Positions 1-64,000 of a DNA stretch of 64,000 nt are shown here, in pieces. Position numbers and translations under genes: made by a program. The DNA lies in NCBI RefSeq assembly GCF_024138715.1, contig NZ_CP092074.1:2604001-2668000 (forward strand), written 5' to 3'. The stretch comes from Emticicia sp. 21SJ11W-3 (GTDB lineage Bacteria; Bacteroidota; Bacteroidia; Cytophagales; Spirosomataceae). Position 1 is the first letter of the stretch; every line of letters starts with the position of its first letter. Under the pieces are notes generated by a model that was not told the origin of the DNA, ran no database searches, and saw only the letters and a list, made by a program, of their open reading frames with translations.

Positions 1-1
1 T

Positions 2-115
2 AAGTACTTGCCGTTTGCACCATTAACTATGGCGCAGTATCTGATAACCGATAAAGAGGCAGATGCAGAACTAATGAAGCGCTATGAAAGCTACGGCATC
101 AGGGTATTGAATTAA
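2..115 (+). CDS. 3' end of an unidentified gene (partial)
   Basis: This is an open frame that enters from the left edge and ends at TAA 113-115, giving the last 37 residues of a protein (ending YGIRVLN). The tail is hydrophilic and rich in Lys/Glu/Asp. I see no motif that identifies the family. It is supported as coding by being continuously open from the edge and by a hairpin directly after its stop. The start and most of the protein lie outside the window, so no function is offered. Confidence 0.55.
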   Translation, partial: KYLPFAPLTMAQYLITDKEADAELMKRYESYGIRVLN

Positions 116-136
116 AAAAGGCCCGAAAACCGGGCC
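114..136 (-). terminator. Rho-independent terminator between convergent genes
   Basis: A six-base stem GGCCCG (120-125) pairs with CGGGCC (131-136) around an AAAAC loop. On the minus strand the stem is followed directly by six T (complement of 114-119), so it fits a terminator for the gene ending at 149. It may also stop the plus-strand gene ending at 115, but that side lacks a T run. Confidence 0.8.
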
Positions 137-148
137 TCAATTATAAAA

Positions 149-1297
149 TCATAGATATCTTAACCACTTGTTTTCTTTATGCTCTGCCTTGTAGCTGGCA
201 TACCACTTACACATCGGATACAGCAACGCAACAATACCAAGCCAGATAGGGTATATGTACCAGATTTCAAGACCTGAAGGGGCTTTGGGTTTTCCAAACT
301 GAAACGAACCGAAAACAAGGTCTTTGAACTCAAAACCCTGAAAAAACAGCATCACTAACATTGCTGTATGAATAATGTACCAGTGGATTAAGTAATAAAA
401 CAGTGGTACTTTACCATAAGTGGACACTATCTTAATGAATTTGCCATGCTTATTGGCACTCACTGATAAGATAATGAAACAAATACCCAGTGTTACTAAA
501 GTATATAAAAGAGAAGGCGGATATTTGGTTACATTGAGGAACGACATAATCACTAAAACCGGGTCACGGTCAATTTTCCAGGGTATAGGGTCTCCGTAAA
601 TATTTATGTATCTCAACACAACAAACAAGAGCAGCGAAAGCCAGCCCAACTTATACAGCAGGGTTTTCCGTTTACGGGGCGATAAGCTGAAAACGGTTCC
701 ACCAAAGCCATAACCCAGCAGCATTATACCAAACCACGGTATTGGAGGATAACTAATTGCAAATACGTGGGTATCTGACAACTGAAAAACAGAAAACGTA
801 AATAAAGGTGCCAGGTAAGAATAGGGTGGCTGGTTAAATGGCAATAAGCCTAATAGATTATGCAGGAAGATAATTGCTAAACCAATAATCAGAATGGTTT
901 TTGAACTTAAACGAATCAGGGGTGCCAGAAGAATAAAGCCAATGCCAATTGCGCCGATAACCTGAAAGAACAGCGTTCGGAACTTCAGGTCAAACCATAT
1001 ACCTAGCCCGACTATCGTAAACTCAAGCAAAACCAGCCAAAGGCCTCTGCTAACAAGAAACTTCTGGTTTTCTTTCAATTCAGAGTTTTGAAATGACAAA
1101 TAAGCAGATACACCAGATAAAAACACAAAGGTTGGCGCGCAAAGATGGGTTATCCAGCGAGTAAAAAATAAGAGAGGAGTAGTAACAGACAAGTCGGTAG
1201 GGTCTGTCCCTATGTGAAGCAGGTCCCGGGTATGGTCTAATGCCATAATAATCATAACAAGACCCCGCGTGAAGTCAATAGAATTAATTCTTCGCAT
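149..1297 (-). CDS. DUF1624 / heparan-alpha-glucosaminide N-acetyltransferase-like membrane protein
   Basis: A 382-residue polytopic membrane protein with about ten hydrophobic helices. The N-terminus (SIDFTRGLVMIIMALDHTRD) is the signature of the DUF1624/HGSNAT-catalytic family, with the family's conserved Asp-His at residues 21-22 in the first helix. Eukaryotic members transfer acetyl groups across the lysosomal membrane to terminal glucosamine. Bacterial members are generally uncharacterised and may acylate envelope or imported sugars. The ATG at 1295-1297 begins exactly at the conserved motif. The gene is separated from the next minus-strand gene by about 190 bases and a terminator, so it is probably monocistronic. 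Its position next to glycan genes is suggestive only. The substrate is unknown. Confidence 0.8.
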   Translation of the reverse strand: MRRINSIDFTRGLVMIIMALDHTRDLLHIGTDPTDLSVTTPLLFFTRWITHLCAPTFVFLSGVSAYLSFQNSELKENQKFLVSRGLWLVLLEFTIVGLGIWFDLKFRTLFFQVIGAIGIGFILLAPLIRLSSKTILIIGLAIIFLHNLLGLLPFNQPPYSYLAPLFTFSVFQLSDTHVFAISYPPIPWFGIMLLGYGFGGTVFSLSPRKRKTLLYKLGWLSLLLFVVLRYINIYGDPIPWKIDRDPVLVIMSFLNVTKYPPSLLYTLVTLGICFIILSVSANKHGKFIKIVSTYGKVPLFYYLIHWYIIHTAMLVMLFFQGFEFKDLVFGSFQFGKPKAPSGLEIWYIYPIWLGIVALLYPMCKWYASYKAEHKENKWLRYL

Positions 1298-1489
1298 TTT
1301 CAGTAAGTTGGCTATAGGTTCTTTCCAGGTAGGTTAGAAGCGTTATTCATCTCAATACAATTACTCAGTAAAACTTCTCCGCTTGAAAGTGAAAGAAACT
1401 TTTACAAATACAATTTTATTAAAAAATATTTAAATTAAAATGCTTTACGAAAGAAAGTGTATTTTCGTTGCGTCAGGAATTAAAAAAAA

Positions 1490-1525
1490 ATCACCTTTAC
1501 AAATTTTCAGGTCTGTAAAGGTGAT
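1490..1525 (-). terminator. Terminator after the GH127 gene
   Basis: A twelve-base perfect inverted repeat (1490-1501 and 1514-1525) has a 12-base loop. On the minus strand it is followed by the complement of the A run at 1482-1490, a T tract. It lies 22 bases past the stop of the GH127 gene. The remaining gap 1298-1481 is AT-rich, carries the upstream region of the DUF1624 gene, and shows no gene. Confidence 0.8.
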
Positions 1526-1546
1526 GTATGGGTATCTGTAAATGCT

Positions 1547-3571
1547 TTATTTAACAACCGGGAAAGCCACAATTCTTAACTTACTACAACCATAAGGAAT
1601 AAGCGTAATGGTTTCTTCTTTTTTATCTACTTCACCCAGATAAATACCGTCGCGCGGGGTAACCGGTTGCCGGGCAACGCCTTCTACTAATTGCCATGCA
1701 GGTATCTTTTTACCTTTTGCTTTTATTTCAACAGGGGCATTGGCGCTGTTCCAGACAAAGGCATCTGTTGGCGGCTTTACCACAACGCTTGTATTTTCTA
1801 CAGGTTTTTGAATAATAGAGAGGGGCAAACCGTAATTCCAGTCGCTTTTGGGCTGAATTTCATAATAAGTGCCTTCTTCTTTTATTTCTTTCTGCGACCA
1901 GCTTTCTTCAATTTTAAGTGCATAAACCAGCGGCCCTCGTTCAATGGCCTTTGAGTTTTTTGCCCAACTGGTTGTTTTAACTTCCATTGGTAATTGCAGG
2001 GTAAGTTTGTCTCCGTTTTTCCATACACGTTTAATTCTTGCTATATTTCCACCTTGTTCGGTTTTCAGTTTTTCACCATTGAGTATCAATACGGCTTCCT
2101 TGCACCAAACAGGAATGCGAATTTCTAATGGAAAATCAACCGCTTTGGGTGTACTGATTGTAAAATTGATTTGGTCTTCAAACGGATAACCGGTTTCTTC
2201 AGCTATGCTTATTTGGGTGCCGTCGCCTACTTTGGCTGTTATGGTGTTAGGAGCAAAAAGCAAGGCGGCCAGCCCTTTGTCTGGGGTGGCATACCACAGG
2301 TGCGACGTAAATTTTGTCCAACCCTGGTGCATATTAGCAGTACAACAGGTGTAGCCCGCATAAGGACCAAATACATTGCACATACCACGCCAGAAAGGCA
2401 ATGAGAAATCAAAAACCCCACGACTTACCTGTACCTGATTGGCTATTTGGAAGTATTGGCGCGAATTAAAGTCGTCGGTAGTTTGCGTAGGCAAGGCGTT
2501 ATAGGTCATACGTTCAAGGGCATCCATGTAATGTGGGTCGCCGGTTACTGAAATCATTTGTTCCATTGAAAACATGGTTTCAACAATAGAGCAAAGTTCT
2601 ATGCCCTGGGTGGGATCGTTGCCATGTAAATCTTCATCGCCCGAATACATACCATTTGGCAAGCCGTGCAGCGTCATGATGTCTGTCCAGCCGGTTTTCA
2701 GACTTTTAAGTAAATCAGGATTCTTTGTAGCCTGATAATAAATAGCTGGCAGCTTAATGCCCATGCCCACGTTAACTGCGTGCCTGGTCATCCATTTTTC
2801 GTCTGTCTGGTTGGCGGCGGCCTGCATTACCCAGTTGCGTTTACCCAGCAGGTCTGTCCAGGGTGTAGTTTGCTTGTAAATGGTATCGCCAAGCTCTAAC
2901 AGAAATTTCTCGCCTGTCAGGTTATACAACCAATAGACTGACATCAGGTTGTCTCCACCGCGCGCCTCTGCCCATTCTGTCCATTTCGCAAGCGGACAGC
3001 CGTTAAGGCTATTATATTGATACTTAAAGTACCTGCTCAGGCAGTTTATCACCCGCTTGTCGTTTGTAGCCGTATAATATTGCTGCAATACCTTTATCAT
3101 CACCATTTTAGGCCACCAGTCTTCTCCCTGGCTACAATCGGTCATGGGTTTACCGGCTCTTTCAGCTTTTGTTATGCCGCCAATGTATCCATTTGGTCGC
3201 TGGTTTGTTATTACCCAATCAATGTATTGTTGTACTTTGGCTTTCAGCTTTACATCATCAAGCAAATAGGCCAGAGGTACTGCGCCATCGAGCCAATAGG
3301 GGGTTTCTTCCCAGGCATCACCCTTACCGCCCAGCCAGCCGTTATCTTTCATCAGTTTGGGATAATATTCATCCAGATGCCCGGTGGTACCGTCTCGCAT
3401 TATGGTCAGTTGCTTATGCAGCCAGCCTTTTGGTTTTACCGCACCCAAGGGCAACTCTATGTATTTTAGTGGCGCAAGAGGCGCTTTATTGCCGATGTAA
3501 AAAGAATTTTGCGCCTCAGCCTGACCTACAGACAAGCCAATTAACAAAATGCCCAGCAAGTTTTTTTTCAT
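1547..3571 (-). CDS. GH127-type (DUF1680) beta-L-arabinofuranosidase, exported
   Basis: A 674-residue glycoside hydrolase. Residues 1-20 form a signal peptide cut near AEA-QNS. The rest matches the DUF1680/GH127 fold, an (alpha/alpha)6 barrel plus C-terminal beta sandwiches. In the characterised Bifidobacterium enzyme a zinc ion is held by Glu, Cys and a Cys-Cys pair, and one Cys is the nucleophile. The equivalents here are E325 and C327 (IELCSIVE) and C409-C410 (YTCCTAN). E313 in GDEDLHG is a plausible acid/base. The likely role is to release L-arabinofuranose from plant glycans in the periplasm. It follows the phosphatase gene by 34 bases, so they are probably cotranscribed. GH146-like specificity cannot be ruled out by reading alone. 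Confidence 0.88.
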   Translation of the reverse strand: MKKNLLGILLIGLSVGQAEAQNSFYIGNKAPLAPLKYIELPLGAVKPKGWLHKQLTIMRDGTTGHLDEYYPKLMKDNGWLGGKGDAWEETPYWLDGAVPLAYLLDDVKLKAKVQQYIDWVITNQRPNGYIGGITKAERAGKPMTDCSQGEDWWPKMVMIKVLQQYYTATNDKRVINCLSRYFKYQYNSLNGCPLAKWTEWAEARGGDNLMSVYWLYNLTGEKFLLELGDTIYKQTTPWTDLLGKRNWVMQAAANQTDEKWMTRHAVNVGMGIKLPAIYYQATKNPDLLKSLKTGWTDIMTLHGLPNGMYSGDEDLHGNDPTQGIELCSIVETMFSMEQMISVTGDPHYMDALERMTYNALPTQTTDDFNSRQYFQIANQVQVSRGVFDFSLPFWRGMCNVFGPYAGYTCCTANMHQGWTKFTSHLWYATPDKGLAALLFAPNTITAKVGDGTQISIAEETGYPFEDQINFTISTPKAVDFPLEIRIPVWCKEAVLILNGEKLKTEQGGNIARIKRVWKNGDKLTLQLPMEVKTTSWAKNSKAIERGPLVYALKIEESWSQKEIKEEGTYYEIQPKSDWNYGLPLSIIQKPVENTSVVVKPPTDAFVWNSANAPVEIKAKGKKIPAWQLVEGVARQPVTPRDGIYLGEVDKKEETITLIPYGCSKLRIVAFPVVK

Positions 3572-3605
3572 GGTGTTATTTAAGGTTGAAAAGATTAAAT
3601 CAGCA

Positions 3606-5135
3606 TTATTTTGATGTACGCGTTACTTTAGAGAAATCAAGGTAGCGATATTTACCCAGAATTGTTTGCTGCAAGGTTAGTTCATAAGAACCACCATCAT
3701 AAATTGCTTTGGTTTTTATGGTTTCTACTTTTACGGCGGGCTGTTTGGGCGCATTTTTACTATTCAGTAATTCATAAAAAACGCGGCCGTTCATAGAGGC
3801 CGGAATAGGTAGTTGATGCAAATGTAATATGGTAGGGGCCAGGTCAATATTTGAGGTGGGCAGGCTGCTTTCATACGCTTTTTTGAAACTTGGGCCATAG
3901 GCCAGAAGCGCTATATGCACTTCATAAGGGCTCATGCTGCCATGCCCGGCTACGCCTTTGGCATAGCTTGTGCCAGCGTAGCCTTTGTCATTCTTATCAT
4001 CATTCCAGTTGTAGTCAACCAATATGTCGGCAGTGCGGCTTGGGTGGTTCCAATGAATGGTCTCAAAAGATAAGGTGCCTTCAACAATGCCTTGTGTGCT
4101 TCCGGGTTTTGCTGCTTTGGTGTAAATACCGCCAACCCATTGCTGCGATTGCAGGCGACTAACAATTGATTTGATTTTACTTTTGTCTTCCACATAAATG
4201 GCACCTTCAGTTACGATTACGTCTTCACTGTCTTTATTTTGTTTCAGGCCTTCTTTAATCAGGAAATCAACCACATTGGTTTTGCCGATGAAGGTTGCAA
4301 AACCGTGGTCAGCTGAAATCAGGATATTGAAATTATTCGTTAGCCCTTTTTGTTCAATATCAGCCAGAATACGCCCGAACTGTTCGTCTACCACTTTGAT
4401 TGATTCCATGGCGTAGTCTGAGCCAATGCCAAAAGTATGGGCTGTGCCGTCGGGGTCTGTAAACCATACAGAACTGACAAGGGGGCCATCCAGGGTAATG
4501 GCATATCTCATAACAGCATCGGCAATCCATTTATTAAGCTGCGTATTGGGTTTTGGTTTTACACTAGGTGGAACAGGGCCCACTTCGCTCAAAACTTTAG
4601 CTTTTAAAGATTCTGGTCTGATCATGCTTGTTGAGATAACCGCGCCATTACCTATTTTATGATTCTGTAAAAGAGCCGAACCGGTTGAACCTGAGCTAAA
4701 AACCATCATTTTTTTTCCTGCCTTGGTCAGAATCTCTCCTAAAGATATAGCTGTAAGCAAATTTCCGTTTTCAGAATCATTAATTTTATCCAGATTTTCG
4801 GCATCACCGGTGTTCAGGCCCTGTGTTTTATTCACAGCAGGGAAAAACACCGTATTACCCATTAAACCATGCGCTTTACAATAGCCGCCTGTTGCAAACG
4901 AAGAAGCATTTACTCTGGTAACAGTTGGGAACACACTATGATGTTGTTTACCATAAGCGGCTTTCTTACTGAAAGCGTATAAATTGGGCATGGCCTCAGG
5001 AGTAATGTAATCCGGCCGCAAGCCATCAAAAAATATAATCAGGGTTCGTAGTTCTTTGGTTTGCTGTGCCGGGGCAGTAAAACAGTTTACCAATAATATA
5101 GCAAAGGCCAATGCCTGCCGCAGTAGAGATTTCAT
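3606..5135 (-). CDS. Exported alkaline-phosphatase-superfamily phosphodiesterase/pyrophosphatase-like protein
   Basis: A 509-residue enzyme of the type I phosphodiesterase/nucleotide pyrophosphatase (NPP) branch of the alkaline phosphatase superfamily. I place the start at ATG 5133-5135 because it gives a clean signal peptide (MKSLLRQALAFAILL, ending near APAQQ). A TTG 30 bases upstream would extend the frame into the preceding gene's terminator. Metal and nucleophile signatures are visible: FFDGLRPD near the N-terminus, VFPTVTRVN carrying the probable catalytic Thr, later DPDGTAHTFG and SADHGF, and a C-terminal GHGS. It would act in the periplasm on phosphodiesters or phosphomonoesters; the substrate is not evident. 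It heads an operon with the GH127 gene. Confidence 0.85.
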   Translation of the reverse strand: MKSLLRQALAFAILLVNCFTAPAQQTKELRTLIIFFDGLRPDYITPEAMPNLYAFSKKAAYGKQHHSVFPTVTRVNASSFATGGYCKAHGLMGNTVFFPAVNKTQGLNTGDAENLDKINDSENGNLLTAISLGEILTKAGKKMMVFSSGSTGSALLQNHKIGNGAVISTSMIRPESLKAKVLSEVGPVPPSVKPKPNTQLNKWIADAVMRYAITLDGPLVSSVWFTDPDGTAHTFGIGSDYAMESIKVVDEQFGRILADIEQKGLTNNFNILISADHGFATFIGKTNVVDFLIKEGLKQNKDSEDVIVTEGAIYVEDKSKIKSIVSRLQSQQWVGGIYTKAAKPGSTQGIVEGTLSFETIHWNHPSRTADILVDYNWNDDKNDKGYAGTSYAKGVAGHGSMSPYEVHIALLAYGPSFKKAYESSLPTSNIDLAPTILHLHQLPIPASMNGRVFYELLNSKNAPKQPAVKVETIKTKAIYDGGSYELTLQQTILGKYRYLDFSKVTRTSK

Positions 5136-5160
5136 AGATGGAATGGGTTTCAGGTTATCG

Positions 5161-5209
5161 GACAAAAAACAGGGTATAAACCGAATGGATATTCCTTCGG
5201 TTTATACCC
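5161..5209 (-). terminator. Strong terminator between T9SS protein gene and phosphatase gene
   Basis: A perfect 14-base inverted repeat (5172-5185 with 5196-5209) has a 10-base loop. On the minus strand it is followed by a run of T (complement of 5164-5170). It sits between the stop at 5292 and the phosphatase start at 5135, which supports choosing the downstream ATG for the phosphatase. Confidence 0.9.
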
Positions 5210-5291
5210 GCTAAAATACTGGATTAAAATATATTCAGGCTATTTTTATGCGTGAATAATCTGTTAAATCCTTTTGTAGTTTTTAAGACTA

Positions 5292-8200
5292 TTACTGCCT
5301 GATTACTTTGTTAGATACCACAGACCTTGGCGTTGAAACTCTCAGGATATAAAGCCCGGTCGGTAAGTCTGCTATATCAATCGTATCAGAATCATTTGTT
5401 ATTTGCCTGAGTAAAGCCCCATCTGTTTTAAAGATTTCTTTTTTAATAATTTTATCCGGGGTAATGATTTTTATAAAATCATTAGTGGGGTTAGGATAAA
5501 TCAGCAAATTACTTTTATTCTCGGGTTCGTTTGAAAGTAGAGTTCCGTTAAAAAAAGTAAAAGGCTTTGAGAGATAGGTATTAGAACTTGTGATAGCTTT
5601 AAATTGTCCTTTATAATAAGTATTGGGTTTCAGGTTTATCAAAACAGCAGATAAATTAGTAGTAACAAAATAGTTACCCCCTGATTCTTTACTTTGTGCT
5701 TTTACCGAATCAGTGAGAACACCGTTTTCTCCATAAAGAAACTTGGTTCCGTAAATACTATTCCATCCGGTATACAGCAATGCTTTCAAAATAGTTGTTT
5801 TCGAATCGAGAAATTCAATATCAGTAGGAATAATTTCTACCTTCTGAGTTAATGAAAATAAATCAAGAGGTCCATACACAATTTCATCTCCAATCGTAAA
5901 TTTCAATCTTGAATAATATAGTTTTTCAGGGTCGAGATTTGACAATTCTACTCTTATATTCGCTGAAGAAGTCCCGGTTGGACCTTTTATACCAGAAATT
6001 GTTTCAATCTTTGGGGTTTTAAATAGCCTTGTGGTGTCATACTCATACACAATATTTTTAATGCTGTCATCCGGGACTCGAATCCACCCATTTATATATA
6101 CTATTCCATTACTCACTGATGGGGGGTGTATGTAAAGAGAATAGATTGGCAGTGTTTTATAATATAGTATTGGGTCAGAAAAAAATGTCTGGTTATTTGA
6201 TTTTACCCTTAGCCTGGTTACATAACTGGAGTCAGGGGTGAGGCCTGTGAGTTCGACTTCAATTTCCTTCGATTGCAGTGCCTGAACCGAATCCGGTTTA
6301 GCTTTGGTAAGTTCATTGAAAACGTTATTTTTCCCATATTCAATTGCAATATCAGTAACAGATTTAAAGTTGGAAATTACACGCGCTTTAAATTTCCCTT
6401 TTCTGCTCCCTATGATGCTTCCCTCATAAGACATAAATAGCTCAACCTCCTGTAGGGTTCTAAAATACGAAGTGTCAGAGGTTTGGCGTTTGCCATTGTA
6501 ATCAAACGAAATAAAAAACCAGTATTTAGTGCCCGATTTCAGATTCTTGATATTGAACGCTTGATTCCTACTACTATTAGGCGCAAGGGTAGATTCACTT
6601 GCGGCTAAAACCATACGGCTTTCATCACTATAGCCATATTCTAACTTTATATTGCTTATAGGTAAGTAATTGGCAAAAACTGTACCTGACACTTTGGCAT
6701 CAAAACATCCAATATTCTCAGCACTTAAAGGTACTTTCACGCCATAATCTTCTATTTTTATCTTGCTTCTTATAAGCATTCCGTTAGGACCAGCGCAATA
6801 AATATTTTCTGAATTTGCATAAACTGCACTAATGCCCGCATTTAATGGATAATCCGTACCCTTCCATGATAGTCCACCATCTATTGTATAATAAATTGGG
6901 CCTGTTAATCCTGCTGAGAATCCTACATTTTCATTTATAAAGAATATTGACTTTACCTGATTACCTGGCATTACATGGTCCTTCCAGGTCCTGCCTTTAT
7001 TAGTGGTTCTTAATAAAATTTTGCCATTAGAAGAAACATAGGCTACTGAATCAGTAACCCCATTAATATCTTTATAATAATCATTAATATCCGACAGCAA
7101 TGTCCAGTCCCACCCACTATTAATAGTCTTGTACAAATCTCCATTCCTTATTCCTATACCATTCTCAGTATCAAAAAAATGCAGTTTAGTAAAATTGCCG
7201 ATATCACTTGTTTTTGAGTTCCAGTTTTGTCCTCCATCTTTAGTGATTTTGAAATAATTAACAGAATTATTAAAAGTAGCAGATGCTGCCCACGTGGTTT
7301 CAGTAATAAAATAAAAAGCATGAGTATTCATGGTCCCGTTAATACCATCAAAAGGTTTGATTATTTTCCATGTTTTGCCCCCATCTTCTGTTTTGTAAAC
7401 TAACCCATTCATTACAACCACTCCTTTATCATCTGAAAAAAAACGTAGTTGAGATAGATGATTTTCAAAATCGTACTTTTCTGCCCATGTATTCCCTTTA
7501 TCCTGTGTTTTATAGAGTTTCCCGGATGATGAAGTAAAGTATCCGATACGACTTGAAGAAAAAGTTATATGATTAATGTCATTCGCATAAAGCGAATATG
7601 GCTGCCATGTTTTACCTCCATCTGTAGTTTTAAAAATCGCTCCTTTGTCTCCTCCTGCAAAGCCAATGTTTTTATTCAGAAAATAAATACTGTTTAGTGA
7701 GATATTGATTTTTACACCCCCAGTTATAGATTTCATATACAGGGTTTTGCCTCCATCAGATGTAGTATTAATTAAACCATCTCCACTTGCCAGAAAACCA
7801 TTATTTTCATCAACAAAACTAAAGCTATTAATGGCAACCGACAGATTTTGTATTGTTGACCATGTTTCTCCACCGTCAATGGTTTTTATTATTGAATTAT
7901 TCTCTCTAGATGCGTATCCAACTTTATCATTCAAAAAATACACATTTCTGAAGTCTGTTGATACGTAATCCTGCATTAATGTCAATTTCCAATTCTGGCC
8001 TTTATCTTCTGTTTTATAAATCCTCCCGTCAGTGGTCAACAAAAGCCCAGTTACATCAGTAAAGAAGTAAACTTTAGATATCTTTGTATTGGCTAGTTGT
8101 GCAGAGAAATATCTCCAGACCGTCCCATTGTCTGCTGAAAAGTATATAAAATCACTGTCACTAAAACCAATTTCAGAATCTGAAAGAATAATTGCTGTAT

Positions 8201-8552
8201 GGCTTGTTTCATAAATAAGAGCTGAAGGCAGAATATCCAACTTTTTCCATGTTTTACCTTTATCTAATGTTAAATGTACAGCATTCTTCTCCACAATAAG
8301 ACCTTTGGTCCCTTTAAATTCAATATCTACCGGACTTGAAACCGGATAATTAATCTCCCAGCTTTCACCTGCATTATCTGTTTTTAAAAGCTGATTCTTA
8401 GTCAAAATAAAACCTTCCTTTTCTGATATAAACGTCATATCGATAATATCACTTCCGGAAGGTTTAGGATTAAGCCATTGCCAGTCAAACTGCGCAAACG
8501 AAATAGAATGAAATACAAAGAAAATGAGTGCGGAGAGTAAATAATTTTTCAC
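5292..8552 (-). CDS. Secreted Ycf48/BNR-like repeat protein with T9SS sorting domain
   Basis: A 1086-residue exported protein. It starts at GTG 8550-8552, the only start that keeps the signal peptide (MKNYLLSALIFFVFHS, ending SFAQ). Roughly residues 20-590 hold about thirteen repeats ending in a GGKTW-like turn (GGETWST, GGKTWQP, KGRTWKD, GGLSWKG), the pattern of Ycf48/sialidase-like beta-propeller blades. Residues about 600-1000 look like fibronectin/Ig-type beta domains with recurring SGTKYWF- and PDSSYVTR-like strands. The last 75 residues are a type IX secretion C-terminal domain (YPNPTNDFIKI to NKVIRQ). It is probably delivered to the cell surface or medium. Ligand or activity is unknown; the name covers architecture only. 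It ends at a strong terminator. Confidence 0.88.
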   Translation of the reverse strand: MKNYLLSALIFFVFHSISFAQFDWQWLNPKPSGSDIIDMTFISEKEGFILTKNQLLKTDNAGESWEINYPVSSPVDIEFKGTKGLIVEKNAVHLTLDKGKTWKKLDILPSALIYETSHTAIILSDSEIGFSDSDFIYFSADNGTVWRYFSAQLANTKISKVYFFTDVTGLLLTTDGRIYKTEDKGQNWKLTLMQDYVSTDFRNVYFLNDKVGYASRENNSIIKTIDGGETWSTIQNLSVAINSFSFVDENNGFLASGDGLINTTSDGGKTLYMKSITGGVKINISLNSIYFLNKNIGFAGGDKGAIFKTTDGGKTWQPYSLYANDINHITFSSSRIGYFTSSSGKLYKTQDKGNTWAEKYDFENHLSQLRFFSDDKGVVVMNGLVYKTEDGGKTWKIIKPFDGINGTMNTHAFYFITETTWAASATFNNSVNYFKITKDGGQNWNSKTSDIGNFTKLHFFDTENGIGIRNGDLYKTINSGWDWTLLSDINDYYKDINGVTDSVAYVSSNGKILLRTTNKGRTWKDHVMPGNQVKSIFFINENVGFSAGLTGPIYYTIDGGLSWKGTDYPLNAGISAVYANSENIYCAGPNGMLIRSKIKIEDYGVKVPLSAENIGCFDAKVSGTVFANYLPISNIKLEYGYSDESRMVLAASESTLAPNSSRNQAFNIKNLKSGTKYWFFISFDYNGKRQTSDTSYFRTLQEVELFMSYEGSIIGSRKGKFKARVISNFKSVTDIAIEYGKNNVFNELTKAKPDSVQALQSKEIEVELTGLTPDSSYVTRLRVKSNNQTFFSDPILYYKTLPIYSLYIHPPSVSNGIVYINGWIRVPDDSIKNIVYEYDTTRLFKTPKIETISGIKGPTGTSSANIRVELSNLDPEKLYYSRLKFTIGDEIVYGPLDLFSLTQKVEIIPTDIEFLDSKTTILKALLYTGWNSIYGTKFLYGENGVLTDSVKAQSKESGGNYFVTTNLSAVLINLKPNTYYKGQFKAITSSNTYLSKPFTFFNGTLLSNEPENKSNLLIYPNPTNDFIKIITPDKIIKKEIFKTDGALLRQITNDSDTIDIADLPTGLYILRVSTPRSVVSNKVIRQ

Positions 8553-8688
8553 AACAAAATTGTTTTAGATGGTTATTACATCGTTTTTTTTTAGCAAATA
8601 AAAAACACATCAAGCAAAATTAATGCTTTATGAGGTAATTTCATCCAAGACAATAAACATAATTTTTTAAAGTCAGCTTGAATCAAGA

Positions 8689-8844
8689 TTATGAAGAATA
8701 CTCTGTAAATTCGGGTAAGTCTTCTATGTCAATTGTATCAGAATCATCTGTTATTTTCCTGAGTAAAGCGCCATCTGTTTTAGAGATTTCTTTTTTGATG
8801 ATTTTATCCGGTGTAATAATTTTTATAAAATCATTTGTGGGGTT
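8689..8844 (-). pseudogene. Relic of a second T9SS C-terminal sorting domain
   Basis: The minus strand of this gap encodes a 51-residue stretch beginning NPTNDFIKIITPDKIIKKEI. It is identical at 40 of 44 positions to the sorting domain of the neighbouring 1086-residue protein, then runs into unrelated sequence (EFTEYSS) and a stop. It lacks the last third of a normal sorting domain (the GLYILRV core) and has no signal peptide or body upstream. It is best read as the remnant of a duplicated T9SS-cargo gene, or of a recombination event, in the 495-base gap between that gene and the next. The rest of the gap (8553-8688, 8845-9047) shows no gene. Confidence 0.75.
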
Positions 8845-9047
8845 AACCGGGTTAATTTGCCGCTTCCTGAAAATCTTTCAGCCAGCTTTTTTAGCTAGAC
8901 CGGTGTATCCAATAGTCAATATTATTAATCGGCGGTATTATTAAAATAAGGCTGTAAAAGGCCGCAAAAAATAATATTTATAACCTAAACTTTTGAAATT
9001 GAATAATTAGTCTATTTTTTTGCAAAACTAATCTCCTAACATAAACT

Positions 9048-10388
9048 ATGAATAGACGCGACTTTATCGGTACAACCCTTGCCTCCTCAAGTATACCATT
9101 TATTGTAAAAAAGAACCCCACCGAAGAGAAAAAAGTAAGACTTGGTTTTATTGGCGTTGGCCTCAGAGGCCGCACTCACCTGCAACAGGTGATGTATCGC
9201 CCCGATGTGGAGGTTCCGGCTATTTGCGACATTGATAAAAACTCAATTGCAGAGGCAAATAAAATATTCCAGAAATTTAATAAAGCCTTGCCTGTTGCCT
9301 ACACAAAAGGTGAAAGAGATTTTGAGAACATGGTAAAGCGTGATGACCTGGATGGTATTGTAATTGCCACCCCTTGGGAATGGCACGTACCCATGGCCAT
9401 TGCCGCCATGAAAGCAGGCAAATACGCAGGCGTAGAGGTGTCGGCAACGGTTACATTGCAGGAATCGTGGGATCTGGTTGATACCTACGAAAAAACAGGC
9501 TCGCACTGCATGATTCTTGAAAACGTATGTTACCGACGTGACATTATGGCCGTGCTCAACATGGTTCGTAAAGGTATGTTTGGCGAGTTATTGTATGGCC
9601 ATTGCGGGTATCAGCATGATTTGCGCTTTGTTAAACTGAACGATGGCAAAACCGCGCATGGCAAAGGTGTTGAATTTGGAGAAAAAGGATTTAGCGAAGC
9701 CCGCTGGAGAACCCAGCACTCGGTTGACAGAAACGGAGATCTTTACCCAACGCATGGCCTTGGCCCTGTAGCACACTGGATGGACATTAACTATGGTAAT
9801 CAGTTTTTATACCTTACGTCAATGGCTACAAAAACACGCGGTTTGCATAATTATATAGTTGAGAACGGCGGCCCCAACCACCCTAATGCAAAGGCAAACT
9901 TTAAACTGGGCGATATTGTAACTACCACTATACAATGTGCTAACGGTGAAAACATTGTAATTATACATGACACCAGCAGCCCACGCCCGTATTCACTGGG
10001 TTTCAGGGCGCAGGGAACAAAAGGTATTTGGATGAACGACGGCAACCAGATTTATCTGGATGGTGTGTCTAAAAAGCACGATACCTGGGAGCCATTTGCT
10101 GATTATCAGAAAGAATATGACCATCCGTTATGGAAGCGTTTTGAACAGGATGCGGCCAATGCCGGACATGGCGGAATGGACTTTTTTGTTATACGCGCAT
10201 TTATTGAATCTATTAAAAAGAAAGTGGCTCCGCCAATTGACGTTTACGATGCCGCCGCCTGGAGTGCCATCAGCCCGCTATCTGAACTATCAATTGCCAG
10301 AGGCAGCTCTCCGGTTGAAATTCCTGATTTTACCCGTGGCAAATGGCGTACACGCAAACGCACGTTTGGCCTTAACGACGAATATTAA
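9048..10388 (+). CDS. GH109-type Gfo/Idh/MocA glycosidase (alpha-N-acetylgalactosaminidase family)
   Basis: A 446-residue protein of the Gfo/Idh/MocA fold in its GH109 branch, which uses bound NAD and a redox elimination mechanism to cleave glycosidic bonds. A twin-arginine-like signal (MNRRDFIGTT) starts the protein, implying export of a folded, cofactor-loaded enzyme. The Rossmann motif FIGVGLRGR lies near residue 34. The GH109-like block ENVCYRRDIMAVLNMVRKG is at 159-176. Y188 (GYQHDLR) and H236 (YPTHGLGPV) have the spacing of the catalytic Tyr/His described for the Elizabethkingia enzyme. The adjacent gene is a sugar importer, fitting glycan salvage. Specificity for N-acetylgalactosamine is inferred from the family, not shown here. 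Confidence 0.82.
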   Translation: MNRRDFIGTTLASSSIPFIVKKNPTEEKKVRLGFIGVGLRGRTHLQQVMYRPDVEVPAICDIDKNSIAEANKIFQKFNKALPVAYTKGERDFENMVKRDDLDGIVIATPWEWHVPMAIAAMKAGKYAGVEVSATVTLQESWDLVDTYEKTGSHCMILENVCYRRDIMAVLNMVRKGMFGELLYGHCGYQHDLRFVKLNDGKTAHGKGVEFGEKGFSEARWRTQHSVDRNGDLYPTHGLGPVAHWMDINYGNQFLYLTSMATKTRGLHNYIVENGGPNHPNAKANFKLGDIVTTTIQCANGENIVIIHDTSSPRPYSLGFRAQGTKGIWMNDGNQIYLDGVSKKHDTWEPFADYQKEYDHPLWKRFEQDAANAGHGGMDFFVIRAFIESIKKKVAPPIDVYDAAAWSAISPLSELSIARGSSPVEIPDFTRGKWRTRKRTFGLNDEY

Positions 10389-10450
10389 GAGTAATCAATT
10401 ACCTAAACAAATATTTTACTTATCAGCAAACTGATTTTAACCCTATTATT

Positions 10451-11707
10451 ATGGAGCAAAACAATAAAAGCTATCTGATGCCATTAGTAATGATTGGTGT
10501 TTTGTTTTTTACCTTTGGTTACATTACCTGGACCAACGGCACCCTCATACCTTTTCTTAAAATTGCATGTGAGCTAAAAACAGACACACAGGCATTTTTG
10601 GTTACTACGGCTTTTTATATGTCTTATTTCTTTTTATCAATACCATCTTCTATAATACTTAATAAGGTAGGTTTTAAGAATGGCATGGTAATAGGGCTAA
10701 TAATTGTGGCTGTTGGCTCGCTGGTTTTTATTCCTGCCGCCAATTCACGTAAATTCGAACTCTTCCTTGCCGGTTTGTTTTTGCAGGGTACAGGTCTGGC
10801 ACTTTTGCAAACCGCGGTAAACCCTTATGTGAGTATACTGGGGCCAATTGAAAGCGCTGCCAAAAGAATCAGCATTATGGGTATGGCTAACAAACTGGCG
10901 GGTATTCTGGCGCCAATTATTCTGGGTGCTATTGTACTAAAAGGAATAGGCGACATTGAACACAAGCTGGAGGTTACTAAAAGTGCTACTGAAAAAGAAG
11001 CGCTTCTGAACGAATTGGTGCAAAGAATTAACACGCCGTATTTGGCGCTGGCAGTTGTGCTTGTTCTGGTTGCTGTATTGTTCTGGTTTTCAAAATTACC
11101 TGAGGTAAAAGAAGAAGAAGAACAAACGGCAGGTGCTCAGAAAAAAGACTCAGTTTTTGCTTTTCCGAATCTTATACTGGGTGTTATGGCCATTATCTTT
11201 TACGTTGGTGCAGAAGTAATTGCCGGCGACGGTATCGGCCAGTACGGTAAAAACATAGGCATCAGCCTTGACGAAGCCAAAAACTTTACGTCATATACTT
11301 TAGGGGCCATGCTTGTTGGTTATCTGATAGGCATAGTGGCTATACCTAAATATATAAAGCAAGAGAATGCCCTTAAATACTCGGCTATTCTTGGTATAGG
11401 CCTTACAGTTGCCGCAATTTTTACAGAAGGCTATGTGTCTGTTTTCTGTATTGCTTTAATGGGTTTATCTAATGCTTTAATGTGGCCGTCTATTTTCCCG
11501 CTGGCTATTAAAGGATTGGGCAAATTTACAAAAATCGGTTCGGCCTTGTTGATTATGGGTATCGGACCCGGTGGCGGAATTATTCCGTTGGCATATACGG
11601 CCATAGGTGGCGAGGCCAATCCGCAGAGAGGATTCTGGATTATGGCAGTTTGTTATATTTTTATTTTGTACTATGCAATTGCCGGCCATAAGAAAAAAAG
11701 CTGGTGA
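10451..11707 (+). CDS. Sugar MFS transporter, FucP/GluP-like
   Basis: A 418-residue inner-membrane protein with about twelve hydrophobic segments. The first helix region (FFTFGYITWTNGTLIPFLK) and the stretch GTGLALLQTAVNPYVSILGP are characteristic of the FucP/NagP/GluP sugar:proton symporter group of the major facilitator superfamily. It lies 62 bases after the GH109-like gene, in the same direction and before a shared terminator, so the two probably form an operon. The inferred job is uptake of the monosaccharide released by the upstream glycosidase. FucP-type carriers accept fucose, galactose, glucose or N-acetylglucosamine, and I cannot choose among them from sequence. Confidence 0.88.
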   Translation: MEQNNKSYLMPLVMIGVLFFTFGYITWTNGTLIPFLKIACELKTDTQAFLVTTAFYMSYFFLSIPSSIILNKVGFKNGMVIGLIIVAVGSLVFIPAANSRKFELFLAGLFLQGTGLALLQTAVNPYVSILGPIESAAKRISIMGMANKLAGILAPIILGAIVLKGIGDIEHKLEVTKSATEKEALLNELVQRINTPYLALAVVLVLVAVLFWFSKLPEVKEEEEQTAGAQKKDSVFAFPNLILGVMAIIFYVGAEVIAGDGIGQYGKNIGISLDEAKNFTSYTLGAMLVGYLIGIVAIPKYIKQENALKYSAILGIGLTVAAIFTEGYVSVFCIALMGLSNALMWPSIFPLAIKGLGKFTKIGSALLIMGIGPGGGIIPLAYTAIGGEANPQRGFWIMAVCYIFILYYAIAGHKKKSW

Positions 11708-11731
11708 AATTTTTTGTCATAAAATTTGTTT

Positions 11732-11770
11732 AACTGTTGCAGATACAACGCTGCAACAGTTTTATTTTTT
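11732..11770 (+). terminator. Terminator after the sugar transporter gene
   Basis: A perfect 11-base stem (11732-11742 with 11751-11761) has an 8-base loop and is followed by TTATTTTTT. It separates the glycosidase/transporter pair from the thiolase gene. Confidence 0.9.
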
Positions 11771-11781
11771 AATAAATACCT

Positions 11782-12960
11782 ATGAAAAAGGCCTATATCT
11801 TATCTGCCGTGCGCACGCCAATCGGAAGTTTCGGTGGTGCGCTTTCATCAGTTCCGGCTCCGAAATTAGGAGCAATTGCTGTTAAAAAATCCATTGAAAA
11901 AGCCGGAGTTTCTGCTGACGATGTTGATGAACTGTTTTTTGGTAATGTGTGCCAGGCAAATGTAGGGCAGGCACCTGCGCGTCAGGCTGCTTTATATGGT
12001 GGGTTATCGGCCAAAACCAATACCACAACCATAAATAAGGTTTGTGCCTCAGGTATGAAATCGGTTATTTTAGGCAGCCAGTCGATTGAATTGAACGAAA
12101 ACAATATAATAGTGGCAGGGGGAATGGAAAACATGTCGATGATTCCGTTCTATCTTGAAAAAGCTCGTTATGGATATGGTTACGGAAACGGTGTTTTAAT
12201 AGACGGCCTTGCTAAAGATGGCCTTACAGATGCTTATCAGCCATTGGCTATGGGCTGTTTTGGTGATGCCACCGCTGCCAGATATAACATAAGCCGCGAA
12301 GAACAAGACAACTTTGCGATAGAGTCGTACAAGCGAGCGGCAGCTGCCTGGCAGAGCGGAGTTTTTAACAATGAAGTTGTGCCTGTTGAAGTAACCGACA
12401 GAAAAGGTAACGTGAAAGTAGTGGCAGAAGATGAAGAGTTTAAGAACGTAAACTTTGATAAAATACCAGCCCTAAAGCCAGTTTTTACCAAAGATGGCAC
12501 CGTTACAGCGGCCAATGCTTCAACCATTAATGACGGAGCGGCGGCATTGGTTTTATGTTCGGCTGAAACAGTTGAGCGTGATGGTCTGAAGCCGGTAGCC
12601 AGAATAATTGCCTATGCAGATGCAGAGCAGGAGCCGGAATGGTTTACCACTTCGCCGGTTTATGCGGCTCAGAAAGCCTTGAAAAGAGTCGGACTAAGCG
12701 TAGCCGATATTGACTTTTTTGAAGTTAATGAAGCATTTTCTGTAGTTCCTATCGTATTTTGCCGCGAACTTGGCATTAGCTACGATAAATTGAATATCTT
12801 TGGAGGTGCAGTTTCGTTGGGGCATCCGCTTGGTTGTTCAGGTGCAAGAATTATTGCTACTCTTATAAACGTACTGCAACAAAAAAATGGCAAATATGGT
12901 CTTGCTGCTATCTGCAACGGTGGGGGTGGTGCAAGTGCTATTGTTATTGAGAAATTATAA
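11782..12960 (+). CDS. Acetyl-CoA C-acetyltransferase (thiolase)
   Basis: A 392-residue thiolase, the usual length for the family. The catalytic residues are all present: Cys88 in NKVCASGMK (acyl acceptor), His348 in [11 protein letters not shown] and Cys378 in [10 protein letters not shown]. This matches the Cys/His/Cys spacing of biosynthetic thiolases such as that of Zoogloea. It catalyses reversible condensation of two acetyl-CoA, or thiolytic cleavage of 3-ketoacyl-CoA, in the cytoplasm. The start ATG lies 12 bases past the upstream terminator. The next gene, 55 bases downstream, is a sugar kinase, so no fatty-acid operon surrounds it. Whether it works in biosynthesis or degradation cannot be decided here. 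Confidence 0.92.
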
Positions 12961-12979
12961 ATAACGCTAAATTTTTCGG

Positions 12980-13002
12980 AAAGATGTGGCCATGGCATCT
13001 TT
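12980..13002 (+). terminator. Weak hairpin after thiolase
   Basis: A seven-base inverted repeat (AAAGATG 12980-12986, CATCTTT 12996-13002) is followed by only a short T-rich stretch. It could attenuate transcription between thiolase and the kinase gene, but it is much weaker than the other terminators in the window. Confidence 0.4.
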
Positions 13003-13015
13003 ATTATGATTAACT

Positions 13016-14347
13016 ATGGAAATAAGTTCTAACAGTTCTACTGATTTACGTAATTTTTTCGGCTCTGCTCAGAGTCTGGTTAGGGCAACTTCTACCGGCC
13101 GTCTTGATATTATGGGGGGTGTAGCCGATTACTCCGGCTCAATGGTATTACAGATGCCAATAAAAGAAAAAGCCACTGTTACTATTGGTCACAGAAATTA
13201 TAATCAGCTTCATATTAAAAGTCTTGACCTGACAGAAAACAACGAAGTTTTTATAGATCTGGAAGAACTGCCAAGAGACTATGAAGAAGCCCACAGATAT
13301 TTATTTGAAATGGAAGGCGGCGACTGGGCATCTTATCTGGTTGGCTGCTACCTGGTTTTATTGAAAGAAAAAAATGCCCGGCTGGGTGGTCTGGATATTC
13401 TGATACAATCTGAAGTTCCGTTTGGTAAGGGGGTGTCTTCATCCGCAGCTATAGAGGTAGCTATGTTTAAAGCTCTCGGCGAATTGTATTCGATTGATTT
13501 TTCTGGAACCGAACTGCCGCTTCTTGCACAAAAAGCAGAAAACTTGGTAGTAGGCGCTCCTTGCGGCCTGATGGACCAGCTTACCTCGTACCTTGGCAAG
13601 CCCAATTATCTGCTACCTATTTTATGCCAGCCCGATAAGGTTTACCCGAGCATAAAAATACCCGATAATTTGTATTTTGTAGGTATTGATAGCGGTATAC
13701 GCCACAAAGTGGGTGCGGCATCTTATGGCGATGTACGCACGGCCGCATCAATGGGTTACTCAATTATAGCGCAAAATCTGGGGGTATCAAAGCAAGATCT
13801 GAAAGTGGCAGAAAGCAATCTTTTGCCTTATTCGGGTTTTCTCAGCAATATTTCGCCTTCGCAATACGAAACTAATTTTTCTCGTTTGCTTAACTCAATG
13901 TATGGCAAAGAATTCATGAACGACTTCGTGGTGGTTACTGATCCTCTGGCACACGTGAAGGCAGATACCTACTATAATATTAAGGCCAGCACCGAACACC
14001 CGATTTATGAAAACATAAGGGTAAGGCTTTTTACGGAAATGACCAAAGTACTTAATAACCATAATTATGTAGACCTGCTGCCGCTGATGGGCGAATTGAT
14101 GTATCAGTCGCATGAGAGTTACAATAAGTGTGGTCTTGGTGATGAACACACCGACATACTGGTTGAAATTGCCCATGCCAAAGGAGCAAAGTCTGGTGTA
14201 TATGGAGCCAAAATAACCGGTGGTGGCAATGGCGGAACAGTATGCCTGATGGTATATGGGGTTAAAGGACTTTTAACAGCCAAAGAAATTCTTAATATTT
14301 ACCAGAAAGAGACCAATCAGGAAGGACTTGCGTTTTTTCAAAGCTAA
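13016..14347 (+). CDS. GHMP-family sugar kinase, galactokinase/L-arabinokinase-like
   Basis: A 443-residue cytoplasmic GHMP kinase. The sugar-binding N-motif reads GRLDIMGGVADYSGS (residues 28-42). This resembles the galactokinase domain of plant L-arabinokinase more than the GEHTDY form of typical galactokinases. The ATP-binding motif is PFGKGVSSSAA (135-145), the candidate catalytic Asp is D187 in CGLMDQL, and the C-terminal motif is GGGNGGTVC. It would phosphorylate C1 of galactose, L-arabinose or a similar sugar. A GH127 arabinofuranosidase lies 10 kb away and a GH109-type glycosidase 3 kb away, so the substrate is ambiguous. It is followed after 8 bases by the glycerophosphodiesterase gene, indicating cotranscription. 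Confidence 0.85.
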   Translation: MEISSNSSTDLRNFFGSAQSLVRATSTGRLDIMGGVADYSGSMVLQMPIKEKATVTIGHRNYNQLHIKSLDLTENNEVFIDLEELPRDYEEAHRYLFEMEGGDWASYLVGCYLVLLKEKNARLGGLDILIQSEVPFGKGVSSSAAIEVAMFKALGELYSIDFSGTELPLLAQKAENLVVGAPCGLMDQLTSYLGKPNYLLPILCQPDKVYPSIKIPDNLYFVGIDSGIRHKVGAASYGDVRTAASMGYSIIAQNLGVSKQDLKVAESNLLPYSGFLSNISPSQYETNFSRLLNSMYGKEFMNDFVVVTDPLAHVKADTYYNIKASTEHPIYENIRVRLFTEMTKVLNNHNYVDLLPLMGELMYQSHESYNKCGLGDEHTDILVEIAHAKGAKSGVYGAKITGGGNGGTVCLMVYGVKGLLTAKEILNIYQKETNQEGLAFFQS

Positions 14348-14355
14348 AATTACTT

Positions 14356-15216
14356 ATGAGATACCTATATCTGTCTATTATACTTTTTGTTTTTAGTTGC
14401 AGAAGTGTTCCGCAAAAAACATTTATTCCTGTTCCGAAGCAGGGGTTGGTTGAGTATTTGAAGTATAAACCCGGATTCAAACCGATGGTTTCATCGCATC
14501 GGGGCGGGGGCGATATCCCGGGGTATCCTGAAAACTGCCTAGAGTCTTTCGCTTATCTGGCAGGTAAAATTCCTAATATCATTGAATGTGATATTGAAAT
14601 TACCAAAGATAGCGTGCTGATGATGATGCATGACAACTCGCTTGACAGAACCACCACCGGGAAAGGCAAAATTATCAATCAGAACTGGGCCGACATGAAA
14701 GACCTGAACCTGAAAGACAATGCAGGCAAGCTGACCAGTTTTAAAATTCCGACATTAGAACAGGTACTCAAATGGGGTAAAAATAAGGTCATATTTACGC
14801 TTGACGTAAAAAGAAATACACCCTATGAAAAAGTAGTGGCTATGGTGAAACAGCTACAAGCCGAAAACTACTGCGTTATTATTACGTATGATGTTAACCA
14901 GGCCAGAAAAGTTTATAACCTTGACCCAAACCTGATGATTTCGGTAACTATCCGCGACTTGAAGGAATACGAAAGACATCATGAGGCGGGTATACCAGAT
15001 AAAAATATGGTAGCTTTTATAGGAACCCGGGAACCCAACAAAGAATTTAACGATTTTCTGCACCAGAAAGGTATTGTTACCATACTGGGTACCTTAGGTA
15101 ACCTTGATAAAATGGCTGGAGCAAAAGGTGATAACCTCTATAAAGAATTTGTAAATAAAGGGGCTGATATTCTCTCTACCGATAGAATGATTGAGGCCTA
15201 CAAAGCTATTCAGTAA
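14356..15216 (+). CDS. Glycerophosphodiester phosphodiesterase, lipoprotein
   Basis: A 286-residue GDPD-family enzyme with a TIM-barrel fold. The N-terminus has a short hydrophobic run ending in FVFSC, a lipobox that places the lipidated Cys at residue 15, so it is membrane anchored outside the cytoplasm. Active-site residues typical of the family are present: H48-R49 (SHRGGG), E59 (PEN), E77 and D79 (IECDIEI) and H92 (MMHDNSLDRTT). It hydrolyses glycerophosphodiesters from lipid head groups to glycerol-3-phosphate and an alcohol. It begins 8 bases after the GHMP kinase stop, so translation of the two is probably coupled. Confidence 0.9.
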   Translation: MRYLYLSIILFVFSCRSVPQKTFIPVPKQGLVEYLKYKPGFKPMVSSHRGGGDIPGYPENCLESFAYLAGKIPNIIECDIEITKDSVLMMMHDNSLDRTTTGKGKIINQNWADMKDLNLKDNAGKLTSFKIPTLEQVLKWGKNKVIFTLDVKRNTPYEKVVAMVKQLQAENYCVIITYDVNQARKVYNLDPNLMISVTIRDLKEYERHHEAGIPDKNMVAFIGTREPNKEFNDFLHQKGIVTILGTLGNLDKMAGAKGDNLYKEFVNKGADILSTDRMIEAYKAIQ

Positions 15217-15353
15217 CAATTGCCAGTAAATTTCTAAAAGCTAAATAAACCTTTATGCCCGACGTTTTATAAGCTTTTGATTAGTAAATGTTTTCAAATA
15301 CAACTATACTGCAACAGAAATCTATAAACAAGTACCTAAACTATATTTCATCA

Positions 15354-16706
15354 ATGCGAAATCTACTGATTACACTCCTTACAGCTACTTGCAGTGTGGC
15401 GGTGGGGCAATCTTCACTGAAACCAAAAATAAGCGCTGGTGCCGATGCCATTGAAAAGAAAGTGGTAAGCTGGCGCAGAGATTTTCATGAAAACCCTGAA
15501 CTCGGCAACCTTGAATACAGAACATCAAAAATTGTGGCCGACCATCTGCGTTCACTGGGTATTGACGTACAGGAAAAAGTAGGTGTTACGGGTGTAGTTG
15601 GCATTCTGAAAGGAGGTAAACCTGGTCCGGTTGTTGCCTTGCGTGCCGATATGGATGGCCTGCCTGTTACAGAAAGAGTAGATGTGCCGTTTAAATCTAA
15701 AGTAATGACCGAGTATAACGGTCAGAAAACCGGGGTTATGCATGCCTGTGGGCATGATTCGCACGTGGCTATTCTGATGGGTGTGGCAGAGATTCTGTCG
15801 TCAATCAAAAGCGAGCTTGCCGGTACGGTAAAGTTTATTTTTCAACCGGCTGAAGAAGGTGTTTATGACCCTAAATTGCTGAAAAACGGAAAATCGGGGG
15901 CCGAATTGATGGTCATGGAAGGAGTTATGGAAAACCCGAAGGTTGATGCCATTTTTGGTCTTCATATCAGCTCGGTAACAGAAGCCGGAAAAATTGGGTA
16001 TCGCCCCGGGGCAACCATGGCGGCGGTAGACCAGCTGGGTATAAAAATAAAAGGCAAGCAAACTCATGGTGCAAACCCCTGGCTGGGCATAGACCCGATT
16101 GTAACGGCATCGCAGATTGTGCTGGGGCTGCAAACCATTGTAAGCCGTAATGTAAATATTACCGAAAACCCGGCCATTGTTACAGTTGGGGCTATACATG
16201 GAGGCATCCGCCAGAATATCATTCCGGAGTCGTTGGAGATGATTGGTACCATCCGCACCTTTGCGCCAGACCAGCGCCAATTGGTTCATAAAAGAATCAA
16301 TGAGATAGCAACCCACATTGCAACCAGTGCCGGAGCAGTAGCTGAAGTAAAAATTGATACGGGGTATCCGGTTACTTATAATGACCCTGCGCTTACCGAA
16401 AAAATGATTGGTACCCTTGAAGGAATTGCAGGTAAGGAAAACGTAATTGTGCAGGCTGTACAAACCGGCGCAGAAGATTTCAGTTTCTTTCAGCAAAAAG
16501 TACCAGGTCTTTTCTTTTTTCTGGGTGGTATGCCCAAAGGACAAACCAACCCGGCGCCACACCATACCCCAGATTTTTATATTGACGAATCAGGCTTTAC
16601 GCTGGGCATCAAATCGCTGGCTGGTTTAACAGTCGATTACTTTGAAATGAATGCGCCTAAAACCGTAGAAGCAAAGCCAGGCAAAGGCAGAAAAAAAAGT
16701 AAATGA
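15354..16706 (+). CDS. Exported M20-family amidohydrolase/peptidase
   Basis: A 450-residue M20 metallohydrolase of the amidohydrolase (hippurate hydrolase/IAA-amino acid hydrolase) group. I start at ATG 15354 because it gives a signal peptide (MRNLLITLLTATCSVAVGQ); a longer frame from 15288 adds 22 polar residues in front of it. Metal-binding motifs are visible: RADMDGLPV, MHACGHDSHVAILMG, QPAEEG, and a late His in APHHTPDFYID. Such enzymes cleave N-acyl or amide bonds of amino-acid conjugates using two metal ions. It acts in the periplasm. The tail is lysine-rich. It lies 137 bases from the GDPD gene and ends at a strong terminator. Confidence 0.88.
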   Translation: MRNLLITLLTATCSVAVGQSSLKPKISAGADAIEKKVVSWRRDFHENPELGNLEYRTSKIVADHLRSLGIDVQEKVGVTGVVGILKGGKPGPVVALRADMDGLPVTERVDVPFKSKVMTEYNGQKTGVMHACGHDSHVAILMGVAEILSSIKSELAGTVKFIFQPAEEGVYDPKLLKNGKSGAELMVMEGVMENPKVDAIFGLHISSVTEAGKIGYRPGATMAAVDQLGIKIKGKQTHGANPWLGIDPIVTASQIVLGLQTIVSRNVNITENPAIVTVGAIHGGIRQNIIPESLEMIGTIRTFAPDQRQLVHKRINEIATHIATSAGAVAEVKIDTGYPVTYNDPALTEKMIGTLEGIAGKENVIVQAVQTGAEDFSFFQQKVPGLFFFLGGMPKGQTNPAPHHTPDFYIDESGFTLGIKSLAGLTVDYFEMNAPKTVEAKPGKGRKKSK

Positions 16707-16722
16707 TATCAATCATATTTGT

Positions 16723-16764
16723 AAAAAGGTTCGAAGAAAACTTTACTTCGAACCTTTTTGTTTT
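16723..16764 (+). terminator. Strong terminator after the M20 gene
   Basis: A perfect 14-base stem (16723-16736 with 16746-16759) has a 9-base loop and ends in TTTTT then GTTTT. The A-rich left arm would also give a minus-strand T run, so it can work in both directions. Confidence 0.92.
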
Positions 16765-16804
16765 ATACCCAAGTACGCAAACTGAACCACAATAAATTAA
16801 GATA

Positions 16805-17437
16805 ATGCCTGCTGAAATCATCGAAATATTTCCGGATAACCCTGATATGCGTAAAATACGTCAGGTAGTAGATGCCCTTAAAGAAGGTGCCATTGTAATA
16901 TACCCGACAGATACCGTTTACGCAATGGGCTGCGATATTTTTAATACGCGTGCCGTTGAACGCCTCTGTAAAATAAAGGGAATAAAGCCTCAGCAGAATA
17001 ATTTTTCTATTGTTTGCCATGACCTGAGCAACATTGCCACTTATGCCAGAGTTTCTAACACGGCGTTCAGGTTAATGAAGAGGGCTTTCCCCGGGCCTTT
17101 TACGTTTATTCTGCCAGCCACCGGCGATTTGCCCAAAATTATGCAGACCAAGCGTAAAACCATAGGAGTCAGGGTGCCAGACCATGAAATTCCGCAGAAA
17201 ATAATTGAAATGCTGGGTAACCCAATTATTACTACTTCAGTAAAAGATGATATTGACGACATCATTGAGTACCCCAATGAAATAGAGGTGATTTACGACC
17301 AGAACAAAGAAAAGGCCGATATTATTATTGATGGTGGCTGGTGTGGTATTGAAGCATCAACCGTTGTGCTGGCCATTGATGACGACTTTGAGGTTATCAG
17401 AGAAGGCCTGGGCGATTTTGAGGAAATAAACCGATAA
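16805..17437 (+). CDS. Sua5/YciO/YrdC-family protein (L-threonylcarbamoyladenylate synthase-like)
   Basis: A 210-residue protein of the YrdC fold. The N-terminal block GAIVIYPTDTVYAMGCD and the KIKGIKP segment form the nucleotide/threonine pocket of the family. SIVCHDLSN and the later GVRVPDHEIP and TTSV motifs follow the YciO-type pattern more closely than the short TsaC/YrdC type. Family members make threonylcarbamoyl-AMP for the universal t6A37 modification of ANN-decoding tRNAs, but the role of YciO paralogues is less certain. It stands alone between two terminators. A second Sua5-like gene elsewhere in the genome would make this the accessory copy. Confidence 0.85.
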   Translation: MPAEIIEIFPDNPDMRKIRQVVDALKEGAIVIYPTDTVYAMGCDIFNTRAVERLCKIKGIKPQQNNFSIVCHDLSNIATYARVSNTAFRLMKRAFPGPFTFILPATGDLPKIMQTKRKTIGVRVPDHEIPQKIIEMLGNPIITTSVKDDIDDIIEYPNEIEVIYDQNKEKADIIIDGGWCGIEASTVVLAIDDDFEVIREGLGDFEEINR

Positions 17438-17447
17438 GGGAAATAAG

Positions 17448-17468
17448 CAGCCAAAAGTGGCTGGTTTT
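17448..17468 (+). terminator. Terminator after the YciO-like gene
   Basis: A six-base stem CAGCCA (17448-17453) pairs with TGGCTG (17458-17463) around AAAG and is followed by GTTTTA. It is a moderate-strength terminator 10 bases past the stop. Confidence 0.65.
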
Positions 17469-17653
17469 ATACAGTAATAAGGTCGATAAATTTGTGTATA
17501 AACCCTGATAGTGGCTTTAAATGGCTTAAGTTGAGTAATTGTTTCCGGTAATTCAATTTTTTTGTTACATCTTACAGAAAATTTACTTTATTAATCTGTG
17601 TACCTGATATCCATATAAAAAGGCTGAAATTACCATTTATCAACAAATATTTT

Positions 17654-17680
17654 TTGGTTTGTGTAAGTATTATACCTTTG
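17654..17680 (+). promoter_or_regulatory. Candidate Bacteroidota promoter for the SPFH gene
   Basis: A TTG box at 17654-17656 stands 16 bases before TACCTTTG (17673-17680), matching the TAnnTTTG -7 consensus of Bacteroidota. The start codon follows 32 bases later. The spacing is one base shorter than the common 17-23. The remaining 17469-17653 is AT-rich without a gene. Confidence 0.55.
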
Positions 17681-17712
17681 AAACAACATTCTTAACTAAA
17701 CATTTTTAAATC

Positions 17713-18645
17713 ATGGGTTACATCATTTTTGTCGTTCCGGTTATAGCCCTACTTTACCTTTCGGTAGTAATTGTACAACAGGGCAATGTGGCAGTTATTA
17801 CAGTTTTTGGTAAGTATCAGCGCATCATGTCACCGGGTCTTAACTTCAAGATTCCGTTTGTTGAATACGTTTTTCGTACCATTTCTATTCAGAACCGCTC
17901 GGTTGAGTTGCAATTTCAGGCCATTACCAACGATCAGGCCAATGTTTACTTTAAAGCCATGCTTTTGTATACAGTAACCGACCAACAGGAAGAATCTATC
18001 AAAAACGTTGCTTTTAAATTTATTGACCAGTCCAACTTTATGCAAGCGCTGGTGCGTTCAATTGAAGGCTCTATCCGCAGCTTTGTAGCTACAAAAAAAC
18101 AAGCGGAGATTCTGAGCCTGAGAACCGAGATTGTGTCTGACGTAAAAGAAAACCTCGACCACATTCTGCTAGGCTGGGGGTATCATCTGATTGACCTGCA
18201 GATAAACGATATTACATTTGACGACGAAATTGTGCGCTCTATGGCTAAAGTGGTGGCATCTAATAACTCAAAGGCCGCTGCCGAAAACGAAGGCCAGGCT
18301 TTGTTAATTACCAAAACTAAAGCGGCAGAGGCAGAAGGCAACTACATCAGGATTCAGGCTGAGGCAGAAAGAGAGGCAAGCCGTTTAAGAGGCCAGGGGT
18401 TGGCGCAGTTTAGGGAAGAGGTGGCCAAAGGTATGGCTGTGGCCGCCAAAGAAATGGAAAAAGCAAACCTTGACTCTTCGTTGATTCTGTTTTCACTTTG
18501 GACGGAGTCGCTGAAACATTTTGCCGAACAAGGTAAAGGCAACGTGATTTTCCTTGATGGCTCGGTTGATGGAATGGAACGCACCATGAAACAAATGATG
18601 GCCATGCAGCAGAAAGAAAGCAATGAGAAAGGTATAAAAAAATAG
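17713..18645 (+). CDS. SPFH/Band 7 (stomatin-like) membrane protein
   Basis: A 310-residue protein with one N-terminal membrane helix (residues 2-20), then an SPFH/Band 7 domain (VVIVQQGNVAVITVFGKYQRIMSPGLNFKIP style opening, about 20-200), then an Ala/Glu/Lys-rich helical stretch that should form a coiled coil (about 195-270). Such proteins oligomerise into rings or cages in the inner membrane and modulate proteases or membrane microdomains. No NfeD-type partner gene is adjacent, which is common for slipin relatives, so its partner is unknown. A promoter-like sequence precedes it, and it converges on the LysE gene at a shared hairpin. Confidence 0.88.
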   Translation: MGYIIFVVPVIALLYLSVVIVQQGNVAVITVFGKYQRIMSPGLNFKIPFVEYVFRTISIQNRSVELQFQAITNDQANVYFKAMLLYTVTDQQEESIKNVAFKFIDQSNFMQALVRSIEGSIRSFVATKKQAEILSLRTEIVSDVKENLDHILLGWGYHLIDLQINDITFDDEIVRSMAKVVASNNSKAAAENEGQALLITKTKAAEAEGNYIRIQAEAEREASRLRGQGLAQFREEVAKGMAVAAKEMEKANLDSSLILFSLWTESLKHFAEQGKGNVIFLDGSVDGMERTMKQMMAMQQKESNEKGIKK

Positions 18646-18650
18646 GGAGG

Positions 18651-18681
18651 TTATCAGGGGATAGGGCATATCCCCTGATAA
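18651..18681. terminator. Hairpin shared by convergent SPFH and LysE genes
   Basis: A perfect 13-base stem (18651-18663 with 18669-18681) with a 5-base loop lies 5 bases after one stop and 1 base before the other gene's stop. There is no long T run, so it may act as a strong blocking hairpin for both directions. Confidence 0.7.
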
Positions 18682-18682
18682 T

Positions 18683-19288
18683 TCAGAAAATATCGTAAAT
18701 GAGCTTCATTCCGATACCTATGAAAATAATACCAGAAAAATATTTGATACGCTGAATGGTATTATTATTCATTTTGTTTTTGATTTTATGGGCAAAAATA
18801 GCAAAGGCCGACTCCATAACGAATATCATCACTACGCAGGTTGTAAAAAAGGCAGTTTCGTCATAAATATCATACTTATAGCCTTTTAGCGTTGCCGAAA
18901 CTACCATCCAAGATATAAAATTGACCGGATTGATTACGTTAAGCAAAAAGCCCTTCCCAAAAAAATAAAAGAACCTTGCCAGTTTAAAATCCTGAACACC
19001 GGCCGGTGGCTTTGTGTTTCTGAACTGCGCAATGCCCAGCCCAACCAGTAGTAAAGACCCAAAAACTCTTGAAATGGTGGCAAAGTGGGGTATGTCTGGC
19101 AAAAAAGAAGTACCCAGATAGGCAATGGTTATCATGATGATATCGCCAAATATTACTCCCAGAGATATTTTAACGCCGGCCATGTAGCCGTAATCAAGGC
19201 TTGTCTGAATAAGTGCAAAGAAAACACTGCCAAAACCGAAACTTAATACTACTCCTGTTGCAAAGCCTAAAGAAATCGCTTCAAGCAT
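18683..19288 (-). CDS. LysE/RhtB-family exporter
   Basis: A 201-residue membrane protein with about six hydrophobic helices. The opening SLGFATGVVLSFGFGSVFFAL and the following GVKISLGVIFGDIIMITIAYLG, with the INPVNFISWM block, match LysE/RhtB amino-acid exporters, which extrude amino acids or analogues using the proton gradient. The substrate is not predictable. The gene follows the NUDIX gene by 21 bases, so the two probably form an operon, although no functional link is obvious. Confidence 0.82.
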   Translation of the reverse strand: MLEAISLGFATGVVLSFGFGSVFFALIQTSLDYGYMAGVKISLGVIFGDIIMITIAYLGTSFLPDIPHFATISRVFGSLLLVGLGIAQFRNTKPPAGVQDFKLARFFYFFGKGFLLNVINPVNFISWMVVSATLKGYKYDIYDETAFFTTCVVMIFVMESAFAIFAHKIKNKMNNNTIQRIKYFSGIIFIGIGMKLIYDIF

Positions 19289-19309
19289 ATTGGTGTTAAT
19301 TTGTTAGGT

Positions 19310-19867
19310 TTATAATTGCTGCGGAAACTTCAGCAACATGGTTTTTAGGATACCTGCCACGCTGATTGAATCAGTTATTTCATCTTTCATAACCATTTCG
19401 TAAGCCTGACGTAACGGAATTTTTCTGATTTGCAGTTGCTCGGTTTCTTCAGGCTGGCTGTTTCCCTGTGTCAGCCCTTCGGCCAGATAAATATAAGCCA
19501 CTTCTTTGCAAACAGAGTTAGAGGTATGTAGTTTTGAAATCATGGTCCACTGTTCGGCCACCAGACCTGTCTCTTCCAGAAGTTCACGTTTGGCCGACTC
19601 CAGCATATCTTCTCCTTCCGGGCTTCCGCCTTCCGGTATTTCCCATGAATATTCTTCAAGCGGAAAACGGTACTGGCCAACCAGCCAGGTATATCCTTCG
19701 CTATCTACCGGTACAATTCCGATAGCAATATTTTTAAAGTGTACTGTTCCGTAAATGCCTTTACCACCGTTCGGGTTAAGCACATTCTGATGTACCACCT
19801 GAATCCAGTTATTATCATATTTTACCTCGGTGTCGAGGATTGTCCAGGGATTATGTTTTTCATTCAT
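19310..19867 (-). CDS. NUDIX hydrolase, ADP-ribose pyrophosphatase-like
   Basis: A 185-residue NUDIX enzyme. The NUDIX box is complete: GGSPEGEDMLESAKRELLEE followed by TGL, matching GX5EX7REUXEEXGU. The N-terminal part (WTILDTEVKYDNNWIQVVHQ) and the substrate region (GQYRFPLEEYSWEIPEG) resemble ADP-ribose/nucleoside-diphosphate-sugar pyrophosphatases of the NudF type. It would hydrolyse a nucleoside diphosphate linked to another group, releasing a nucleotide and a phosphate ester. It is the first gene of a pair with the LysE exporter. Confidence 0.87.
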   Translation of the reverse strand: MNEKHNPWTILDTEVKYDNNWIQVVHQNVLNPNGGKGIYGTVHFKNIAIGIVPVDSEGYTWLVGQYRFPLEEYSWEIPEGGSPEGEDMLESAKRELLEETGLVAEQWTMISKLHTSNSVCKEVAYIYLAEGLTQGNSQPEETEQLQIRKIPLRQAYEMVMKDEITDSISVAGILKTMLLKFPQQL

Positions 19868-20110
19868 GCAGCGAAATTAAGACTTTTTATGATAGCGAAA
19901 AAGTCAGGATATAAAAAGCCTTAACTAAAAAACAATTGTACTGCATTCGGGTTGATGCAACCTTCTTTTGTGTCTGATTACCCTGCGCGCCGGCATTCAA
20001 TCAGCCGTGTAATTTGTCTTTATTACCATATTATACTTTTTATATTAATCATATAAAACTAAAACCTATTTAAAGCCTTAAAAAAACAACAATGGCGAGG
20101 CATTGAATCA

Positions 20111-20156
20111 TTACTTGACGGTCTAATTGTCTAGACAAGTAATTGTCAAATTGACA
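20111..20156. promoter_or_regulatory. Cluster of palindromes upstream of SusC (candidate operator)
   Basis: Within 46 bases there are a perfect 12-base palindrome TTGTCTAGACAA (20127-20138), a palindrome TGTCAA-A-TTGACA (20144-20156), and an inverted repeat TTACTTG/CAAGTAA (20111-20117, 20136-20142). All use a TTGTC/TTGAC half-site. They lie about 310 bases before the SusC start in a 597-base gene-free gap (19868-20464). I infer a binding site for a regulator of the SusC/SusD operon, or of the divergent NUDIX gene. No recognisable -7 box is visible close to SusC. Confidence 0.5.
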
Positions 20157-20464
20157 CTTTATTGATACCGATAAGTAAACGACAAATATTTGTAAATCTG
20201 GCTTAAAACAACAATTTAAAACGTTTGCATAGAAAAAATAAAAATTTCTTGCTACAACTATTTTTATATTAACTCTTAATATAATACTATTGTAATGTTT
20301 TTAGTATTGCATTCAACCCTAACAGATTTCATCCTTCTTTTTCCAGACTAAACGGGCGTCTAAAAACCAATTATCCCTTAAACCTTGAAAATAAAGTTTG
20401 CTAAACTTTAGACTGAATCGTAATATTATTACGCTTTTTTATTAACCTAATTTTATATTTTTTC

Positions 20465-23400
20465 ATGAAACAATCCTACTCTGTTTCTATCAGAGCGAGA
20501 GCTCTGATTATGCTGTTTTTTGTCCTCGGGACCTCTGCATTCGCCCAAAGAAAAATCACAGGAAAGGTTCTTGATGCTGAAGCCCAAATGGGTTTGCCGG
20601 GTGTAACGGTTCTCTTGAAGGGCGCTACGAAAGGTACATCAACTGACGCCAACGGTAATTTTACGTTGGATGTTCCGCAAAATGGCGGAACGCTTGTTTT
20701 CTCTTCTATAGGGTATGAAACCAAAGAAGAAGTAATCGGTAACCGCTCTGAGGTAAACGTTTCGTTAATGTCTGACACCAAGACACTTAACGAAGTTGTT
20801 GTAACGGGTTATGCTTCTCAGCGCAAGAAAGACATTACCGGTGCCGTAACTGTGGTAGGAGCAAAAGAACTAACCGCCACACCTACCGCCAGCGTAACAC
20901 AAATGTTACAAGGTAGAGCCTCTGGTGTAACCGTTGGTAACGACAACTCTCCGGGTGGTGGTACCATGGTTCGTATCCGTGGTTTTGGTTCAGTTAACAA
21001 CAACAGCCCTCTTTATGTAATTGACGGTGTGCCTACTCAAGGTACCCTGAACCAGATTAACCCGAACGATATTGAGTCGATGCAGGTATTGAAAGATGCA
21101 TCTGCTGCATCAATCTACGGTGCTCGTGCAGCCAACGGGGTTGTGATTATCACTACCAAAAAAGGTAAACCAGGTGAGCCAAGCATCTCATTTGATTTTT
21201 ATACAGGTACACAAAGACCTGGTAAAATGCTTGATTTATTGAATACCAAAGAATTAGGCGAATACTTGTACCGTGCTGATGTTGGAGCAGGTAAAACACC
21301 TTGGACCACCTCACCATCAGTACAATACAAATTTGCACAGGATGGTACGCAAACCGTGGCCGATTATATTTACCCTAACGTTTATGGTTCTTTGCCTGCA
21401 GGTATTACTTATACCAATGACATTGCAGACCCTAACCTGGGTAAAACGGCTTTCAATATTACTAAAGCCAACAAAGAAGGTACTAACTGGCAGGATGTAA
21501 TCTTTGATCCGGCTCCGATCTCAAATTACCAGGTTGGTGCAACGGGTGGTACTAACAATGCTAAATATGCGGTTTCTGCCAACTATTTCAAACAAGATGG
21601 TATTCTGAGATACACGAAATATGACAGATACTCAGTTAGAGCAAACACTGAATTGAAAAAAGGAAGATTTACTTTGGGTGAAAACCTGACGGTGTCTTAT
21701 GATGAAAGACAAGGTATTACGAACAACGACGAATCTAACCCGATTATGTTTGCTATCCGCGTTCACCCTATTATCCCTGTGTTTGATATTACCGGTGGCC
21801 CGACTGCTTTGGGTGGTACTAACAGCTCGCCTTACAATGGTTTTGCAGGTAGTAAAGGTGTAAACCTTGGTAACGCGCCTAACCCATTGGCCAGATTGTA
21901 TCGTGAAAAAGACAACATCACCAAAGGAACGCACATTTTCGGTAACGTATTTGCTGAGTTAGACCTTATTCCGGGTTTAAAAGCAAGAACCAGTTTAGGT
22001 TTGGAGTATAACCAATACAACCGTTCAGAGTATTTTCACCGCGATATTGAAGCTGCTGAGGCAAGAGCCGCAAACAGCTTGAACGTTATCAATAACTATG
22101 ACCGCTCAGTTACCTGGTTCAATACCTTAAACTATAACAAAGAAATTGGCTCTCATAGCTTCAATGTTCTGGTTGGTACTGAGGCCGTTACAACTTATGC
22201 GTTTGGTTTCCAGGCCAACAGAAGTGGTTTTGCATTTGACGATTTGGAGTATCGTTATCTTGACGCAGGTGCTGCAGCCGGTTTAAATAACTCAGGCGGT
22301 GGTGCTACGGTAAGTGCTTTGTTCTCTCAATTCGGCAAAGTAAACTATGCTTACAAAGATATATACCTGGCTGACTTCACGCTTCGTCGCGATGGTTCGT
22401 CACGTTTCTCGGCTGCTAACAGATACGGTATCTTCCCGGCGTTTTCAGTAGGGGTACGTTTGTCTGAATACGCATTCATGAAAGAGTTGAAATTCCTTAA
22501 CGATATGAAAGTGCGCTTAGGCTGGGGTAAAACTGGTAACCAGTTGATACCTAACGTTTACAATGCCTATACACTTTATGCAGCAGACCCTATCAGAAAT
22601 GCTTATGACATCAATGGTACCGGCTCATCAATTGTTGGTGGTTTTGACCTTGTTCAGTTTGGTAACCCTAACGGTAAGTGGGAAACAACAACTTCTACAA
22701 ACATTGGTATCGATGCGGTGTTGTTTAACAGCAAACTTGAGTTTGTGTTAGACCTTTACAAACGTGTAACTTCTGATATGTTAACGCAGATTGCTATTCC
22801 AAGAACTGCAGGTACGGGTACTATACCTTATACCAACATTGGTGAGGTGCAAAATAAAGGTATTGACCTTGGCTTAAACTACCGCGATAAAATTGGCGAT
22901 TTCCGTTACACAGTGGGTGTTAACTTCTCGCACTACAAAAACGAGGTTATTAAGTTGAATAATGACCCGAATGCTACCATATTTGGTTTCACTACGCGTC
23001 TTCCGGCAATTTCAGCCACCAAAGCGGGTTTACCAATTGCCAGTTATTATGGATATATTGTTGATGGTGTAATTAAAGATGATGCGGAAGCTGCTGCTGC
23101 TCCTAAATTTGGTTCCTATACAAGAGCCGGAACATTCAAGTTCAGAGACGTAAACGGTGACGGTGTAATTACAGCTGCCGACAGAACCATTATAGGTAAC
23201 CCGCATCCTGACTTTACTTATGGTATCAATGTAAACCTGGGTTATAAAAACTGGGATCTGACCTTATTCGGACAAGGAAGCCAAGGCAACCAGATTTTCA
23301 ACTATGTTAGATACTGGACAGACTTCAACACGTTCCAGGGTAACAGATCAAAAGATATGTTATATAAATCATGGCAAAAACCAGGTGATGATGCTAAACT

Positions 23401-23719
23401 TCCTCGTTTGAACTCTGGTGATGCAACCAGCCAGCAGGTATCTTCTTACTTCCTTGAAGATGGTTCTTATCTACGTCTGAAAAACATTCAGTTAACCTAC
23501 TCATTACCAACCAGCCTTATTAAAAAAGCTGGTTTAGGCAGTGCTCAGGTTTATGTACAAGGACAAAACCTCTTTACAATTACCAAGTATACTGGTCTTG
23601 ATCCAGATATTAACCTAAGAAGATCTGGTAATGACAACCAGGATATCCACATGGGTATTGATGAAGGCGCATACCCTGTTGCGAAATCATACTTAGTTGG
23701 TCTTCGTTTAGGATTCTAA
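20465..23719 (+). CDS. SusC/RagA-family TonB-linked outer-membrane transporter
   Basis: A 1084-residue outer-membrane protein. It has a signal peptide to about residue 27 (GTSAFAQ), then a carboxypeptidase-regulatory-like domain (KITGKVLDAEAQMGLPGVTV, about 30-105). A TonB-box-like stretch follows (NEVVVTGYASQRKKDITGAV), then the plug domain (GGGTMVRIRGFGSVNNNSPL, YVIDGVP) and a 22-stranded beta-barrel region ending in the aromatic terminus LVGLRLGF. It has no N-terminal secretin/STN domain, so it is not an anti-sigma-linked receptor. It imports oligosaccharides or other large nutrients with its SusD lipoprotein, powered by TonB. No glycosidase or sensor is linked in the same operon, so the ligand cannot be inferred. 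Confidence 0.93.
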   Translation: MKQSYSVSIRARALIMLFFVLGTSAFAQRKITGKVLDAEAQMGLPGVTVLLKGATKGTSTDANGNFTLDVPQNGGTLVFSSIGYETKEEVIGNRSEVNVSLMSDTKTLNEVVVTGYASQRKKDITGAVTVVGAKELTATPTASVTQMLQGRASGVTVGNDNSPGGGTMVRIRGFGSVNNNSPLYVIDGVPTQGTLNQINPNDIESMQVLKDASAASIYGARAANGVVIITTKKGKPGEPSISFDFYTGTQRPGKMLDLLNTKELGEYLYRADVGAGKTPWTTSPSVQYKFAQDGTQTVADYIYPNVYGSLPAGITYTNDIADPNLGKTAFNITKANKEGTNWQDVIFDPAPISNYQVGATGGTNNAKYAVSANYFKQDGILRYTKYDRYSVRANTELKKGRFTLGENLTVSYDERQGITNNDESNPIMFAIRVHPIIPVFDITGGPTALGGTNSSPYNGFAGSKGVNLGNAPNPLARLYREKDNITKGTHIFGNVFAELDLIPGLKARTSLGLEYNQYNRSEYFHRDIEAAEARAANSLNVINNYDRSVTWFNTLNYNKEIGSHSFNVLVGTEAVTTYAFGFQANRSGFAFDDLEYRYLDAGAAAGLNNSGGGATVSALFSQFGKVNYAYKDIYLADFTLRRDGSSRFSAANRYGIFPAFSVGVRLSEYAFMKELKFLNDMKVRLGWGKTGNQLIPNVYNAYTLYAADPIRNAYDINGTGSSIVGGFDLVQFGNPNGKWETTTSTNIGIDAVLFNSKLEFVLDLYKRVTSDMLTQIAIPRTAGTGTIPYTNIGEVQNKGIDLGLNYRDKIGDFRYTVGVNFSHYKNEVIKLNNDPNATIFGFTTRLPAISATKAGLPIASYYGYIVDGVIKDDAEAAAAPKFGSYTRAGTFKFRDVNGDGVITAADRTIIGNPHPDFTYGINVNLGYKNWDLTLFGQGSQGNQIFNYVRYWTDFNTFQGNRSKDMLYKSWQKPGDDAKLPRLNSGDATSQQVSSYFLEDGSYLRLKNIQLTYSLPTSLIKKAGLGSAQVYVQGQNLFTITKYTGLDPDINLRRSGNDNQDIHMGIDEGAYPVAKSYLVGLRLGF

Positions 23720-23747
23720 TTATCATTAATTACATTGACAAAAAAGA

Positions 23748-25517
23748 ATGAAAAAAACATTAATTATAGCATTATTAGTCGTAACAAACTTTGCTTGTTC
23801 TGACTCGTTCTTCGACCTGAAGCCGCAAGGACGTGCTTCTCAAAGTCAGTTGAAGACCAAAAATGGAGTAAACGCTCTTTTAATTGGGGTTTATTCTTTG
23901 CTTGACGGTGTAGGTTCTGGTAATACCGGACGTACATCAACTGTATCAAACTACGTGTATGGTGGGGTAGCTTCTGATGATGCCGTAAAAGGTACTGATG
24001 CCGGTGACCAACCTGAGCAATCGTTTATTGAGCAATACAACTGGTTGGCAGATAACACTTATTTTCTTGGAAAATGGTGGGGTATGTATGATGGTGTTGC
24101 CAGAGCAAATGATGTAATTCAGGTAGTTGCCAGCCCGGATATCAGGGATATGACTGACGCTGAAAAAACTCAGGTGGTTGCAGAGGCTCGTTTCCTGAGA
24201 GGTTTCTACCATTTTGAATGTAAAAAAATGTGGAATAACGTTCCGTACATTGATGAGAAAATCTACAATGCTGCGGATCCAAACTCAACAAAAATACCTA
24301 ATACGGAAGATATCTGGCCAAAAATTGAAGCTGACTTCGCTTTTGCTGCGCAAAACCTTCCTACTGTTCAATCTCAAAAAGGTAGAGCAAGCCAATGGGC
24401 TGCAAAAGCAATGTTGGCCAAAGCATATTTGTTTCAGAGAAAATGGGCGCCTGCTAAAGCATTGTTGGAGGATATCCTGAAAAACTCTGGTAAAAAATTA
24501 ATGACTAACTATCATGATAATTACAGAAACATTTATAATAATAATGCTGAATCAATCTTTGAGGTTCAGTTCTCTGTAAATGATGGTACTAACGGTGATA
24601 ACGGTAATGTGGGTGACAACCTGAACTGGCCATACTCTTCAACCGCACCGGGTAGAGGTTGCTGCGGATTTTATCAGCCGTCACATAACCTGGTAAATGC
24701 ATTTAAAACTGACACAAATGGCTTGCCATTAATTGGCAACTCTGCTGATGGTACGCAGGATACTTACAACCAGGTTGACCTACCAAACGACCAGGGTATC
24801 AGTGCAAGTACTGCTTTCACGCTTGATAAATCGATTCCGGTTGACCCAAGACTTGACTGGACAGTTGGCCGCAGAGGTGTTAACTTCCTTGACTGGGGCC
24901 CGATGCCTGGTTCTACCTGGGTACGTGACCAGACTTATGCGGGGCCGTTCATTGGTAAAAAATGGATGTATTACCTTGCTGATGAAAACAGCTCAACGCA
25001 CTCAACCAACAAACGTGCAGTTAACAATAACTTCAGAGTTGTTAAATTGTCTTCGGTAATTTTGTGGCTTGCTGAATGCGAAGTTGAACTTGGCAACCTT
25101 GGTGCTGCTGAAGGTTATGTTAATCAAATTCGTAACCGTGCTAAAAATGGTTCAGTACAAGATGCAACCGTAAATTACAAAGTTGAGCCTTATGCTGCCG
25201 GTACATTTGCCAGCAAAGGTGCAGACTTTGCAAGAAATGCAGTTCGTATGGAAACCCGTCTTGAGTTTGCAATGGAAGGCCACCGTTTCTTCGACCTTGT
25301 TCGTTGGGGAATTGCAGATAAAGTGTTGAACAAATATGCACAGGAAGAAGCGCTTCCAGGTAAAGAGCCATCAGGAAGAACTTTCACCAAACGTGGTTAT
25401 ATGGCAGGTAAAGTATTTACTGCTCCTAAAAATAACTACTTCCCGCTGCCACAGGATGAAATCCTGAACAGCCAGAAAGACGGAAAAGCTGTATTAGTTC
25501 AGAATCCGGGATATTAA
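23748..25517 (+). CDS. SusD/RagB-family surface lipoprotein
   Basis: A 589-residue nutrient-binding lipoprotein. The signal peptide ends at a lipobox TNFAC with the lipidated Cys at 17, followed by acidic residues (SDSFFD) typical of surface export of Bacteroidota lipoproteins. The N-terminal SusD region (LKPQGRASQSQLKTKNGVNALLIGVYSLLD), the TPR-like helices around VAEARFLRGFYHFE, and the C-terminal RMETRLEFAMEGHRFFDLVRWG block are family hallmarks. It forms the lid over the SusC barrel and captures the ligand. It starts 28 bases after SusC and ends at a strong terminator, so the operon is two genes. Confidence 0.93.
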   Translation: MKKTLIIALLVVTNFACSDSFFDLKPQGRASQSQLKTKNGVNALLIGVYSLLDGVGSGNTGRTSTVSNYVYGGVASDDAVKGTDAGDQPEQSFIEQYNWLADNTYFLGKWWGMYDGVARANDVIQVVASPDIRDMTDAEKTQVVAEARFLRGFYHFECKKMWNNVPYIDEKIYNAADPNSTKIPNTEDIWPKIEADFAFAAQNLPTVQSQKGRASQWAAKAMLAKAYLFQRKWAPAKALLEDILKNSGKKLMTNYHDNYRNIYNNNAESIFEVQFSVNDGTNGDNGNVGDNLNWPYSSTAPGRGCCGFYQPSHNLVNAFKTDTNGLPLIGNSADGTQDTYNQVDLPNDQGISASTAFTLDKSIPVDPRLDWTVGRRGVNFLDWGPMPGSTWVRDQTYAGPFIGKKWMYYLADENSSTHSTNKRAVNNNFRVVKLSSVILWLAECEVELGNLGAAEGYVNQIRNRAKNGSVQDATVNYKVEPYAAGTFASKGADFARNAVRMETRLEFAMEGHRFFDLVRWGIADKVLNKYAQEEALPGKEPSGRTFTKRGYMAGKVFTAPKNNYFPLPQDEILNSQKDGKAVLVQNPGY

Positions 25518-25541
25518 TCTCCTGAAATATAGATTTTTAAA

Positions 25542-25575
25542 AATAGCCAAAGCCGCGTGCTTTGGCTATTTTTTA
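25542..25575 (+). terminator. Terminator of the SusC/SusD operon
   Basis: A perfect 12-base stem (25542-25553 with 25559-25570) has a 5-base loop and is followed by a T run. It lies 24 bases past the SusD stop. Confidence 0.92.
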
Positions 25576-25647
25576 TTGGTATAATTTATTAACTTTGGAT
25601 TATACTGTTACTACAAGCAGTTGTTTCAACCTTATCATTATTAGTTA

Positions 25648-27174
25648 ATGGCACTCCTTACCGTTTCTGAATGGGCTGCTTTTTTTGGCCGGTTTCATCC
25701 ATTACTTGTACATTTGCCTATTGGCTTTCTGCTTATTGCGGGTGTCTTTGAGTTACTTAAAATTACCGGCCGGTTAAGTATAAGCGCAGAAGTAATGCAA
25801 AGCATTCTGTTGCTGTCAGCCATAGGGGCAACTATGGCTTGTGTGGCCGGATACTTTCTTTCTCTGGAAGGAGGCTATGAAGCAGATATGCTTGAAGAAC
25901 ATAAAATGCAGGGAATATGGCTGGCTGTATTTTGCTGGCTGGCCTGGCTGGGAAAAAACAGATGGGTAAATGAAAGGGTGGGCCTTAGCAGTGTTTTGTA
26001 TCTTCCGGCTTTGGTATTATCATTATTGCTTATGATTGCTGCCGGGCATCATGGCGGTAATCTGACACATGGTGAAACGTATCTGACTGAAAACACACCA
26101 CAACCCGTGAGAGGCTGGTTGGGTATGCCAGACAAAAAAGAACCTGTGCAAGAAAATGATGAGAAGAAACCAAAAATCAAAAACATTCAGGAGGCACTGG
26201 TGTATCAGGATATCATCAAACCTATTTTTAAGCAAAAGTGTGAGTCTTGCCATAATGCCAATAAAATGAAAGGAGACTTGAGAATGGATGAAATTGAGCT
26301 GCTTAAAAAAGGAGGAAAGCACGGTAATATTTTTGTGGCAGGTAATACAGAAAAGAGTGAGTTTATAAAGAGAATAATCTTGCCGGAGACGGATGATGAC
26401 CACATGCCTCCCAAAGGCAAAACGCAGATTACTGAAGATGAGCTGGCGCTACTAAAATGGTGGATAGAACAGGGAGCCACTTTTGATAAGAAGGTGCGGG
26501 AAGTGCAAACCCCCGAAACCATAAAACCTATTCTGGCTAAATTAGGCTCTGGCGCGGGTACTGCTTCATCGGCAGATAAAGTGCCTCAGGATAAATTTGA
26601 GATAGAAGAAAAACTTCTTAACGAAAGCGTTGATAAATTAGATGAGGGTTCTGCACAAGCAATAAAAAAGATCGGAGCTTTGATTCTGCCTTTTGCCCAG
26701 AATAACAATTACATAGAGATTAGTTTTATCAACAAACCTAAACTGACTGATAATGAAGTTTCTGTGATTACAAAAGCAAAAGACCAGACACTCTGGCTAA
26801 AACTGAGTAACACCCAGATAACAGATAAAGCCCTTGCCGAAGTTGCCAAGCTGACTAAACTTACACGCCTGCATCTTGAAAATACCAAAGTGACTGACAA
26901 TGGGCTGTATCAGCTCAACCCCTTGGTAGGTCTGGAATATTTAAATCTCACGGGCAACAAAATAAGCGATTCGGGACTAAAAAATCTTAAAACGCTTATA
27001 AATCTGAAGAAGCTATACCTTTGGAAAACAGATGTTACCCCAAAAGGTGCTGAGGAACTAAGAAAAAGCCTGCCAAAACTGCAAATTGAGTTGGGTATGA
27101 CAGAAGCGCAAATTGCTGATTTTTTGAAAGCAAAACCAAATGAAGTAAGTGACGATTTATATAAGAAAAAATAA
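25648..27174 (+). CDS. Membrane protein: DUF2231-like helices, c-type cytochrome domain, leucine-rich repeats
   Basis: A 508-residue composite protein. Residues 1-135 hold about four membrane helices opening with FGRFHPLLVHLPIGFLL, as in DUF2231-type proteins. Residues about 185-275 form a planctomycete-type cytochrome c domain with the haem motif CESCH (198-202) and a candidate axial Met in DDHMPPKG. Residues about 360-490 are leucine-rich repeats (LTRLHLENTKVTDNGLYQL, LEYLNLTGNKISDSGLKNL). The haem and repeats would face the periplasm. It may be an electron-transfer or sensing component; no oxidase or dehydrogenase is adjacent. TAACTTTG at 25590-25597 is a possible -7 box. Lineage relatives with this layout are mostly hypothetical. 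Confidence 0.8.
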   Translation: MALLTVSEWAAFFGRFHPLLVHLPIGFLLIAGVFELLKITGRLSISAEVMQSILLLSAIGATMACVAGYFLSLEGGYEADMLEEHKMQGIWLAVFCWLAWLGKNRWVNERVGLSSVLYLPALVLSLLLMIAAGHHGGNLTHGETYLTENTPQPVRGWLGMPDKKEPVQENDEKKPKIKNIQEALVYQDIIKPIFKQKCESCHNANKMKGDLRMDEIELLKKGGKHGNIFVAGNTEKSEFIKRIILPETDDDHMPPKGKTQITEDELALLKWWIEQGATFDKKVREVQTPETIKPILAKLGSGAGTASSADKVPQDKFEIEEKLLNESVDKLDEGSAQAIKKIGALILPFAQNNNYIEISFINKPKLTDNEVSVITKAKDQTLWLKLSNTQITDKALAEVAKLTKLTRLHLENTKVTDNGLYQLNPLVGLEYLNLTGNKISDSGLKNLKTLINLKKLYLWKTDVTPKGAEELRKSLPKLQIELGMTEAQIADFLKAKPNEVSDDLYKKK

Positions 27175-27198
27175 AGGTTGGAGTTAAACTCCAACCTT
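27160..27198 (-). terminator. Terminator overlapping the GH3 stop codon
   Basis: A ten-base stem (27174-27183 with 27189-27198) with a 5-base loop contains the GH3 gene's stop codon in its loop side. On the minus strand it is followed by a T-rich tract (complement of 27160-27173). It also sits directly at the stop of the convergent gene and may serve both. Confidence 0.8.
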
Positions 27199-28746
27199 CG
27201 GATAATTCTTGTTCACAAACTCTTCCCAATCTTCTAACTGCTTGCCTTTCAATACTCTTGGAAATTTGTGCTGCCCACCTTCTTTTCCTTTTTGCTTCAT
27301 CCATTCATAAAATGCACTGGTTGGCAATACACGTAAAAATACATTCTTTAATGCATGGCCACGTTCAACGGCATAGTCGTCGTTCAGCTCACACAGTTTT
27401 TTATCTATCAGTTCGCAAAGTAAATTTTCATCAACTTTGCTGTCAGTTGCAACGTACCATTGATGGGCAAACAAAGGTGGGTGCTTCATACCAATTACTG
27501 TAAACTCACGCACATCAATGTCCATTTCTTTTGACACCAACTCTATGGCGTTGTTCATGTTATCTACAGAAAGGTGTTCACCACACAGACTAAGAAAATG
27601 CTTGGTTCGGCCGGTAATTTTTATCTCGGCTCTGGCTTTGTTGGTAAACTTAACGGTGTCGCCAATAAGATATCGCCAGGCACCGGCGCAGGTTGAAATC
27701 AGAAGGGCATAATCAACATCTTCTTGTACCTGATGTACCATTAGCGTTTCGGGTTTATCAACCACGTTGCCGTCTTCATCAAAATTATTTTCGTTAAACG
27801 GAATAAACTCAAAAAATATACCCTGGTTCAAAACAAGGCGCAGGTGGCCGTCGGGTCTGTCCTGGTAAGCCAGAAAACCTTCAGAGGCCATATAGGTTTC
27901 TATATAAATTACTGGTTTACCAAATAATTTTTCAAGACCTTGCTTGTAGGGTTCAAGAGAAACACCACCCCAGGCAAAAGCTGTAAGGTTGGGCCAAAGC
28001 TCATGAATATTTTTAAGATTGTAACGCTTGATTATTTTTTCGAGCAATATCGTATGCCAGGCAGGCACCCCGGCCAAAAAGCCAATATCCCAATACTGTG
28101 CATTTTCGGTAATTTCTTCCAGTTTGTTGGCCCAGTTTTTTTCTGCGGCAATTTTCTGACCCGGCTTATAGAAATTCTGAAACCAGAATGGGAGCGTACC
28201 AGTGGTTATTCCACTCAGGTCGCCTTCATAATGGGAATCTACTTCATTAAGAGCCGTGCTGCCACCCAGCATCAGGTAACCTTTTTCGTAAATGTTTGAA
28301 GGAAGCTCATTGTAATGGCCCAACGCAATAATCTGGTTGATACTTGTGCGCTGAATAGCCTTTATCATTTCTTTAGTTACGGGTATGGCCTTTGAGGCGG
28401 CGTCTGAAGTACCCGAACTTAAAGCAAAATATTTTACTCTTCCCGGCCAGCACACATTTTTTTCGCCGTTACGGGCTTTGTGCCACCATTCGGCATAAAT
28501 TTTATTGTAGTCGTATATAGGAACAGATTCCTGAAACTTGGTGTAAAACTCATTACCTTTTTCAAAAATAGCTGTACTCAGAATCTCTTCAAAATTGTAT
28601 TTCTCGCCGAACTGAGTATATCTGGCTTTGGCAACTAACTTTGTAAAAGCCTTTTTTTGCCATTTCTGAGGTTTTACCTTTCTTATTTTTTGTATTGTAC
28701 TTGTAAACTTTATACTTCCTTTTAATAAACTTCCTAAGACTGCCAT
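27184..28746 (-). CDS. GH3 auxin-responsive-promoter family acyl-acid-amido synthetase-like protein
   Basis: A 520-residue adenylate-forming enzyme of the GH3 family. The start is ATG 28744-28746 (MAVLGSLLKGSIKFT); a TTG further upstream would add a hydrophobic leader not seen in the family. Family features include the N-terminal KAFTKLVAKARYTQFGEKYNF, the ATP-binding loop SSGTSDAASKAIPVT, the YMASEGFLAY motif, and the C-terminal EHLSVDNMNNAIELV. Plant GH3 enzymes conjugate amino acids to jasmonate or auxin. The bacterial role is unknown, though an acid-amide ligase activity is expected. It lies 107 bases after surE in the same direction. It is cytoplasmic. Confidence 0.86.
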   Translation of the reverse strand: MAVLGSLLKGSIKFTSTIQKIRKVKPQKWQKKAFTKLVAKARYTQFGEKYNFEEILSTAIFEKGNEFYTKFQESVPIYDYNKIYAEWWHKARNGEKNVCWPGRVKYFALSSGTSDAASKAIPVTKEMIKAIQRTSINQIIALGHYNELPSNIYEKGYLMLGGSTALNEVDSHYEGDLSGITTGTLPFWFQNFYKPGQKIAAEKNWANKLEEITENAQYWDIGFLAGVPAWHTILLEKIIKRYNLKNIHELWPNLTAFAWGGVSLEPYKQGLEKLFGKPVIYIETYMASEGFLAYQDRPDGHLRLVLNQGIFFEFIPFNENNFDEDGNVVDKPETLMVHQVQEDVDYALLISTCAGAWRYLIGDTVKFTNKARAEIKITGRTKHFLSLCGEHLSVDNMNNAIELVSKEMDIDVREFTVIGMKHPPLFAHQWYVATDSKVDENLLCELIDKKLCELNDDYAVERGHALKNVFLRVLPTSAFYEWMKQKGKEGGQHKFPRVLKGKQLEDWEEFVNKNYPKVGV

Positions 28747-28853
28747 AATAATAAAGTTAGTAGTTGAAGTGTAAACAGAGGCAATTATTATATATTTCAG
28801 AAAGAATCTTTTCAAAACAGGTTAACAAACCCTAAATCACCCAATCATTTAAT

Positions 28854-29621
28854 CTAAAGCTTCCACTTTTTCAAAGTTTTGATTTCCGGGTACGCTGTAC
28901 GGTCATATTGTACCGGCACAATGGCTGCATAATTATTCTCCATAGCCCATATATCCGTATCCTGGCTGTCTGGTTCTCTATTCACAAAATCGCCACCCAT
29001 CCAGAAGTATGGTCTGCCATATAAATCGGTGCGGGCATCAAATTCTTCGCGCCAGTAGCCGTTGGTTTGTCTGCAAATTTTAATGCCCTTGATAGGCTCA
29101 TCAGATTTTACCGGAAAATTTACATTGAGCGCCGTATGTGGAGGAACGCCATTTTTTAAAGATTTTTCAACAATTTTTTTCAATAAACGTTTCGTGTGGC
29201 TAAAATCTGCATCATAGCGGAAATCATTTAAAGAAAAGCCAATGGCAGGAATACCCTCAATTGAGGCTTCCACAGCAGCCGACATGGTGCCGGAATAAAG
29301 CACAGAAACCGAGGCGTTCATGCCATGATTAATGCCGCTCACAACCAGGTCTATTTTTTTTCCTTTCAGAAAATGATGCTTGGCCAGTTTAACGCAATCG
29401 GCCGGAGTACCAGAACACTCGTAGGCTTCAACTCCTTCAAAAATCTTTGATTTTTTTATATGTATAGTACTATCAACTGTTATCGCATGGCCCATTCCTG
29501 AGTTGGGGCTGTCTGGCGCTACCACAAACACATCGCCGATTTTCTTTACTATATCAATTAAAACAGAAATCCCTTTTGATGTTATACCATCATCATTGGT
29601 TACTAAAATAAGTGGTTTCAT
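28854..29621 (-). CDS. surE: 5'/3'-nucleotidase SurE
   Basis: A 255-residue SurE phosphatase. The N-terminus ILVTNDDGITSKGI contains the metal-binding Asp-Asp pair, and the second motif SGINHGMN with VSVLYSGTMSAAVEA completes the active site. The enzyme removes phosphate from nucleoside 5'- or 3'-monophosphates in the cytoplasm and is linked to stationary-phase survival. The ATG at 29619-29621 is clear. Length fits the family. It precedes the GH3 gene by 107 bases. Confidence 0.94.
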   Translation of the reverse strand: MKPLILVTNDDGITSKGISVLIDIVKKIGDVFVVAPDSPNSGMGHAITVDSTIHIKKSKIFEGVEAYECSGTPADCVKLAKHHFLKGKKIDLVVSGINHGMNASVSVLYSGTMSAAVEASIEGIPAIGFSLNDFRYDADFSHTKRLLKKIVEKSLKNGVPPHTALNVNFPVKSDEPIKGIKICRQTNGYWREEFDARTDLYGRPYFWMGGDFVNREPDSQDTDIWAMENNYAAIVPVQYDRTAYPEIKTLKKWKL

Positions 29622-29722
29622 ATAGTTTTGTTAATATCACGCTCACGGGTACCCAAAATAAAGGCGCCTTTAGTAGAATGCAATTTTTATGCAAATTAAC
29701 AAAATGTTATGTAAGCAGAGTT

Positions 29723-29730
29723 TATATTTG
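29723..29730 (+). promoter_or_regulatory. Possible -7 box (TAnnTTTG) for the GNAT gene
   Basis: TATATTTG matches the Bacteroidota -7 consensus 20 bases before the ATG at 29751. No convincing TTG box stands at the expected distance upstream, so confidence is modest. Confidence 0.4.
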
Positions 29731-29750
29731 CAAAGAAAATTATACAAAGT

Positions 29751-30260
29751 ATGAACCTGACCTACCGATTTGCCAATACTGAAGATGTTGCCCTGATTCG
29801 TGAAATTGCTGAAAAAACCTGGTTTGCAACTTATGTGCCTATTTTGGGCAAGGAGCAACCCCAATACATGTTTGATTTAATTTACAGCATTGAAGGTCTT
29901 GAAGAACAACTAAACGATGGCCAGGTTTTTGTTTTGCAGTTTTTGGCTGATGATACCGGACAGCAAATACCCGTTGCCTTTGCTTCTTATTCTATAAAAG
30001 ATATTTCTATAAAGATTTATAAGCTAAACAAAATATACCTGAACCCTGATTACCAGGGAGGCGGCCTTGGCAAAAAACTGCTGGCAGAAGTTGAGAATGA
30101 GGTAAAAGGATTAGGAGGGGTTTGGCTCGATTTGAATGTAAACCGTTTCAACAAAGCCAGATTCTTTTATGAGAAAATGGGCTTTGAAATTATTGCAGAA
30201 GAGGATATTCCTATTGGAGATTATTTTATGAACGATTATATAATGCGCAAAAAGCTATAA
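29751..30260 (+). CDS. GNAT-family N-acetyltransferase
   Basis: A 169-residue acetyltransferase of the GNAT fold. Motif A, which binds the acetyl-CoA pyrophosphate, is visible as NKIYLNPDYQGGGLGKKLL. The following VWLDLNVNRFNKARFFYEKM and the FEIIAEED strand complete the domain. The opening LTYRFANTEDVALIREIAEKTW is typical of GNATs acting on small molecules or protein N-termini. The acceptor is not predictable. Its last six bases overlap the end of the convergent YdeI-like gene. Confidence 0.88.
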   Translation: MNLTYRFANTEDVALIREIAEKTWFATYVPILGKEQPQYMFDLIYSIEGLEEQLNDGQVFVLQFLADDTGQQIPVAFASYSIKDISIKIYKLNKIYLNPDYQGGGLGKKLLAEVENEVKGLGGVWLDLNVNRFNKARFFYEKMGFEIIAEEDIPIGDYFMNDYIMRKKL

Positions 30261-30812
30261 TCGTTCATTTTTTGCGCAGGCGTTTATTAATTTCTCAAGT
30301 CTGGAGCTTTGCGTTGCTTTTTGCTTGGCGCTTACCACCCAACGTGTCATTAGCTTTTTGTAATAGGGTGGTTGGTTCTGAAAAAACGCCCAGGCTGGTG
30401 GATTTTGTTGAAAGATTATCTCCATTTCGGCAGTAAAAAAAGTCTCTTCGGCTTGTTCGTAGGTGTAGACATTAGACTTGTGTTCTTTTCTTTTATGGTA
30501 GGCCTTTAGGCCGGCCGATTTTACCAGGCCTTTCGGAATCATCTCCTCCATTTTATTAATATTCACTGTACTCCAGTTACTACCCGGCTTACGAGGCGTG
30601 AATCTAATGCAATAGCTTTCATGGTTTACCGAACGGCGCACACCATCAATCCAGCCAAAACAAAGCGCCTGATCTACAGATTCAGACCACGTAAGGCTTG
30701 GCTTGCCTGAATCAACTTTATAAAAGCCAACTATCAGTTCGCTTTCTTTCTCGTGGTTCTCTTCCAGCCAATCCCTGAAATCTAACTGATGGGCAAAAAA
30801 CTTAATTTCCAT
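30255..30812 (-). CDS. YdeI/OmpD-associated family protein
   Basis: A 185-residue protein of the YdeI/OmpD-associated group. Diagnostic stretches are RDWLEENHEKESELIVGFYK, the SVDQALCFGWIDGVRRS core, the FTPRKPGSNWSTVNI loop, and a C-terminal helix pair (KLMTRWVVSAKQKATQSSRL). Members have been linked loosely to bacteriocin protection and stress, but no biochemical activity is established. It is cytoplasmic, with no signal peptide. It overlaps the GNAT gene by six bases at the 3' ends. Confidence 0.82.
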   Translation of the reverse strand: MEIKFFAHQLDFRDWLEENHEKESELIVGFYKVDSGKPSLTWSESVDQALCFGWIDGVRRSVNHESYCIRFTPRKPGSNWSTVNINKMEEMIPKGLVKSAGLKAYHKRKEHKSNVYTYEQAEETFFTAEMEIIFQQNPPAWAFFQNQPPYYKKLMTRWVVSAKQKATQSSRLEKLINACAKNERL

Positions 30813-30844
30813 AATTGTAATGCTAATGCTAAGTAAGTACTAAA

Positions 30845-30909
30845 TATAAAAAAACAGCCCCGAAACCAGACAGAATTTAATGAAAAATTCTTTAGTTTTT
30901 TCGGGGCTG
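30845..30909 (-). terminator. Terminator after trhO
   Basis: An eleven-base stem (30855-30865 with 30899-30909) has a 33-base loop. On the minus strand it is followed by a T-rich run (complement of 30848-30854). The loop is long, but the stem is perfect and lies 17 bases past the trhO stop. Confidence 0.7.
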
Positions 30910-30926
30910 CTGATATTTAATAAGGC

Positions 30927-31961
30927 TTACAAGCCCAGTTCTTCTACAATATGTAAATTTTTGGTGTTTTTCCGGGTTCTGAGTGCTATTTCGGGTTTAT
31001 AGCCCTCAACTGTTTTGGCATAATAGCCGGTACCATTATAGATGCGTTTTCTTGGATTCTCCTTGCAGGCTACTGAGCAGGCGCCTTCCATTTCCCAGCC
31101 ACATTTTTCGCAAATTGCCACGTGCTCGTTGCAATCGGGGTTAGCACAGTTAACCATGCGGTCGCACTCGGTGCCACAAATATGACATTTGGATATCACA
31201 ACCGGATTCACCTTATTGACATCCGTAGTAAGGCGGTTATCAAATACATAACATTTGCCATCAAAATCTTCTCCGCCTTCTTCCAGACCATATTTGATAA
31301 TACCGCCATGCAGCTGATACACATCAGTAAAACCCTGTGATAAAAGATAAGCGCTGGCCTTTTCGCATTTAATGCCTCCTGTGCAGTAGGTTATTACCTT
31401 TTTATTTTTGAGGTGTTCAATTTCATGCACGTGGTCGGGTAATTCACGCAGGTTCTCCATATCAAAGGTTATTGCACCTTTAAATTTACCCACAGAATGT
31501 TCGTAGTTTGAGCGCATATCTACCAGCACCACGTCTGGGTCATTCTTGATAATTTCCTTAAACTCATCAGGTTCAAGGTGTTTACCTGTTTGCTCTAATG
31601 GGTTAACCGGAAGTTCAGAATGTACAATTTCTTTTTTTATTCTTACATATAACTTAGTAAAGGCATGTGTTTCGTGGTTTTCTACCTTAAAATCAACCTT
31701 TGCAAATCTTGGGTCTGCCTTTACCCAGCTCATGTATTTTTCACAATCTTCAACCAGGCCTGAAACCGTTCCGTTTAATCCTTCCGGGGCAATCACAATT
31801 CTACCCAGAATATTGTTTTCGATACAGAACTGGTGGTGTATATCACGATACTCAACCACGTTTTCAATGGGAGCGTATATATAATAGAGTAAAACTGAAT
31901 ATTTACCCTTTGGCGTATGATTCGCCGGAATAGTTTGATGGTTTAATTCTATTGTGTTCAT
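30927..31961 (-). CDS. trhO: tRNA uridine(34) hydroxylase TrhO (rhodanese-fold)
   Basis: A 344-residue TrhO (YceA) protein. It has an N-terminal ferredoxin-like region (IVIAPEGLNGTVSG, ending about 120), a rhodanese domain with active Cys193 in YCTGGIKCEKA, and a C-terminal Cys-rich segment (CHICGTECDRM, CANPDC, CEKCGWEMEGACSVAC) that probably binds metal. TrhO uses oxygen to convert U34 to 5-hydroxyuridine in wobble-position tRNAs. The start ATG at 31959-31961 is unambiguous. A TAATTTTG-type -7 motif (complement of 32005-32012) lies about 45 bases upstream. Confidence 0.92.
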   Translation of the reverse strand: MNTIELNHQTIPANHTPKGKYSVLLYYIYAPIENVVEYRDIHHQFCIENNILGRIVIAPEGLNGTVSGLVEDCEKYMSWVKADPRFAKVDFKVENHETHAFTKLYVRIKKEIVHSELPVNPLEQTGKHLEPDEFKEIIKNDPDVVLVDMRSNYEHSVGKFKGAITFDMENLRELPDHVHEIEHLKNKKVITYCTGGIKCEKASAYLLSQGFTDVYQLHGGIIKYGLEEGGEDFDGKCYVFDNRLTTDVNKVNPVVISKCHICGTECDRMVNCANPDCNEHVAICEKCGWEMEGACSVACKENPRKRIYNGTGYYAKTVEGYKPEIALRTRKNTKNLHIVEELGL

Positions 31962-32095
31962 AAGTAATTCAATATTTCAAGGCGTAGACTTGATTTGAAT
32001 GCTGCAAAATTACAAAAGTTATTTTTGATGTTCTATGATTTTAGTCATTTTAGCGTTTATTTTGAAAAATTATCTGAATTTTAATTACTATATAA

Positions 32096-32737
32096 ATGCA
32101 TATTGCGATTACCGGGAATATCGGGGCAGGAAAAACAACACTGGCCACTAAGCTGGCCGAACACTACGGTTGGGATGTTTTATTTGAAGCTGTTGAGGGC
32201 AATCCATACCTGCCGCCTTTTTATGAAGATATGGAGAAGTGGTCGTTTCATTTGCAGATTTATTTTCTGAACAGCCGGTTTGAGCAGGTATTGAAAATCA
32301 AGAAGCTAACCGAAGATAAAACCATAGTGCAAGACAGGTCAATTTATGAAGATGCCTATATTTTTGCTCGCAATTTATACGAATCCGGCAAGTTTAACGA
32401 AACGGATTATCAAACATACACTGGTTTATTTAATACTATTACTCAGGCGATTTCTCACCCGGACCTGATGATTTATTTACGTGCCGATTTGCCAAAACTA
32501 CAAAGGCAGATTTTGAAACGCAACCGTGATTTTGAAAGAAACATAGACCCGGCATACCTGATAAGCCTTAACAAACTCTATGAAGATTTTGTAAACCTGT
32601 ACACTCACGGAAAGCTATTGATAATAGATGTCAATAACCTTGATTTTGCCGAAAACGAGAGCGATTTTATGGGCATAATAGACCAGATAGATAAAAACAT
32701 TAATCTGGGTACTCAGCTGGAAATCAAACCTTTATGA
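32096..32737 (+). CDS. Deoxynucleoside kinase
   Basis: A 213-residue kinase of the dCK/dGK/dNK family. The P-loop is at the N-terminus (ITGNIGAGKTTLATKL), the substrate region includes EAVEGNPYLPPFYED, and the QDRSIYEDAYIFA segment holds the DRS-type motif that positions substrate. The lid has arginines in RQILKRNRDFERNI. It phosphorylates deoxynucleosides to monophosphates as part of the salvage pathway in the cytoplasm. Which base it prefers cannot be read. It is convergent with the LptF/G gene across a tiny hairpin. Confidence 0.9.
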   Translation: MHIAITGNIGAGKTTLATKLAEHYGWDVLFEAVEGNPYLPPFYEDMEKWSFHLQIYFLNSRFEQVLKIKKLTEDKTIVQDRSIYEDAYIFARNLYESGKFNETDYQTYTGLFNTITQAISHPDLMIYLRADLPKLQRQILKRNRDFERNIDPAYLISLNKLYEDFVNLYTHGKLLIIDVNNLDFAENESDFMGIIDQIDKNINLGTQLEIKPL

Positions 32738-32738
32738 T

Positions 32739-32758
32739 AAAAAAAGCCTGAATCAGGC
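32739..32758 (-). terminator. Short terminator for the LptF/G gene
   Basis: A five-base GC-rich stem GCCTG (32746-32750) pairs with CAGGC (32754-32758) around AAT. On the minus strand it is followed by seven T. The hairpin overlaps the gene's stop codon. Confidence 0.6.
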
Positions 32759-34225
32759 AGAAGGGATGGATGCCTTCCGTCTGAATCTGGCTTTGAAATA
32801 GGTTTTCGCTTTATCAATGTAAATATCGTAGATGTCGCTGTCAAACAAACGGGCATCGTTGGTGGCCTTGTATAAAAAGTAGATACCAAAGAGAAGTAAT
32901 ATTAAGTCGGGCATCCAGACCCCGATAATTACGTAAACAATGCTTTCTTTTGCATATTTGTCTCCGAGCTGCATCAATACATACATTAATATAAAGAAAG
33001 TGATGGATATCAGCACCGGCATTCCGAAGCCACCTTTCTTGATAATTGAGCCAAGCGACGAGCCAATCAGGAACATTACAAAGCAGGCAAATGCCATTGT
33101 AAACTTGTGCCAACGCTCAACATCGGCCTTATTGGCGTCTTTAGTTTTACTTTTCCAGATATCCAGATTGGTTTTGTAGTGGTCCTGTACGCTTTTGGCC
33201 TGGTTAAAAGCCGACTCAAACACTTCAAGCACCTTGGTTGAGTCATTCTGGGGTTTCATTCTTTCATCAATCCATTTACCGGCCAGTATTACCTTTTTAT
33301 GCGTGGTGTCTTTATAAATACGTTTTAGATGATGGTTGTAGTATTGGTCCATCGTAGCCAGTTGAACCCTGTTGGTGGTTTCTATTTCTTTATGAATTGA
33401 ATCTACCTGTTGTGCAAGGCCCTTCACATCTTTCATGAACTCATGGTATTTGAACTGAGATTCGTCTGTTCTTTTCATACCAAAAGACTCCAGCGGAAAA
33501 ACCAGCCGGTTTTTCTTGAATGAGTTTTTTACAAACTGCGTTTCGTTATTGCTACCACTCTGGGCATTCTTGTAGTCCATGTAATTGGTACCATTAAATA
33601 GCTCAAAAACCAGATAATTGTTATTGAGCATGGTGTACATTTTGCCAGAATCTGCAATGGTAACATTAATGTTGCCCTCGTTGCTGGTATGGTTATAGAT
33701 GGTTATGCCCTTCAGGGTTTTGCCATCCGGAAACTTCTCCTGTACTTTTATTTTATAACCAGGCAGCTCGCCATAAAAAATACCTTCTTTTATATTTAGG
33801 GTTACTTTGGTGGTTTTAACGTCATACAATAAACTATAGCCCTTCAGATTGGCCCACGGAGCCACCGTATTATTGAACCAGAACGAAAATATGCTCACAC
33901 CAAAGGCAAATACAAGCGTTGGAAAAAGCACCCGCCAGATAGGAATACCCGATGCCTTAATAGCTGTAAGCTCAGAATGCTCGCCCAGATTACCAAAACA
34001 CATTAAAGAGGCAAGCAATGTTGCCAAGGGTAATGATATAGGAACCGTTATGAGAGAGAAATAAACAAAAAGTTTCAGGAAAACGTCATAGCCCAGGTCT
34101 TTACCAACAAAATCGTTGAAGTAAAGCATCAGGAAACGCATTAAAAAAATAAAAACTACCACGCAGGTAGTTAATATAAATGGTCCGATAAAAGACTTTA
34201 TTACTAAAGAATCTATTTTCTTCAT
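32753..34225 (-). CDS. LptF/LptG-family permease (lipopolysaccharide export)
   Basis: A 490-residue inner-membrane permease of the YjgP/YjgQ family. The start is ATG 34223-34225 (MKKIDSLVIKSFIGPF); the TTG further upstream is not needed. There are three N-terminal helices, a periplasmic beta-jellyroll region interrupted by a long helical insert (about residues 260-370), and three C-terminal helices (LIGSSLGSIIKKGGFGMPVL is the conserved loop). With LptB and a partner permease it extracts lipopolysaccharide from the inner membrane. Only one LptF/G-type gene is present here, so its partner must lie elsewhere. It follows the START-like gene by 79 bases. Confidence 0.9.
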   Translation of the reverse strand: MKKIDSLVIKSFIGPFILTTCVVVFIFLMRFLMLYFNDFVGKDLGYDVFLKLFVYFSLITVPISLPLATLLASLMCFGNLGEHSELTAIKASGIPIWRVLFPTLVFAFGVSIFSFWFNNTVAPWANLKGYSLLYDVKTTKVTLNIKEGIFYGELPGYKIKVQEKFPDGKTLKGITIYNHTSNEGNINVTIADSGKMYTMLNNNYLVFELFNGTNYMDYKNAQSGSNNETQFVKNSFKKNRLVFPLESFGMKRTDESQFKYHEFMKDVKGLAQQVDSIHKEIETTNRVQLATMDQYYNHHLKRIYKDTTHKKVILAGKWIDERMKPQNDSTKVLEVFESAFNQAKSVQDHYKTNLDIWKSKTKDANKADVERWHKFTMAFACFVMFLIGSSLGSIIKKGGFGMPVLISITFFILMYVLMQLGDKYAKESIVYVIIGVWMPDLILLLFGIYFLYKATNDARLFDSDIYDIYIDKAKTYFKARFRRKASIPSA

Positions 34226-34304
34226 TAAAGAAATAAACAATTGCCTGCGCAAAATTCGTCATTGAATTTTGTTTGCACAAGCTGTTTAAGCATATTTAAC
34301 AAAA

Positions 34305-34688
34305 TTATCCGCCTACTATCTCTCTCAGTTTATCAATCATGCCATCCCACAAATCGCTTAGCTCTTCTTCGTCGGTGTTGTCTGAGCAGTCAATAACCTT
34401 AAAGAAAGTGGCATTGGTAAGTTCGCTTTGCTCTAATTTAAACTCCACGAAATTACCGCGCTGTTCTTCATTCAGAAAATCAAATTTGGTGGCTTTATTC
34501 ATTCTTTGCGAACTAAGCCTGGCCGGGTGGCTTTCGTTATCCCACACAAAATCAAAGTTGCCATCGTTCACGTACTTTACTTTAGAAGCGAACCACTGTT
34601 GCAAACCTGAAGGCGTGCTGATGTATTGATACAAGACTTTAGGCGAAGCCTTAAATTCATACTCCCGTGTAAACTTAAATTTTCCCAT
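34305..34688 (-). CDS. START-like (SRPBCC) domain protein
   Basis: A 127-residue single-domain protein. The opening REYEFKASPKVLYQYISTPS and the following QWFASKVKY fit the START/AHSA1-like helix-grip fold that binds hydrophobic ligands. Small proteins of this type are common and conserved in Bacteroidota, with unknown function. It is cytoplasmic. It lies directly upstream of the LptF/G gene in the same direction and could be cotranscribed with it; a link to envelope lipids is only a guess. Confidence 0.8.
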   Translation of the reverse strand: MGKFKFTREYEFKASPKVLYQYISTPSGLQQWFASKVKYVNDGNFDFVWDNESHPARLSSQRMNKATKFDFLNEEQRGNFVEFKLEQSELTNATFFKVIDCSDNTDEEELSDLWDGMIDKLREIVGG

Positions 34689-34803
34689 ATCAAGTAGTTT
34701 GTTGGTTAATCACCCAGGCTATATAGAAACCCAGCGTGAATGAATCATTATTTAAAGAATTTGTATAATTTTTCCTTAAAATTAAGGTTGGTGAATTTTA
34801 TTT

Positions 34804-34835
34804 TTTGCAATGTATGAAAACTTTCCCTAATATTG
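34804..34835 (+). promoter_or_regulatory. Candidate promoter for tRNA-Met
   Basis: A TTTG box (34804-34807) stands 20 bases before TAATATTG (34828-34835), one mismatch from the TAnnTTTG consensus. The tRNA begins 57 bases downstream. Confidence 0.5.
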
Positions 34836-34892
34836 CAACATAATATTAAAACAGGGGCTCGCAAGAGCATTTTTTTTTAATAATTATTATTT

Positions 34893-34966
34893 GGCGGGGT
34901 AGCTCAGATGGTTAGAGCGTAGGATTCATAACCCTAAGGTCGGCAGTTCGATCCTGCTCCCCGCTA
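34893..34966 (+). tRNA. tRNA-Met (CAT anticodon)
   Basis: A complete 74-base cloverleaf. The acceptor arm GGCGGGG pairs with CCCCGCT, the D arm contains AGCTCAGATGGTTAGAGC, the anticodon loop is TTCATAA with CAT at 34927-34929, the T arm reads GGCAGTTCGATCCTGCT-like sequence, and the discriminator is A. The 3' CCA is not encoded. It reads as elongator tRNA-Met, but a CAT anticodon can also belong to tRNA-Ile2 (lysidine-modified), which I cannot exclude by eye. Confidence 0.92.
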
Positions 34967-34979
34967 CTAGTTTGCAATT

Positions 34980-35020
34980 GAGGCATTTCAGGTTAAAACC
35001 TTGTAATGCCTCTTTTTTTT
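34980..35020 (+). terminator. Terminator of the tRNA-Met transcript
   Basis: An eight-base stem GAGGCATT (34980-34987) pairs with AATGCCTC (35005-35012) and is followed by eight T. It lies 13 bases after the tRNA. Confidence 0.9.
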
Positions 35021-35818
35021 GCTATATATTACAACAGTGTCTGGTTGGACTTCAATTGTTATTTTTTTAGGATAAAAAATTGAAACTGCCGTAAATATTG
35101 ACTCATTGAGTTACAATGCAAGACATGGCCTGGTTAAATTTTATGCAAAAGTAATGAATTTTTCAGCCTGCTAATTAGAATACTGATTATCAGTTAATTA
35201 AGTTTCAATATTGTAATAAATAAATGTTTCAGGTGAATATACGTAAGAAATAGGTGATAAACTGTTTTCTTGATATCTGAATAAATTCCCTTTTTAAAAT
35301 CAGGATGTTTTCCGCCCGTTTTTAGAGTACCTGAAGCTATCCTTACGCATTTAAATGTGGTAATTTTTTAGATTTTGTATTCTTAATGTACTCCATTTTA
35401 TTTACAAAGTAAGGGAAACATCATTCCGTCCGCCTTATATGAATGGTTTTTTGAACATTAAAATACTTAATTAAAATAACGCATTTTAATTAAATATAAA
35501 ATATAAAGCGCAATAAACAAGCCAAATATTTAATTTATTAGCACAGGTAACAAATTTTTTGCGTATTTTTTTACCCGATATACAATTGGGCGTAACACCA
35601 ACTTTTAGAATCAACATTTTTTAAATTTAGATGATTGTTGATTTTTTTGACAAAAGCCAGGTATTTTAAATAATTGCCTTTTATATAATGCCAGCCATAT
35701 GAAAACTAAAACTAACCTGTTTAAGTGCTTATTTAGCACATAAAAAGCTGATATTCACCTGAATACAAGCAAAATGATTGAATCCTGAAACCTAATATCG
35801 ATATAAATCTTAATACTA
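35021..35818. other. AT-rich gap without a gene
   Basis: Almost 800 bases of very AT-rich DNA separate the tRNA terminator from the AlbA_2-like regulator gene. All six frames are short. I see no RNA gene, repeat array or clear TAnnTTTG promoter. An imperfect inverted repeat TTCAATT/AATTGAA near 35050-35085 is the only structure noticed. The region may hold the regulator's promoter and long leader. Confidence 0.6.
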
Positions 35819-37420
35819 ATGTTCTCCAGAGACTATATTCATTATCTGATAGAAAGAGGAAACGATGAGCAAACCCAATTAATTAATACAGACAGGAAGT
35901 TATCAGAGGCTTTTTTTTATACGTTATGCGCTTTTTTGAACACCAGCGGTGGAGAAGTGCTGATGGCCTATTCTTTTGATAAAGGTGTGATAGGGCTTAC
36001 TGATAATGAAATTAAAATACTGGAAAAAAGTATGCTTGACGGCATAAATGATGCTGACAAGATACACCCAAAACCCAGACTGGTAATAAAACCTATCAGC
36101 TATGATAACGAAAAGCTATTGTATATAAAAATACCCAACAGCTATTCGGTGCATACATTAGATGGCACGTGGGTTTATGAACGCCGCGGGCCTAAAAATA
36201 TTCAAATTGATAGTTTATCAGACCAGATTCGTATTCAGGAAAGAAAAAGGTTTTATTACCCCGACAATAAAATTATTAAATATGTAGATACCAGCCATTT
36301 TAATATGGATGTCTACAAAAAGGCTATGAATTTTCTGGCACAAACCAGGCCTTCGCACCCGTGGCTGAATATGGATTTTGAGCAGGTTACGAAGAGTTCG
36401 GGCTTGTGGAGAATGGACCTGGAAACCAGAGAAAGTGGTTTTACAGTGGCTGCAGTACTGCTTCTGGGTAAAGATGAGGTAATAAGGGGGATTTTTCCGA
36501 GTTTCAGGATTGATGCCATCAGAGAAAAAGATGGTTTTGAAGGCTATTATGACCGCGAAACCTTTACCACTAACCTGATAGACACTTATTACCAGTTAAT
36601 GGATTTTGTGCGAAAGCATCTGCCAGACTTCTTTGTAATGAATAATGCCACGCGAGTGGGTATCAGAGACCTGATGTACAGAGAGATATTTATCAATTTT
36701 CTGACACATCAGGACTACAGCTCCGGGCTGCCTGCCAAATTTGCCATTACCCATACAGACAGCACTTTTACGGCCAACAGCAACCGCATGAACCGTAATA
36801 CCGACATAGACCCCAACGATTACCAGCCGATGCCTAAAAACCCTATCATTGGCCGTTTTTTGCGTGAACTGGGCCTGGCAGAAGAGTTAGGGTTTGGGCT
36901 TAAAAAAATTGCTTCTTTTGTTAGTCAGTTCTCATCAGAAACTGCGCAGTTTCATGATGGTCCTACTTTTCTGGCATCTATACCGCCTTTAACCAAAAAA
37001 GCTGCACCAGAAGCAGAAAAGCAAGAAGAAAAAGATAACAAAACAGGAGAGAAGGCTCTTAAAAGAGCTGATAATCAACCAGTTAGCGCCAGTCAGCCGG
37101 GTAATACCCACACAGAAAAACAAAAAGAAAGCCCGTCTGGAACCGGGCCCCTTCAGATATTTGATGACTTGAGTGATACAAAAAAGGAAAGATTGTTTGA
37201 TATCATACAGCTTTTGTCGCAAACGAAGCATACCAACACGCAGGTTTTAACAAAACAACTGGGGGTGTCAAGAGAAACAATAGCCAGAGAAGTCAAGATT
37301 CTTCGCGAACTCAGGCTTATTGAATTTAAAGGCGCCTTAAAAAACGGCTATTATTTATTAACTGACCGAGGGAATAACATTGCCGATTATTTAGCTCAAA
37401 ACCGGTTTAATTCAAAATAA
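35819..37420 (+). CDS. AlbA_2/COG2865-like putative transcriptional regulator with C-terminal HTH
   Basis: A 533-residue cytoplasmic protein. The N-terminal third (EQTQLINTDRKLSEAFFYTL, then CAFLNTSGGEVLMAYSFDKG) is a divergent Schlafen/AlbA_2 domain. The centre has the HATPase_c_4-like block of COG2865 proteins (RDLMYREIFINFLTHQDYSS, then NPIIGRFLRELGLAEELGFG). A low-complexity Lys/Glu/Gln linker (about 395-445) leads to a winged-helix region (QVLTKQLGVSRETIAREVKI, about 475-520). COG2865 proteins are predicted DNA-binding regulators. Its last nine bases overlap the end of the convergent receiver-protein gene. Confidence 0.8.
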   Translation: MFSRDYIHYLIERGNDEQTQLINTDRKLSEAFFYTLCAFLNTSGGEVLMAYSFDKGVIGLTDNEIKILEKSMLDGINDADKIHPKPRLVIKPISYDNEKLLYIKIPNSYSVHTLDGTWVYERRGPKNIQIDSLSDQIRIQERKRFYYPDNKIIKYVDTSHFNMDVYKKAMNFLAQTRPSHPWLNMDFEQVTKSSGLWRMDLETRESGFTVAAVLLLGKDEVIRGIFPSFRIDAIREKDGFEGYYDRETFTTNLIDTYYQLMDFVRKHLPDFFVMNNATRVGIRDLMYREIFINFLTHQDYSSGLPAKFAITHTDSTFTANSNRMNRNTDIDPNDYQPMPKNPIIGRFLRELGLAEELGFGLKKIASFVSQFSSETAQFHDGPTFLASIPPLTKKAAPEAEKQEEKDNKTGEKALKRADNQPVSASQPGNTHTEKQKESPSGTGPLQIFDDLSDTKKERLFDIIQLLSQTKHTNTQVLTKQLGVSRETIAREVKILRELRLIEFKGALKNGYYLLTDRGNNIADYLAQNRFNSK

Positions 37421-39295
37421 ACTCCCGTTTGATTTCTGAAGTGCCGACACCTCTGCACCGTTTTCAGGCACATTGCTTTCAAATAATTCGGTATTTTCGC
37501 TCAGTATTTCGTTAAAAAAGGTTACTTTTCTCAGGAGCGGCCACTTCTCAGGGTGCAGATTCAATAAATATCTGGCAGCCAGCCTTTGCTGATTTACCTT
37601 ACCGTTTTTGGTGTCTTTATAGCGGCTCACTGTCATACATTCGTTTTGCCGTTTTCTGCCTCTGGTAGACTTCTTCTCGGCTATCGAATCATGAAACTCA
37701 CGATGCGCCATCTTGTCAAGTTCTACTACTTTTATTACCTCAAAATCAGTAAAGAATTCTTCGGCGGTTTTTTCAAGAAAATCAAGGTTTTTGCTGACAG
37801 TACTAATGGTTTTTGTATTCAAATGCAAACGATACAGCGCCAACTGAGGGGTATCTTGTTTAACTTCAAAACCTTTTTTGTAGGTGCCGAATATTTTTTC
37901 CATTTCAAAGCCGCGAATGACCGAGAACTCCGGTTTGGCCAGATTCATCAGATAAACATTCACAAAATGTTCGACAGATACAATGCCGTCCGGCCAGTTT
38001 TGTTTCGACAAAAATTCAATGGCCGTTTCATCTACAATAAATTCGGCTCCGGCATTTACCAATAAGTAATGGAAAATATACTTAAAGTCTTGCTCGCGCT
38101 CATGGAACATCGGAATTTTAACTACACTGCCTTGCAAAAGATAATTAAGCAGATGCCACTTAAACTCACCTTTGTTAATCATGGTGTGTAAATTTCTGGC
38201 TGCTCCGGCAATAAGTGTAAAGTCAATATCTACTCTGTGTTCTTTTAGAGAACCGCCAACCGGTGTAATGTAACCATTTTTAAGTGCAGCAAAAAGGGCC
38301 TCCTGATTGCTGATACTTAGCTGGTCTATATTGTTAATAAACAAAAAGCCCTGATTGGCCTGTTCCAGCTTGCCCAGTTTTTCTTTACCCTGGTTGGTTA
38401 CATATCGGTTATTCATTATCCGCTTAAAATGCCCGAACGCCTCAGCTTCAAAATCTTCGTTACTGATTAAGGCGCAATCAAGCTCAATAAGAGGTACTTC
38501 ATACGGCAGATTCTTAAATAAATATATAAACGTAACCAGATCTTTTATTTCGGCACCAGATTTACCATAAATAAGCATATTGCTGCCGGCGGCAATTGCC
38601 TGGCTGGTTTCTTCAAAAAATGTCTTTGTTTTCTTGCTGTTGCCAAGAAACGATTTTTCGAAGAATGGTATGCGTTTCAGAATGTCTTCATCATGTATAT
38701 CTATGTCTTTAAAAAACATAGAACGGAAAATCTCACGCTCTTGTAAAAATATCTCTCTTTCTGATTTCAGGTACTTAAACAAAAAGCTGCCAGACTCTAA
38801 TTTTTTACTTTCTGCCTCTCTTGAAACTTCCGACTTTGCCTTTTGTACTTCCTCGCTCAGTAAATTGATTTGGTCTTCCAGCTTTCGTTTGATCAGATTG
38901 TTTCTTTTCAAGGATTGTTCAACCCTAAATAAAATTGCCTTAAAAGCCGTAAACTGACTTTTTGAATCAATCTGGTAACGTTCAATGACATCAAACAAAC
39001 CACCCTTACGATAAATCTCGAAAATATCTTCATAGCTGTCTCTGGGAGAGATAATCATAATAGTAGGCACCTCCGGGAAGTTACGGTGCAGCCCCCAGGC
39101 AAATTCAATACTCTGCTTGGTAGAAGAGAAGAAATGCTCGTCTATGATGATGGCATCAAATGAATACTTCGGGTTATCTAACAAATCGAAGATAACAGCA
39201 TGATCCAGCTCAACATGGGTTGAGTGATTTTTTCTTAACCACGTTACGAAGTCTGTTCGTTCATGGAAGAATTTACCTGTTAATAATAATTGCAT
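37412..39295 (-). CDS. Receiver-like protein with degenerate sigma-54-activator AAA+ domain
   Basis: A 627-residue protein starting at ATG 39293-39295 (MQLLLTGKFFHERTDF). Residues 1-125 look like a response-regulator receiver with a candidate phospho-Asp at 52 (AIIIDEHFF). A coiled coil follows (about 128-190). Residues about 205-450 align with the AAA+ domain of NtrC-type sigma-54 activators, but the motifs are broken. Walker A reads YGKSGAEIKDL, the GAFTGA loop is replaced by RIMNNRYVTNQGK after FGHFK, and Walker B reads FLFINNIDQL without Asp-Glu. There is no Fis-type HTH at the C-terminus. It is therefore unlikely to hydrolyse ATP or remodel sigma-54, and may be a scaffold or regulator. 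Confidence 0.78.
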   Translation of the reverse strand: MQLLLTGKFFHERTDFVTWLRKNHSTHVELDHAVIFDLLDNPKYSFDAIIIDEHFFSSTKQSIEFAWGLHRNFPEVPTIMIISPRDSYEDIFEIYRKGGLFDVIERYQIDSKSQFTAFKAILFRVEQSLKRNNLIKRKLEDQINLLSEEVQKAKSEVSREAESKKLESGSFLFKYLKSEREIFLQEREIFRSMFFKDIDIHDEDILKRIPFFEKSFLGNSKKTKTFFEETSQAIAAGSNMLIYGKSGAEIKDLVTFIYLFKNLPYEVPLIELDCALISNEDFEAEAFGHFKRIMNNRYVTNQGKEKLGKLEQANQGFLFINNIDQLSISNQEALFAALKNGYITPVGGSLKEHRVDIDFTLIAGAARNLHTMINKGEFKWHLLNYLLQGSVVKIPMFHEREQDFKYIFHYLLVNAGAEFIVDETAIEFLSKQNWPDGIVSVEHFVNVYLMNLAKPEFSVIRGFEMEKIFGTYKKGFEVKQDTPQLALYRLHLNTKTISTVSKNLDFLEKTAEEFFTDFEVIKVVELDKMAHREFHDSIAEKKSTRGRKRQNECMTVSRYKDTKNGKVNQQRLAARYLLNLHPEKWPLLRKVTFFNEILSENTELFESNVPENGAEVSALQKSNGSLF

Positions 39296-40290
39296 TAGAG
39301 GATAAGCACGAAATAGGATTTGCAAATAAACTTACTGCAAGTGATTGAAAATGAAATTTTTACGATGGCATTGATGAAGTAAAAAAATACCTCTGCACAG
39401 GTAAGGCCTGGCGTCTGATTCGTTTTTCATGTCTATCACTTATGTAAATGTAGAGAAAACAGCAGCAGATAGCAAATTTTTATAATGCCAATTAGGCATT
39501 GACACAATAAAAACACAAGAAAAGAGTAGAAAAAACAAGAAATTAAAGCCTGATGGCACAAAAAACAACTTCAAGATAAATACTAAAGAGGTCTGATAAT
39601 CAATAGTTTGAGCAATGGCTTAAAATTGGTTCGGGTAATAATAGGTCTATTATATGCCTTAATTAATTTAATATTTTGTTTTCAATGTTTTTATATGGGC
39701 ATAACATAAAACCGGTATTATAGGAGACCTGATGTATGGCACTTTATTTTCTCATTCAAACCAGCATAAATGGCCAATGGATAAAGCCTAAACACGCTTA
39801 AATTCGCTTGGCCATAAAAACCCAAAAAATAAATGACCAACTTATTATTTTGGATACGGATTGACGTATCGTTGACAATTATTCCCTTCAAATAATACTT
39901 TAATACGTTTCAGGCAATTATTTCCCATATTTAGCTTTTGTCTGGTACTGAAATGATATATGAATCTGCCGAAGCTGAAATAGTTGCAACGGCTTGCAAC
40001 GCATTAGATATGAAGCACTTACCAACGGTCTGTTTTATGAGCAACAATAAAGGCTCAATAGCAAAAGAAGGAACATGGGCATTGATGGCCAGATTGAAAG
40101 GCTGAATATAAATACAAACCATTGAAGATTTTTTAGCAAGAAATATAGTTTCTAAAAGAGGTGCAGGTGCCTTGAACCGTCTAAAAATGCAGTTATTTAT
40201 AGCGTAAAAACTGATTGACACTATAAATACACTACAAACAAGAGCATTGACATAATAAAACAATTAATAATAAATAGAGGCCGAAATGAA
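39296..40290. other. Gene-poor region with a possible small ORF remnant
   Basis: About 1 kb of AT-rich sequence has no convincing gene. The best plus-strand frame is 39953-40105, 50 residues (MIYESAEAEIVATACNALDM and on to WALMARLKG), which looks protein-like but is short and has stops just upstream. An antisense frame over the same bases is equally open. This could be the tail of a decayed gene. A small hairpin AATGCC/GGCATT lies at 39484-39500. Confidence 0.4.
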
Positions 40291-40335
40291 AAATAAAAAG
40301 CGTGGCAGTGTTCTTTTACGAATACGGCCACGCTT
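40291..40335 (-). terminator. Terminator after the VOC gene
   Basis: A nine-base stem AAGCGTGGC (40298-40306) pairs with GCCACGCTT (40327-40335) across a 20-base loop. On the minus strand it is followed by a T-rich stretch. It lies 17 bases past the stop at 40352. Confidence 0.75.
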
Positions 40336-40351
40336 ATCAAATAAGAAAAGT

Positions 40352-40738
40352 TTATTTGTTTGAATGAAGGCCTAAAGAATTACCCTCAGAGTCAATAAAG
40401 AAAGCCATAAAACCGGTTTGTTCGTCAATGAGGGTTTTGGGCATAATAACCTGCCCGCCTGCAGGCACAATTCTGTCGACGACCAATTGCAGGTCAGGAT
40501 TAGCATTCAGGTACACCACTATTCCGGTGGTGCCGGGTTCATGGCTTTGGCCTTTTACAAGCGCACCGCCAACATAAGGTGGTTCTGAAGGAAACATGGC
40601 CATCTGGAAGCCCGGCATGTCAAGGGGTGTCAATGTAAGGTCAAAAATGGCTTCATAAAATTTTTTAGCCCGGTCGAAATCAGTCACAGGAATTTCGAAC
40701 CAGTTGAGCGCATTGGTTAATTTACTGAGTTTTTCCAT
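40352..40738 (-). CDS. VOC-family (glyoxalase/bleomycin-resistance fold) protein
   Basis: A 128-residue protein with the vicinal-oxygen-chelate fold. The strand NALNWFEIPVTDFDRAKKFY opens the first beta-alpha-beta-beta-beta unit, and GTTGIVVYLNANPDLQLVVD opens the second. The end GFMAFFIDSEGNSLGLHSN carries the Glu/His-type metal ligands of the family. Members include glyoxalases, dioxygenases and antibiotic-binding proteins, and the small YdbC-like ones are uncharacterised. No neighbour suggests a substrate. Confidence 0.85.
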   Translation of the reverse strand: MEKLSKLTNALNWFEIPVTDFDRAKKFYEAIFDLTLTPLDMPGFQMAMFPSEPPYVGGALVKGQSHEPGTTGIVVYLNANPDLQLVVDRIVPAGGQVIMPKTLIDEQTGFMAFFIDSEGNSLGLHSNK

Positions 40739-40827
40739 TCTTTTTCAGTTTTGCAATAAGTTGATATTTATGAAATACTAACAATACCAGCAAATACCTC
40801 AGACAATTCTTCAAACACTCCAAAAGC

Positions 40828-41172
40828 CTAAACTACCAGATACTTTCTTATCAGCATCAGCATGTGCAGATAAGTGCTGTCTTCTTCATATTGTGATTCG
40901 TCTGAGTAATCTATTTCTTTAAGGCGGTCTTTGTCTTTTCTAATCATCCACCAATCGCGCAGCTCAACAATATACTTTTTTACCTTTTTATATTCATTGC
41001 TGCTATCCCAGTCTATTACCTCCAGCACTTTGTCTTTCTCCAGGGCATCCATAAATATCTGAAACGCAATGTGCAATAATAAAGTATCTCTCTCTATCCA
41101 GCTATAATTAGGCAGCGATTCAATATGCACCGGGTTATTGGAGAAGGTCAGTTTTCTTTTCTTCTGTTCCAC
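40828..41172 (-). CDS. Hypothetical protein, GTG start
   Basis: A 114-residue hydrophilic protein of unknown function. The only sensible start is GTG at 41170-41172; the first internal ATG would remove a third of the protein. It is rich in Trp, Tyr, Lys, Glu and Asp (IDWDSSNEYKKVKKYIVELR, then DWWMIRKDKDRL), suggests an all-alpha fold and shows no signal peptide or membrane helix. I do not recognise the family. It is isolated between the VOC gene and a 557-base gap. Confidence 0.55.
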   Translation of the reverse strand: MEQKKRKLTFSNNPVHIESLPNYSWIERDTLLLHIAFQIFMDALEKDKVLEVIDWDSSNEYKKVKKYIVELRDWWMIRKDKDRLKEIDYSDESQYEEDSTYLHMLMLIRKYLVV

Positions 41173-41729
41173 TAATTATTTAGGTTTTTTCTCTGCTAAG
41201 TGCAGAGCCATTTAGAGGATACGAATTTAAATATAAAATCCCGACTATGGGTCAGGAAAGACCAAATAAAAAAATGAAGTAACTCAATTCATAGTATCCG
41301 AGCATAGAAGCCGTGCCATAAACTACCAATTCCATTTACGGTTATTTATAATTGTACCAACCGCTAAAAACCGGAATGCTGCTTAACAATCACTAAAATA
41401 GTAGTTTGTTTATAATGGCTAAAATGCCATAAAACAGGAGAGAAGAATCGTACTTTAAAAATGAGGCAGTTGATGGCCGATGTGAAAAAACAGGCAATTT
41501 TTTAAAACCAAAAGCCTTTTGAAAGCTGCGCTAAAAGCAAAAAAAATTGGTAGTTGCTGGTGATTATTGAAGCAAAAAGAACCGGAATGGCTTTTATAAG
41601 ATTCAGCGCATTTTACCAAAACCTTAGCAGCAAATTGGCCAGTTTAGTTGCTGCTGTAAATCAGATTCAAAACCCTTAACACTACCATTTACCTACTATA
41701 TTTAATTAAAAAGCGAAATACTTTTAATA
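41173..41729. other. Gap without a gene between the hypothetical gene and holA
   Basis: About 560 bases of AT-rich sequence with only short frames. An eight-base inverted repeat AGCAGCAA (41626-41633)/TTGCTGCT (41648-41655) lies 75 bases past the holA stop and could be a weak minus-strand terminator. Nothing else stands out. Confidence 0.5.
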
Positions 41730-42737
41730 CTAATGAAGAATTTCAAAAACCAGTCTTTTAAGAATATCACCCTCCGTTTCTTCGCCGGTTTCCACACCTT
41801 TTGACTTCAAATCAGCTATTTTCAACGAGTGAATTACCGACCTCAATTTTGGAAACGAATAGTTTCTTGCAGCATTGATATAATCTTTGGCAAAGAAGCT
41901 GTTTACCTTTAATAAGGCTGCAATACCGCTATCAGACTTTTCGCCGGAAGCATGCACCAATAAAACCTTGCTGAAAAAATTATAAAGGATAATGATGATA
42001 GGTTGTATGGGGTTGTCTTTAGGGTTATTGCCAAAGTAAATAATTATCTGGTTAGCCTTTACTATGTCTCGCTGAATAAGCGCTTTCTGAAGCTCAAAAA
42101 CATTGTATTCTTTACTGATACCTACATACTTTTGAATCAGGTCTGCGTCAATACCATCACCGGCTTTTATATTCAGTATTACTTTCTCAATTTCGCCGGT
42201 TAGTCGTTTTAAATCATTGCCTATGTGTTCAACAAGTAACTGAATGGCCTTGGGGCTTATCTTAACGCCCTTGCCATGGCAGTAATCGGCCACAAAATCG
42301 GGCAACTGGTTGTCATATAATTTCTTTGAGTTAAACAGCACGCCACTTTTGCCAAATGCTTTTACCCAGGCTTTGCGTTCGTCTTGCGCATTACCAAAAG
42401 CCAACACCAATATTGTAGTACCCAAGGGTAGTAGTGCATATTCTTCTATCAGTTTCTGATTTTCTTTCTGGTCAATTCCCTGAATCTGCTGTGCGTCTTT
42501 CACTATTATTAATTGCCGCTCGGCCATCATCGGGAAACGCCTCGCATAATTCAGCAGGGCACCCATATTCAGGTCTTTACCAAAAAGCACAAATTCATTA
42601 AAGCCCTTCTCGTGTTCCGGAATGGCCAGCTTCTGAATTTTCTCTACTATTTGCTCAATATGAAAAGGCTCTTCGCCGTGTAAAAAATACAGGGCTTTAA
42701 TTGCGTCTTTTTTTATTGATTTCAGTATTTCTGACAT
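41730..42737 (-). CDS. holA: DNA polymerase III subunit delta
   Basis: A 335-residue HolA protein. The N-terminal ALYFLHGEEPFHIEQIVEKI and the middle MMAERQLIIVKDAQQIQGID block are characteristic, as is the C-terminal helical collar region (LIQRDIVKANQIIIYFGNNP). Delta opens the beta sliding clamp as part of the clamp-loader complex with DnaX and HolB. The ATG at 42735-42737 lies 4 bases after the stop of the ACP phosphodiesterase gene, so the two are cotranscribed and probably translationally coupled. Confidence 0.93.
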   Translation of the reverse strand: MSEILKSIKKDAIKALYFLHGEEPFHIEQIVEKIQKLAIPEHEKGFNEFVLFGKDLNMGALLNYARRFPMMAERQLIIVKDAQQIQGIDQKENQKLIEEYALLPLGTTILVLAFGNAQDERKAWVKAFGKSGVLFNSKKLYDNQLPDFVADYCHGKGVKISPKAIQLLVEHIGNDLKRLTGEIEKVILNIKAGDGIDADLIQKYVGISKEYNVFELQKALIQRDIVKANQIIIYFGNNPKDNPIQPIIIILYNFFSKVLLVHASGEKSDSGIAALLKVNSFFAKDYINAARNYSFPKLRSVIHSLKIADLKSKGVETGEETEGDILKRLVFEILH

Positions 42738-42741
42738 AATC

Positions 42742-43368
42742 TTATTTTATTACGATACTGTTATGTGAAAAATGGTTTTCCTGCAAAAAGCCTGTACACT
42801 GCCGCACCAGCTGCGGGAAAAAGATTTTGAAGTTTTCATCAAAAAAAGCATAATGTGCCTGCAGGTCTGTTACGGCCTGCTCCATATTCGACTCAAAAAC
42901 TGCTCTTTTGGCTACACCCGTAAGGGCGCGTTCAATGCCCCAGAACTCGGCATAGTTTTTCAGCCAGTCGTGCTTAATCATCGATTCAATAACCGGCCTC
43001 ATTTTATCCGGCAACAGGTGCCAGTGGTCTATAAATGCCTGATGCACTCTTTTTCTGAATCCATCAAATGGCTCAGAAGAATACAGCTCCCAATGGCGTG
43101 CCAGAAAGTGGTCGAAAAAAATATCAATTACCACCGAAGCATACTTATGGTATTTATCATAAAGCACAGACTTTGAGGCGCTAATCAGCAGATGGGTATC
43201 TGTAAATGAATCAATGAGGCGATGCAATAAAATGCCTTTTTTGATGTTTTCTGAAAAATGGCTGTTTCTCGGATGCTCAATTCTACCAACCACGTAGTCT
43301 TCCAGCATATTGCCAACGAGTATTTCCTGGTTGTCGCCGGATAGAAATAAATGCGCTAAAAAATTCAT
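42742..43368 (-). CDS. Acyl carrier protein phosphodiesterase (AcpH family)
   Basis: A 208-residue AcpH/YajB-family protein. The start MNFLAHLFLSG, the GNMLEDYV segment, the RLIDSFTDTH metal-site motif, and VVIDIFFDHFLARHW fit the HD-domain-like phosphodiesterase that removes the 4'-phosphopantetheine group from acyl carrier protein. The conserved His/Asp residues are in those blocks. It is the first gene of a pair with holA, a common arrangement of convenience rather than function. Confidence 0.9.
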   Translation of the reverse strand: MNFLAHLFLSGDNQEILVGNMLEDYVVGRIEHPRNSHFSENIKKGILLHRLIDSFTDTHLLISASKSVLYDKYHKYASVVIDIFFDHFLARHWELYSSEPFDGFRKRVHQAFIDHWHLLPDKMRPVIESMIKHDWLKNYAEFWGIERALTGVAKRAVFESNMEQAVTDLQAHYAFFDENFKIFFPQLVRQCTGFLQENHFSHNSIVIK

Positions 43369-43386
43369 TTATAAGGGTAGAATTTG

Positions 43387-43405
43387 TACGTTTGTGGCAA
43401 AGTTA
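43387..43405. promoter_or_regulatory. Divergent promoter boxes between acpH-like and slyD-like genes
   Basis: TACGTTTG (43387-43394, plus) and CAAAGTTA (43398-43405, reading TAACTTTG on the minus strand) both match the TAnnTTTG consensus and face opposite genes. Neither has a clear TTTG box at the expected distance, so this is tentative. Confidence 0.35.
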
Positions 43406-43471
43406 TGAAATTACGGGGTAATAAAATACCTCATTTTTAAAATTGAATTGTAATACATTAAATCGAAAAAT

Positions 43472-43984
43472 ATGAAAGTTGAAGCCCAAAAAGTTGTCAC
43501 TGCCATCTACGAGCTCTATGTGGGCGAGAATGACGAGAGGGAAATTATCGAGGTGTCGGATGAGAACGATCCTATTGTGTTTATACATGGCCTGAGTGGC
43601 TTGCCAGAGGCATTTGAAAAAAATCTGATTGGGCTTGGTGCAGGTGATACCTTTGATTTTTCCATCAGCCCGGAAGATGGGTATGGCGAAGTAGACACCG
43701 AAGCATTAATTGATTTTCCGATTGAGAATTTCAAGATTGATAACGGAGAAGTACCGGAGGGAATGCTTGAAATAGGCAATTATATTCCGTTTTCGAACGA
43801 AGAAGGCCACCGCATGAACGGCAGAGTAGTGGAAGTACAACCTGAGATTGTAATGCTGGACTTCAACCATCCACTGGCTGGTGAAACGTTGCATTTTAAA
43901 GGCAAGGTACTGGGCGTAAGAAATGCCAATCCGGATGAGATTGCACACGGACACGTGCATGGCGATGGGGGAGTACATCACTGA
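43472..43984 (+). CDS. FKBP-type peptidyl-prolyl isomerase, SlyD-like
   Basis: A 170-residue SlyD-type isomerase. The FKBP core is split by an insert-in-flap domain. The GLSGLPEAFEKNLIGLGAGD stretch and FDFSISPEDGYG belong to the isomerase core, and the central VVEVQPEIVMLDFNHPLAGE is the flap-domain signature of the family. The His-rich tail (HGHVHGDGGVHH) would bind nickel or other metals, as in SlyD. It catalyses proline isomerisation and chaperones metal-enzyme maturation in the cytoplasm. Its 3' end overlaps the dCMP deaminase gene by seven bases. Confidence 0.92.
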   Translation: MKVEAQKVVTAIYELYVGENDEREIIEVSDENDPIVFIHGLSGLPEAFEKNLIGLGAGDTFDFSISPEDGYGEVDTEALIDFPIENFKIDNGEVPEGMLEIGNYIPFSNEEGHRMNGRVVEVQPEIVMLDFNHPLAGETLHFKGKVLGVRNANPDEIAHGHVHGDGGVHH

Positions 43985-44454
43985 TTACCCCCATACTGCT
44001 CTACATCAATTCCGAACTTACGTAGAAAATCAACGCCTTCGTCAGACGGAATCCCTTTGTATTGAGCATAAGATTCCAGAAAAATTACACGTTTTATTTT
44101 CATACTGAAAATAACCCTGGCGCACGCTATACATGGCGACAACGTTACGTAGAGCGTGCTGCCTTCCAGATTAGCTCCGTTTTTTGAAGCGTAGAGAATG
44201 GCGTTTTGCTCGGCGTGCAAGGCCAAAGAACAACTTCCTTTAGAATCGCGCGGGCAGCCCGTTTCCGGATACTCCTCATCACAATTATGCGTGCCAGACG
44301 GCGGGCCATTATACCCAATAGAAATGATACGGGTGTCTTTGGCCAATACAGCCCCGACCTGAGCCTTTACACAATGCGAACGCAAGGCAAGGCTTTTAGC
44401 CAGGTTCATAAAAATATCATCAAAATCGGGTTTTTCTTTTTTTTCTATCTCCAT
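43978..44454 (-). CDS. Deoxycytidylate deaminase family protein (dCMP deaminase)
   Basis: A 158-residue zinc deaminase. The zinc ligands are in LHAEQNAILYASKNG (His and catalytic Glu) and LSPCIACARVIF (two Cys). The first half has the family's extra Cys/His residues (HNCDEEYPETGCPRD). It converts dCMP to dUMP, feeding thymidylate synthesis, and is likely allosterically controlled by dCTP/dTTP like other members. It is also called ComEB in some genomes. The gene is convergent with the SlyD-like gene, overlapping seven bases. It is cytoplasmic. Confidence 0.92.
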   Translation of the reverse strand: MEIEKKEKPDFDDIFMNLAKSLALRSHCVKAQVGAVLAKDTRIISIGYNGPPSGTHNCDEEYPETGCPRDSKGSCSLALHAEQNAILYASKNGANLEGSTLYVTLSPCIACARVIFSMKIKRVIFLESYAQYKGIPSDEGVDFLRKFGIDVEQYGGNQ

Positions 44455-44572
44455 TGTGGGTTTATGCGTATGCTTAGGTTTCTACGGTTACATAGAACCG
44501 CAAAACTAATGAAAACCTGTTAATAAAAATGCCGGCCGGCGCTGATTAAAAAAATAAAAAACAACAGATGCT

Positions 44573-44615
44573 AAAAAAATAAAACGTTGAGCAAAAGAAA
44601 AGGCTGCTCAACGTT
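44573..44615 (-). terminator. Terminator after the M43 protease gene
   Basis: A ten-base stem AACGTTGAGC (44583-44592) pairs with GCTCAACGTT (44606-44615). On the minus strand it is followed by a T-rich stretch (complement of 44573-44582). It lies 31 bases past the stop at 44647. Confidence 0.8.
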
Positions 44616-44646
44616 CGTTTTATAAACTAATATTAAATTTTATGCG

Positions 44647-45939
44647 CTATAATATAACCAGCCGCCTGGTGGCTTGCTGCTCTTTAGAAATTACCCGCAT
44701 AAAATAACTACCCGGCACCAGGTCTGTCGCATTGATACTAATCACTGTGCTTGGGTAATCTTTAAATGTGGCAGTGTAAAGGCTTCTGCCTTTTATGTCT
44801 ATCAATGAAATGGTGAAATCCTGAAAGTCTGGCAGTAATACCTGCACCTGAATATTCTCTTTGGTGGTTGGGTTGGGTACCAGGTTAACGGCAAGAGTGG
44901 TTGACGGAGGCAGCTCAAATCTGGCGTAGTTAACAACCCTTTTACGTCTCTGGCTCAGGTCTAGTACCGCGCGCATTCTGTCTTTTTGCCCTACAGTAAA
45001 AATATTCATGCAAGAGTCTGGCGTGTAGTCCATATAATTCTCAATCATGTTTCTGGTAAGCGTTCCACTGCAATTAGAGAATTTATCGGTACAAAAGGCT
45101 GAATTATTTGATTCAGATGTTGGGGGTGTATCAGCTACATAATCTGTGCCACAATATTCATCTCCCCAGGTATGAATTAGCCCCAGCCAGTGGCCGATTT
45201 CATGAGTGGTGGTTCTGCCCATGCTGTAAAGGCCTGATGTATTAGTGCCTGATTTTTTCCCGAACACCCGGTAATCTATAAAGACACCGTCGATGTTTTC
45301 GTTGGCTTGTTCGCTTAGTCCGTCTACGGTTTCGGCATAAGGAAACTCAGCATAACCTATATATGGGCTGCGGAAGGTAGTTACCCAGATATTCAGGTAT
45401 TTGTTGCTATCCCAGTAACCAAGATTAGAAAGACGCGTGCGGTCGGCATCGCTTATCAGGCTAAAACTTGCTGTACTAGTGTAATGACGTGTAATACCAG
45501 AAGTTGGATTACCATTCGGGTCTTTTGAAGCCAGAAAAAATTCAATTTTTATATCGGCACCTACCGGATTGGTATTAAAACCCAATGTGCCTTGTTTGCG
45601 CCGGTAATCTTCATTAAGTACTTTTATCTGTGAGAATACCTGCTCATCGGGAATATTATTATTACGGATTGAGCCATCTGCCTGATTATGGACGATATGC
45701 ACCACCACCGGAATACGGATAACGTCTTCATTGGCTATACCTATACGACTTTTTTGGTTTTCGGCGCTAATTACGTTGGCTAATGCCTGTTCAAACCTGA
45801 GTTTTTTGATGGCCCGGCCTGCATTGTTAACGGAGCGGATAGAATCAATAGCAGCATGGGCACAAATTAACGTTCTTTGTGCCCATGTTTGCCATGTAAG
45901 CAGCATAAATAGCGGCGTAAAGTATAAAGTTTTTTTCAT
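44647..45939 (-). CDS. Secreted M43 (pappalysin-type) metalloprotease with T9SS tail
   Basis: A 430-residue exported protease. A signal peptide ends near TWAQ (residue 21). The catalytic zinc site is HEIGHWLGLIH (H246, E247, H250, H256), the extended motif of metzincins, and the Met-turn follows in ENYMDYTPDSCM. Cys pairs in the catalytic domain (CGTDY, FCTDKFSNC, DSCM) fit the M43/cytophagalysin-ulilysin layout. The last 80 residues are a T9SS sorting domain (VPNPTTKENIQVQV to RRLVIL), so the enzyme is exported through the outer membrane. It lies 56 bases downstream of phoH in the same direction. Confidence 0.9.
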   Translation of the reverse strand: MKKTLYFTPLFMLLTWQTWAQRTLICAHAAIDSIRSVNNAGRAIKKLRFEQALANVISAENQKSRIGIANEDVIRIPVVVHIVHNQADGSIRNNNIPDEQVFSQIKVLNEDYRRKQGTLGFNTNPVGADIKIEFFLASKDPNGNPTSGITRHYTSTASFSLISDADRTRLSNLGYWDSNKYLNIWVTTFRSPYIGYAEFPYAETVDGLSEQANENIDGVFIDYRVFGKKSGTNTSGLYSMGRTTTHEIGHWLGLIHTWGDEYCGTDYVADTPPTSESNNSAFCTDKFSNCSGTLTRNMIENYMDYTPDSCMNIFTVGQKDRMRAVLDLSQRRKRVVNYARFELPPSTTLAVNLVPNPTTKENIQVQVLLPDFQDFTISLIDIKGRSLYTATFKDYPSTVISINATDLVPGSYFMRVISKEQQATRRLVIL

Positions 45940-45995
45940 GCTTTTATGACGAGAGAAAAGTAGCCTATGGTTGCAACGGAACCCGCCGGTTATTA

Positions 45996-46943
45996 TTATT
46001 TACTCTCGGCTTTTTCATAAGCATTTAATATGTCTTTAACCAGTCGGTGTCTTACCACGTCTCTGCCATCCAGTTCAACAAATCCTATACCGGTTATATT
46101 CTTCAAAATTTCTAAGGCATCAACCAGACCCGACCGCTGATTTTTCGGTAAATCTACCTGTGTTCTGTCGCCGGTTATAATGGTTTTAGAGAGTGGCCCC
46201 ATGCGTGTCAGAAACATCTTTATCTGCATGGGTGTGGTGTTCTGCGCTTCATCTAACAAAATAAAGGCATTGTTCAGTGTACGCCCGCGCATGTAGGCCA
46301 GGGGTGCAATCTCTATGGTGCGGTTTTCGATATAAAATTTCAGTTTTTCCGCCTGAATCATATCGTCTAGCGCATCATAAATCGGCCTTAGATAAGGGTC
46401 AATTTTTTCTTTTAAATCACCCGGCAAAAAGCCCAGGTTTTCTCCGGCTTCAACGGCAGGGCGGGTAATGATAATCTTCTTTACCTGTTTATCTTTTAAT
46501 GCTTTAACAGCCAATGCTACGGCGGTATATGTTTTACCCGTACCGGCAGGGCCTGTGGCAAAAACTATATCATATTTATTGGCGGCCTCAATCATTTTTT
46601 TCTGATTGGCAGTTTTGGCGCGTACAACTATACCTCTTGTTCCGTAAACGATAACGTCATCGTCAGTAGCTTCATGATTGGCCGACTCTATGTCTTGCTG
46701 AATATAATTTTTTACCTGGTCGTTGCTTATTCTTCCGTATTTATGATAATGCTCAAGCAGCGACTCAAGTATATCTGAAATTTTGTTGATTTCTTTGTCG
46801 TTCCCTTTTACAAGAATCTGATTCCCTCTTGAAATTATCTTGCTTTCAGGGAAAGCAGCCGCTACCATTTTGATATTACTATTTTCTACTCCGAGAAAAT
46901 CTATCAGGGAAACCTCGTCTAATGTGAATACTTTTTCTGTCAA
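45996..46943 (-). CDS. PhoH-family ATPase
   Basis: A 315-residue PhoH-like protein. Walker A is GPAGTGKTYTA (131-141) and Walker B ends in FILLDEAQNTTP; the ITGDRTQVDLP and GRDVVRHRLV motifs complete the P-loop NTPase. A small KH-like region precedes it (about 25-70). The start is TTG at 46941-46943, judged real because it keeps the conserved N-terminus (TEKVFTLDEVSLIDFLGVEN) that an internal ATG at residue 26 would lose. The protein is an RNA-related ATPase of uncertain role. It heads a likely operon with the M43 protease. CAAAATTA at 47006-47013 is a possible -7 box on its strand. Confidence 0.88.
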   Translation of the reverse strand: MTEKVFTLDEVSLIDFLGVENSNIKMVAAAFPESKIISRGNQILVKGNDKEINKISDILESLLEHYHKYGRISNDQVKNYIQQDIESANHEATDDDVIVYGTRGIVVRAKTANQKKMIEAANKYDIVFATGPAGTGKTYTAVALAVKALKDKQVKKIIITRPAVEAGENLGFLPGDLKEKIDPYLRPIYDALDDMIQAEKLKFYIENRTIEIAPLAYMRGRTLNNAFILLDEAQNTTPMQIKMFLTRMGPLSKTIITGDRTQVDLPKNQRSGLVDALEILKNITGIGFVELDGRDVVRHRLVKDILNAYEKAESK

Positions 46944-47198
46944 AATACTTTTGTGTTTGTTTTTTTAAGTTCAATTACCGTTTCTGTCTATAAAACGCAA
47001 GAAAACAAAATTAGTTTTTCTTACTGCTTTGAAATGATTTGTCAAAAATCAAAAATTATTCACAATATCTTAAGTTTTTTCCACAAAAAAATTCACGTTT
47101 ATGAGTTAAATATTGATTATCAATTGTTTATATAATATCTGGCCAAAGGCGCCTGTTTTTTATGAAGTGTATTTTTTCTTAACATTGTATTAACATTG

Positions 47199-48806
47199 AT
47201 GGAATATATGAATCCAAATACTACAACGGGCAGAAATCAGGGACAAAGAGGTATAGGCAAGAACCCAACGTACGAGGTGCTTCGTCCTGAGTCCGGCAAA
47301 CTTCCACCTCAGGCAATTGAGCTGGAGGAAGCGGTATTGGGTGCTTTAATGATTGAAAAAGATGCACTGACTACGGTTGTGGATATTCTTCAACCCGGTA
47401 GTTTCTATAAAGAATCTCATCAGCGTATTTACAATGCCATTCTGATACTATTCGGTAAGTCTGAACCAATTGATTTATTAACGGTTACTTCTCAGCTGCG
47501 TAGTCTGGGTGAATTGGAGTTTGTAGGTGGTGCGCAGTATCTGGCCCGCCTTACAAGTAAAGTAAACTCGGCCGCTAATATTGAATGGCATGCTCGTATT
47601 ATCTCTCAATCGGCAATTAAACGCGATATGATACGTGTTGCCGGGGATATTTTGCGCGATGCCTTTGAAGACACTACCGACGTATTTAATCTGCTTGACA
47701 GAACAGAGCAGACTTTCTTTGAGATTTCGGAGCGGAACATCAGAAAGAGCTATGCCGATGCCAGCTCTATTATGCGGGCTACGATTGACGAACTTGAAAA
47801 AAAGAAAAATAATAAAGACGGCCTTACGGGTGTTGCCAGTGGTTTTACTGAGCTTGACCGCATAACCAGTGGCTGGCAGAAAACCGAGCTGATTATTATA
47901 GCCGCCAGGCCTGCCATGGGTAAAACCGCCTTTGTGGTGTCGGCGATGAGAAACGCGGCCGTTGAATGGAATGTTCCGGTGGCCATTTTCTCATTAGAGA
48001 TGTCATCAACCCAGCTGATGTTGCGTATGATTTCTGCAGAAGCTGAAATTGACAGCGAAAAGCTAAGAAAAGGAACCCTTGAAAGCCACGAATGGCAGCA
48101 ATTGCACCACAGGATTGACCGGTTGTCTAAAGCGCCTATTTATATTGACGATACCCCGGCCTTGTCGGTGCTTGAATTAAGGGCCAAATGCCGCCGCTTG
48201 AAAGCCCAGTTCAACATCGGGATGATTATTATTGATTATCTGCAGTTGATGACCGGAGATACCGGAGGGCAGAAAAGCGGTAACCGTGAGCAGGAGATTG
48301 CAACAATATCACGCTCGTTGAAAAACCTAGCCAAAGAAATTGATGTGCCTGTAATTGCGCTTTCGCAGTTGAGCCGTGCCGTGGAGACCAGAGGTGGAGA
48401 CAAACGCCCGCAGTTGTCTGACTTGCGGGAGTCGGGGTCTATTGAACAGGATGCCGATATGGTTATGTTTTTGTACAGACCGGAATACTATAAAATAACT
48501 CAGGATGAAAACGGGAACCCCACAGCCGGTGTGGGTGAAGTAATCATAGCCAAAAACCGTAGTGGTACCGTTGATACCGTAAGGCTGAGGTTTATTGGTA
48601 AATATACCAAATTTGCCGATTTGGACGGTTTCTATACACCTATGCACGACAGCTTTACTGATTTTAACGGCCCGAAATCGTTCCCGACTACTAATGCACT
48701 GGATAGCTTTGAACAAGGAGGCGGAAACGCAGGCGGGGCGCCTGTTACGTTTGGAAGCAAAGCAAATAAACCGCGTAACCCTGACGAGGAAGAATTTCCG
48801 TTCTGA
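47199..48806 (+). CDS. dnaB: Replicative DNA helicase DnaB
   Basis: A 535-residue DnaB helicase. I start at ATG 47199; an in-frame ATG at 47208 is an alternative, and the TTG three bases upstream is unlikely. The N-terminal helical domain (LPPQAIELEEAVLGALMIEK) contacts primase. The C-terminal RecA-like motor has Walker A in AARPAMGKTAF (about residue 236), the MSSTQLMLRMISAEAEID segment, Walker B in MIIIDYLQLM, and the arginine finger region SGSIEQDADMVMF. The C-terminal 50 residues are a Gly/Asn-rich extension. It unwinds DNA ahead of the replication fork. No intein is present. Confidence 0.95.
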   Translation: MEYMNPNTTTGRNQGQRGIGKNPTYEVLRPESGKLPPQAIELEEAVLGALMIEKDALTTVVDILQPGSFYKESHQRIYNAILILFGKSEPIDLLTVTSQLRSLGELEFVGGAQYLARLTSKVNSAANIEWHARIISQSAIKRDMIRVAGDILRDAFEDTTDVFNLLDRTEQTFFEISERNIRKSYADASSIMRATIDELEKKKNNKDGLTGVASGFTELDRITSGWQKTELIIIAARPAMGKTAFVVSAMRNAAVEWNVPVAIFSLEMSSTQLMLRMISAEAEIDSEKLRKGTLESHEWQQLHHRIDRLSKAPIYIDDTPALSVLELRAKCRRLKAQFNIGMIIIDYLQLMTGDTGGQKSGNREQEIATISRSLKNLAKEIDVPVIALSQLSRAVETRGGDKRPQLSDLRESGSIEQDADMVMFLYRPEYYKITQDENGNPTAGVGEVIIAKNRSGTVDTVRLRFIGKYTKFADLDGFYTPMHDSFTDFNGPKSFPTTNALDSFEQGGGNAGGAPVTFGSKANKPRNPDEEEFPF

Positions 48807-48835
48807 TAAATAAAACCCGGAGCCTGAATGATATT

Positions 48836-48876
48836 ATGGCAGATAAGGATTAACCTCTCTATCTGCCATTTTTTGT
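48836..48876 (+). terminator. Terminator after dnaB
   Basis: A ten-base stem ATGGCAGATA (48836-48845) pairs with TATCTGCCAT (48860-48869) and is followed by TTTTTG. The convergent gene rlmD ends 3 bases further on, so both genes stop against it. Confidence 0.88.
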
Positions 48877-48878
48877 TT

Positions 48879-50288
48879 TTACTGCTTTAGTTCAAGCAAA
48901 GCTATGTTTTCAACATGGTGTGTATGCGGAAACATATCAACCGGTTGAACCTTTAGAATACGATATTTTTCGCTCAAAATAGCCAAATCACGGGCTTGTG
49001 TGGCGGGGTTGCAACTTACATAAACTATTCTTTGCGGGGCTACATCCAGAATTGTACGGGTAACCGGCTCGTCCATTCCGGCGCGTGGCGGGTCAGTAAT
49101 AATTACATCCGGTTTTCCCTTTAGTTCAATAAATTCACGGGTCAGAAATTTGCGCATATCACCGGCAAAAAACTCGGTATTATGTATGTTATTTACCTCA
49201 GAATTGATTTTTGCATCTTCAACTGCGGCTTCTACGTATTCAATACCTATTACCCTGCGGGCTTGTTTAGCTACAAAATTGGCAATGGTGCCGGTACCGG
49301 TATAAAGGTCATATACCAGTTCGTTGCCTGTCAGGCCTGCGTATTCGCGGGTAAGTTTGTAAAGCTCATACGCTTGCTCAGAGTTGGTCTGATAGAAAGA
49401 TTTGGCACCGATTCTGAAAATCAGATCCTCCATTTTTTCTTCTATATATGGCTTGCCTGCAAAAGTATGCACTTCAAGGTCATGGAAGGTATCGTTTCGC
49501 TTTTGATTCAAAACGTAATTCAAAGACGTGATTTCAGGAAACTTTTCTTTGAGGTGACCCAGTACCAGCTCAATATCAGATTCATTGTTTTGTGCAAATT
49601 GAATCATCACCATCAGGTGGCCGATAGAGGTGGTTCTAATCATGATATTACGTAAGAAACCCTGGTGCGCAATGTGGTCATAATAGGTATATCCCTGCTC
49701 ATTGGCCATGTCGCGCAGGGCTAGTCTTATCTGATTAGAAGGGTCTTTTTGCAGATAGCATTTTTCAATGGGTAATACTTTTTCGAAACGCTTGGGCACA
49801 TGAAAACCCAGTGCGTTTTTGTCGGTATCTTCTCCAAGGCTGGCTTCTTCTCTGGTAAACCAACGGCTGTTAGAGAAGGTAAACTCCAGCTTATTTCTGT
49901 AAAAAGTAGTATTGGCCGAACCAAGAATATCGTTTATAACGGGGAGCTCAAGCCTACCAATGCGGCTCAGTTGGTCGTGCACCTGCTGGCTTTTTAGTTC
50001 TAATTGTTTTTCATAAGGCACGTGTTGCCATTTACAACCACCACAAACCCCGAAATGCTGGCAGAAAGGAGCAATGCGCAGCGGAGAAGCCTCCAGTATT
50101 TCTAAAACGTTGGCCTCAGCATAGTTTTTTTTGCGGTTATTAACCCAAAGTTTCACTTTATCGCCCGGCGATACGTTACTGCCTTCAATAAAAATTACTT
50201 GTCCGTTGTGCCTTGCAAAACATTTACCCTCTGCTGCAAAATTTTCAACCTCTATACTGTCAATTACGAATGTTTTGTTTCTGGCCAT
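48879..50288 (-). CDS. 23S rRNA (uracil-5-)-methyltransferase RlmD/RumA-type
   Basis: A 469-residue methyltransferase. I start at ATG 50286-50288 (MARNKTFVIDS); a TTG four codons upstream is weaker. A TRAM domain comes first (IDSIEVENFAAEGKCFARHN). The iron-sulfur cluster ligands follow (FCQHFGVCGGCKWQHV, C76, C82, C85, with another Cys later in IEKCYLQKD). The SAM-binding LVYDLYTGTGTIANFVA and the catalytic Cys in YVSCNPATQARDLA complete the enzyme. It makes m5U in 23S rRNA using SAM; RlmD versus RlmCD-type specificity is not settled here. A textbook promoter lies 30 bases upstream. Confidence 0.9.
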   Translation of the reverse strand: MARNKTFVIDSIEVENFAAEGKCFARHNGQVIFIEGSNVSPGDKVKLWVNNRKKNYAEANVLEILEASPLRIAPFCQHFGVCGGCKWQHVPYEKQLELKSQQVHDQLSRIGRLELPVINDILGSANTTFYRNKLEFTFSNSRWFTREEASLGEDTDKNALGFHVPKRFEKVLPIEKCYLQKDPSNQIRLALRDMANEQGYTYYDHIAHQGFLRNIMIRTTSIGHLMVMIQFAQNNESDIELVLGHLKEKFPEITSLNYVLNQKRNDTFHDLEVHTFAGKPYIEEKMEDLIFRIGAKSFYQTNSEQAYELYKLTREYAGLTGNELVYDLYTGTGTIANFVAKQARRVIGIEYVEAAVEDAKINSEVNNIHNTEFFAGDMRKFLTREFIELKGKPDVIITDPPRAGMDEPVTRTILDVAPQRIVYVSCNPATQARDLAILSEKYRILKVQPVDMFPHTHHVENIALLELKQ

Positions 50289-50317
50289 TGCTTGGGTCAA
50301 TTCTGTTTATAATTGCG

Positions 50318-50349
50318 CAAAATTACCGAACTTAGAATTAACATCAAAA
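50318..50349 (-). promoter_or_regulatory. Consensus Bacteroidota promoter for the RlmD-type gene
   Basis: On the minus strand TTTTG (complement of 50345-50349) stands 19 bases before TAATTTTG (complement of 50318-50325). This matches the TTTG / TAnnTTTG boxes at a standard spacing, 30 bases before the start codon. Confidence 0.75.
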
Positions 50350-50467
50350 TTGAAGCTGAAGAGAGGTATAAACCTAATGCAACAGATTGATGCCCGAGGC
50401 ACAGGTTAAACGATAAAGGTATGCAAAAGCTTTATAAAAGGCTTTGACCAGCCGACGGACTTAAGAA

Positions 50468-51208
50468 TTAATGAATCAGGAGAATATCGCTTTGTTTGAT
50501 GTAGCAAAACTTGCCGTCCCATAGAACCTGATACCAGATGTCTTCAGAATTGATTACATTAAGCCTGTGGCCTTCGCTGATGCTGCCAACGATATGCGAG
50601 GCCGCCGAGGGGTAGTCGCGCAGGTACACCTGCTCGTTTTTTATAATGGCGGTGCGGTAATTATTAGGAAGATTGATAAGCACCGACAAAAAGATCAGAT
50701 ATACCAGAAATAGTATTTTGTGCGGGATAGGACTATATTGATTATTGAGCCTTTTGATTAGAAAAACTGCAAATACATAGATGCCAATAATTAAAAATCC
50801 CGCCCATACGTACATGGAATATTGCCTGAAATAATACAGAAAATAATTGAGGTCGTTTTTTTCATACCCCTTGTAACCGTTTTCGGTGGCGATGGTATAA
50901 ATTTTCTCAAATACGCGCTCATCGGCATACCTGAAAGAGTACAAATTAAGGTAGTAAAGCTCCATGACGAAGTCGCCACGGTTTTCATAAATATTTGCCA
51001 GCTTCAGATAAACCTTCGGATTAAAGTTGGGGGTTTCGGTAATTATTTTTTCATAAAGAGAGGCCGCTTCGTCAAATTTTTTCTGTTTAAACAAAGAATC
51101 TGCAGTTGTGTATAACTTTTTTTGAGCTTGACTATCAACGAATTGTAAAGAAAATATGAATATTATAAAAAGTTTTTTCAGAAATTTCAAAAAGTATGTT
51201 TGCATCAT
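50468..51208 (-). CDS. TPR and SH3-like membrane protein
   Basis: A 246-residue exported protein. A signal peptide or anchor lies at residues 8-28 (ending SQAQ), then two to three TPR-like helices (about 32-100: ADSLFKQKKFDEAASLYEKI), two membrane helices (about 133-151 and 164-180), and a C-terminal bacterial SH3-like domain (EQVYLRDYPSAASHIVGSIS to YIKQSDILLIH). This layout matches the tail part of BatE-like proteins of the Bacteroidota aerotolerance cluster, but no Bat genes are adjacent. It is probably an inner-membrane or periplasmic scaffold. Function is unknown. A double ATG (51206-51208, 51203-51205) gives two equivalent starts. Confidence 0.75.
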   Translation of the reverse strand: MMQTYFLKFLKKLFIIFIFSLQFVDSQAQKKLYTTADSLFKQKKFDEAASLYEKIITETPNFNPKVYLKLANIYENRGDFVMELYYLNLYSFRYADERVFEKIYTIATENGYKGYEKNDLNYFLYYFRQYSMYVWAGFLIIGIYVFAVFLIKRLNNQYSPIPHKILFLVYLIFLSVLINLPNNYRTAIIKNEQVYLRDYPSAASHIVGSISEGHRLNVINSEDIWYQVLWDGKFCYIKQSDILLIH

Positions 51209-51230
51209 AATATCAAAAAATGTAATTTTG
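51199..51230 (+). promoter_or_regulatory. Consensus promoter for the tandem tRNA-Lys genes
   Basis: TTTG (51199-51202) stands 20 bases before TAATTTTG (51223-51230), matching both boxes of the Bacteroidota promoter. The first tRNA-Lys starts about 114 bases downstream. The upstream box overlaps the start of the divergent TPR/SH3 gene. Confidence 0.65.
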
Positions 51231-51343
51231 CACCGCGATTCAGGAAAAGGGGTAACACCTGAAATGAATTAAGAAAGCAAAAGTAATGAATTTTAGTTCT
51301 TCTTTCAATTTCTTCTTTTCAGATTTCTGAATAACCAAAATAA

Positions 51344-51416
51344 GATTCCGTAGCTCAGCTGGTAGAGCAATACACTTTTAATGTATGGGTCCTGGGTTCG
51401 AGTCCCAGCGGGATCA
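51344..51416 (+). tRNA. tRNA-Lys (TTT), copy 1
   Basis: A 73-base cloverleaf. The acceptor GATTCCG pairs with CGGGATC, the D arm is TAGCTCAGCTGGTAGAGC, the anticodon stem ATACA/TGTAT encloses CTTTTAA with TTT at 51377-51379, the T arm is CTGGGTTCGAGTCCCAG, and the discriminator is A. CCA is not encoded. Confidence 0.96.
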
Positions 51417-51457
51417 CAAACGTTACAACCTTTTTTCGAGTAGATAAACCAGTTTAA

Positions 51458-51530
51458 GATTCCGTAGCTCAGCTGGTAGAGCAATACACTTTTAATGTAT
51501 GGGTCCTGGGTTCGAGTCCCAGCGGGATCA
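51458..51530 (+). tRNA. tRNA-Lys (TTT), copy 2
   Basis: This is identical in all 73 bases to the copy at 51344-51416, with a 41-base spacer. The anticodon TTT is at 51491-51493. Both copies lie on one probable transcript ending at the following terminator. Confidence 0.96.
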
Positions 51531-51533
51531 CAG

Positions 51534-51567
51534 AAAAAGCCTCTCTTTTCAACCAGAGAGGCTTTTT
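51534..51567 (+). terminator. Terminator of the tRNA-Lys operon
   Basis: A seven-base stem GCCTCTC (51539-51545) pairs with GAGAGGC (51556-51562), extended by A:T pairs on the outside, and is followed by TTTTT. It lies 8 bases after the second tRNA. Confidence 0.9.
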
Positions 51568-51598
51568 GATTTTTATAATTTTCCTAAAATCTATTACT

Positions 51599-51781
51599 AT
51601 GGAAAAACGAAAAGCACCGATTTTTACTTTAAGCATTGTGGCCATTATAGTAGGGGTAGCCTTGTATAAACAGTTCGACTTTAAAACTCTTCAATTTCAG
51701 AAACCGGCCTTATCTATGGTTTATGCGATTACCTTTTTGTTTGCCGTTTATGTGTTGATACGAAATTGGGGGAAGAAGTAA
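51599..51781 (+). CDS. Small membrane protein, 60 residues
   Basis: A 60-residue protein with the start at ATG 51599 (MEKRKAPIFTLSIVAIIVG); an upstream extension would run into the tRNA terminator. It has two hydrophobic segments (residues about 8-22 and 37-54) separated by a short polar loop, and a positive tail (RNWGKK). Family not recognised. The gene lies directly after the tRNA-Lys terminator and faces the minus-strand hypothetical gene downstream. Small size means the coding call rests on the clean start and hydrophobic pattern only. Confidence 0.55.
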   Translation: MEKRKAPIFTLSIVAIIVGVALYKQFDFKTLQFQKPALSMVYAITFLFAVYVLIRNWGKK

Positions 51782-51855
51782 AGATTTTTTTATTGGACAG
51801 AAAAAATGCTTTGCAAATTTCTTCACAAAGCAATTAAAGTGGCATTATTTGAATA

Positions 51856-52830
51856 CTATAAAATCCTGAATGAGGAAGCAATTTTTTCAAACTTTTCTAA
51901 ATTGGCATCTAAATTTCTGATTTGTGCATGCATTTCAAAAATTCTGTCATTAACCCAGAAATACTGATAAATTTGATAGGCCTTACTGGTATCAGAATTT
52001 ATTTCTATGATTGTACGGTACGCCTTTCCTTGGGTGAACTTCATTTCATCAGATTTTATTTGTTTATACTTCCAATCGGCATTTTTTTCTTTCTTTTCAA
52101 ACATTTGGTCAGCAAAGGTTTTTTTGCTTTCCAGTTGGGATAAGCTATCCATTTCAGATTCCATATCAATAAGAATCAATTCTTCAATGCTAATTTCTAT
52201 TTCCGGCCAACTTAAATCAACTTCTCCCGATTTTAAACCAGATTTATTCTTATATGAAATGCTAAGTGAAGCAGCTTTTTCATAAGGATGAGACGGATAA
52301 CCAACGTATAAAGGAACAAAGCCTTGTTTTTTCCAATCAACAAAATACTCAAGGTTTTCTGTGATATCAACTTCTATTTTTTCATCAATCTCGATACTTG
52401 ACAACGCCTTTATTATTGTTGTGGAAAACTCCTTATCACTTTCTTTTGGGTATTTACAAGTGAATGAATATGCCATATTTGGAAATTCAGCATACATTTC
52501 AATAATAATCATCCCACTGTTTTTCATTAAACCTTTAAATAAATAGCCTTTACCACCACCCGTAAGTGAGACCTGTTGTGAACTAATATGCCCGAAAAGA
52601 TCAGAGTAATCCTTTTTAAATTTTTGGAGTGAGGTATAAGATCCCTTTTCTGCATTAGAAACATTTATTGTAGCCCCATCGTCTGTCAATAGACCAACAA
52701 ATGGTCCTTGTGACCAAGAATCATCAAGGTAAGAAATAGAGATATTTGTACATTTAATTTTTTGCTTTTGAGAGTAGCTTAAAAATGTGGTAGATAAAAG
52801 TAGCAGTGTAAAAAGTGTTCTTAAATTCAT
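51856..52830 (-). CDS. Exported hypothetical protein
   Basis: A 324-residue protein starting at ATG 52828-52830, which gives a signal peptide (MNLRTLFTLLLLSTTFLSYS, cut near SYSQ). The mature part is soluble, beta-rich by pattern, with two similar-looking halves: FVGLLTDDGATINVSNAEKG and later GFVPLYVGYPSHPYEKAASL. I recognise no motif or family. It would be periplasmic or surface-exposed. It stands alone, with about 280 bases of AT-rich DNA before the divergent ArsR gene. Confidence 0.65.
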   Translation of the reverse strand: MNLRTLFTLLLLSTTFLSYSQKQKIKCTNISISYLDDSWSQGPFVGLLTDDGATINVSNAEKGSYTSLQKFKKDYSDLFGHISSQQVSLTGGGKGYLFKGLMKNSGMIIIEMYAEFPNMAYSFTCKYPKESDKEFSTTIIKALSSIEIDEKIEVDITENLEYFVDWKKQGFVPLYVGYPSHPYEKAASLSISYKNKSGLKSGEVDLSWPEIEISIEELILIDMESEMDSLSQLESKKTFADQMFEKKEKNADWKYKQIKSDEMKFTQGKAYRTIIEINSDTSKAYQIYQYFWVNDRIFEMHAQIRNLDANLEKFEKIASSFRIL

Positions 52831-53111
52831 TATGATAATTTTAATGGTTGCTTTGTTAGTCAGAGGTTTACTTATCAAAAATTAAAAAAACTATTTAGCC
52901 GAATATCATTAGTGTGTTTTCTAAAGTTATCCGGCTAAAATTTTCGTACAAATAAAATATTAATTTCAAAAATAATCAACAACCTATTCACACCAACAGT
53001 CTCACCAAGGTCATAATTTAAACTTTCAAAAATTTAATCAAAAAACCATTGCAAACCACAAACGCTGCACTTAAATTCGCAACCAATTAGTTTCTTAAAC
53101 AATAAGTAATT

Positions 53112-53438
53112 ATGAGGCGAGATGTTTTTCAGGCCATTGCAGACCCCACCAGAAGGGCCATTATTGCTCTGATAGCCTTGCAAGCCATGACACCCAATGC
53201 CATTGCTGAAAACTTTAATACTACACGGCAGGCGGTGTCTAAGCATTTGCGGATACTGACAGAATGCGAGCTTGTAAAACAGGAGTTTCAGGGCAGGGAG
53301 ATTTTCTATTCACTTGAAATTGAAAAAATGAAAGAAATAGATAAATGGCTGGAGCAATACCGTAAGATATGGGAGAACAGATTCAACCAATTAGATGATG
53401 TGCTGGCCACATTAAAAAAACAGAGAAATGAAGCCTAG
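53112..53438 (+). CDS. ArsR/SmtB-family winged-helix regulator
   Basis: A 108-residue HTH protein. The opening [20 protein letters not shown] and the recognition region [20 protein letters not shown] are typical of ArsR-type repressors, followed by the beta-wing [11 protein letters not shown]. No Cys cluster or other metal site is evident, so it is probably of the type that controls stress or AHSA1/SRPBCC genes rather than a metal sensor. In many genomes such a gene is followed by an SRPBCC gene, but here the next gene is on the other strand. Targets are unknown. Confidence 0.88.
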
Positions 53439-53482
53439 CTTGTTTCTCTGTTTGTTAATAGATAAAAATGCTTAAGCTGGCA

Positions 53483-54421
53483 TTATTCAATTCTGAATTT
53501 CTCTTTCTTACAATCCAGAATCAATTTGTGGTTCAGCAATAGTTTATTACCTATCATGCCTTCCATGCCTGAGCTTCTCATTAAAAAGTTTTGCATGGCA
53601 GATGTACCTTCAACATAAGTTACCTCTGACAAAGCCATATCGGTTTGCCCTATTTGTATGGTTTGGCTGGCTGGGGCAGTAATAACCTTCAGGGGGTTTC
53701 CCCATGAATTTCCTTTCTCGGTTTTAATTCTGCCACCTTTAGTACGGTAGTTTTCCCAATCTTCCTGGCTGGTTATTAGTTCATAATTGCTGCTGCCTGA
53801 ATCATAAAGTAATTGAAGGTTTTTGTTTTGCAACCTGGCAGGCAAAATAATGCGGCGTTTTTTGAATTCAAAATCTACAAATCCGGTGGTTGGCAGGTTT
53901 TCTGTAAAAGAACAGCTATTGTGCTTAAAATCGAGGGTGGTAATTTTTTTTTCCAGCAAGTCGGTACCAATAGTGCCAATAATATTAATTGCATCGGGCT
54001 TAGAGAAATCCAGTTTTTCTCCGTAATTGATTAATTGAAATATACCGGAGGAGACCTCCATTTTGCCGATGCTGAATTGAAGCGCAACCTGATTTTGCTT
54101 TATATCTGGCATAACCAGCTTTGGATACATTTTCTGAACCGAAGCCAGCGATTTGGCATAAAACAAGGTAACGGGCGACCCAAAATCTATCTGCATAAAA
54201 AATGGCCGGTCTATGCCTTTTAAATGCACCTGCAAAAACATGGCCGAATAGGGGTTTTTATCAGTTACATTCCATTGAATGGGTACATTTTCTGCATCAT
54301 GATAAACAGAAAGATAGTTGTCTGGCGGGGTGAATTTTCTATCAAAGTAAAAGTGGCCACCAATTAATGTTAAGGCAACAATTGTTACTAAAATAAGGGT
54401 AATCTTCTTAAATGTCTTCAT
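53483..54421 (-). CDS. Membrane-anchored aspartic-protease-like protein
   Basis: A 312-residue protein starting at ATG 54419-54421. One N-terminal helix (about residues 7-23) anchors it with the rest outside the cytoplasm. Two aspartic-protease-like motifs appear: QIDFGSPVTLFY (D79) and LLYDSGSSNYELI (D207), with the pepsin-like IIGTIGTDLL between them. The first motif has Phe where active enzymes have Thr or Ser after the Asp, so activity is doubtful. It lies 88 bases downstream of the XRE regulator gene on the same strand, separated by a cluster of CGACA repeats. It could be a protease, a binding protein or an inactive relative. Confidence 0.65.
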   Translation of the reverse strand: MKTFKKITLILVTIVALTLIGGHFYFDRKFTPPDNYLSVYHDAENVPIQWNVTDKNPYSAMFLQVHLKGIDRPFFMQIDFGSPVTLFYAKSLASVQKMYPKLVMPDIKQNQVALQFSIGKMEVSSGIFQLINYGEKLDFSKPDAINIIGTIGTDLLEKKITTLDFKHNSCSFTENLPTTGFVDFEFKKRRIILPARLQNKNLQLLYDSGSSNYELITSQEDWENYRTKGGRIKTEKGNSWGNPLKVITAPASQTIQIGQTDMALSEVTYVEGTSAMQNFLMRSSGMEGMIGNKLLLNHKLILDCKKEKFRIE

Positions 54422-54432
54422 TTGTGTTTTTT

Positions 54433-54494
54433 TGTCGCAATTTTTCGGTTTTGAATCAATTTCCGACAAAAAATGCTACGACACTTTTACGACA
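54433..54494 (-). promoter_or_regulatory. Repeated CGACA/TGTCG sites between XRE gene and protease-like gene
   Basis: TGTCG occurs at 54433-54437 and its complement CGACA at 54464-54468, 54479-54483 and 54490-54494. The three CGACA copies are spaced 15 and 11 bases, near one helical turn, and one pairs with TGTCG as an inverted repeat (TTTTTGTCG / CGACAAAAA). I infer operator sites for the XRE regulator. Confidence 0.45.
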
Positions 54495-54509
54495 TTTTAG
54501 CGAAAAGCC

Positions 54510-55049
54510 CTATAAGAAGCTGGCTTTGAGCTTGATTTGTAATTCGTTCCGTTGGTTCAGGCTCATTCCGTTTCTGATAATGACAATTAGCTTGATGGAT
54601 ATTATACCAATAAGAGGAATCAAAAAAAGCGGAAACCTGATGGCCAGCCATTTTTGGATAAATGGGCTGAGTATCATCATGATTGAGAGAATAACCGATA
54701 GCACAATCTGAAGGCTTACAATGTGTTCCCCCAGCTCTTTATTATATAAATCTTTGGTTTTGTGGGTTAAAATTAAAGGGAATATAATATTGCCATAAGG
54801 TATAATGAGTCCCAATAAGGCCGACCGGTTGATTAATTTTGCACGGCTTATGTCTGTAGCGGCCTTATGAGGCGCTAAATTGTCTGGCGTTGTATCCAGT
54901 ACTTTTGCCAGGGTTTTCAGGGTAAAACCTTTCAAGACACTACCAGCCTCAATTCTCTGAATGGTCCGTAAAGAAAGGCCAGATTTTTCAGCCAGCTCGG
55001 TTTGTGTCAAATTTTTAGCCTCCCTCAGCATTTTAAGCCTGTTTTCCAT
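54510..55049 (-). CDS. XRE-family regulator fused to three membrane helices
   Basis: A 179-residue protein. Residues 4-57 are a Cro/C1-type HTH (REAKNLTQTELAEKSGLSLR, TIQRIEAGSVLKG). A linker leads to three hydrophobic segments (about 74-93, 109-128, 136-155). Membrane-bound XRE proteins of this shape occur in Bacteroidota, Firmicutes and elsewhere and may couple membrane state to transcription. It lies upstream of the aspartic-protease-like gene on the same strand, so it may autoregulate or control that gene. The ATG at 55047-55049 is clear. Confidence 0.82.
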   Translation of the reverse strand: MENRLKMLREAKNLTQTELAEKSGLSLRTIQRIEAGSVLKGFTLKTLAKVLDTTPDNLAPHKAATDISRAKLINRSALLGLIIPYGNIIFPLILTHKTKDLYNKELGEHIVSLQIVLSVILSIMMILSPFIQKWLAIRFPLFLIPLIGIISIKLIVIIRNGMSLNQRNELQIKLKASFL

Positions 55050-55104
55050 GGGGCAGGTACGTATGTTTAGATTTTTGAAACTGTATAAAAACGCTGTATT
55101 TCAG

Positions 55105-55476
55105 CTATACCTCTTTTTCTTTGCCCACTATAGAGCTGCGATACTCGTTTCCCCATCTGATAATTTCATCTATAATAGGGTTTAAGGTCTTGCCAAACTC
55201 GGTAAGTGAATATTGAACTGTAACAGGCCGGGTATCGAGTATTGTTCTTGAAACCAGTTGGTTCATTTCCATATCCTGCAATTCTTTGGCAAGCATTTTG
55301 GTACCAATTCCATCTACCTCGCGCAGTAAATCCATAAACCGCAGGTGGTCTCTTTCCATTAAGGTACCCAGTATATGAAACTTCCACTTGCCAGATAATA
55401 TTTCCATGGTGTCTTTAATGGTAGAAATTCTTTTTCTGCAAAGTTGAGAGGTATTTACTGTTGCTCTTTTTTTCAT
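55105..55476 (-). CDS. HxlR-family winged-helix regulator
   Basis: A 123-residue regulator starting at ATG 55474-55476; a GTG four codons upstream is less likely. The motif TMEILSGKWKFHILGTLMER, then RFMDLLREVDGIGTKMLAKE and YSLTEFGKTLNPII match HxlR/MarR-like activators. A Cys at residue 13 (NTSQLCRKR) sits at the position of the redox-active Cys of HxlR/YodB-type sensors of electrophiles. The gene is divergent from the thioredoxin-like gene at 55620, which it probably controls across the 143-base gap. Confidence 0.87.
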   Translation of the reverse strand: MKKRATVNTSQLCRKRISTIKDTMEILSGKWKFHILGTLMERDHLRFMDLLREVDGIGTKMLAKELQDMEMNQLVSRTILDTRPVTVQYSLTEFGKTLNPIIDEIIRWGNEYRSSIVGKEKEV

Positions 55477-55619
55477 TTTTGTTAACACTAAAATATATTA
55501 TTAAATATGCAAAACTAATCACTTTCCTAAAGGAAACTAGTTCCCTGGGTGGAAATGATAGTCGTCAACACTTGAATTAAGCTTAATTTTGCCTTGATAA
55601 CAGAATTTAAATTATAAAC

Positions 55620-56186
55620 ATGGATTTCAAAGCATATAGTTCTTATTTTGAGAGTATCGTAAATAAAGAGGAACAAGACCAGGCAGCGCCTTACAACAAA
55701 CCAGATTATTACGAATATACCAAATTGAATTGGGCGCGGATGTCGAGATGGTTTAAAACCCAGACTTTGTCGCCCCAATTTTTAGAAACCATTAAAAAAA
55801 TTGATAATCCACAGCAATGGCTTTTGATTACTGAGCCCTGGTGTGGCGATGCAGCCCATAATGTACCGTTTATAATAATGGCTGCCCAAGCCAACCCATT
55901 GATATCAGTTAGCGTTGAATTGCGGGATTCTGCTCCGCATAGTATAGATAATTATTTAACCAATGGTACGAAATCAATTCCGAAGCTGGTAATAAGAGAC
56001 CAAAACGGTAATGACCTGGCAACCTGGGGGCCCCGCCCAAAAGAATGTCAGGTAATTTACTCAAAGGCATTAGAAGAAAAATTACCTTTTCAGGAGCTAA
56101 CAGTCAGGATTCATACCTGGTATAATGCCAATAAGGGAGTTGATGTACAGGAAGAATTGAGCGAAGTTATTTTGCAAACTATTTAG
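55620..56186 (+). CDS. Thioredoxin-fold family protein with a single-Cys motif
   Basis: A 188-residue cytoplasmic protein. The thioredoxin core contains EPWCGDAAHNVPFI (C75), in which the second Cys of CxxC is replaced by Ala, a form shared by a conserved family of thioredoxin-like proteins. The cis-Pro loop is TKSIPKLVIRDQNGND. With one Cys it cannot reduce disulfides by the usual relay and may work through a mixed disulfide or with a partner. The divergent HxlR gene upstream is a likely regulator, fitting a role in thiol or electrophile stress. Confidence 0.85.
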   Translation: MDFKAYSSYFESIVNKEEQDQAAPYNKPDYYEYTKLNWARMSRWFKTQTLSPQFLETIKKIDNPQQWLLITEPWCGDAAHNVPFIIMAAQANPLISVSVELRDSAPHSIDNYLTNGTKSIPKLVIRDQNGNDLATWGPRPKECQVIYSKALEEKLPFQELTVRIHTWYNANKGVDVQEELSEVILQTI

Positions 56187-56305
56187 TGGATAACCGGTAT
56201 GTTATAAAAGGATCTACTTTAAAGACTTATGATAATGGTACAAAACAAAGAATCCCTAATAACAATAGACAAGGTTTATAGGCAGTTTCAATAATACTCT
56301 AGTGC

Positions 56306-56352
56306 AAAAAAAAATGGCAGACAGGATTTATACCCGTCTGCCATTTTTTTTA
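56306..56352. terminator. Bidirectional terminator between thioredoxin-like and PSD-family genes
   Basis: An eleven-base stem (56312-56322 with 56336-56346) is flanked by A runs on the left and T runs on the right, giving a T tract on either strand. It lies next to the stop of the minus-strand gene at 56359 and 120 bases past the stop of the plus-strand gene. Confidence 0.9.
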
Positions 56353-56358
56353 TCTGAT

Positions 56359-57657
56359 TCAAGATTGAATAATCACTGACGGCTCACCGTACTTGAAGTG
56401 GAAACCTGCAGGATTGGTGTAACTGTCTGGTACCTGTGCATTGGCAACAGTTTCAACAAATTTCAGCTGATCTACCGGCTTCTCGAAAAGCATGATAATA
56501 TCAGACCCGCCAAAGGCAAAATACCCGAATTCTGTTCCTTTGTTTACGGTTTGTCCTGCCAGATTACTGTACATGTGCACTGAAGAAACCTGAGCCATAC
56601 CTACAGGAATAGTGGCTACGGAGCCGATGCTGGCATCGCCGGTATCAATAATCACAACGCCACGGGCCTGTGTAAATTCATAACCGTCTGTTGAACTATC
56701 AGGTGCATCAAATTGGTCGCCGGTAATCTGAACATCAAGAAATACACTTCCTGATAATGCTTCAATATATTTTACTTTACCACTTACAGGGGTATGGAAA
56801 CGGTGGTAGTCAAAGGGGCTCAGGAAGTAATGTACAAATGTGCCATTGTAAAACTGGCTGGCATATTGTTCACCATCTGGCCCTAGCAGGTCGTTTACAT
56901 TGCCTATAGTATGGGTTTGTTTCAATCTGAAAGTCGTAAGGTTACCATTAGTATCCAGCACATTACCGTTTGCATCAATCTGATAGATTGCCTTGAAGGT
57001 ACAATCAGCTGGTGATGTAACAATGGTATTGTCATTCGGATTGGCAATCGGCCTCATTGGTGAACCGTTCAGGGTATTGATGTTTAGCTGCCGATAGAAA
57101 AACGTGTTGAAAGATACCCAGTTAGGTTTGTCATTAATGTAGTCTTGTGCATTGTACATAGGGTCTGCCAAGAACGTAGCCAGCGTAGCATTAGTTAAGG
57201 ATGCAGAAGTGTTGAGGAAACTACCCCATTCATTGGCATATTTGTCTAGCCAGTCTGCAAAAGAAAAACTGTCATTGGTGTAACTCTGCAATGTCTTCTT
57301 GTTATAATCCGGAAGCGGTTGGTCAATTAGCCAGTAAAACTGACAAAGTCTGTCGAAAATCTGCTGACTATAACCTAAAGGATTTGACCAGGGGCCGTGT
57401 AGTTCAATTGATTCGCTTGGAAGCACCTGTTCAAAGTAAGTTAGGTAAGACAGATAATCATCAGAATTGGTTGGCCAGCCATTATTTTTGTATAATGTGT
57501 TTAAGGCATTAAATAAAGACGCATTTAAGCTAGCCTGTGCTGATTGCTTTGCCAAATTGAGCGATTTATTCAGCAATTTTTCAAGTTCGGTGTCGTCACT
57601 GAGTTGCTTTTGAAGTAGAGTAACAACAGGAGAGTAGTTTTGTGTTGTAATTGCCAT
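56359..57657 (-). CDS. Phosphatidylserine decarboxylase-family protein (PSDC-type, possibly soluble decarboxylase)
   Basis: A 432-residue protein starting at ATG 57655-57657. An N-terminal helical domain of about 165 residues precedes the decarboxylase core, as in the PSDC-associated subgroup. Core motifs are HYFLSPFDYHRFHTPVSGKV (D283, H285), VSSVHMYSNLAGQT (H361) and the self-cleavage site FAFGGSDIIMLFE (G384-S385), whose Ser becomes the pyruvoyl cofactor. No signal peptide or membrane helix is seen. Fungal relatives with this two-domain layout include soluble decarboxylases acting on free amino acids, so the substrate here may not be phosphatidylserine. It is the last gene of the leaderless cluster. 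Confidence 0.85.
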   Translation of the reverse strand: MAITTQNYSPVVTLLQKQLSDDTELEKLLNKSLNLAKQSAQASLNASLFNALNTLYKNNGWPTNSDDYLSYLTYFEQVLPSESIELHGPWSNPLGYSQQIFDRLCQFYWLIDQPLPDYNKKTLQSYTNDSFSFADWLDKYANEWGSFLNTSASLTNATLATFLADPMYNAQDYINDKPNWVSFNTFFYRQLNINTLNGSPMRPIANPNDNTIVTSPADCTFKAIYQIDANGNVLDTNGNLTTFRLKQTHTIGNVNDLLGPDGEQYASQFYNGTFVHYFLSPFDYHRFHTPVSGKVKYIEALSGSVFLDVQITGDQFDAPDSSTDGYEFTQARGVVIIDTGDASIGSVATIPVGMAQVSSVHMYSNLAGQTVNKGTEFGYFAFGGSDIIMLFEKPVDQLKFVETVANAQVPDSYTNPAGFHFKYGEPSVIIQS

Positions 57658-57736
57658 TGTAGTCAACAGTTTTAGTTAATGTTAATTGTATTAAAAATTC
57701 TTACGGTTAAGATTTCTCTTAAGCGCTTTGATTGTG

Positions 57737-58792
57737 TCAGCGAGTAAATCTGAATGGAATGGAGCCTACAATCATCATCTTTTTGATTGGTATTTGGAGC
57801 TGACCTTTATTTCTTGCGAATTCTACCGGTGTGCCATAATGATGTACATCTGCCAGAAACTGCGGCGCTGTTTTTCTGACGATGTCAATAAAATCTGAGG
57901 TTAGGCCCCATGTACCGGCAAAAGGAATAATATTGGCTCCATCCTGCGCCGGGGTAGTTCCTTCATAGTAGTTCCAGGTCAATTGCGTTTTAAAGCCACC
58001 AGATTCTGCCGGATATTCCACCTGAACAGTGGGTGCATAATTGTTAACCTCAATTTTAGTTTTCGGAAAAATGATGGTATTGTCCTCGTTAGGCCCTGGA
58101 ACAAAAAACTCAATATATCCACCTTTGGGAATTTTATCGCACTGAAGGCCAATGTTTAAAATACCACCTTCAGGTGGGCCATCAATTGGTGCAGTGCCTG
58201 TAAGAGTGGGTTTGGTTGCATCTACGGCAATGGTGTTTTTCCAACCGATATTAGGGTTTGAAATTATAAATTTACCCAAATCAGATACCTTTCCTATGCT
58301 TTGCAAATCGGGTGGTATGTTTTGTTGCGGGCCATTTTTTGCCCAGGCAACCAGACAATAATGGTATTTTGTTGGGGGTGTCCAGCCAAAGGGAGGAATT
58401 GTACCCTGTAAGCCCAGATTATCCGTGCTTGGCGGAGCCACAAAAGATGCCCAGTTCTGGTATTCTCCGGCATACATAAACTCCCGGTATTTCCAGTTCT
58501 GAGGCCACAGCATAACAGAACTATCTGCATAATACATATAGATAGTTGTTTTCTGCGGTACTGTCTGGGGATTGACACCACGTACATACACCCAATTGTT
58601 CATCTCAGGTGACTGTTTATAGCCAATGGGGAGTCCTTTGTTGTAATTATCTGCATTTAAGATAGTTTTGGGGTCTGCCAATGGAGTAGGACCTGAACAA
58701 ATAATATCAGGCGAATTGGTCCAACTGGTGCCTTTAGAGCCGTCAATGGTTTCGCCTACATAATCTCTGATAAAAAATCCGTCGTAACTCAT
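57737..58792 (-). CDS. Unknown 351-residue protein, paralogue B of a tandem pair
   Basis: A 351-residue protein with no signal peptide or membrane helix. The first 55 residues (from SYDGFFIRDYVGETIDG) are nearly the same as in the protein encoded at 58967-60025, and the whole protein aligns with it. Visible blocks are SPDIIC, NWVYVRGVNPQTVPQ, FGWTPP and YHYCLVAWA in the first half, and GGYIEFFVPG, FAGTWGL and DVHHYGTPVEFARN in the second half. The NWVYVRGVNP strand is reminiscent of CARDB/Ig-like domains of extracellular proteins, but this is weak. I recognise no family. It precedes the decarboxylase gene by 79 bases. Confidence 0.75.
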   Translation of the reverse strand: MSYDGFFIRDYVGETIDGSKGTSWTNSPDIICSGPTPLADPKTILNADNYNKGLPIGYKQSPEMNNWVYVRGVNPQTVPQKTTIYMYYADSSVMLWPQNWKYREFMYAGEYQNWASFVAPPSTDNLGLQGTIPPFGWTPPTKYHYCLVAWAKNGPQQNIPPDLQSIGKVSDLGKFIISNPNIGWKNTIAVDATKPTLTGTAPIDGPPEGGILNIGLQCDKIPKGGYIEFFVPGPNEDNTIIFPKTKIEVNNYAPTVQVEYPAESGGFKTQLTWNYYEGTTPAQDGANIIPFAGTWGLTSDFIDIVRKTAPQFLADVHHYGTPVEFARNKGQLQIPIKKMMIVGSIPFRFTR

Positions 58793-58906
58793 AATAAAAT
58801 TGTTTTATGTAGTATCAGTTAATAAATAAATTCACGGCAAAAGAGTAAATCACATCAAAAGAGATGGAATAAAATTTGAAACTACTGTTTACTCTTTCAA
58901 TCTTTA

Positions 58907-58950
58907 AAAACCGGTCTCTTTCATTCTGAAAATCAAAAATCCTGAGACCG
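58907..58950 (-). terminator. Hairpin between the two paralogues
   Basis: A seven-base GC-rich stem CGGTCTC (58912-58918) pairs with GAGACCG (58944-58950). On the minus strand it is followed by GGTTTTTAAAG. It could end or attenuate transcription after the upstream paralogue. The loop is 25 bases. Confidence 0.55.
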
Positions 58951-58966
58951 ATTTATTTTTGTTTTC

Positions 58967-60025
58967 CTACCTTGTCAATTTGAAAGGCACTGAGCCAATT
59001 ACCATGATCGTTCTTATTTTTGTCTCTGAATTGCGACCATTGGCTTGAAATTCTACTGGTGAGCCATAATGATGAACATCTATCAGGTGCTGGGGAGCAA
59101 TTTGGCGTACCTCATCTATAAAACTGGATGTTAAACCCCAGGTGGCCACAAAAGGTATAACGTTAGACCCTGCCGGGGCAGGCGTTGCACCCTGGTAATA
59201 TTTCCAGTTCATTTGTGTTACAAAACCACCTGGCATAGACGGATAGGTAACCTGAAATGTGGGTGCGTAGTTTGGAGAGACAATCTGTGTTTTTGGAAGA
59301 ATAATTGTATTGTCAGCATCCGGGCCAGGTACCGAGAACTCAATGTAGCCATCTTTGGGCAGTTTATCGCATTGTAAACCAATACTTAATAGCCCACCTG
59401 AAGAAGGCCCGATGATAGAAGCCACTCCCTGTATAGTAGGTACGGTTGCATCTACTTCTGTAGTATTTTTCCAACCTACATTCGGGTGTGTCAGTATAAA
59501 ATTAGCCATATCTGGCACACTGCCAATACTGCCCAGGTCTGGGGGTGTAAGTTGGTCATCACCATTATTAGCCCATGCAACCAGACAATAATGCGTGTTA
59601 TTGCGCGGGGGTGTCCAGCCAAAGGGAGAAATTGTTCCTTGTATTCCCTGATTATCGGTGGAAGCAGGCGCATTGAGTGTTACCCAGTTTTGCTGTTTGC
59701 CTCCGTATATGATACCCGTTGACATCCAGTTCTGGGGCCAAAGGACGATGGTTGTATCTACATAATACAAAAATACTGTTGAGGTTTGCGGAACTGATTT
59801 CGGGTTAACACCCCTTACATACACCCAATTGTTGGTTAAAGGTGTCTGATTGTTAAGCTGTGGCAGCCCTTTGTTATAATTATCTGCATTGGTAATAACG
59901 TTGGGGTCTGCCAGAGGCGTGGTACCCGGGCAAATAATATCGGGCGAGTTTGTCCAGCTTGTGCCTTTAGGGCCATCTATTGTTTCGCCAACATAGTCTC
60001 TGATAAAAAATCCGTCGTAGCTCAT
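58967..60025 (-). CDS. Unknown 352-residue protein, paralogue A of a tandem pair
   Basis: A 352-residue protein, the tandem paralogue of the 351-residue protein downstream. Conserved blocks are SYDGFFIRDYVGETIDG, the SPDIIC segment, WVYVRGVNP, LWPQNW, SPFGWTPP, THYCLVAWA, GYIEFSVPGPDADNTI, VATWGLTSSFIDEVR and DVHHYGSPVEFQ. The pair differs mostly in surface-like loops. There is no signal peptide, lipobox or sorting tail, so it is cytoplasmic or exported by a non-classical route. It lies 34 bases after the beta-propeller gene and is probably cotranscribed with it. Function is unknown. Confidence 0.78.
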   Translation of the reverse strand: MSYDGFFIRDYVGETIDGPKGTSWTNSPDIICPGTTPLADPNVITNADNYNKGLPQLNNQTPLTNNWVYVRGVNPKSVPQTSTVFLYYVDTTIVLWPQNWMSTGIIYGGKQQNWVTLNAPASTDNQGIQGTISPFGWTPPRNNTHYCLVAWANNGDDQLTPPDLGSIGSVPDMANFILTHPNVGWKNTTEVDATVPTIQGVASIIGPSSGGLLSIGLQCDKLPKDGYIEFSVPGPDADNTIILPKTQIVSPNYAPTFQVTYPSMPGGFVTQMNWKYYQGATPAPAGSNVIPFVATWGLTSSFIDEVRQIAPQHLIDVHHYGSPVEFQANGRNSETKIRTIMVIGSVPFKLTR

Positions 60026-60059
60026 GTTTATGTAATTTTAAGGTGATTGATTAACTTTT

Positions 60060-63000
60060 TTAGCTAATTTGATTTATTACTGCCAGGTTATTGCTATTGA
60101 ATCCTGTCAGGTAAATAGATGACCCATTTGGAAGAATGGCTATTCCGGTAGGATACTGTAGATTTTGCTGCCAGGTAAGTGTCTGGATAATACGTAAAGT
60201 GGTAGTACTGATAATTCGAACACCTGCCGTATTAGCATCTGTAACAAACAACCGGGTACTATCAGGAGAAACTACCGCCTGCTGAAAATTGGTTAGTATT
60301 GCATAAGAAGATGGCATTTGGGTTTCTATTGACGTAAGGTCGCTAATATTTACACTTGCAATAGAGGTTTTCATGTTCTGCTGCATAACCACGTATAGCT
60401 TACTGTTATCTGGCGACACAGCCATTGTCTTTGTAAGAATAGATAGGCTTATCTGGGTAGTTGATAATTGATAAACATGGTTTGAATCTTGAATCAATGT
60501 CCAGATTTTCTTGTCTAAAGAACTGAGAACAAAAGCGTGTGTGCCATCAGGTGTGTTCTGCAATAGAACACTATTTGATGTTGAAGCATTTTTAAATACA
60601 AATACATCTGTATTTACATTGTACGTCGCATTTTTTTCGTTGCAGGTAAAAGCAATAAAACTGTAATTGCCAGCTGAATCTTTAACAACTGTATAAAGAT
60701 TTTTACCATCGGCAGACATACTCAACTCAACGGGATATCTGCTTACATCACCTTCTCCGGCAGGAATAGATATCGAACCTGTTACATTGAAGGTTCCGGT
60801 TTCCATGATTTTTATTTCGGTACTTGACTTCTCTATTACATACATCAGGCCAACTGAAGCAACCGGAGAAACCACACAATCAACGATTGAGTCGTCTTCA
60901 AGGCGTGTAGATATTGCGCCTGAGGCGGTTTCATAAATATACAGGCCCTTTGTAAAATCAGGTTTGTTGCTAATAAAAAGCACATTATGCCATGCTACCA
61001 GTTTTTTGCCATCGGCGGTGGCTATTACATTGGTTGGTTGTTTACCTATATCTACCGGAGTGCTACGTAATTGATAATTTATCAGATTAAATGTAGTAAC
61101 ACTTTTATCAGAGTTGGCAATGTAGGCCGCTGTGTTGTCATAAGCCATTGAAATAGCAAGCGGATTAGGACCTGTCTTGATAGACGCATCAATTACGCTG
61201 CAACTTCCGGTTCCTTTGCTGCAACTGATAAGCGAGGCATTGCCAGATGAATAATTTATAACAAAGGCATAGGCTCTGTCTGTTGTAGTTACAATCCGTA
61301 TTGGAGAGTTGTTTACAGATAGAGACTGTCTGGGCGAGGTGCCGTCGTCATCATAATCAACAACCATTACCTGATTGGTAGCATAGCAGGCAACAAGCAG
61401 AGTTTTGCCGTTTTCGTCGGCCACTGCCACATCAACCGGGTTCTGCGGCAGGTTGCTAATGCTCCGGCTATACATAAATGCATCATTTACCGAGCTATAA
61501 GCCATTACACAAATACTGTTGTCGCCTTTAATAGCCACATACACGTTTGTGCCTGAAGGGTCTACTGCAATACCCATCGGTGACTGATAAGTTTGAATGG
61601 TCTGTTTTATTGAGAACTGGTCGGCGCCTTTGTTTTCAATCACTATAAAATTGCCTTTACCTTCAAGATCTGTTGTTACAAAGATGTATTTGTCGTCGCC
61701 AGATATGGCAATGCGTGCCGGGGTTCCGGCTATTTTGATAGATGACAACTTTGAAAACGAGTAATTTCCGGTTGATGGGTCTCTCAATATTTTAATAATG
61801 TTTACAGCACCAGCCTTGTTATTCAATACAAAGAGATAAGAACCACTGTGAGCGAAAACCTGATCAATGGGGGTTCCATCAGTGCTTAATGCGATTGCAT
61901 TCTCAGTATAATCGAGAGAATTAAGAAAATGAACTTTTTTATTGTCAATGTCTAATGCAGCAAGAAACTCAGCAGAAGGTGAAGCGACCACAGAGCTGGA
62001 TTTGAATGACAGCGAATCAGACTGCGGGTTTACTTTGAATGACTGAATAAGCACATTTCTTAACAAAGTATAGGGGTTTTCTTCATTCTGAGGAATCAAC
62101 GACCACATACCAGGTGTGGTTATACTTTTGATTTGCGTACTGGTTTTAGGCACACTCTCTTTGCTGCCAGTTACGTCATTTACCAGCAGTACCGAATCAT
62201 TGGTATCTACGTCCCAAAAAAACTTGGCGTCATGGGGGTAATTGTTGTAATAGATATTTTTGGGAGTAACTTTAAACGAGTTAATGACAGGCAGCACATC
62301 GGCAGTGGTGGTTTTTGTTGCCTGATTGGCCGTAGTGGCCGCACCATTAGCTACCAAGGTAATGACGGTAGACTTTTTGAGGGTTGCCTTAAAACTGTTT
62401 TTATTGGTTACATCCTGATAAAACGGCATCAGCATTAAAGACTGGTAATCTTTTGCATTCCACGAAATAGTAACACTGGCTTCTCCGTTTTTGATAACTG
62501 ACGGATTGGGTGTTATTGTCAGATTATTAATGACCACATGAGGTATTTTGGTGAGTGTCATGTAGTAAGAGCCATCGTTAAAACCAGGTACATTCTGATA
62601 TTGTACATACATGAGCGTTGAACCCGGTTGAAAACTGGTCATAATTTCAGTTATATAAAAAGAAACTATGGCTCCGGCTCCTGTACCTACAATTTCAGCG
62701 TTTACTGGTGGCTGCAAAATCCAGCATGGGTTCTGGGCATCCGTATTGGGTGTTACGCTCCAGCCTGAGGCATTTTCTCCCTGGGCAACTACAATGTTAT
62801 CGCGCGCCGATTGGGGCGTTGTCAGGGCGCCATAGCCTGGTGCCGATGGTGCATATACGAAACTAACCGTAAAAGTAGTTTTTGGCCCTGCTTTAACCAC
62901 TACCGGATTAGACCCCGGCTTAAAGGCAAATGTAATGCTGTTATCTACCTGCGGATAATCCCGAACTGTATTGACTATTATGGGAGGGGTAGTGAGTATG

Positions 63001-63533
63001 CAATCAATGGCATTGTGCAAGTCTTTTTTGTCTTCAGGGGCGGCCTGCAAAAGCACTTTAAAGAAAGAAAGCTGCGCCAAATTGCCAATCGTAATAGGGC
63101 TGACCCTGTAATATGAAACAGATAAGTTAACGTTGGGCGATGAGGGCGGTGTTGGCAAAACCAGATTTTCGATTTTGATTTCTACCGTATCTGAACCCTG
63201 ATTCAGGGTAATATCTTTGGTTGGTACCAGACCAATAATGCTGTTCGGATAAAGGGCGTAGTCCCAATCGGTAGAAGAACAAACAATTTTGCTAAAATCG
63301 GCCTCAGGAATCTGCAAAGTGCTTAGGTCCAGATACAATATAGAACCTGTGGCCGTTGGAGCGTCTGTAGGCGGTACTAACTGACCCGAACTGAAAACGG
63401 TGTTATCTTTATTGGTTTTAACTCTGAAAACCAACTTGTTTACTGTGGGGTCTGTAGTTACATAAATGGTGTTATCCTGCCCCGGATTACTTAGGGAGAA
63501 AGACAACTGCGGAAATGTCTGAGTGTCTTGCAT
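60060..63533 (-). CDS. Large protein with a beta-rich N-terminus and YncE-like beta-propeller repeats
   Basis: A 1157-residue protein without a signal peptide. Residues 1-190 are beta-rich. About 195-330 is a module ending in YVQYQNVPGFNDG, shared with the partial protein upstream. About 335-450 looks Ig-like (NNLTITPNPSVIKNGEASVT). From about 530 to the end, repeated strands such as ARIAISGDDKYIFVTTD, GIAVDPSGTNVYVAIKGD and NVIATADGKKLVAWHN form the YncE/lactonase-like seven-bladed beta-propeller pattern, possibly two propellers. The role may be scaffolding or ligand binding. It is 65 bases after the partial gene and 34 bases before paralogue A. Function is unknown. Confidence 0.78.
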   Translation of the reverse strand: MQDTQTFPQLSFSLSNPGQDNTIYVTTDPTVNKLVFRVKTNKDNTVFSSGQLVPPTDAPTATGSILYLDLSTLQIPEADFSKIVCSSTDWDYALYPNSIIGLVPTKDITLNQGSDTVEIKIENLVLPTPPSSPNVNLSVSYYRVSPITIGNLAQLSFFKVLLQAAPEDKKDLHNAIDCILTTPPIIVNTVRDYPQVDNSITFAFKPGSNPVVVKAGPKTTFTVSFVYAPSAPGYGALTTPQSARDNIVVAQGENASGWSVTPNTDAQNPCWILQPPVNAEIVGTGAGAIVSFYITEIMTSFQPGSTLMYVQYQNVPGFNDGSYYMTLTKIPHVVINNLTITPNPSVIKNGEASVTISWNAKDYQSLMLMPFYQDVTNKNSFKATLKKSTVITLVANGAATTANQATKTTTADVLPVINSFKVTPKNIYYNNYPHDAKFFWDVDTNDSVLLVNDVTGSKESVPKTSTQIKSITTPGMWSLIPQNEENPYTLLRNVLIQSFKVNPQSDSLSFKSSSVVASPSAEFLAALDIDNKKVHFLNSLDYTENAIALSTDGTPIDQVFAHSGSYLFVLNNKAGAVNIIKILRDPSTGNYSFSKLSSIKIAGTPARIAISGDDKYIFVTTDLEGKGNFIVIENKGADQFSIKQTIQTYQSPMGIAVDPSGTNVYVAIKGDNSICVMAYSSVNDAFMYSRSISNLPQNPVDVAVADENGKTLLVACYATNQVMVVDYDDDGTSPRQSLSVNNSPIRIVTTTDRAYAFVINYSSGNASLISCSKGTGSCSVIDASIKTGPNPLAISMAYDNTAAYIANSDKSVTTFNLINYQLRSTPVDIGKQPTNVIATADGKKLVAWHNVLFISNKPDFTKGLYIYETASGAISTRLEDDSIVDCVVSPVASVGLMYVIEKSSTEIKIMETGTFNVTGSISIPAGEGDVSRYPVELSMSADGKNLYTVVKDSAGNYSFIAFTCNEKNATYNVNTDVFVFKNASTSNSVLLQNTPDGTHAFVLSSLDKKIWTLIQDSNHVYQLSTTQISLSILTKTMAVSPDNSKLYVVMQQNMKTSIASVNISDLTSIETQMPSSYAILTNFQQAVVSPDSTRLFVTDANTAGVRIISTTTLRIIQTLTWQQNLQYPTGIAILPNGSSIYLTGFNSNNLAVINQIS

Positions 63534-63598
63534 AGTTGTTTTGTTTTAAATTGTTAATTGAAAGAATAGTGATAAATAATAGATTTCTTTTGCTAAGC

Positions 63599-64000
63599 TC
63601 AGCTAAGTGTAATTAGCACTGCATCCAGGCCATCGTTTACACCGGTAACGTTCAGGTACTCAAAGTACATTTGTACCTGACCTGTCTGATTGGTGGTTTT
63701 AACATTGCTGAGTGTTATTTTAAATGCTTCTTTAGGGTTTAAAACCAGCTCTACTGTTGGGTTGGCCACCCAGAAATTTCCGTAACGTGTGTCGTTCAGA
63801 AGCCGGAATGACCAGCCCTCAGCTGAAAACTGTATATCCGGAACATCTTTCTGGCTAACGAGCTGGCCCAAATGTATGTAAATGGCAGATGCTACATTTT
63901 TTGGTAAAGACGCAGGTTTAAAAATAATTTCGAGGGGTTTCCGGTTACTGACAGCCATGTAAAACGTATTAACGGCATTGGCAATGCCCAAAGGCTGGCC
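63599..64000 (-). CDS. Partial protein sharing a module with the beta-propeller protein
   Basis: The minus-strand frame is open to the right edge (133 residues visible, no start), so the N-terminus lies outside the window. The C-terminal part (GWSFRLLNDTRYGNFWVANP, then VQMYFEYLNVTGVNDG) resembles residues 255-322 of the 1157-residue protein (GWSVTPN, YVQYQNVPGFNDG). The motif YxxYxNVxGxNDG is common to both. No transmembrane helix or known domain is seen. It is probably the first visible gene of the cluster's operon. Function is unknown. Confidence 0.65.
   Translation of the reverse strand, partial: GQPLGIANAVNTFYMAVSNRKPLEIIFKPASLPKNVASAIYIHLGQLVSQKDVPDIQFSAEGWSFRLLNDTRYGNFWVANPTVELVLNPKEAFKITLSNVKTTNQTGQVQMYFEYLNVTGVNDGLDAVLITLS

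What the first reader, a model, noticed from the sequence alone, without database searches (positions are those of the whole stretch)
56359..64000. Leaderless cluster: PSD-family decarboxylase, tandem unknown paralogues, beta-propeller giant and module-sharing partner
The sequence shows five adjacent minus-strand genes with gaps of 34-174 bases. None has a visible signal peptide, lipobox or T9SS tail, although neighbouring Bacteroidota exoproteins do. One gene is a complete pyruvoyl-type decarboxylase (His/Asp core and GGS cleavage site) of the two-domain kind. The other genes are unfamiliar, beta-rich and partly duplicated. The combination suggests a metabolic or assembly system in which a small-molecule decarboxylase works with ring- or scaffold-like beta proteins. 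That function is inference.
Basis: partly seen in the sequence, partly recalled or inferred. Interest (0 to 1): 0.75.

Follow-up and report, generated by a model that had tools for sequence, protein, structure and literature searches.

The report
Swappable-enzyme complex with lectin-like arms
The five genes are the tail end of an eight-gene cluster whose three-protein core recurs across many bacterial phyla, while the enzyme next to it and the sugar-binding or phage-tail-like arms are exchanged, which suggests an unstudied particle that carries interchangeable enzymes to target cells.

Summary
Observation confirmed, but the window cuts the cluster. The genome continues it to eight minus-strand genes over 19.5 kb: MBL-fold protein, DUF6603 (1467 aa), U741, U1359, beta-propeller (1157 aa), twins T352/T351, and the PSD-family decarboxylase. 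DUF6603-U741-U1359 is a core in many phyla: of 80 relatives kept from a scan, U741 follows DUF6603 in 74 of 76 loci with room, and U1359 is present in 48 of 51 full-length loci. The gene just upstream of DUF6603 is an exchangeable enzyme (MBL, DUF4135, nuclease, lipase, protease). Its class changes 18-19 times on a DUF6603 tree where gene order changes twice. The first 220 residues of DUF6603 follow that class (0 of 2000 label shuffles as high; two control segments flat). In Microcystis, enzyme and DUF6603 N-terminus are replaced between conserved flanks. Partner proteins share a beta module and end in LamG, propeller, kelch, tail-spike or tail-collar domains. I propose a polymorphic effector-carrying particle; delivery and toxicity are inferred. 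No PSD lies in the 80 loci, so the decarboxylase-centred idea is not supported.

The parts
56359..57666 (-). PSD-family two-domain pyruvoyl-type decarboxylase, 435 aa; last gene of the cluster, not found at related clusters; D221, H288, GGS 386-388
   Evidence: no linkage elsewhere:
57737..58792 (-). T351, beta-rich protein of unknown fold; relatives lie at the cluster and one is fused to the propeller in Chitinophaga barathri
58967..60025 (-). T352, tandem paralogue of T351 (65% identity)
60060..63533 (-). Accessory arm, 1157 aa: shared beta module (residues 84-148 and 221-333), then a YncE/lactonase-type beta-propeller region
63599..64000 (-). 3' end of U1359, third core protein; carries the shared module at residues 1271-1357; the rest of the 1359-aa gene and U741, DUF6603 and the MBL-fold protein lie right of the window (the whole stretch is G000:C1 2667599-2679880)

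Best explanation
This is the 3' part of a modular multi-protein system with an exchangeable enzyme and exchangeable binding arms. Shown by comparison: (1) a conserved three-gene core, DUF6603, U741 and U1359; (2) one cargo gene directly before DUF6603, here an MBL-fold protein with the HxDxDH motif, elsewhere nucleases, lipases, proteases or DUF4135 proteins (LanM-type by recall); (3) cargo and the first 220 or so residues of DUF6603 are exchanged together, so that end of DUF6603 is most likely the cargo dock; (4) accessory proteins that share a module, here also with U1359, and end in lectin-like, propeller, kelch, tail-spike or tail-collar domains. Inferred: the proteins assemble in the cytoplasm into a particle that leaves by lysis or an unknown route, the arms bind sugars or receptors on a target cell, and the long amphipathic beta sheets of DUF6603 hold the enzyme and help it to or across the target membrane. 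In this genome the arm is the 1157-aa propeller with T352/T351; the PSD is a passenger or a second, lipid-acting cargo.
For: Core linkage 74 of 76 and 48 of 51, no hit on the other strand. Pfam in the slot before DUF6603, 51 proteins scanned of 58 at hand: Lactamase_B 12, DUF4135 4, Exo_endo_phos 3, Lipase_3 2, and one each of S8, Trypsin, Peptidase_M91 'Effector protein', HNH (under its cut-off) and T6SS_HCP (name members). Gene order 2 changes on the tree (shuffled mean 21.0), cargo class 19 with 41 labels or 18 with 40, against 20.9 for shuffled labels: nearly random. N-terminus follows cargo: excess 28.6 against null 0.1, sd 4.5, 0 of 2000; segment before the domain and C-terminus show none; 27.6, 0 of 2000, after dropping a doubtful label; outside MBL 12 of 29 same-cargo pairs against 3 of 181. 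Microcystis L076/L090: no DNA similarity between L076 5982-9256 and L090 4129-9258, covering cargo and the N-terminal third of DUF6603, with matched pieces at 75-97% on both sides. Accessories, 51 scanned of 52: LamG 17, S74 8, lactonase propeller 7, kelch 6, Collar 3, one each PLAT, B_lectin, Gp10_C. Module in 70 of 1391 distinct proteins. DUF6603 strands alternate in hydropathy: 2.77 against 1.52 shuffled, 0 of 500, in a relative. G000 MBL protein has HWDWDH290, TGD387, HHG410.
Against: No protein was seen outside a cell, and no toxicity is shown. No adjacent immunity gene was recognised: in 10 of 22 loci of the second gene order there is no room for a 60-aa gene on either side of the cargo; this fits action on unlike cells but removes a hallmark of antibacterial toxins. 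No secretion signal seen and no sheath or VipB in this genome, so the exit route is unknown. About half of the 51 slot proteins have no Pfam match to an enzyme, three are accessory proteins, and a subfamily with very long DUF6603 has no clear cargo gene. U1359 carries the shared module in only 6 proteins. U741 has no fold match and DUF6603 only weak ones with TM about 0.1. Pairs in the N-terminus test are not independent, and some cargo labels rest on BLAST groups or motifs.
Confidence: 0.55

Rival explanations
1. An extracellular or surface scavenging complex: lectin arms hold it on particles or cell debris and the exchangeable hydrolase digests DNA, lipid or protein for food.
For: Most cargo that Pfam names are hydrolases, and arms are LamG, propeller and kelch domains; hosts include Chitinophaga, Herpetosiphon and cyanobacteria.
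Against: No Sec leader seen in this cluster; DUF4135 and Peptidase_M91 proteins are not usual feeding enzymes; tail-spike and tail-collar domains and frequent swapping point to conflict.
Confidence: 0.2
2. An intracellular enzyme compartment or scaffold: DUF6603, U741 and U1359 form a shell or sheet that loads one enzyme through the N-terminus of DUF6603.
For: Leaderless proteins, one cargo slot, cargo-specific N-terminus; large beta-sheet core.
Against: A wholly internal compartment has no evident need of lectin, tail-spike or tail-collar arms; the cargo set does not form a pathway.
Confidence: 0.15
3. The first reader's metabolic system built around the pyruvoyl decarboxylase.
For: The PSD looks complete and lies 70 bases from T351 on the same strand.
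Against: No PSD in 80 related loci; two-domain relatives in 2 of 246 other genomes of the class.
Confidence: 0.03
4. Parts of a decayed prophage or contractile injection system.
For: Peptidase_S74, Collar and Gp10_C domains in relatives; Hcp in one locus; 16 of 34 cluster genomes have a sheath match, 11 over the cut-off.
Against: No U741 relative among 50,697 phage records and no DUF6603 relative in IMG/VR with the one pattern tried; no sheath or VipB in this genome and VipB in 2 of 34 cluster genomes; no PHROG match to U1359, U741 or DUF6603.
Confidence: 0.04

Closest known systems
Streptomyces umbrella (Umb) toxin particles (PMC11062931, passages read; PMC13274773, start of abstract in a search listing)
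   Same: Multi-protein particle with distinct toxin domains and a set of lectin proteins, many on beta-propeller folds; one strain holds several particles. Here one Balneolaceae chromosome (L112, L115) holds two clusters with different cargo.
   Different: No shared family was noticed in Pfam scans; the toxin domain there is part of UmbC and two of three UmbC have immunity-family genes downstream, here the enzyme is a separate gene and no immunity gene was recognised.
Polymorphic toxin systems (PMC3482391, passages read)
   Same: Constant carrier, enzymes exchanged by recombination, nuclease, hydrolase and peptidase activities.
   Different: Enzyme not fused to the constant part; no adjacent immunity gene recognised; exchange takes the N-terminal, not the C-terminal, end of the large protein.
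TANFOR toxins of Bacteroidetes (PMC7073777, passages read)
   Same: Large carriers in Bacteroidota, in some cases with the toxin in an adjacent gene.
   Different: About 87% of TANFOR proteins have a predicted Sec leader and their neighbourhoods are rich in T9SS substrates; no TANFOR match turned up in Pfam or NCBIfam scans of this cluster.
Contractile injection systems (T6SS, eCIS, R-type tailocins)
   Same: Tail-fibre-like domains and variable effectors; one locus has Hcp in the cargo slot.
   Different: No sheath or VipB in this genome.
Phosphatidylserine decarboxylase family PF02666
   Same: The window PSD matches over the cut-off and keeps D221 and H288.
   Different: Below the equivalog cut-offs (TIGR00163 72.8 bits against 111.75); substrate unknown.

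Membership tests
DUF6603 (PF20248) | Match over the curated Pfam cut-off | tested here: met
   467 bits against cut-off 27, E 8.8e-140
Phosphatidylserine decarboxylase family PF02666 | Match over the cut-off with catalytic Asp and His | tested here: met
   126 bits against 22; D221 and H288 invariant in six rows
Phosphatidylserine decarboxylase family PF02666 | GS cleavage site | tested here: inconclusive
   GGS 386-388 as in three two-domain relatives; GS one column earlier in two short PSDs
Phosphatidylserine decarboxylase family PF02666 | Self-cleavage and activity on phosphatidylserine | not testable with these tools
   needs biochemistry
Polymorphic toxin systems | Exchangeable toxin-like enzymes on a constant carrier | tested here: met
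   toxicity itself not tested
Polymorphic toxin systems | Toxin is a C-terminal domain of the carrier polypeptide | tested here: not met
   cargo is a separate upstream gene
Polymorphic toxin systems | Adjacent immunity gene | tested here: not met
   none between the MBL gene and its neighbours here; in 10 of 22 loci no room for a 60-aa gene on either side
Umbrella toxin particles | UmbA trypsin-lectin, UmbB, UmbC with ALF repeats | tested here: inconclusive
   no trypsin or other umbrella-like Pfam match in the eight proteins, but UmbB and ALF repeats were not searched for as such
T6SS / eCIS / tailocin | Contractile sheath | tested here: not met
   no PF05943 or PF04984 match in G000
Repeating-beta-groove (VPS13/TamB-like) proteins, definition recalled | Repeats of about five beta strands plus loop forming a hydrophobic groove | tested here: inconclusive
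   model of a relative shows repeats of 5-6 long amphipathic strands and a helix, but Foldseek hits are LptD, ushers and ApoB at TM about 0.1
MBL-fold hydrolases | HxDxDH, later Asp and His ligands (motifs recalled) | tested here: met
   HWDWDH290, TGD387, HHG410 in the 524-aa protein; no Pfam match of its own, but two proteins in the same slot match PF00753

The most novel reading that the evidence does not exclude
DUF6603-U741-U1359 is the body of an unrecognised class of self-assembling effector particles, spread over many bacterial phyla, built without contractile parts or secretion signals: arms of lectin or phage-tail type choose the target, a cargo-specific N-terminal dock on DUF6603 holds one separate enzyme, and its amphipathic beta sheets make the path for that enzyme at the target membrane. 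Dock and enzyme are exchanged as one cassette.
Probability: 0.35. Interest if true: 0.95.

Novelty: categorically new. Interest (0 to 1): 0.8.

Why it matters
A pattern scan of one genome per species gave 240 relatives, in groups from Bacteroidota and cyanobacteria to Actinomycetota and Paenibacillus. In the two plasmid records that I read, U741 is annotated as hypothetical and DUF6603, where named, by its number only, and no paper in the held library names DUF6603 or PF20248 (no bioRxiv, few subscription journals). If the reading holds, it adds a kind of effector carrier to the few known, explains a set of orphan enzymes as its cargo, and gives a directly testable rule: the DUF6603 N-terminus predicts the enzyme.

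Tried and rejected
Decarboxylase as the centre: rejected. Contractile system or prophage: rejected for this genome. Defence system: PADLOC gave one hit, DUF6603 to an orphan methyltransferase at E 0.0023, which I take as chance. A fusion of cargo to DUF6603 in L091: its long N-terminus looks like a wrong frame in GC-rich DNA, no cargo similarity. Relatives of U1359 among the other cluster families: hhalign found none; U741 and the B5 protein of the second DUF6603 cluster kind share an N-terminal domain (95.8%, E 6.6e-9). Fold of U741: no solved relative. Viral fold library for DUF6603: six hits at E 0.001 or better, TM 0.05-0.11, two of them named tail fibre proteins, too weak to use. GC content: 42-47% in the cluster genes against 40% in the window, too small to argue from. 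Promoter and terminator scan: near chance. Search terms beyond DUF6603/PF20248 gave the umbrella, TANFOR and polymorphic-toxin papers but nothing on this system.

Limits: genes were called by longest ORF with table 11 starts, which fails in GC-rich loci; core linkage was therefore counted on stop-to-stop frames. The profiles used there came from 10 loci, three of which (L112, L115, L128) recur among the 80. Rows left out: cargo scan 51 of 58 (seven short or noisy ORFs dropped), accessory scan 51 of 52 (L062 dropped), U741 alignment 44 of 51, U1359 44 of 49, DUF6603 52 of 64. Cargo classes were assigned by me for 42 loci from Pfam, motifs and BLAST groups; 41 are in the tree, 40 in the N-terminus test. 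Labels without their own Pfam support: the six 'HNH-like' proteins (two scanned, no match), one EEP label (L088, no match; dropped), L089 and L092 as MBL, and the group of L078/L093. The module search stopped after six rounds without full convergence and its protein set holds some duplicates (70 of 1391 after removing identical ones).
Full report
Where it is. The window is G000:C1 2604001-2668000 of a single-contig 5.18-Mb genome. The reported five genes are real, and the last is cut by the window edge. Fetching the DNA to the right completes it and adds three genes. In order of transcription: an MBL-fold protein of 524 aa, DUF6603 of 1467 aa (PF20248, E 8.8e-140), U741, U1359, the propeller protein of 1157 aa, T352, T351 and the PSD of 435 aa. 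Gaps are 15, 2, -20, 65, 34, 174 and 70 bases. Upstream lie a divergent 91-aa gene, not identified, and a 710-aa gene that I take for pnp (recalled, no call); downstream is a gene on the other strand.

How the window proteins look. The PSD matches PF02666 and keeps D221 and H288; its GGS at 386-388 agrees with three two-domain relatives and is one column off the GS of two short ones. The twins are 65% identical and have no Pfam or NCBIfam match over a cut-off; T351 also has no PHROG or PADLOC match. The propeller protein matches lactonase and YncE-type models, the NCBIfam ones below their cut-offs. No Sec leader is visible in the eight proteins, with a short hydrophobic stretch near the start of U1359 as the one doubtful case.

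A conserved core. DUF6603 occurs over the cut-off in 16 of 395 sampled Bacteroidota genomes, this one included, so it is patchy. Of the 17 loci in these genomes (G065 has two), 10 have DUF6603, U741 and U1359 together; 7 have another set, DUF6603-B5-B4-B3, whose B5 shares an N-terminal domain with U741. A scan of one genome per species found 240 relatives of the first kind and kept 80, by record title from Bacteroidota, Actinomycetota, Pseudomonadota, cyanobacteria, Chloroflexi, Acidobacteria, Bacillota, Verrucomicrobia, KSB1 and others. In these 80, U741 follows DUF6603 on the same strand in 74 of 76 loci with more than 1.5 kb of room, in 68 within 700 bases of the last matched position; U1359 is on the same strand in 48 of 51 full-length loci, downstream in 28 and upstream in 20; nothing lies on the other strand.

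A cargo slot. The gene just before DUF6603 varies. Among 51 such proteins Pfam names Lactamase_B in 12, DUF4135 in 4, Exo_endo_phos in 3, Lipase_3 in 2 and S8, Trypsin, Peptidase_M91, HNH (19.8 bits, cut-off 21.4) and T6SS_HCP in one each; three of the 51 carry the accessory module and about half have no enzyme match. In the Bacteroidota sample the slot holds MBL (G166, G065), DUF4135 (G157), a GIY-YIG match below its cut-off (G039) and, in the other cluster kind, a subtilase (G033, with relatives in G211 and G371); the slot protein of G048 has no match over a cut-off. On a tree of 76 DUF6603 domains the gene order needs 2 changes (shuffled mean 21.0, 0 of 500 as low), and the cargo class 19 with 41 labels. 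Without one doubtful label it needs 18, where 9 is the least for ten classes and shuffled labels give 20.9 (1 of 100 as low): cargo is nearly random on the tree. The genome's nearest relatives by DUF6603 show it: C. barathri and three other Chitinophaga loci are 63-65% identical in the domain; C. barathri has the start of an MBL gene, 41% identical over 134 residues, while the other three carry DUF4135 proteins; the best full-length matches to this MBL protein are in Kangiella, Ancylobacter and Pannonibacter at 28%.

Dock and cargo move together. For 40 loci and 780 pairs, similarity of the first 220 residues of DUF6603 was compared between pairs with the same and with different cargo, within bands of core identity. 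From the lowest to the highest band: 1 of 9 against 1 of 27, 11 of 80 against 13 of 275, 11 of 47 against 13 of 146, 17 of 33 against 4 of 124, 4 of 8 against 2 of 16, and 7 of 9 against 0 of 6. The excess is 28.6 with a null of 0.1 (sd 4.5), 0 of 2000 shuffles as high. The 220 residues before the domain and the last 150 residues give no excess (587 and 432 of 1000 shuffles as high). Dropping the doubtful label gives 27.6, again 0 of 2000, and pairs without MBL give 12 of 29 against 3 of 181. Pairs share members and history, so the shuffle count is not an exact probability. Two neighbour pairs show the event itself. Microcystis L076 and L090 (86% in the domain) carry an MBL protein and an unrelated large protein; DNA pieces match at 75-97% on both sides, but L076 5982-9256 and L090 4129-9258 share nothing at E 1e-10, which is the cargo gene and the N-terminal third of DUF6603. 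L079 and L083 show the same, with pieces at 78-91% on both sides.

Arms. A beta module found twice in the propeller protein and once at the end of U1359 was iterated into a profile. It occurs in 74 of 1457 proteins of all loci (70 of 1391 distinct): 6 U1359 proteins, of this genome, four Chitinophaga and Actinomadura, and otherwise accessory proteins of these clusters, some placed by me from position. Accessory proteins carry LamG (17 of 51), Peptidase_S74 (8), lactonase propeller (7), kelch (6), phage tail collar (3) and single PLAT, B_lectin, Gp10_C and trans-sialidase C domains. T351 relatives were found in 12 of 20 genomes searched (one more asked for was not held); all 14 listed hits lie at the cluster by position, and in C. 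barathri the propeller and T351 are one polypeptide. That U1359, propeller and T351 touch is a fair inference from shared module and fusion.

Structure. A model of a U741 relative (pLDDT 82) has no solved fold match at E 0.001. A model of 1200 residues of a DUF6603 relative (pLDDT 81, pTM 0.56) is mostly long antiparallel strands, with N-terminal repeats of 5-6 strands plus a helix. Its strands alternate in hydropathy far more than shuffles, and Foldseek lists LptD, pilus ushers and ApoB with TM near 0.1. This fits a groove, barrel or belt with a hydrophobic face; it does not decide which.

Exit and machines. This genome has no VipB and no phage-type sheath match; of 34 cluster genomes 2 have VipB and 16 a sheath match, 11 of them over the cut-off. 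No U741 relative was found in phage records; eight plasmid records of Streptomyces, Embleya and Paenibacillus hold one, annotated as hypothetical in three and not annotated in five. The core is thus independent of T6SS in nearly all, and of sheaths in at least half, of the genomes tested.

Reading. A constant core, one exchangeable enzyme with a co-exchanged dock, and exchangeable binding arms is the signature of a carrier with variable payload and variable target. The nearest working parallel is the umbrella particle of Streptomyces (PMC11062931), made of other proteins. It is not a polymorphic toxin system in the strict sense, since the enzyme is not fused and no immunity gene was recognised beside it, a feature that PMC3482391 calls key. 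Missing immunity fits targets unlike the producer. Delivery, target and toxicity are inference. I rate it categorically new because no tested known system takes it as a member; if a published description exists outside the held library, that rating falls.

The decarboxylase. It looks intact but a PSD profile finds none in the 80 related loci. It may be a passenger or a second enzyme that acts on lipid; two class-3 lipases in the cargo slot elsewhere make the latter thinkable, no more.

Noticed in passing
L005:9063-10400 (G000:C1 712063-713400): A second two-domain PSD-family gene (445 aa), far from the cluster, beside a 554-aa gene that looks like a dipeptidase (recalled resemblance) and near two 128-aa repeat proteins.
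   Followed up: partly
L058:6132-7739: In Chitinophaga barathri only the first 142 residues of an MBL-type cargo gene were called before DUF6603; the gene looks interrupted or misassembled.
   Followed up: no
L136:2137-2628: Hydrogenophaga has an Hcp-family (PF05638) gene in the cargo slot before a 3593-aa DUF6603 frame.
   Followed up: partly
L119, L128, L132, L113, L121, L102, L117: DUF6603 proteins with very long or similar unusual N-termini and no clear cargo gene.
   Followed up: partly
L036-L043, L046-L051: A second DUF6603 cluster kind with proteins B5, B4, B3; in 3 of 7 a subtilase-type gene precedes DUF6603 (one scanned); B5 shares an N-terminal domain with U741.
   Followed up: partly
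L065, L066, L086, L110, L119, L128: U741 is split into two genes of about 450-520 and 285-318 aa in these loci, so it has two separable parts.
   Followed up: no
L112 and L115 (one Balneolaceae chromosome): One genome carries two clusters with different cargo, a protein with an HNH-like tail by eye and an MBL protein.
   Followed up: partly
L173:11275-22258 (Streptomyces sp. NBC_01276 plasmid): A DUF6603 cluster on a linear plasmid, some kilobases from genes annotated as CATRA conflict and CHAT proteins and with transposase genes on both sides.
   Followed up: no
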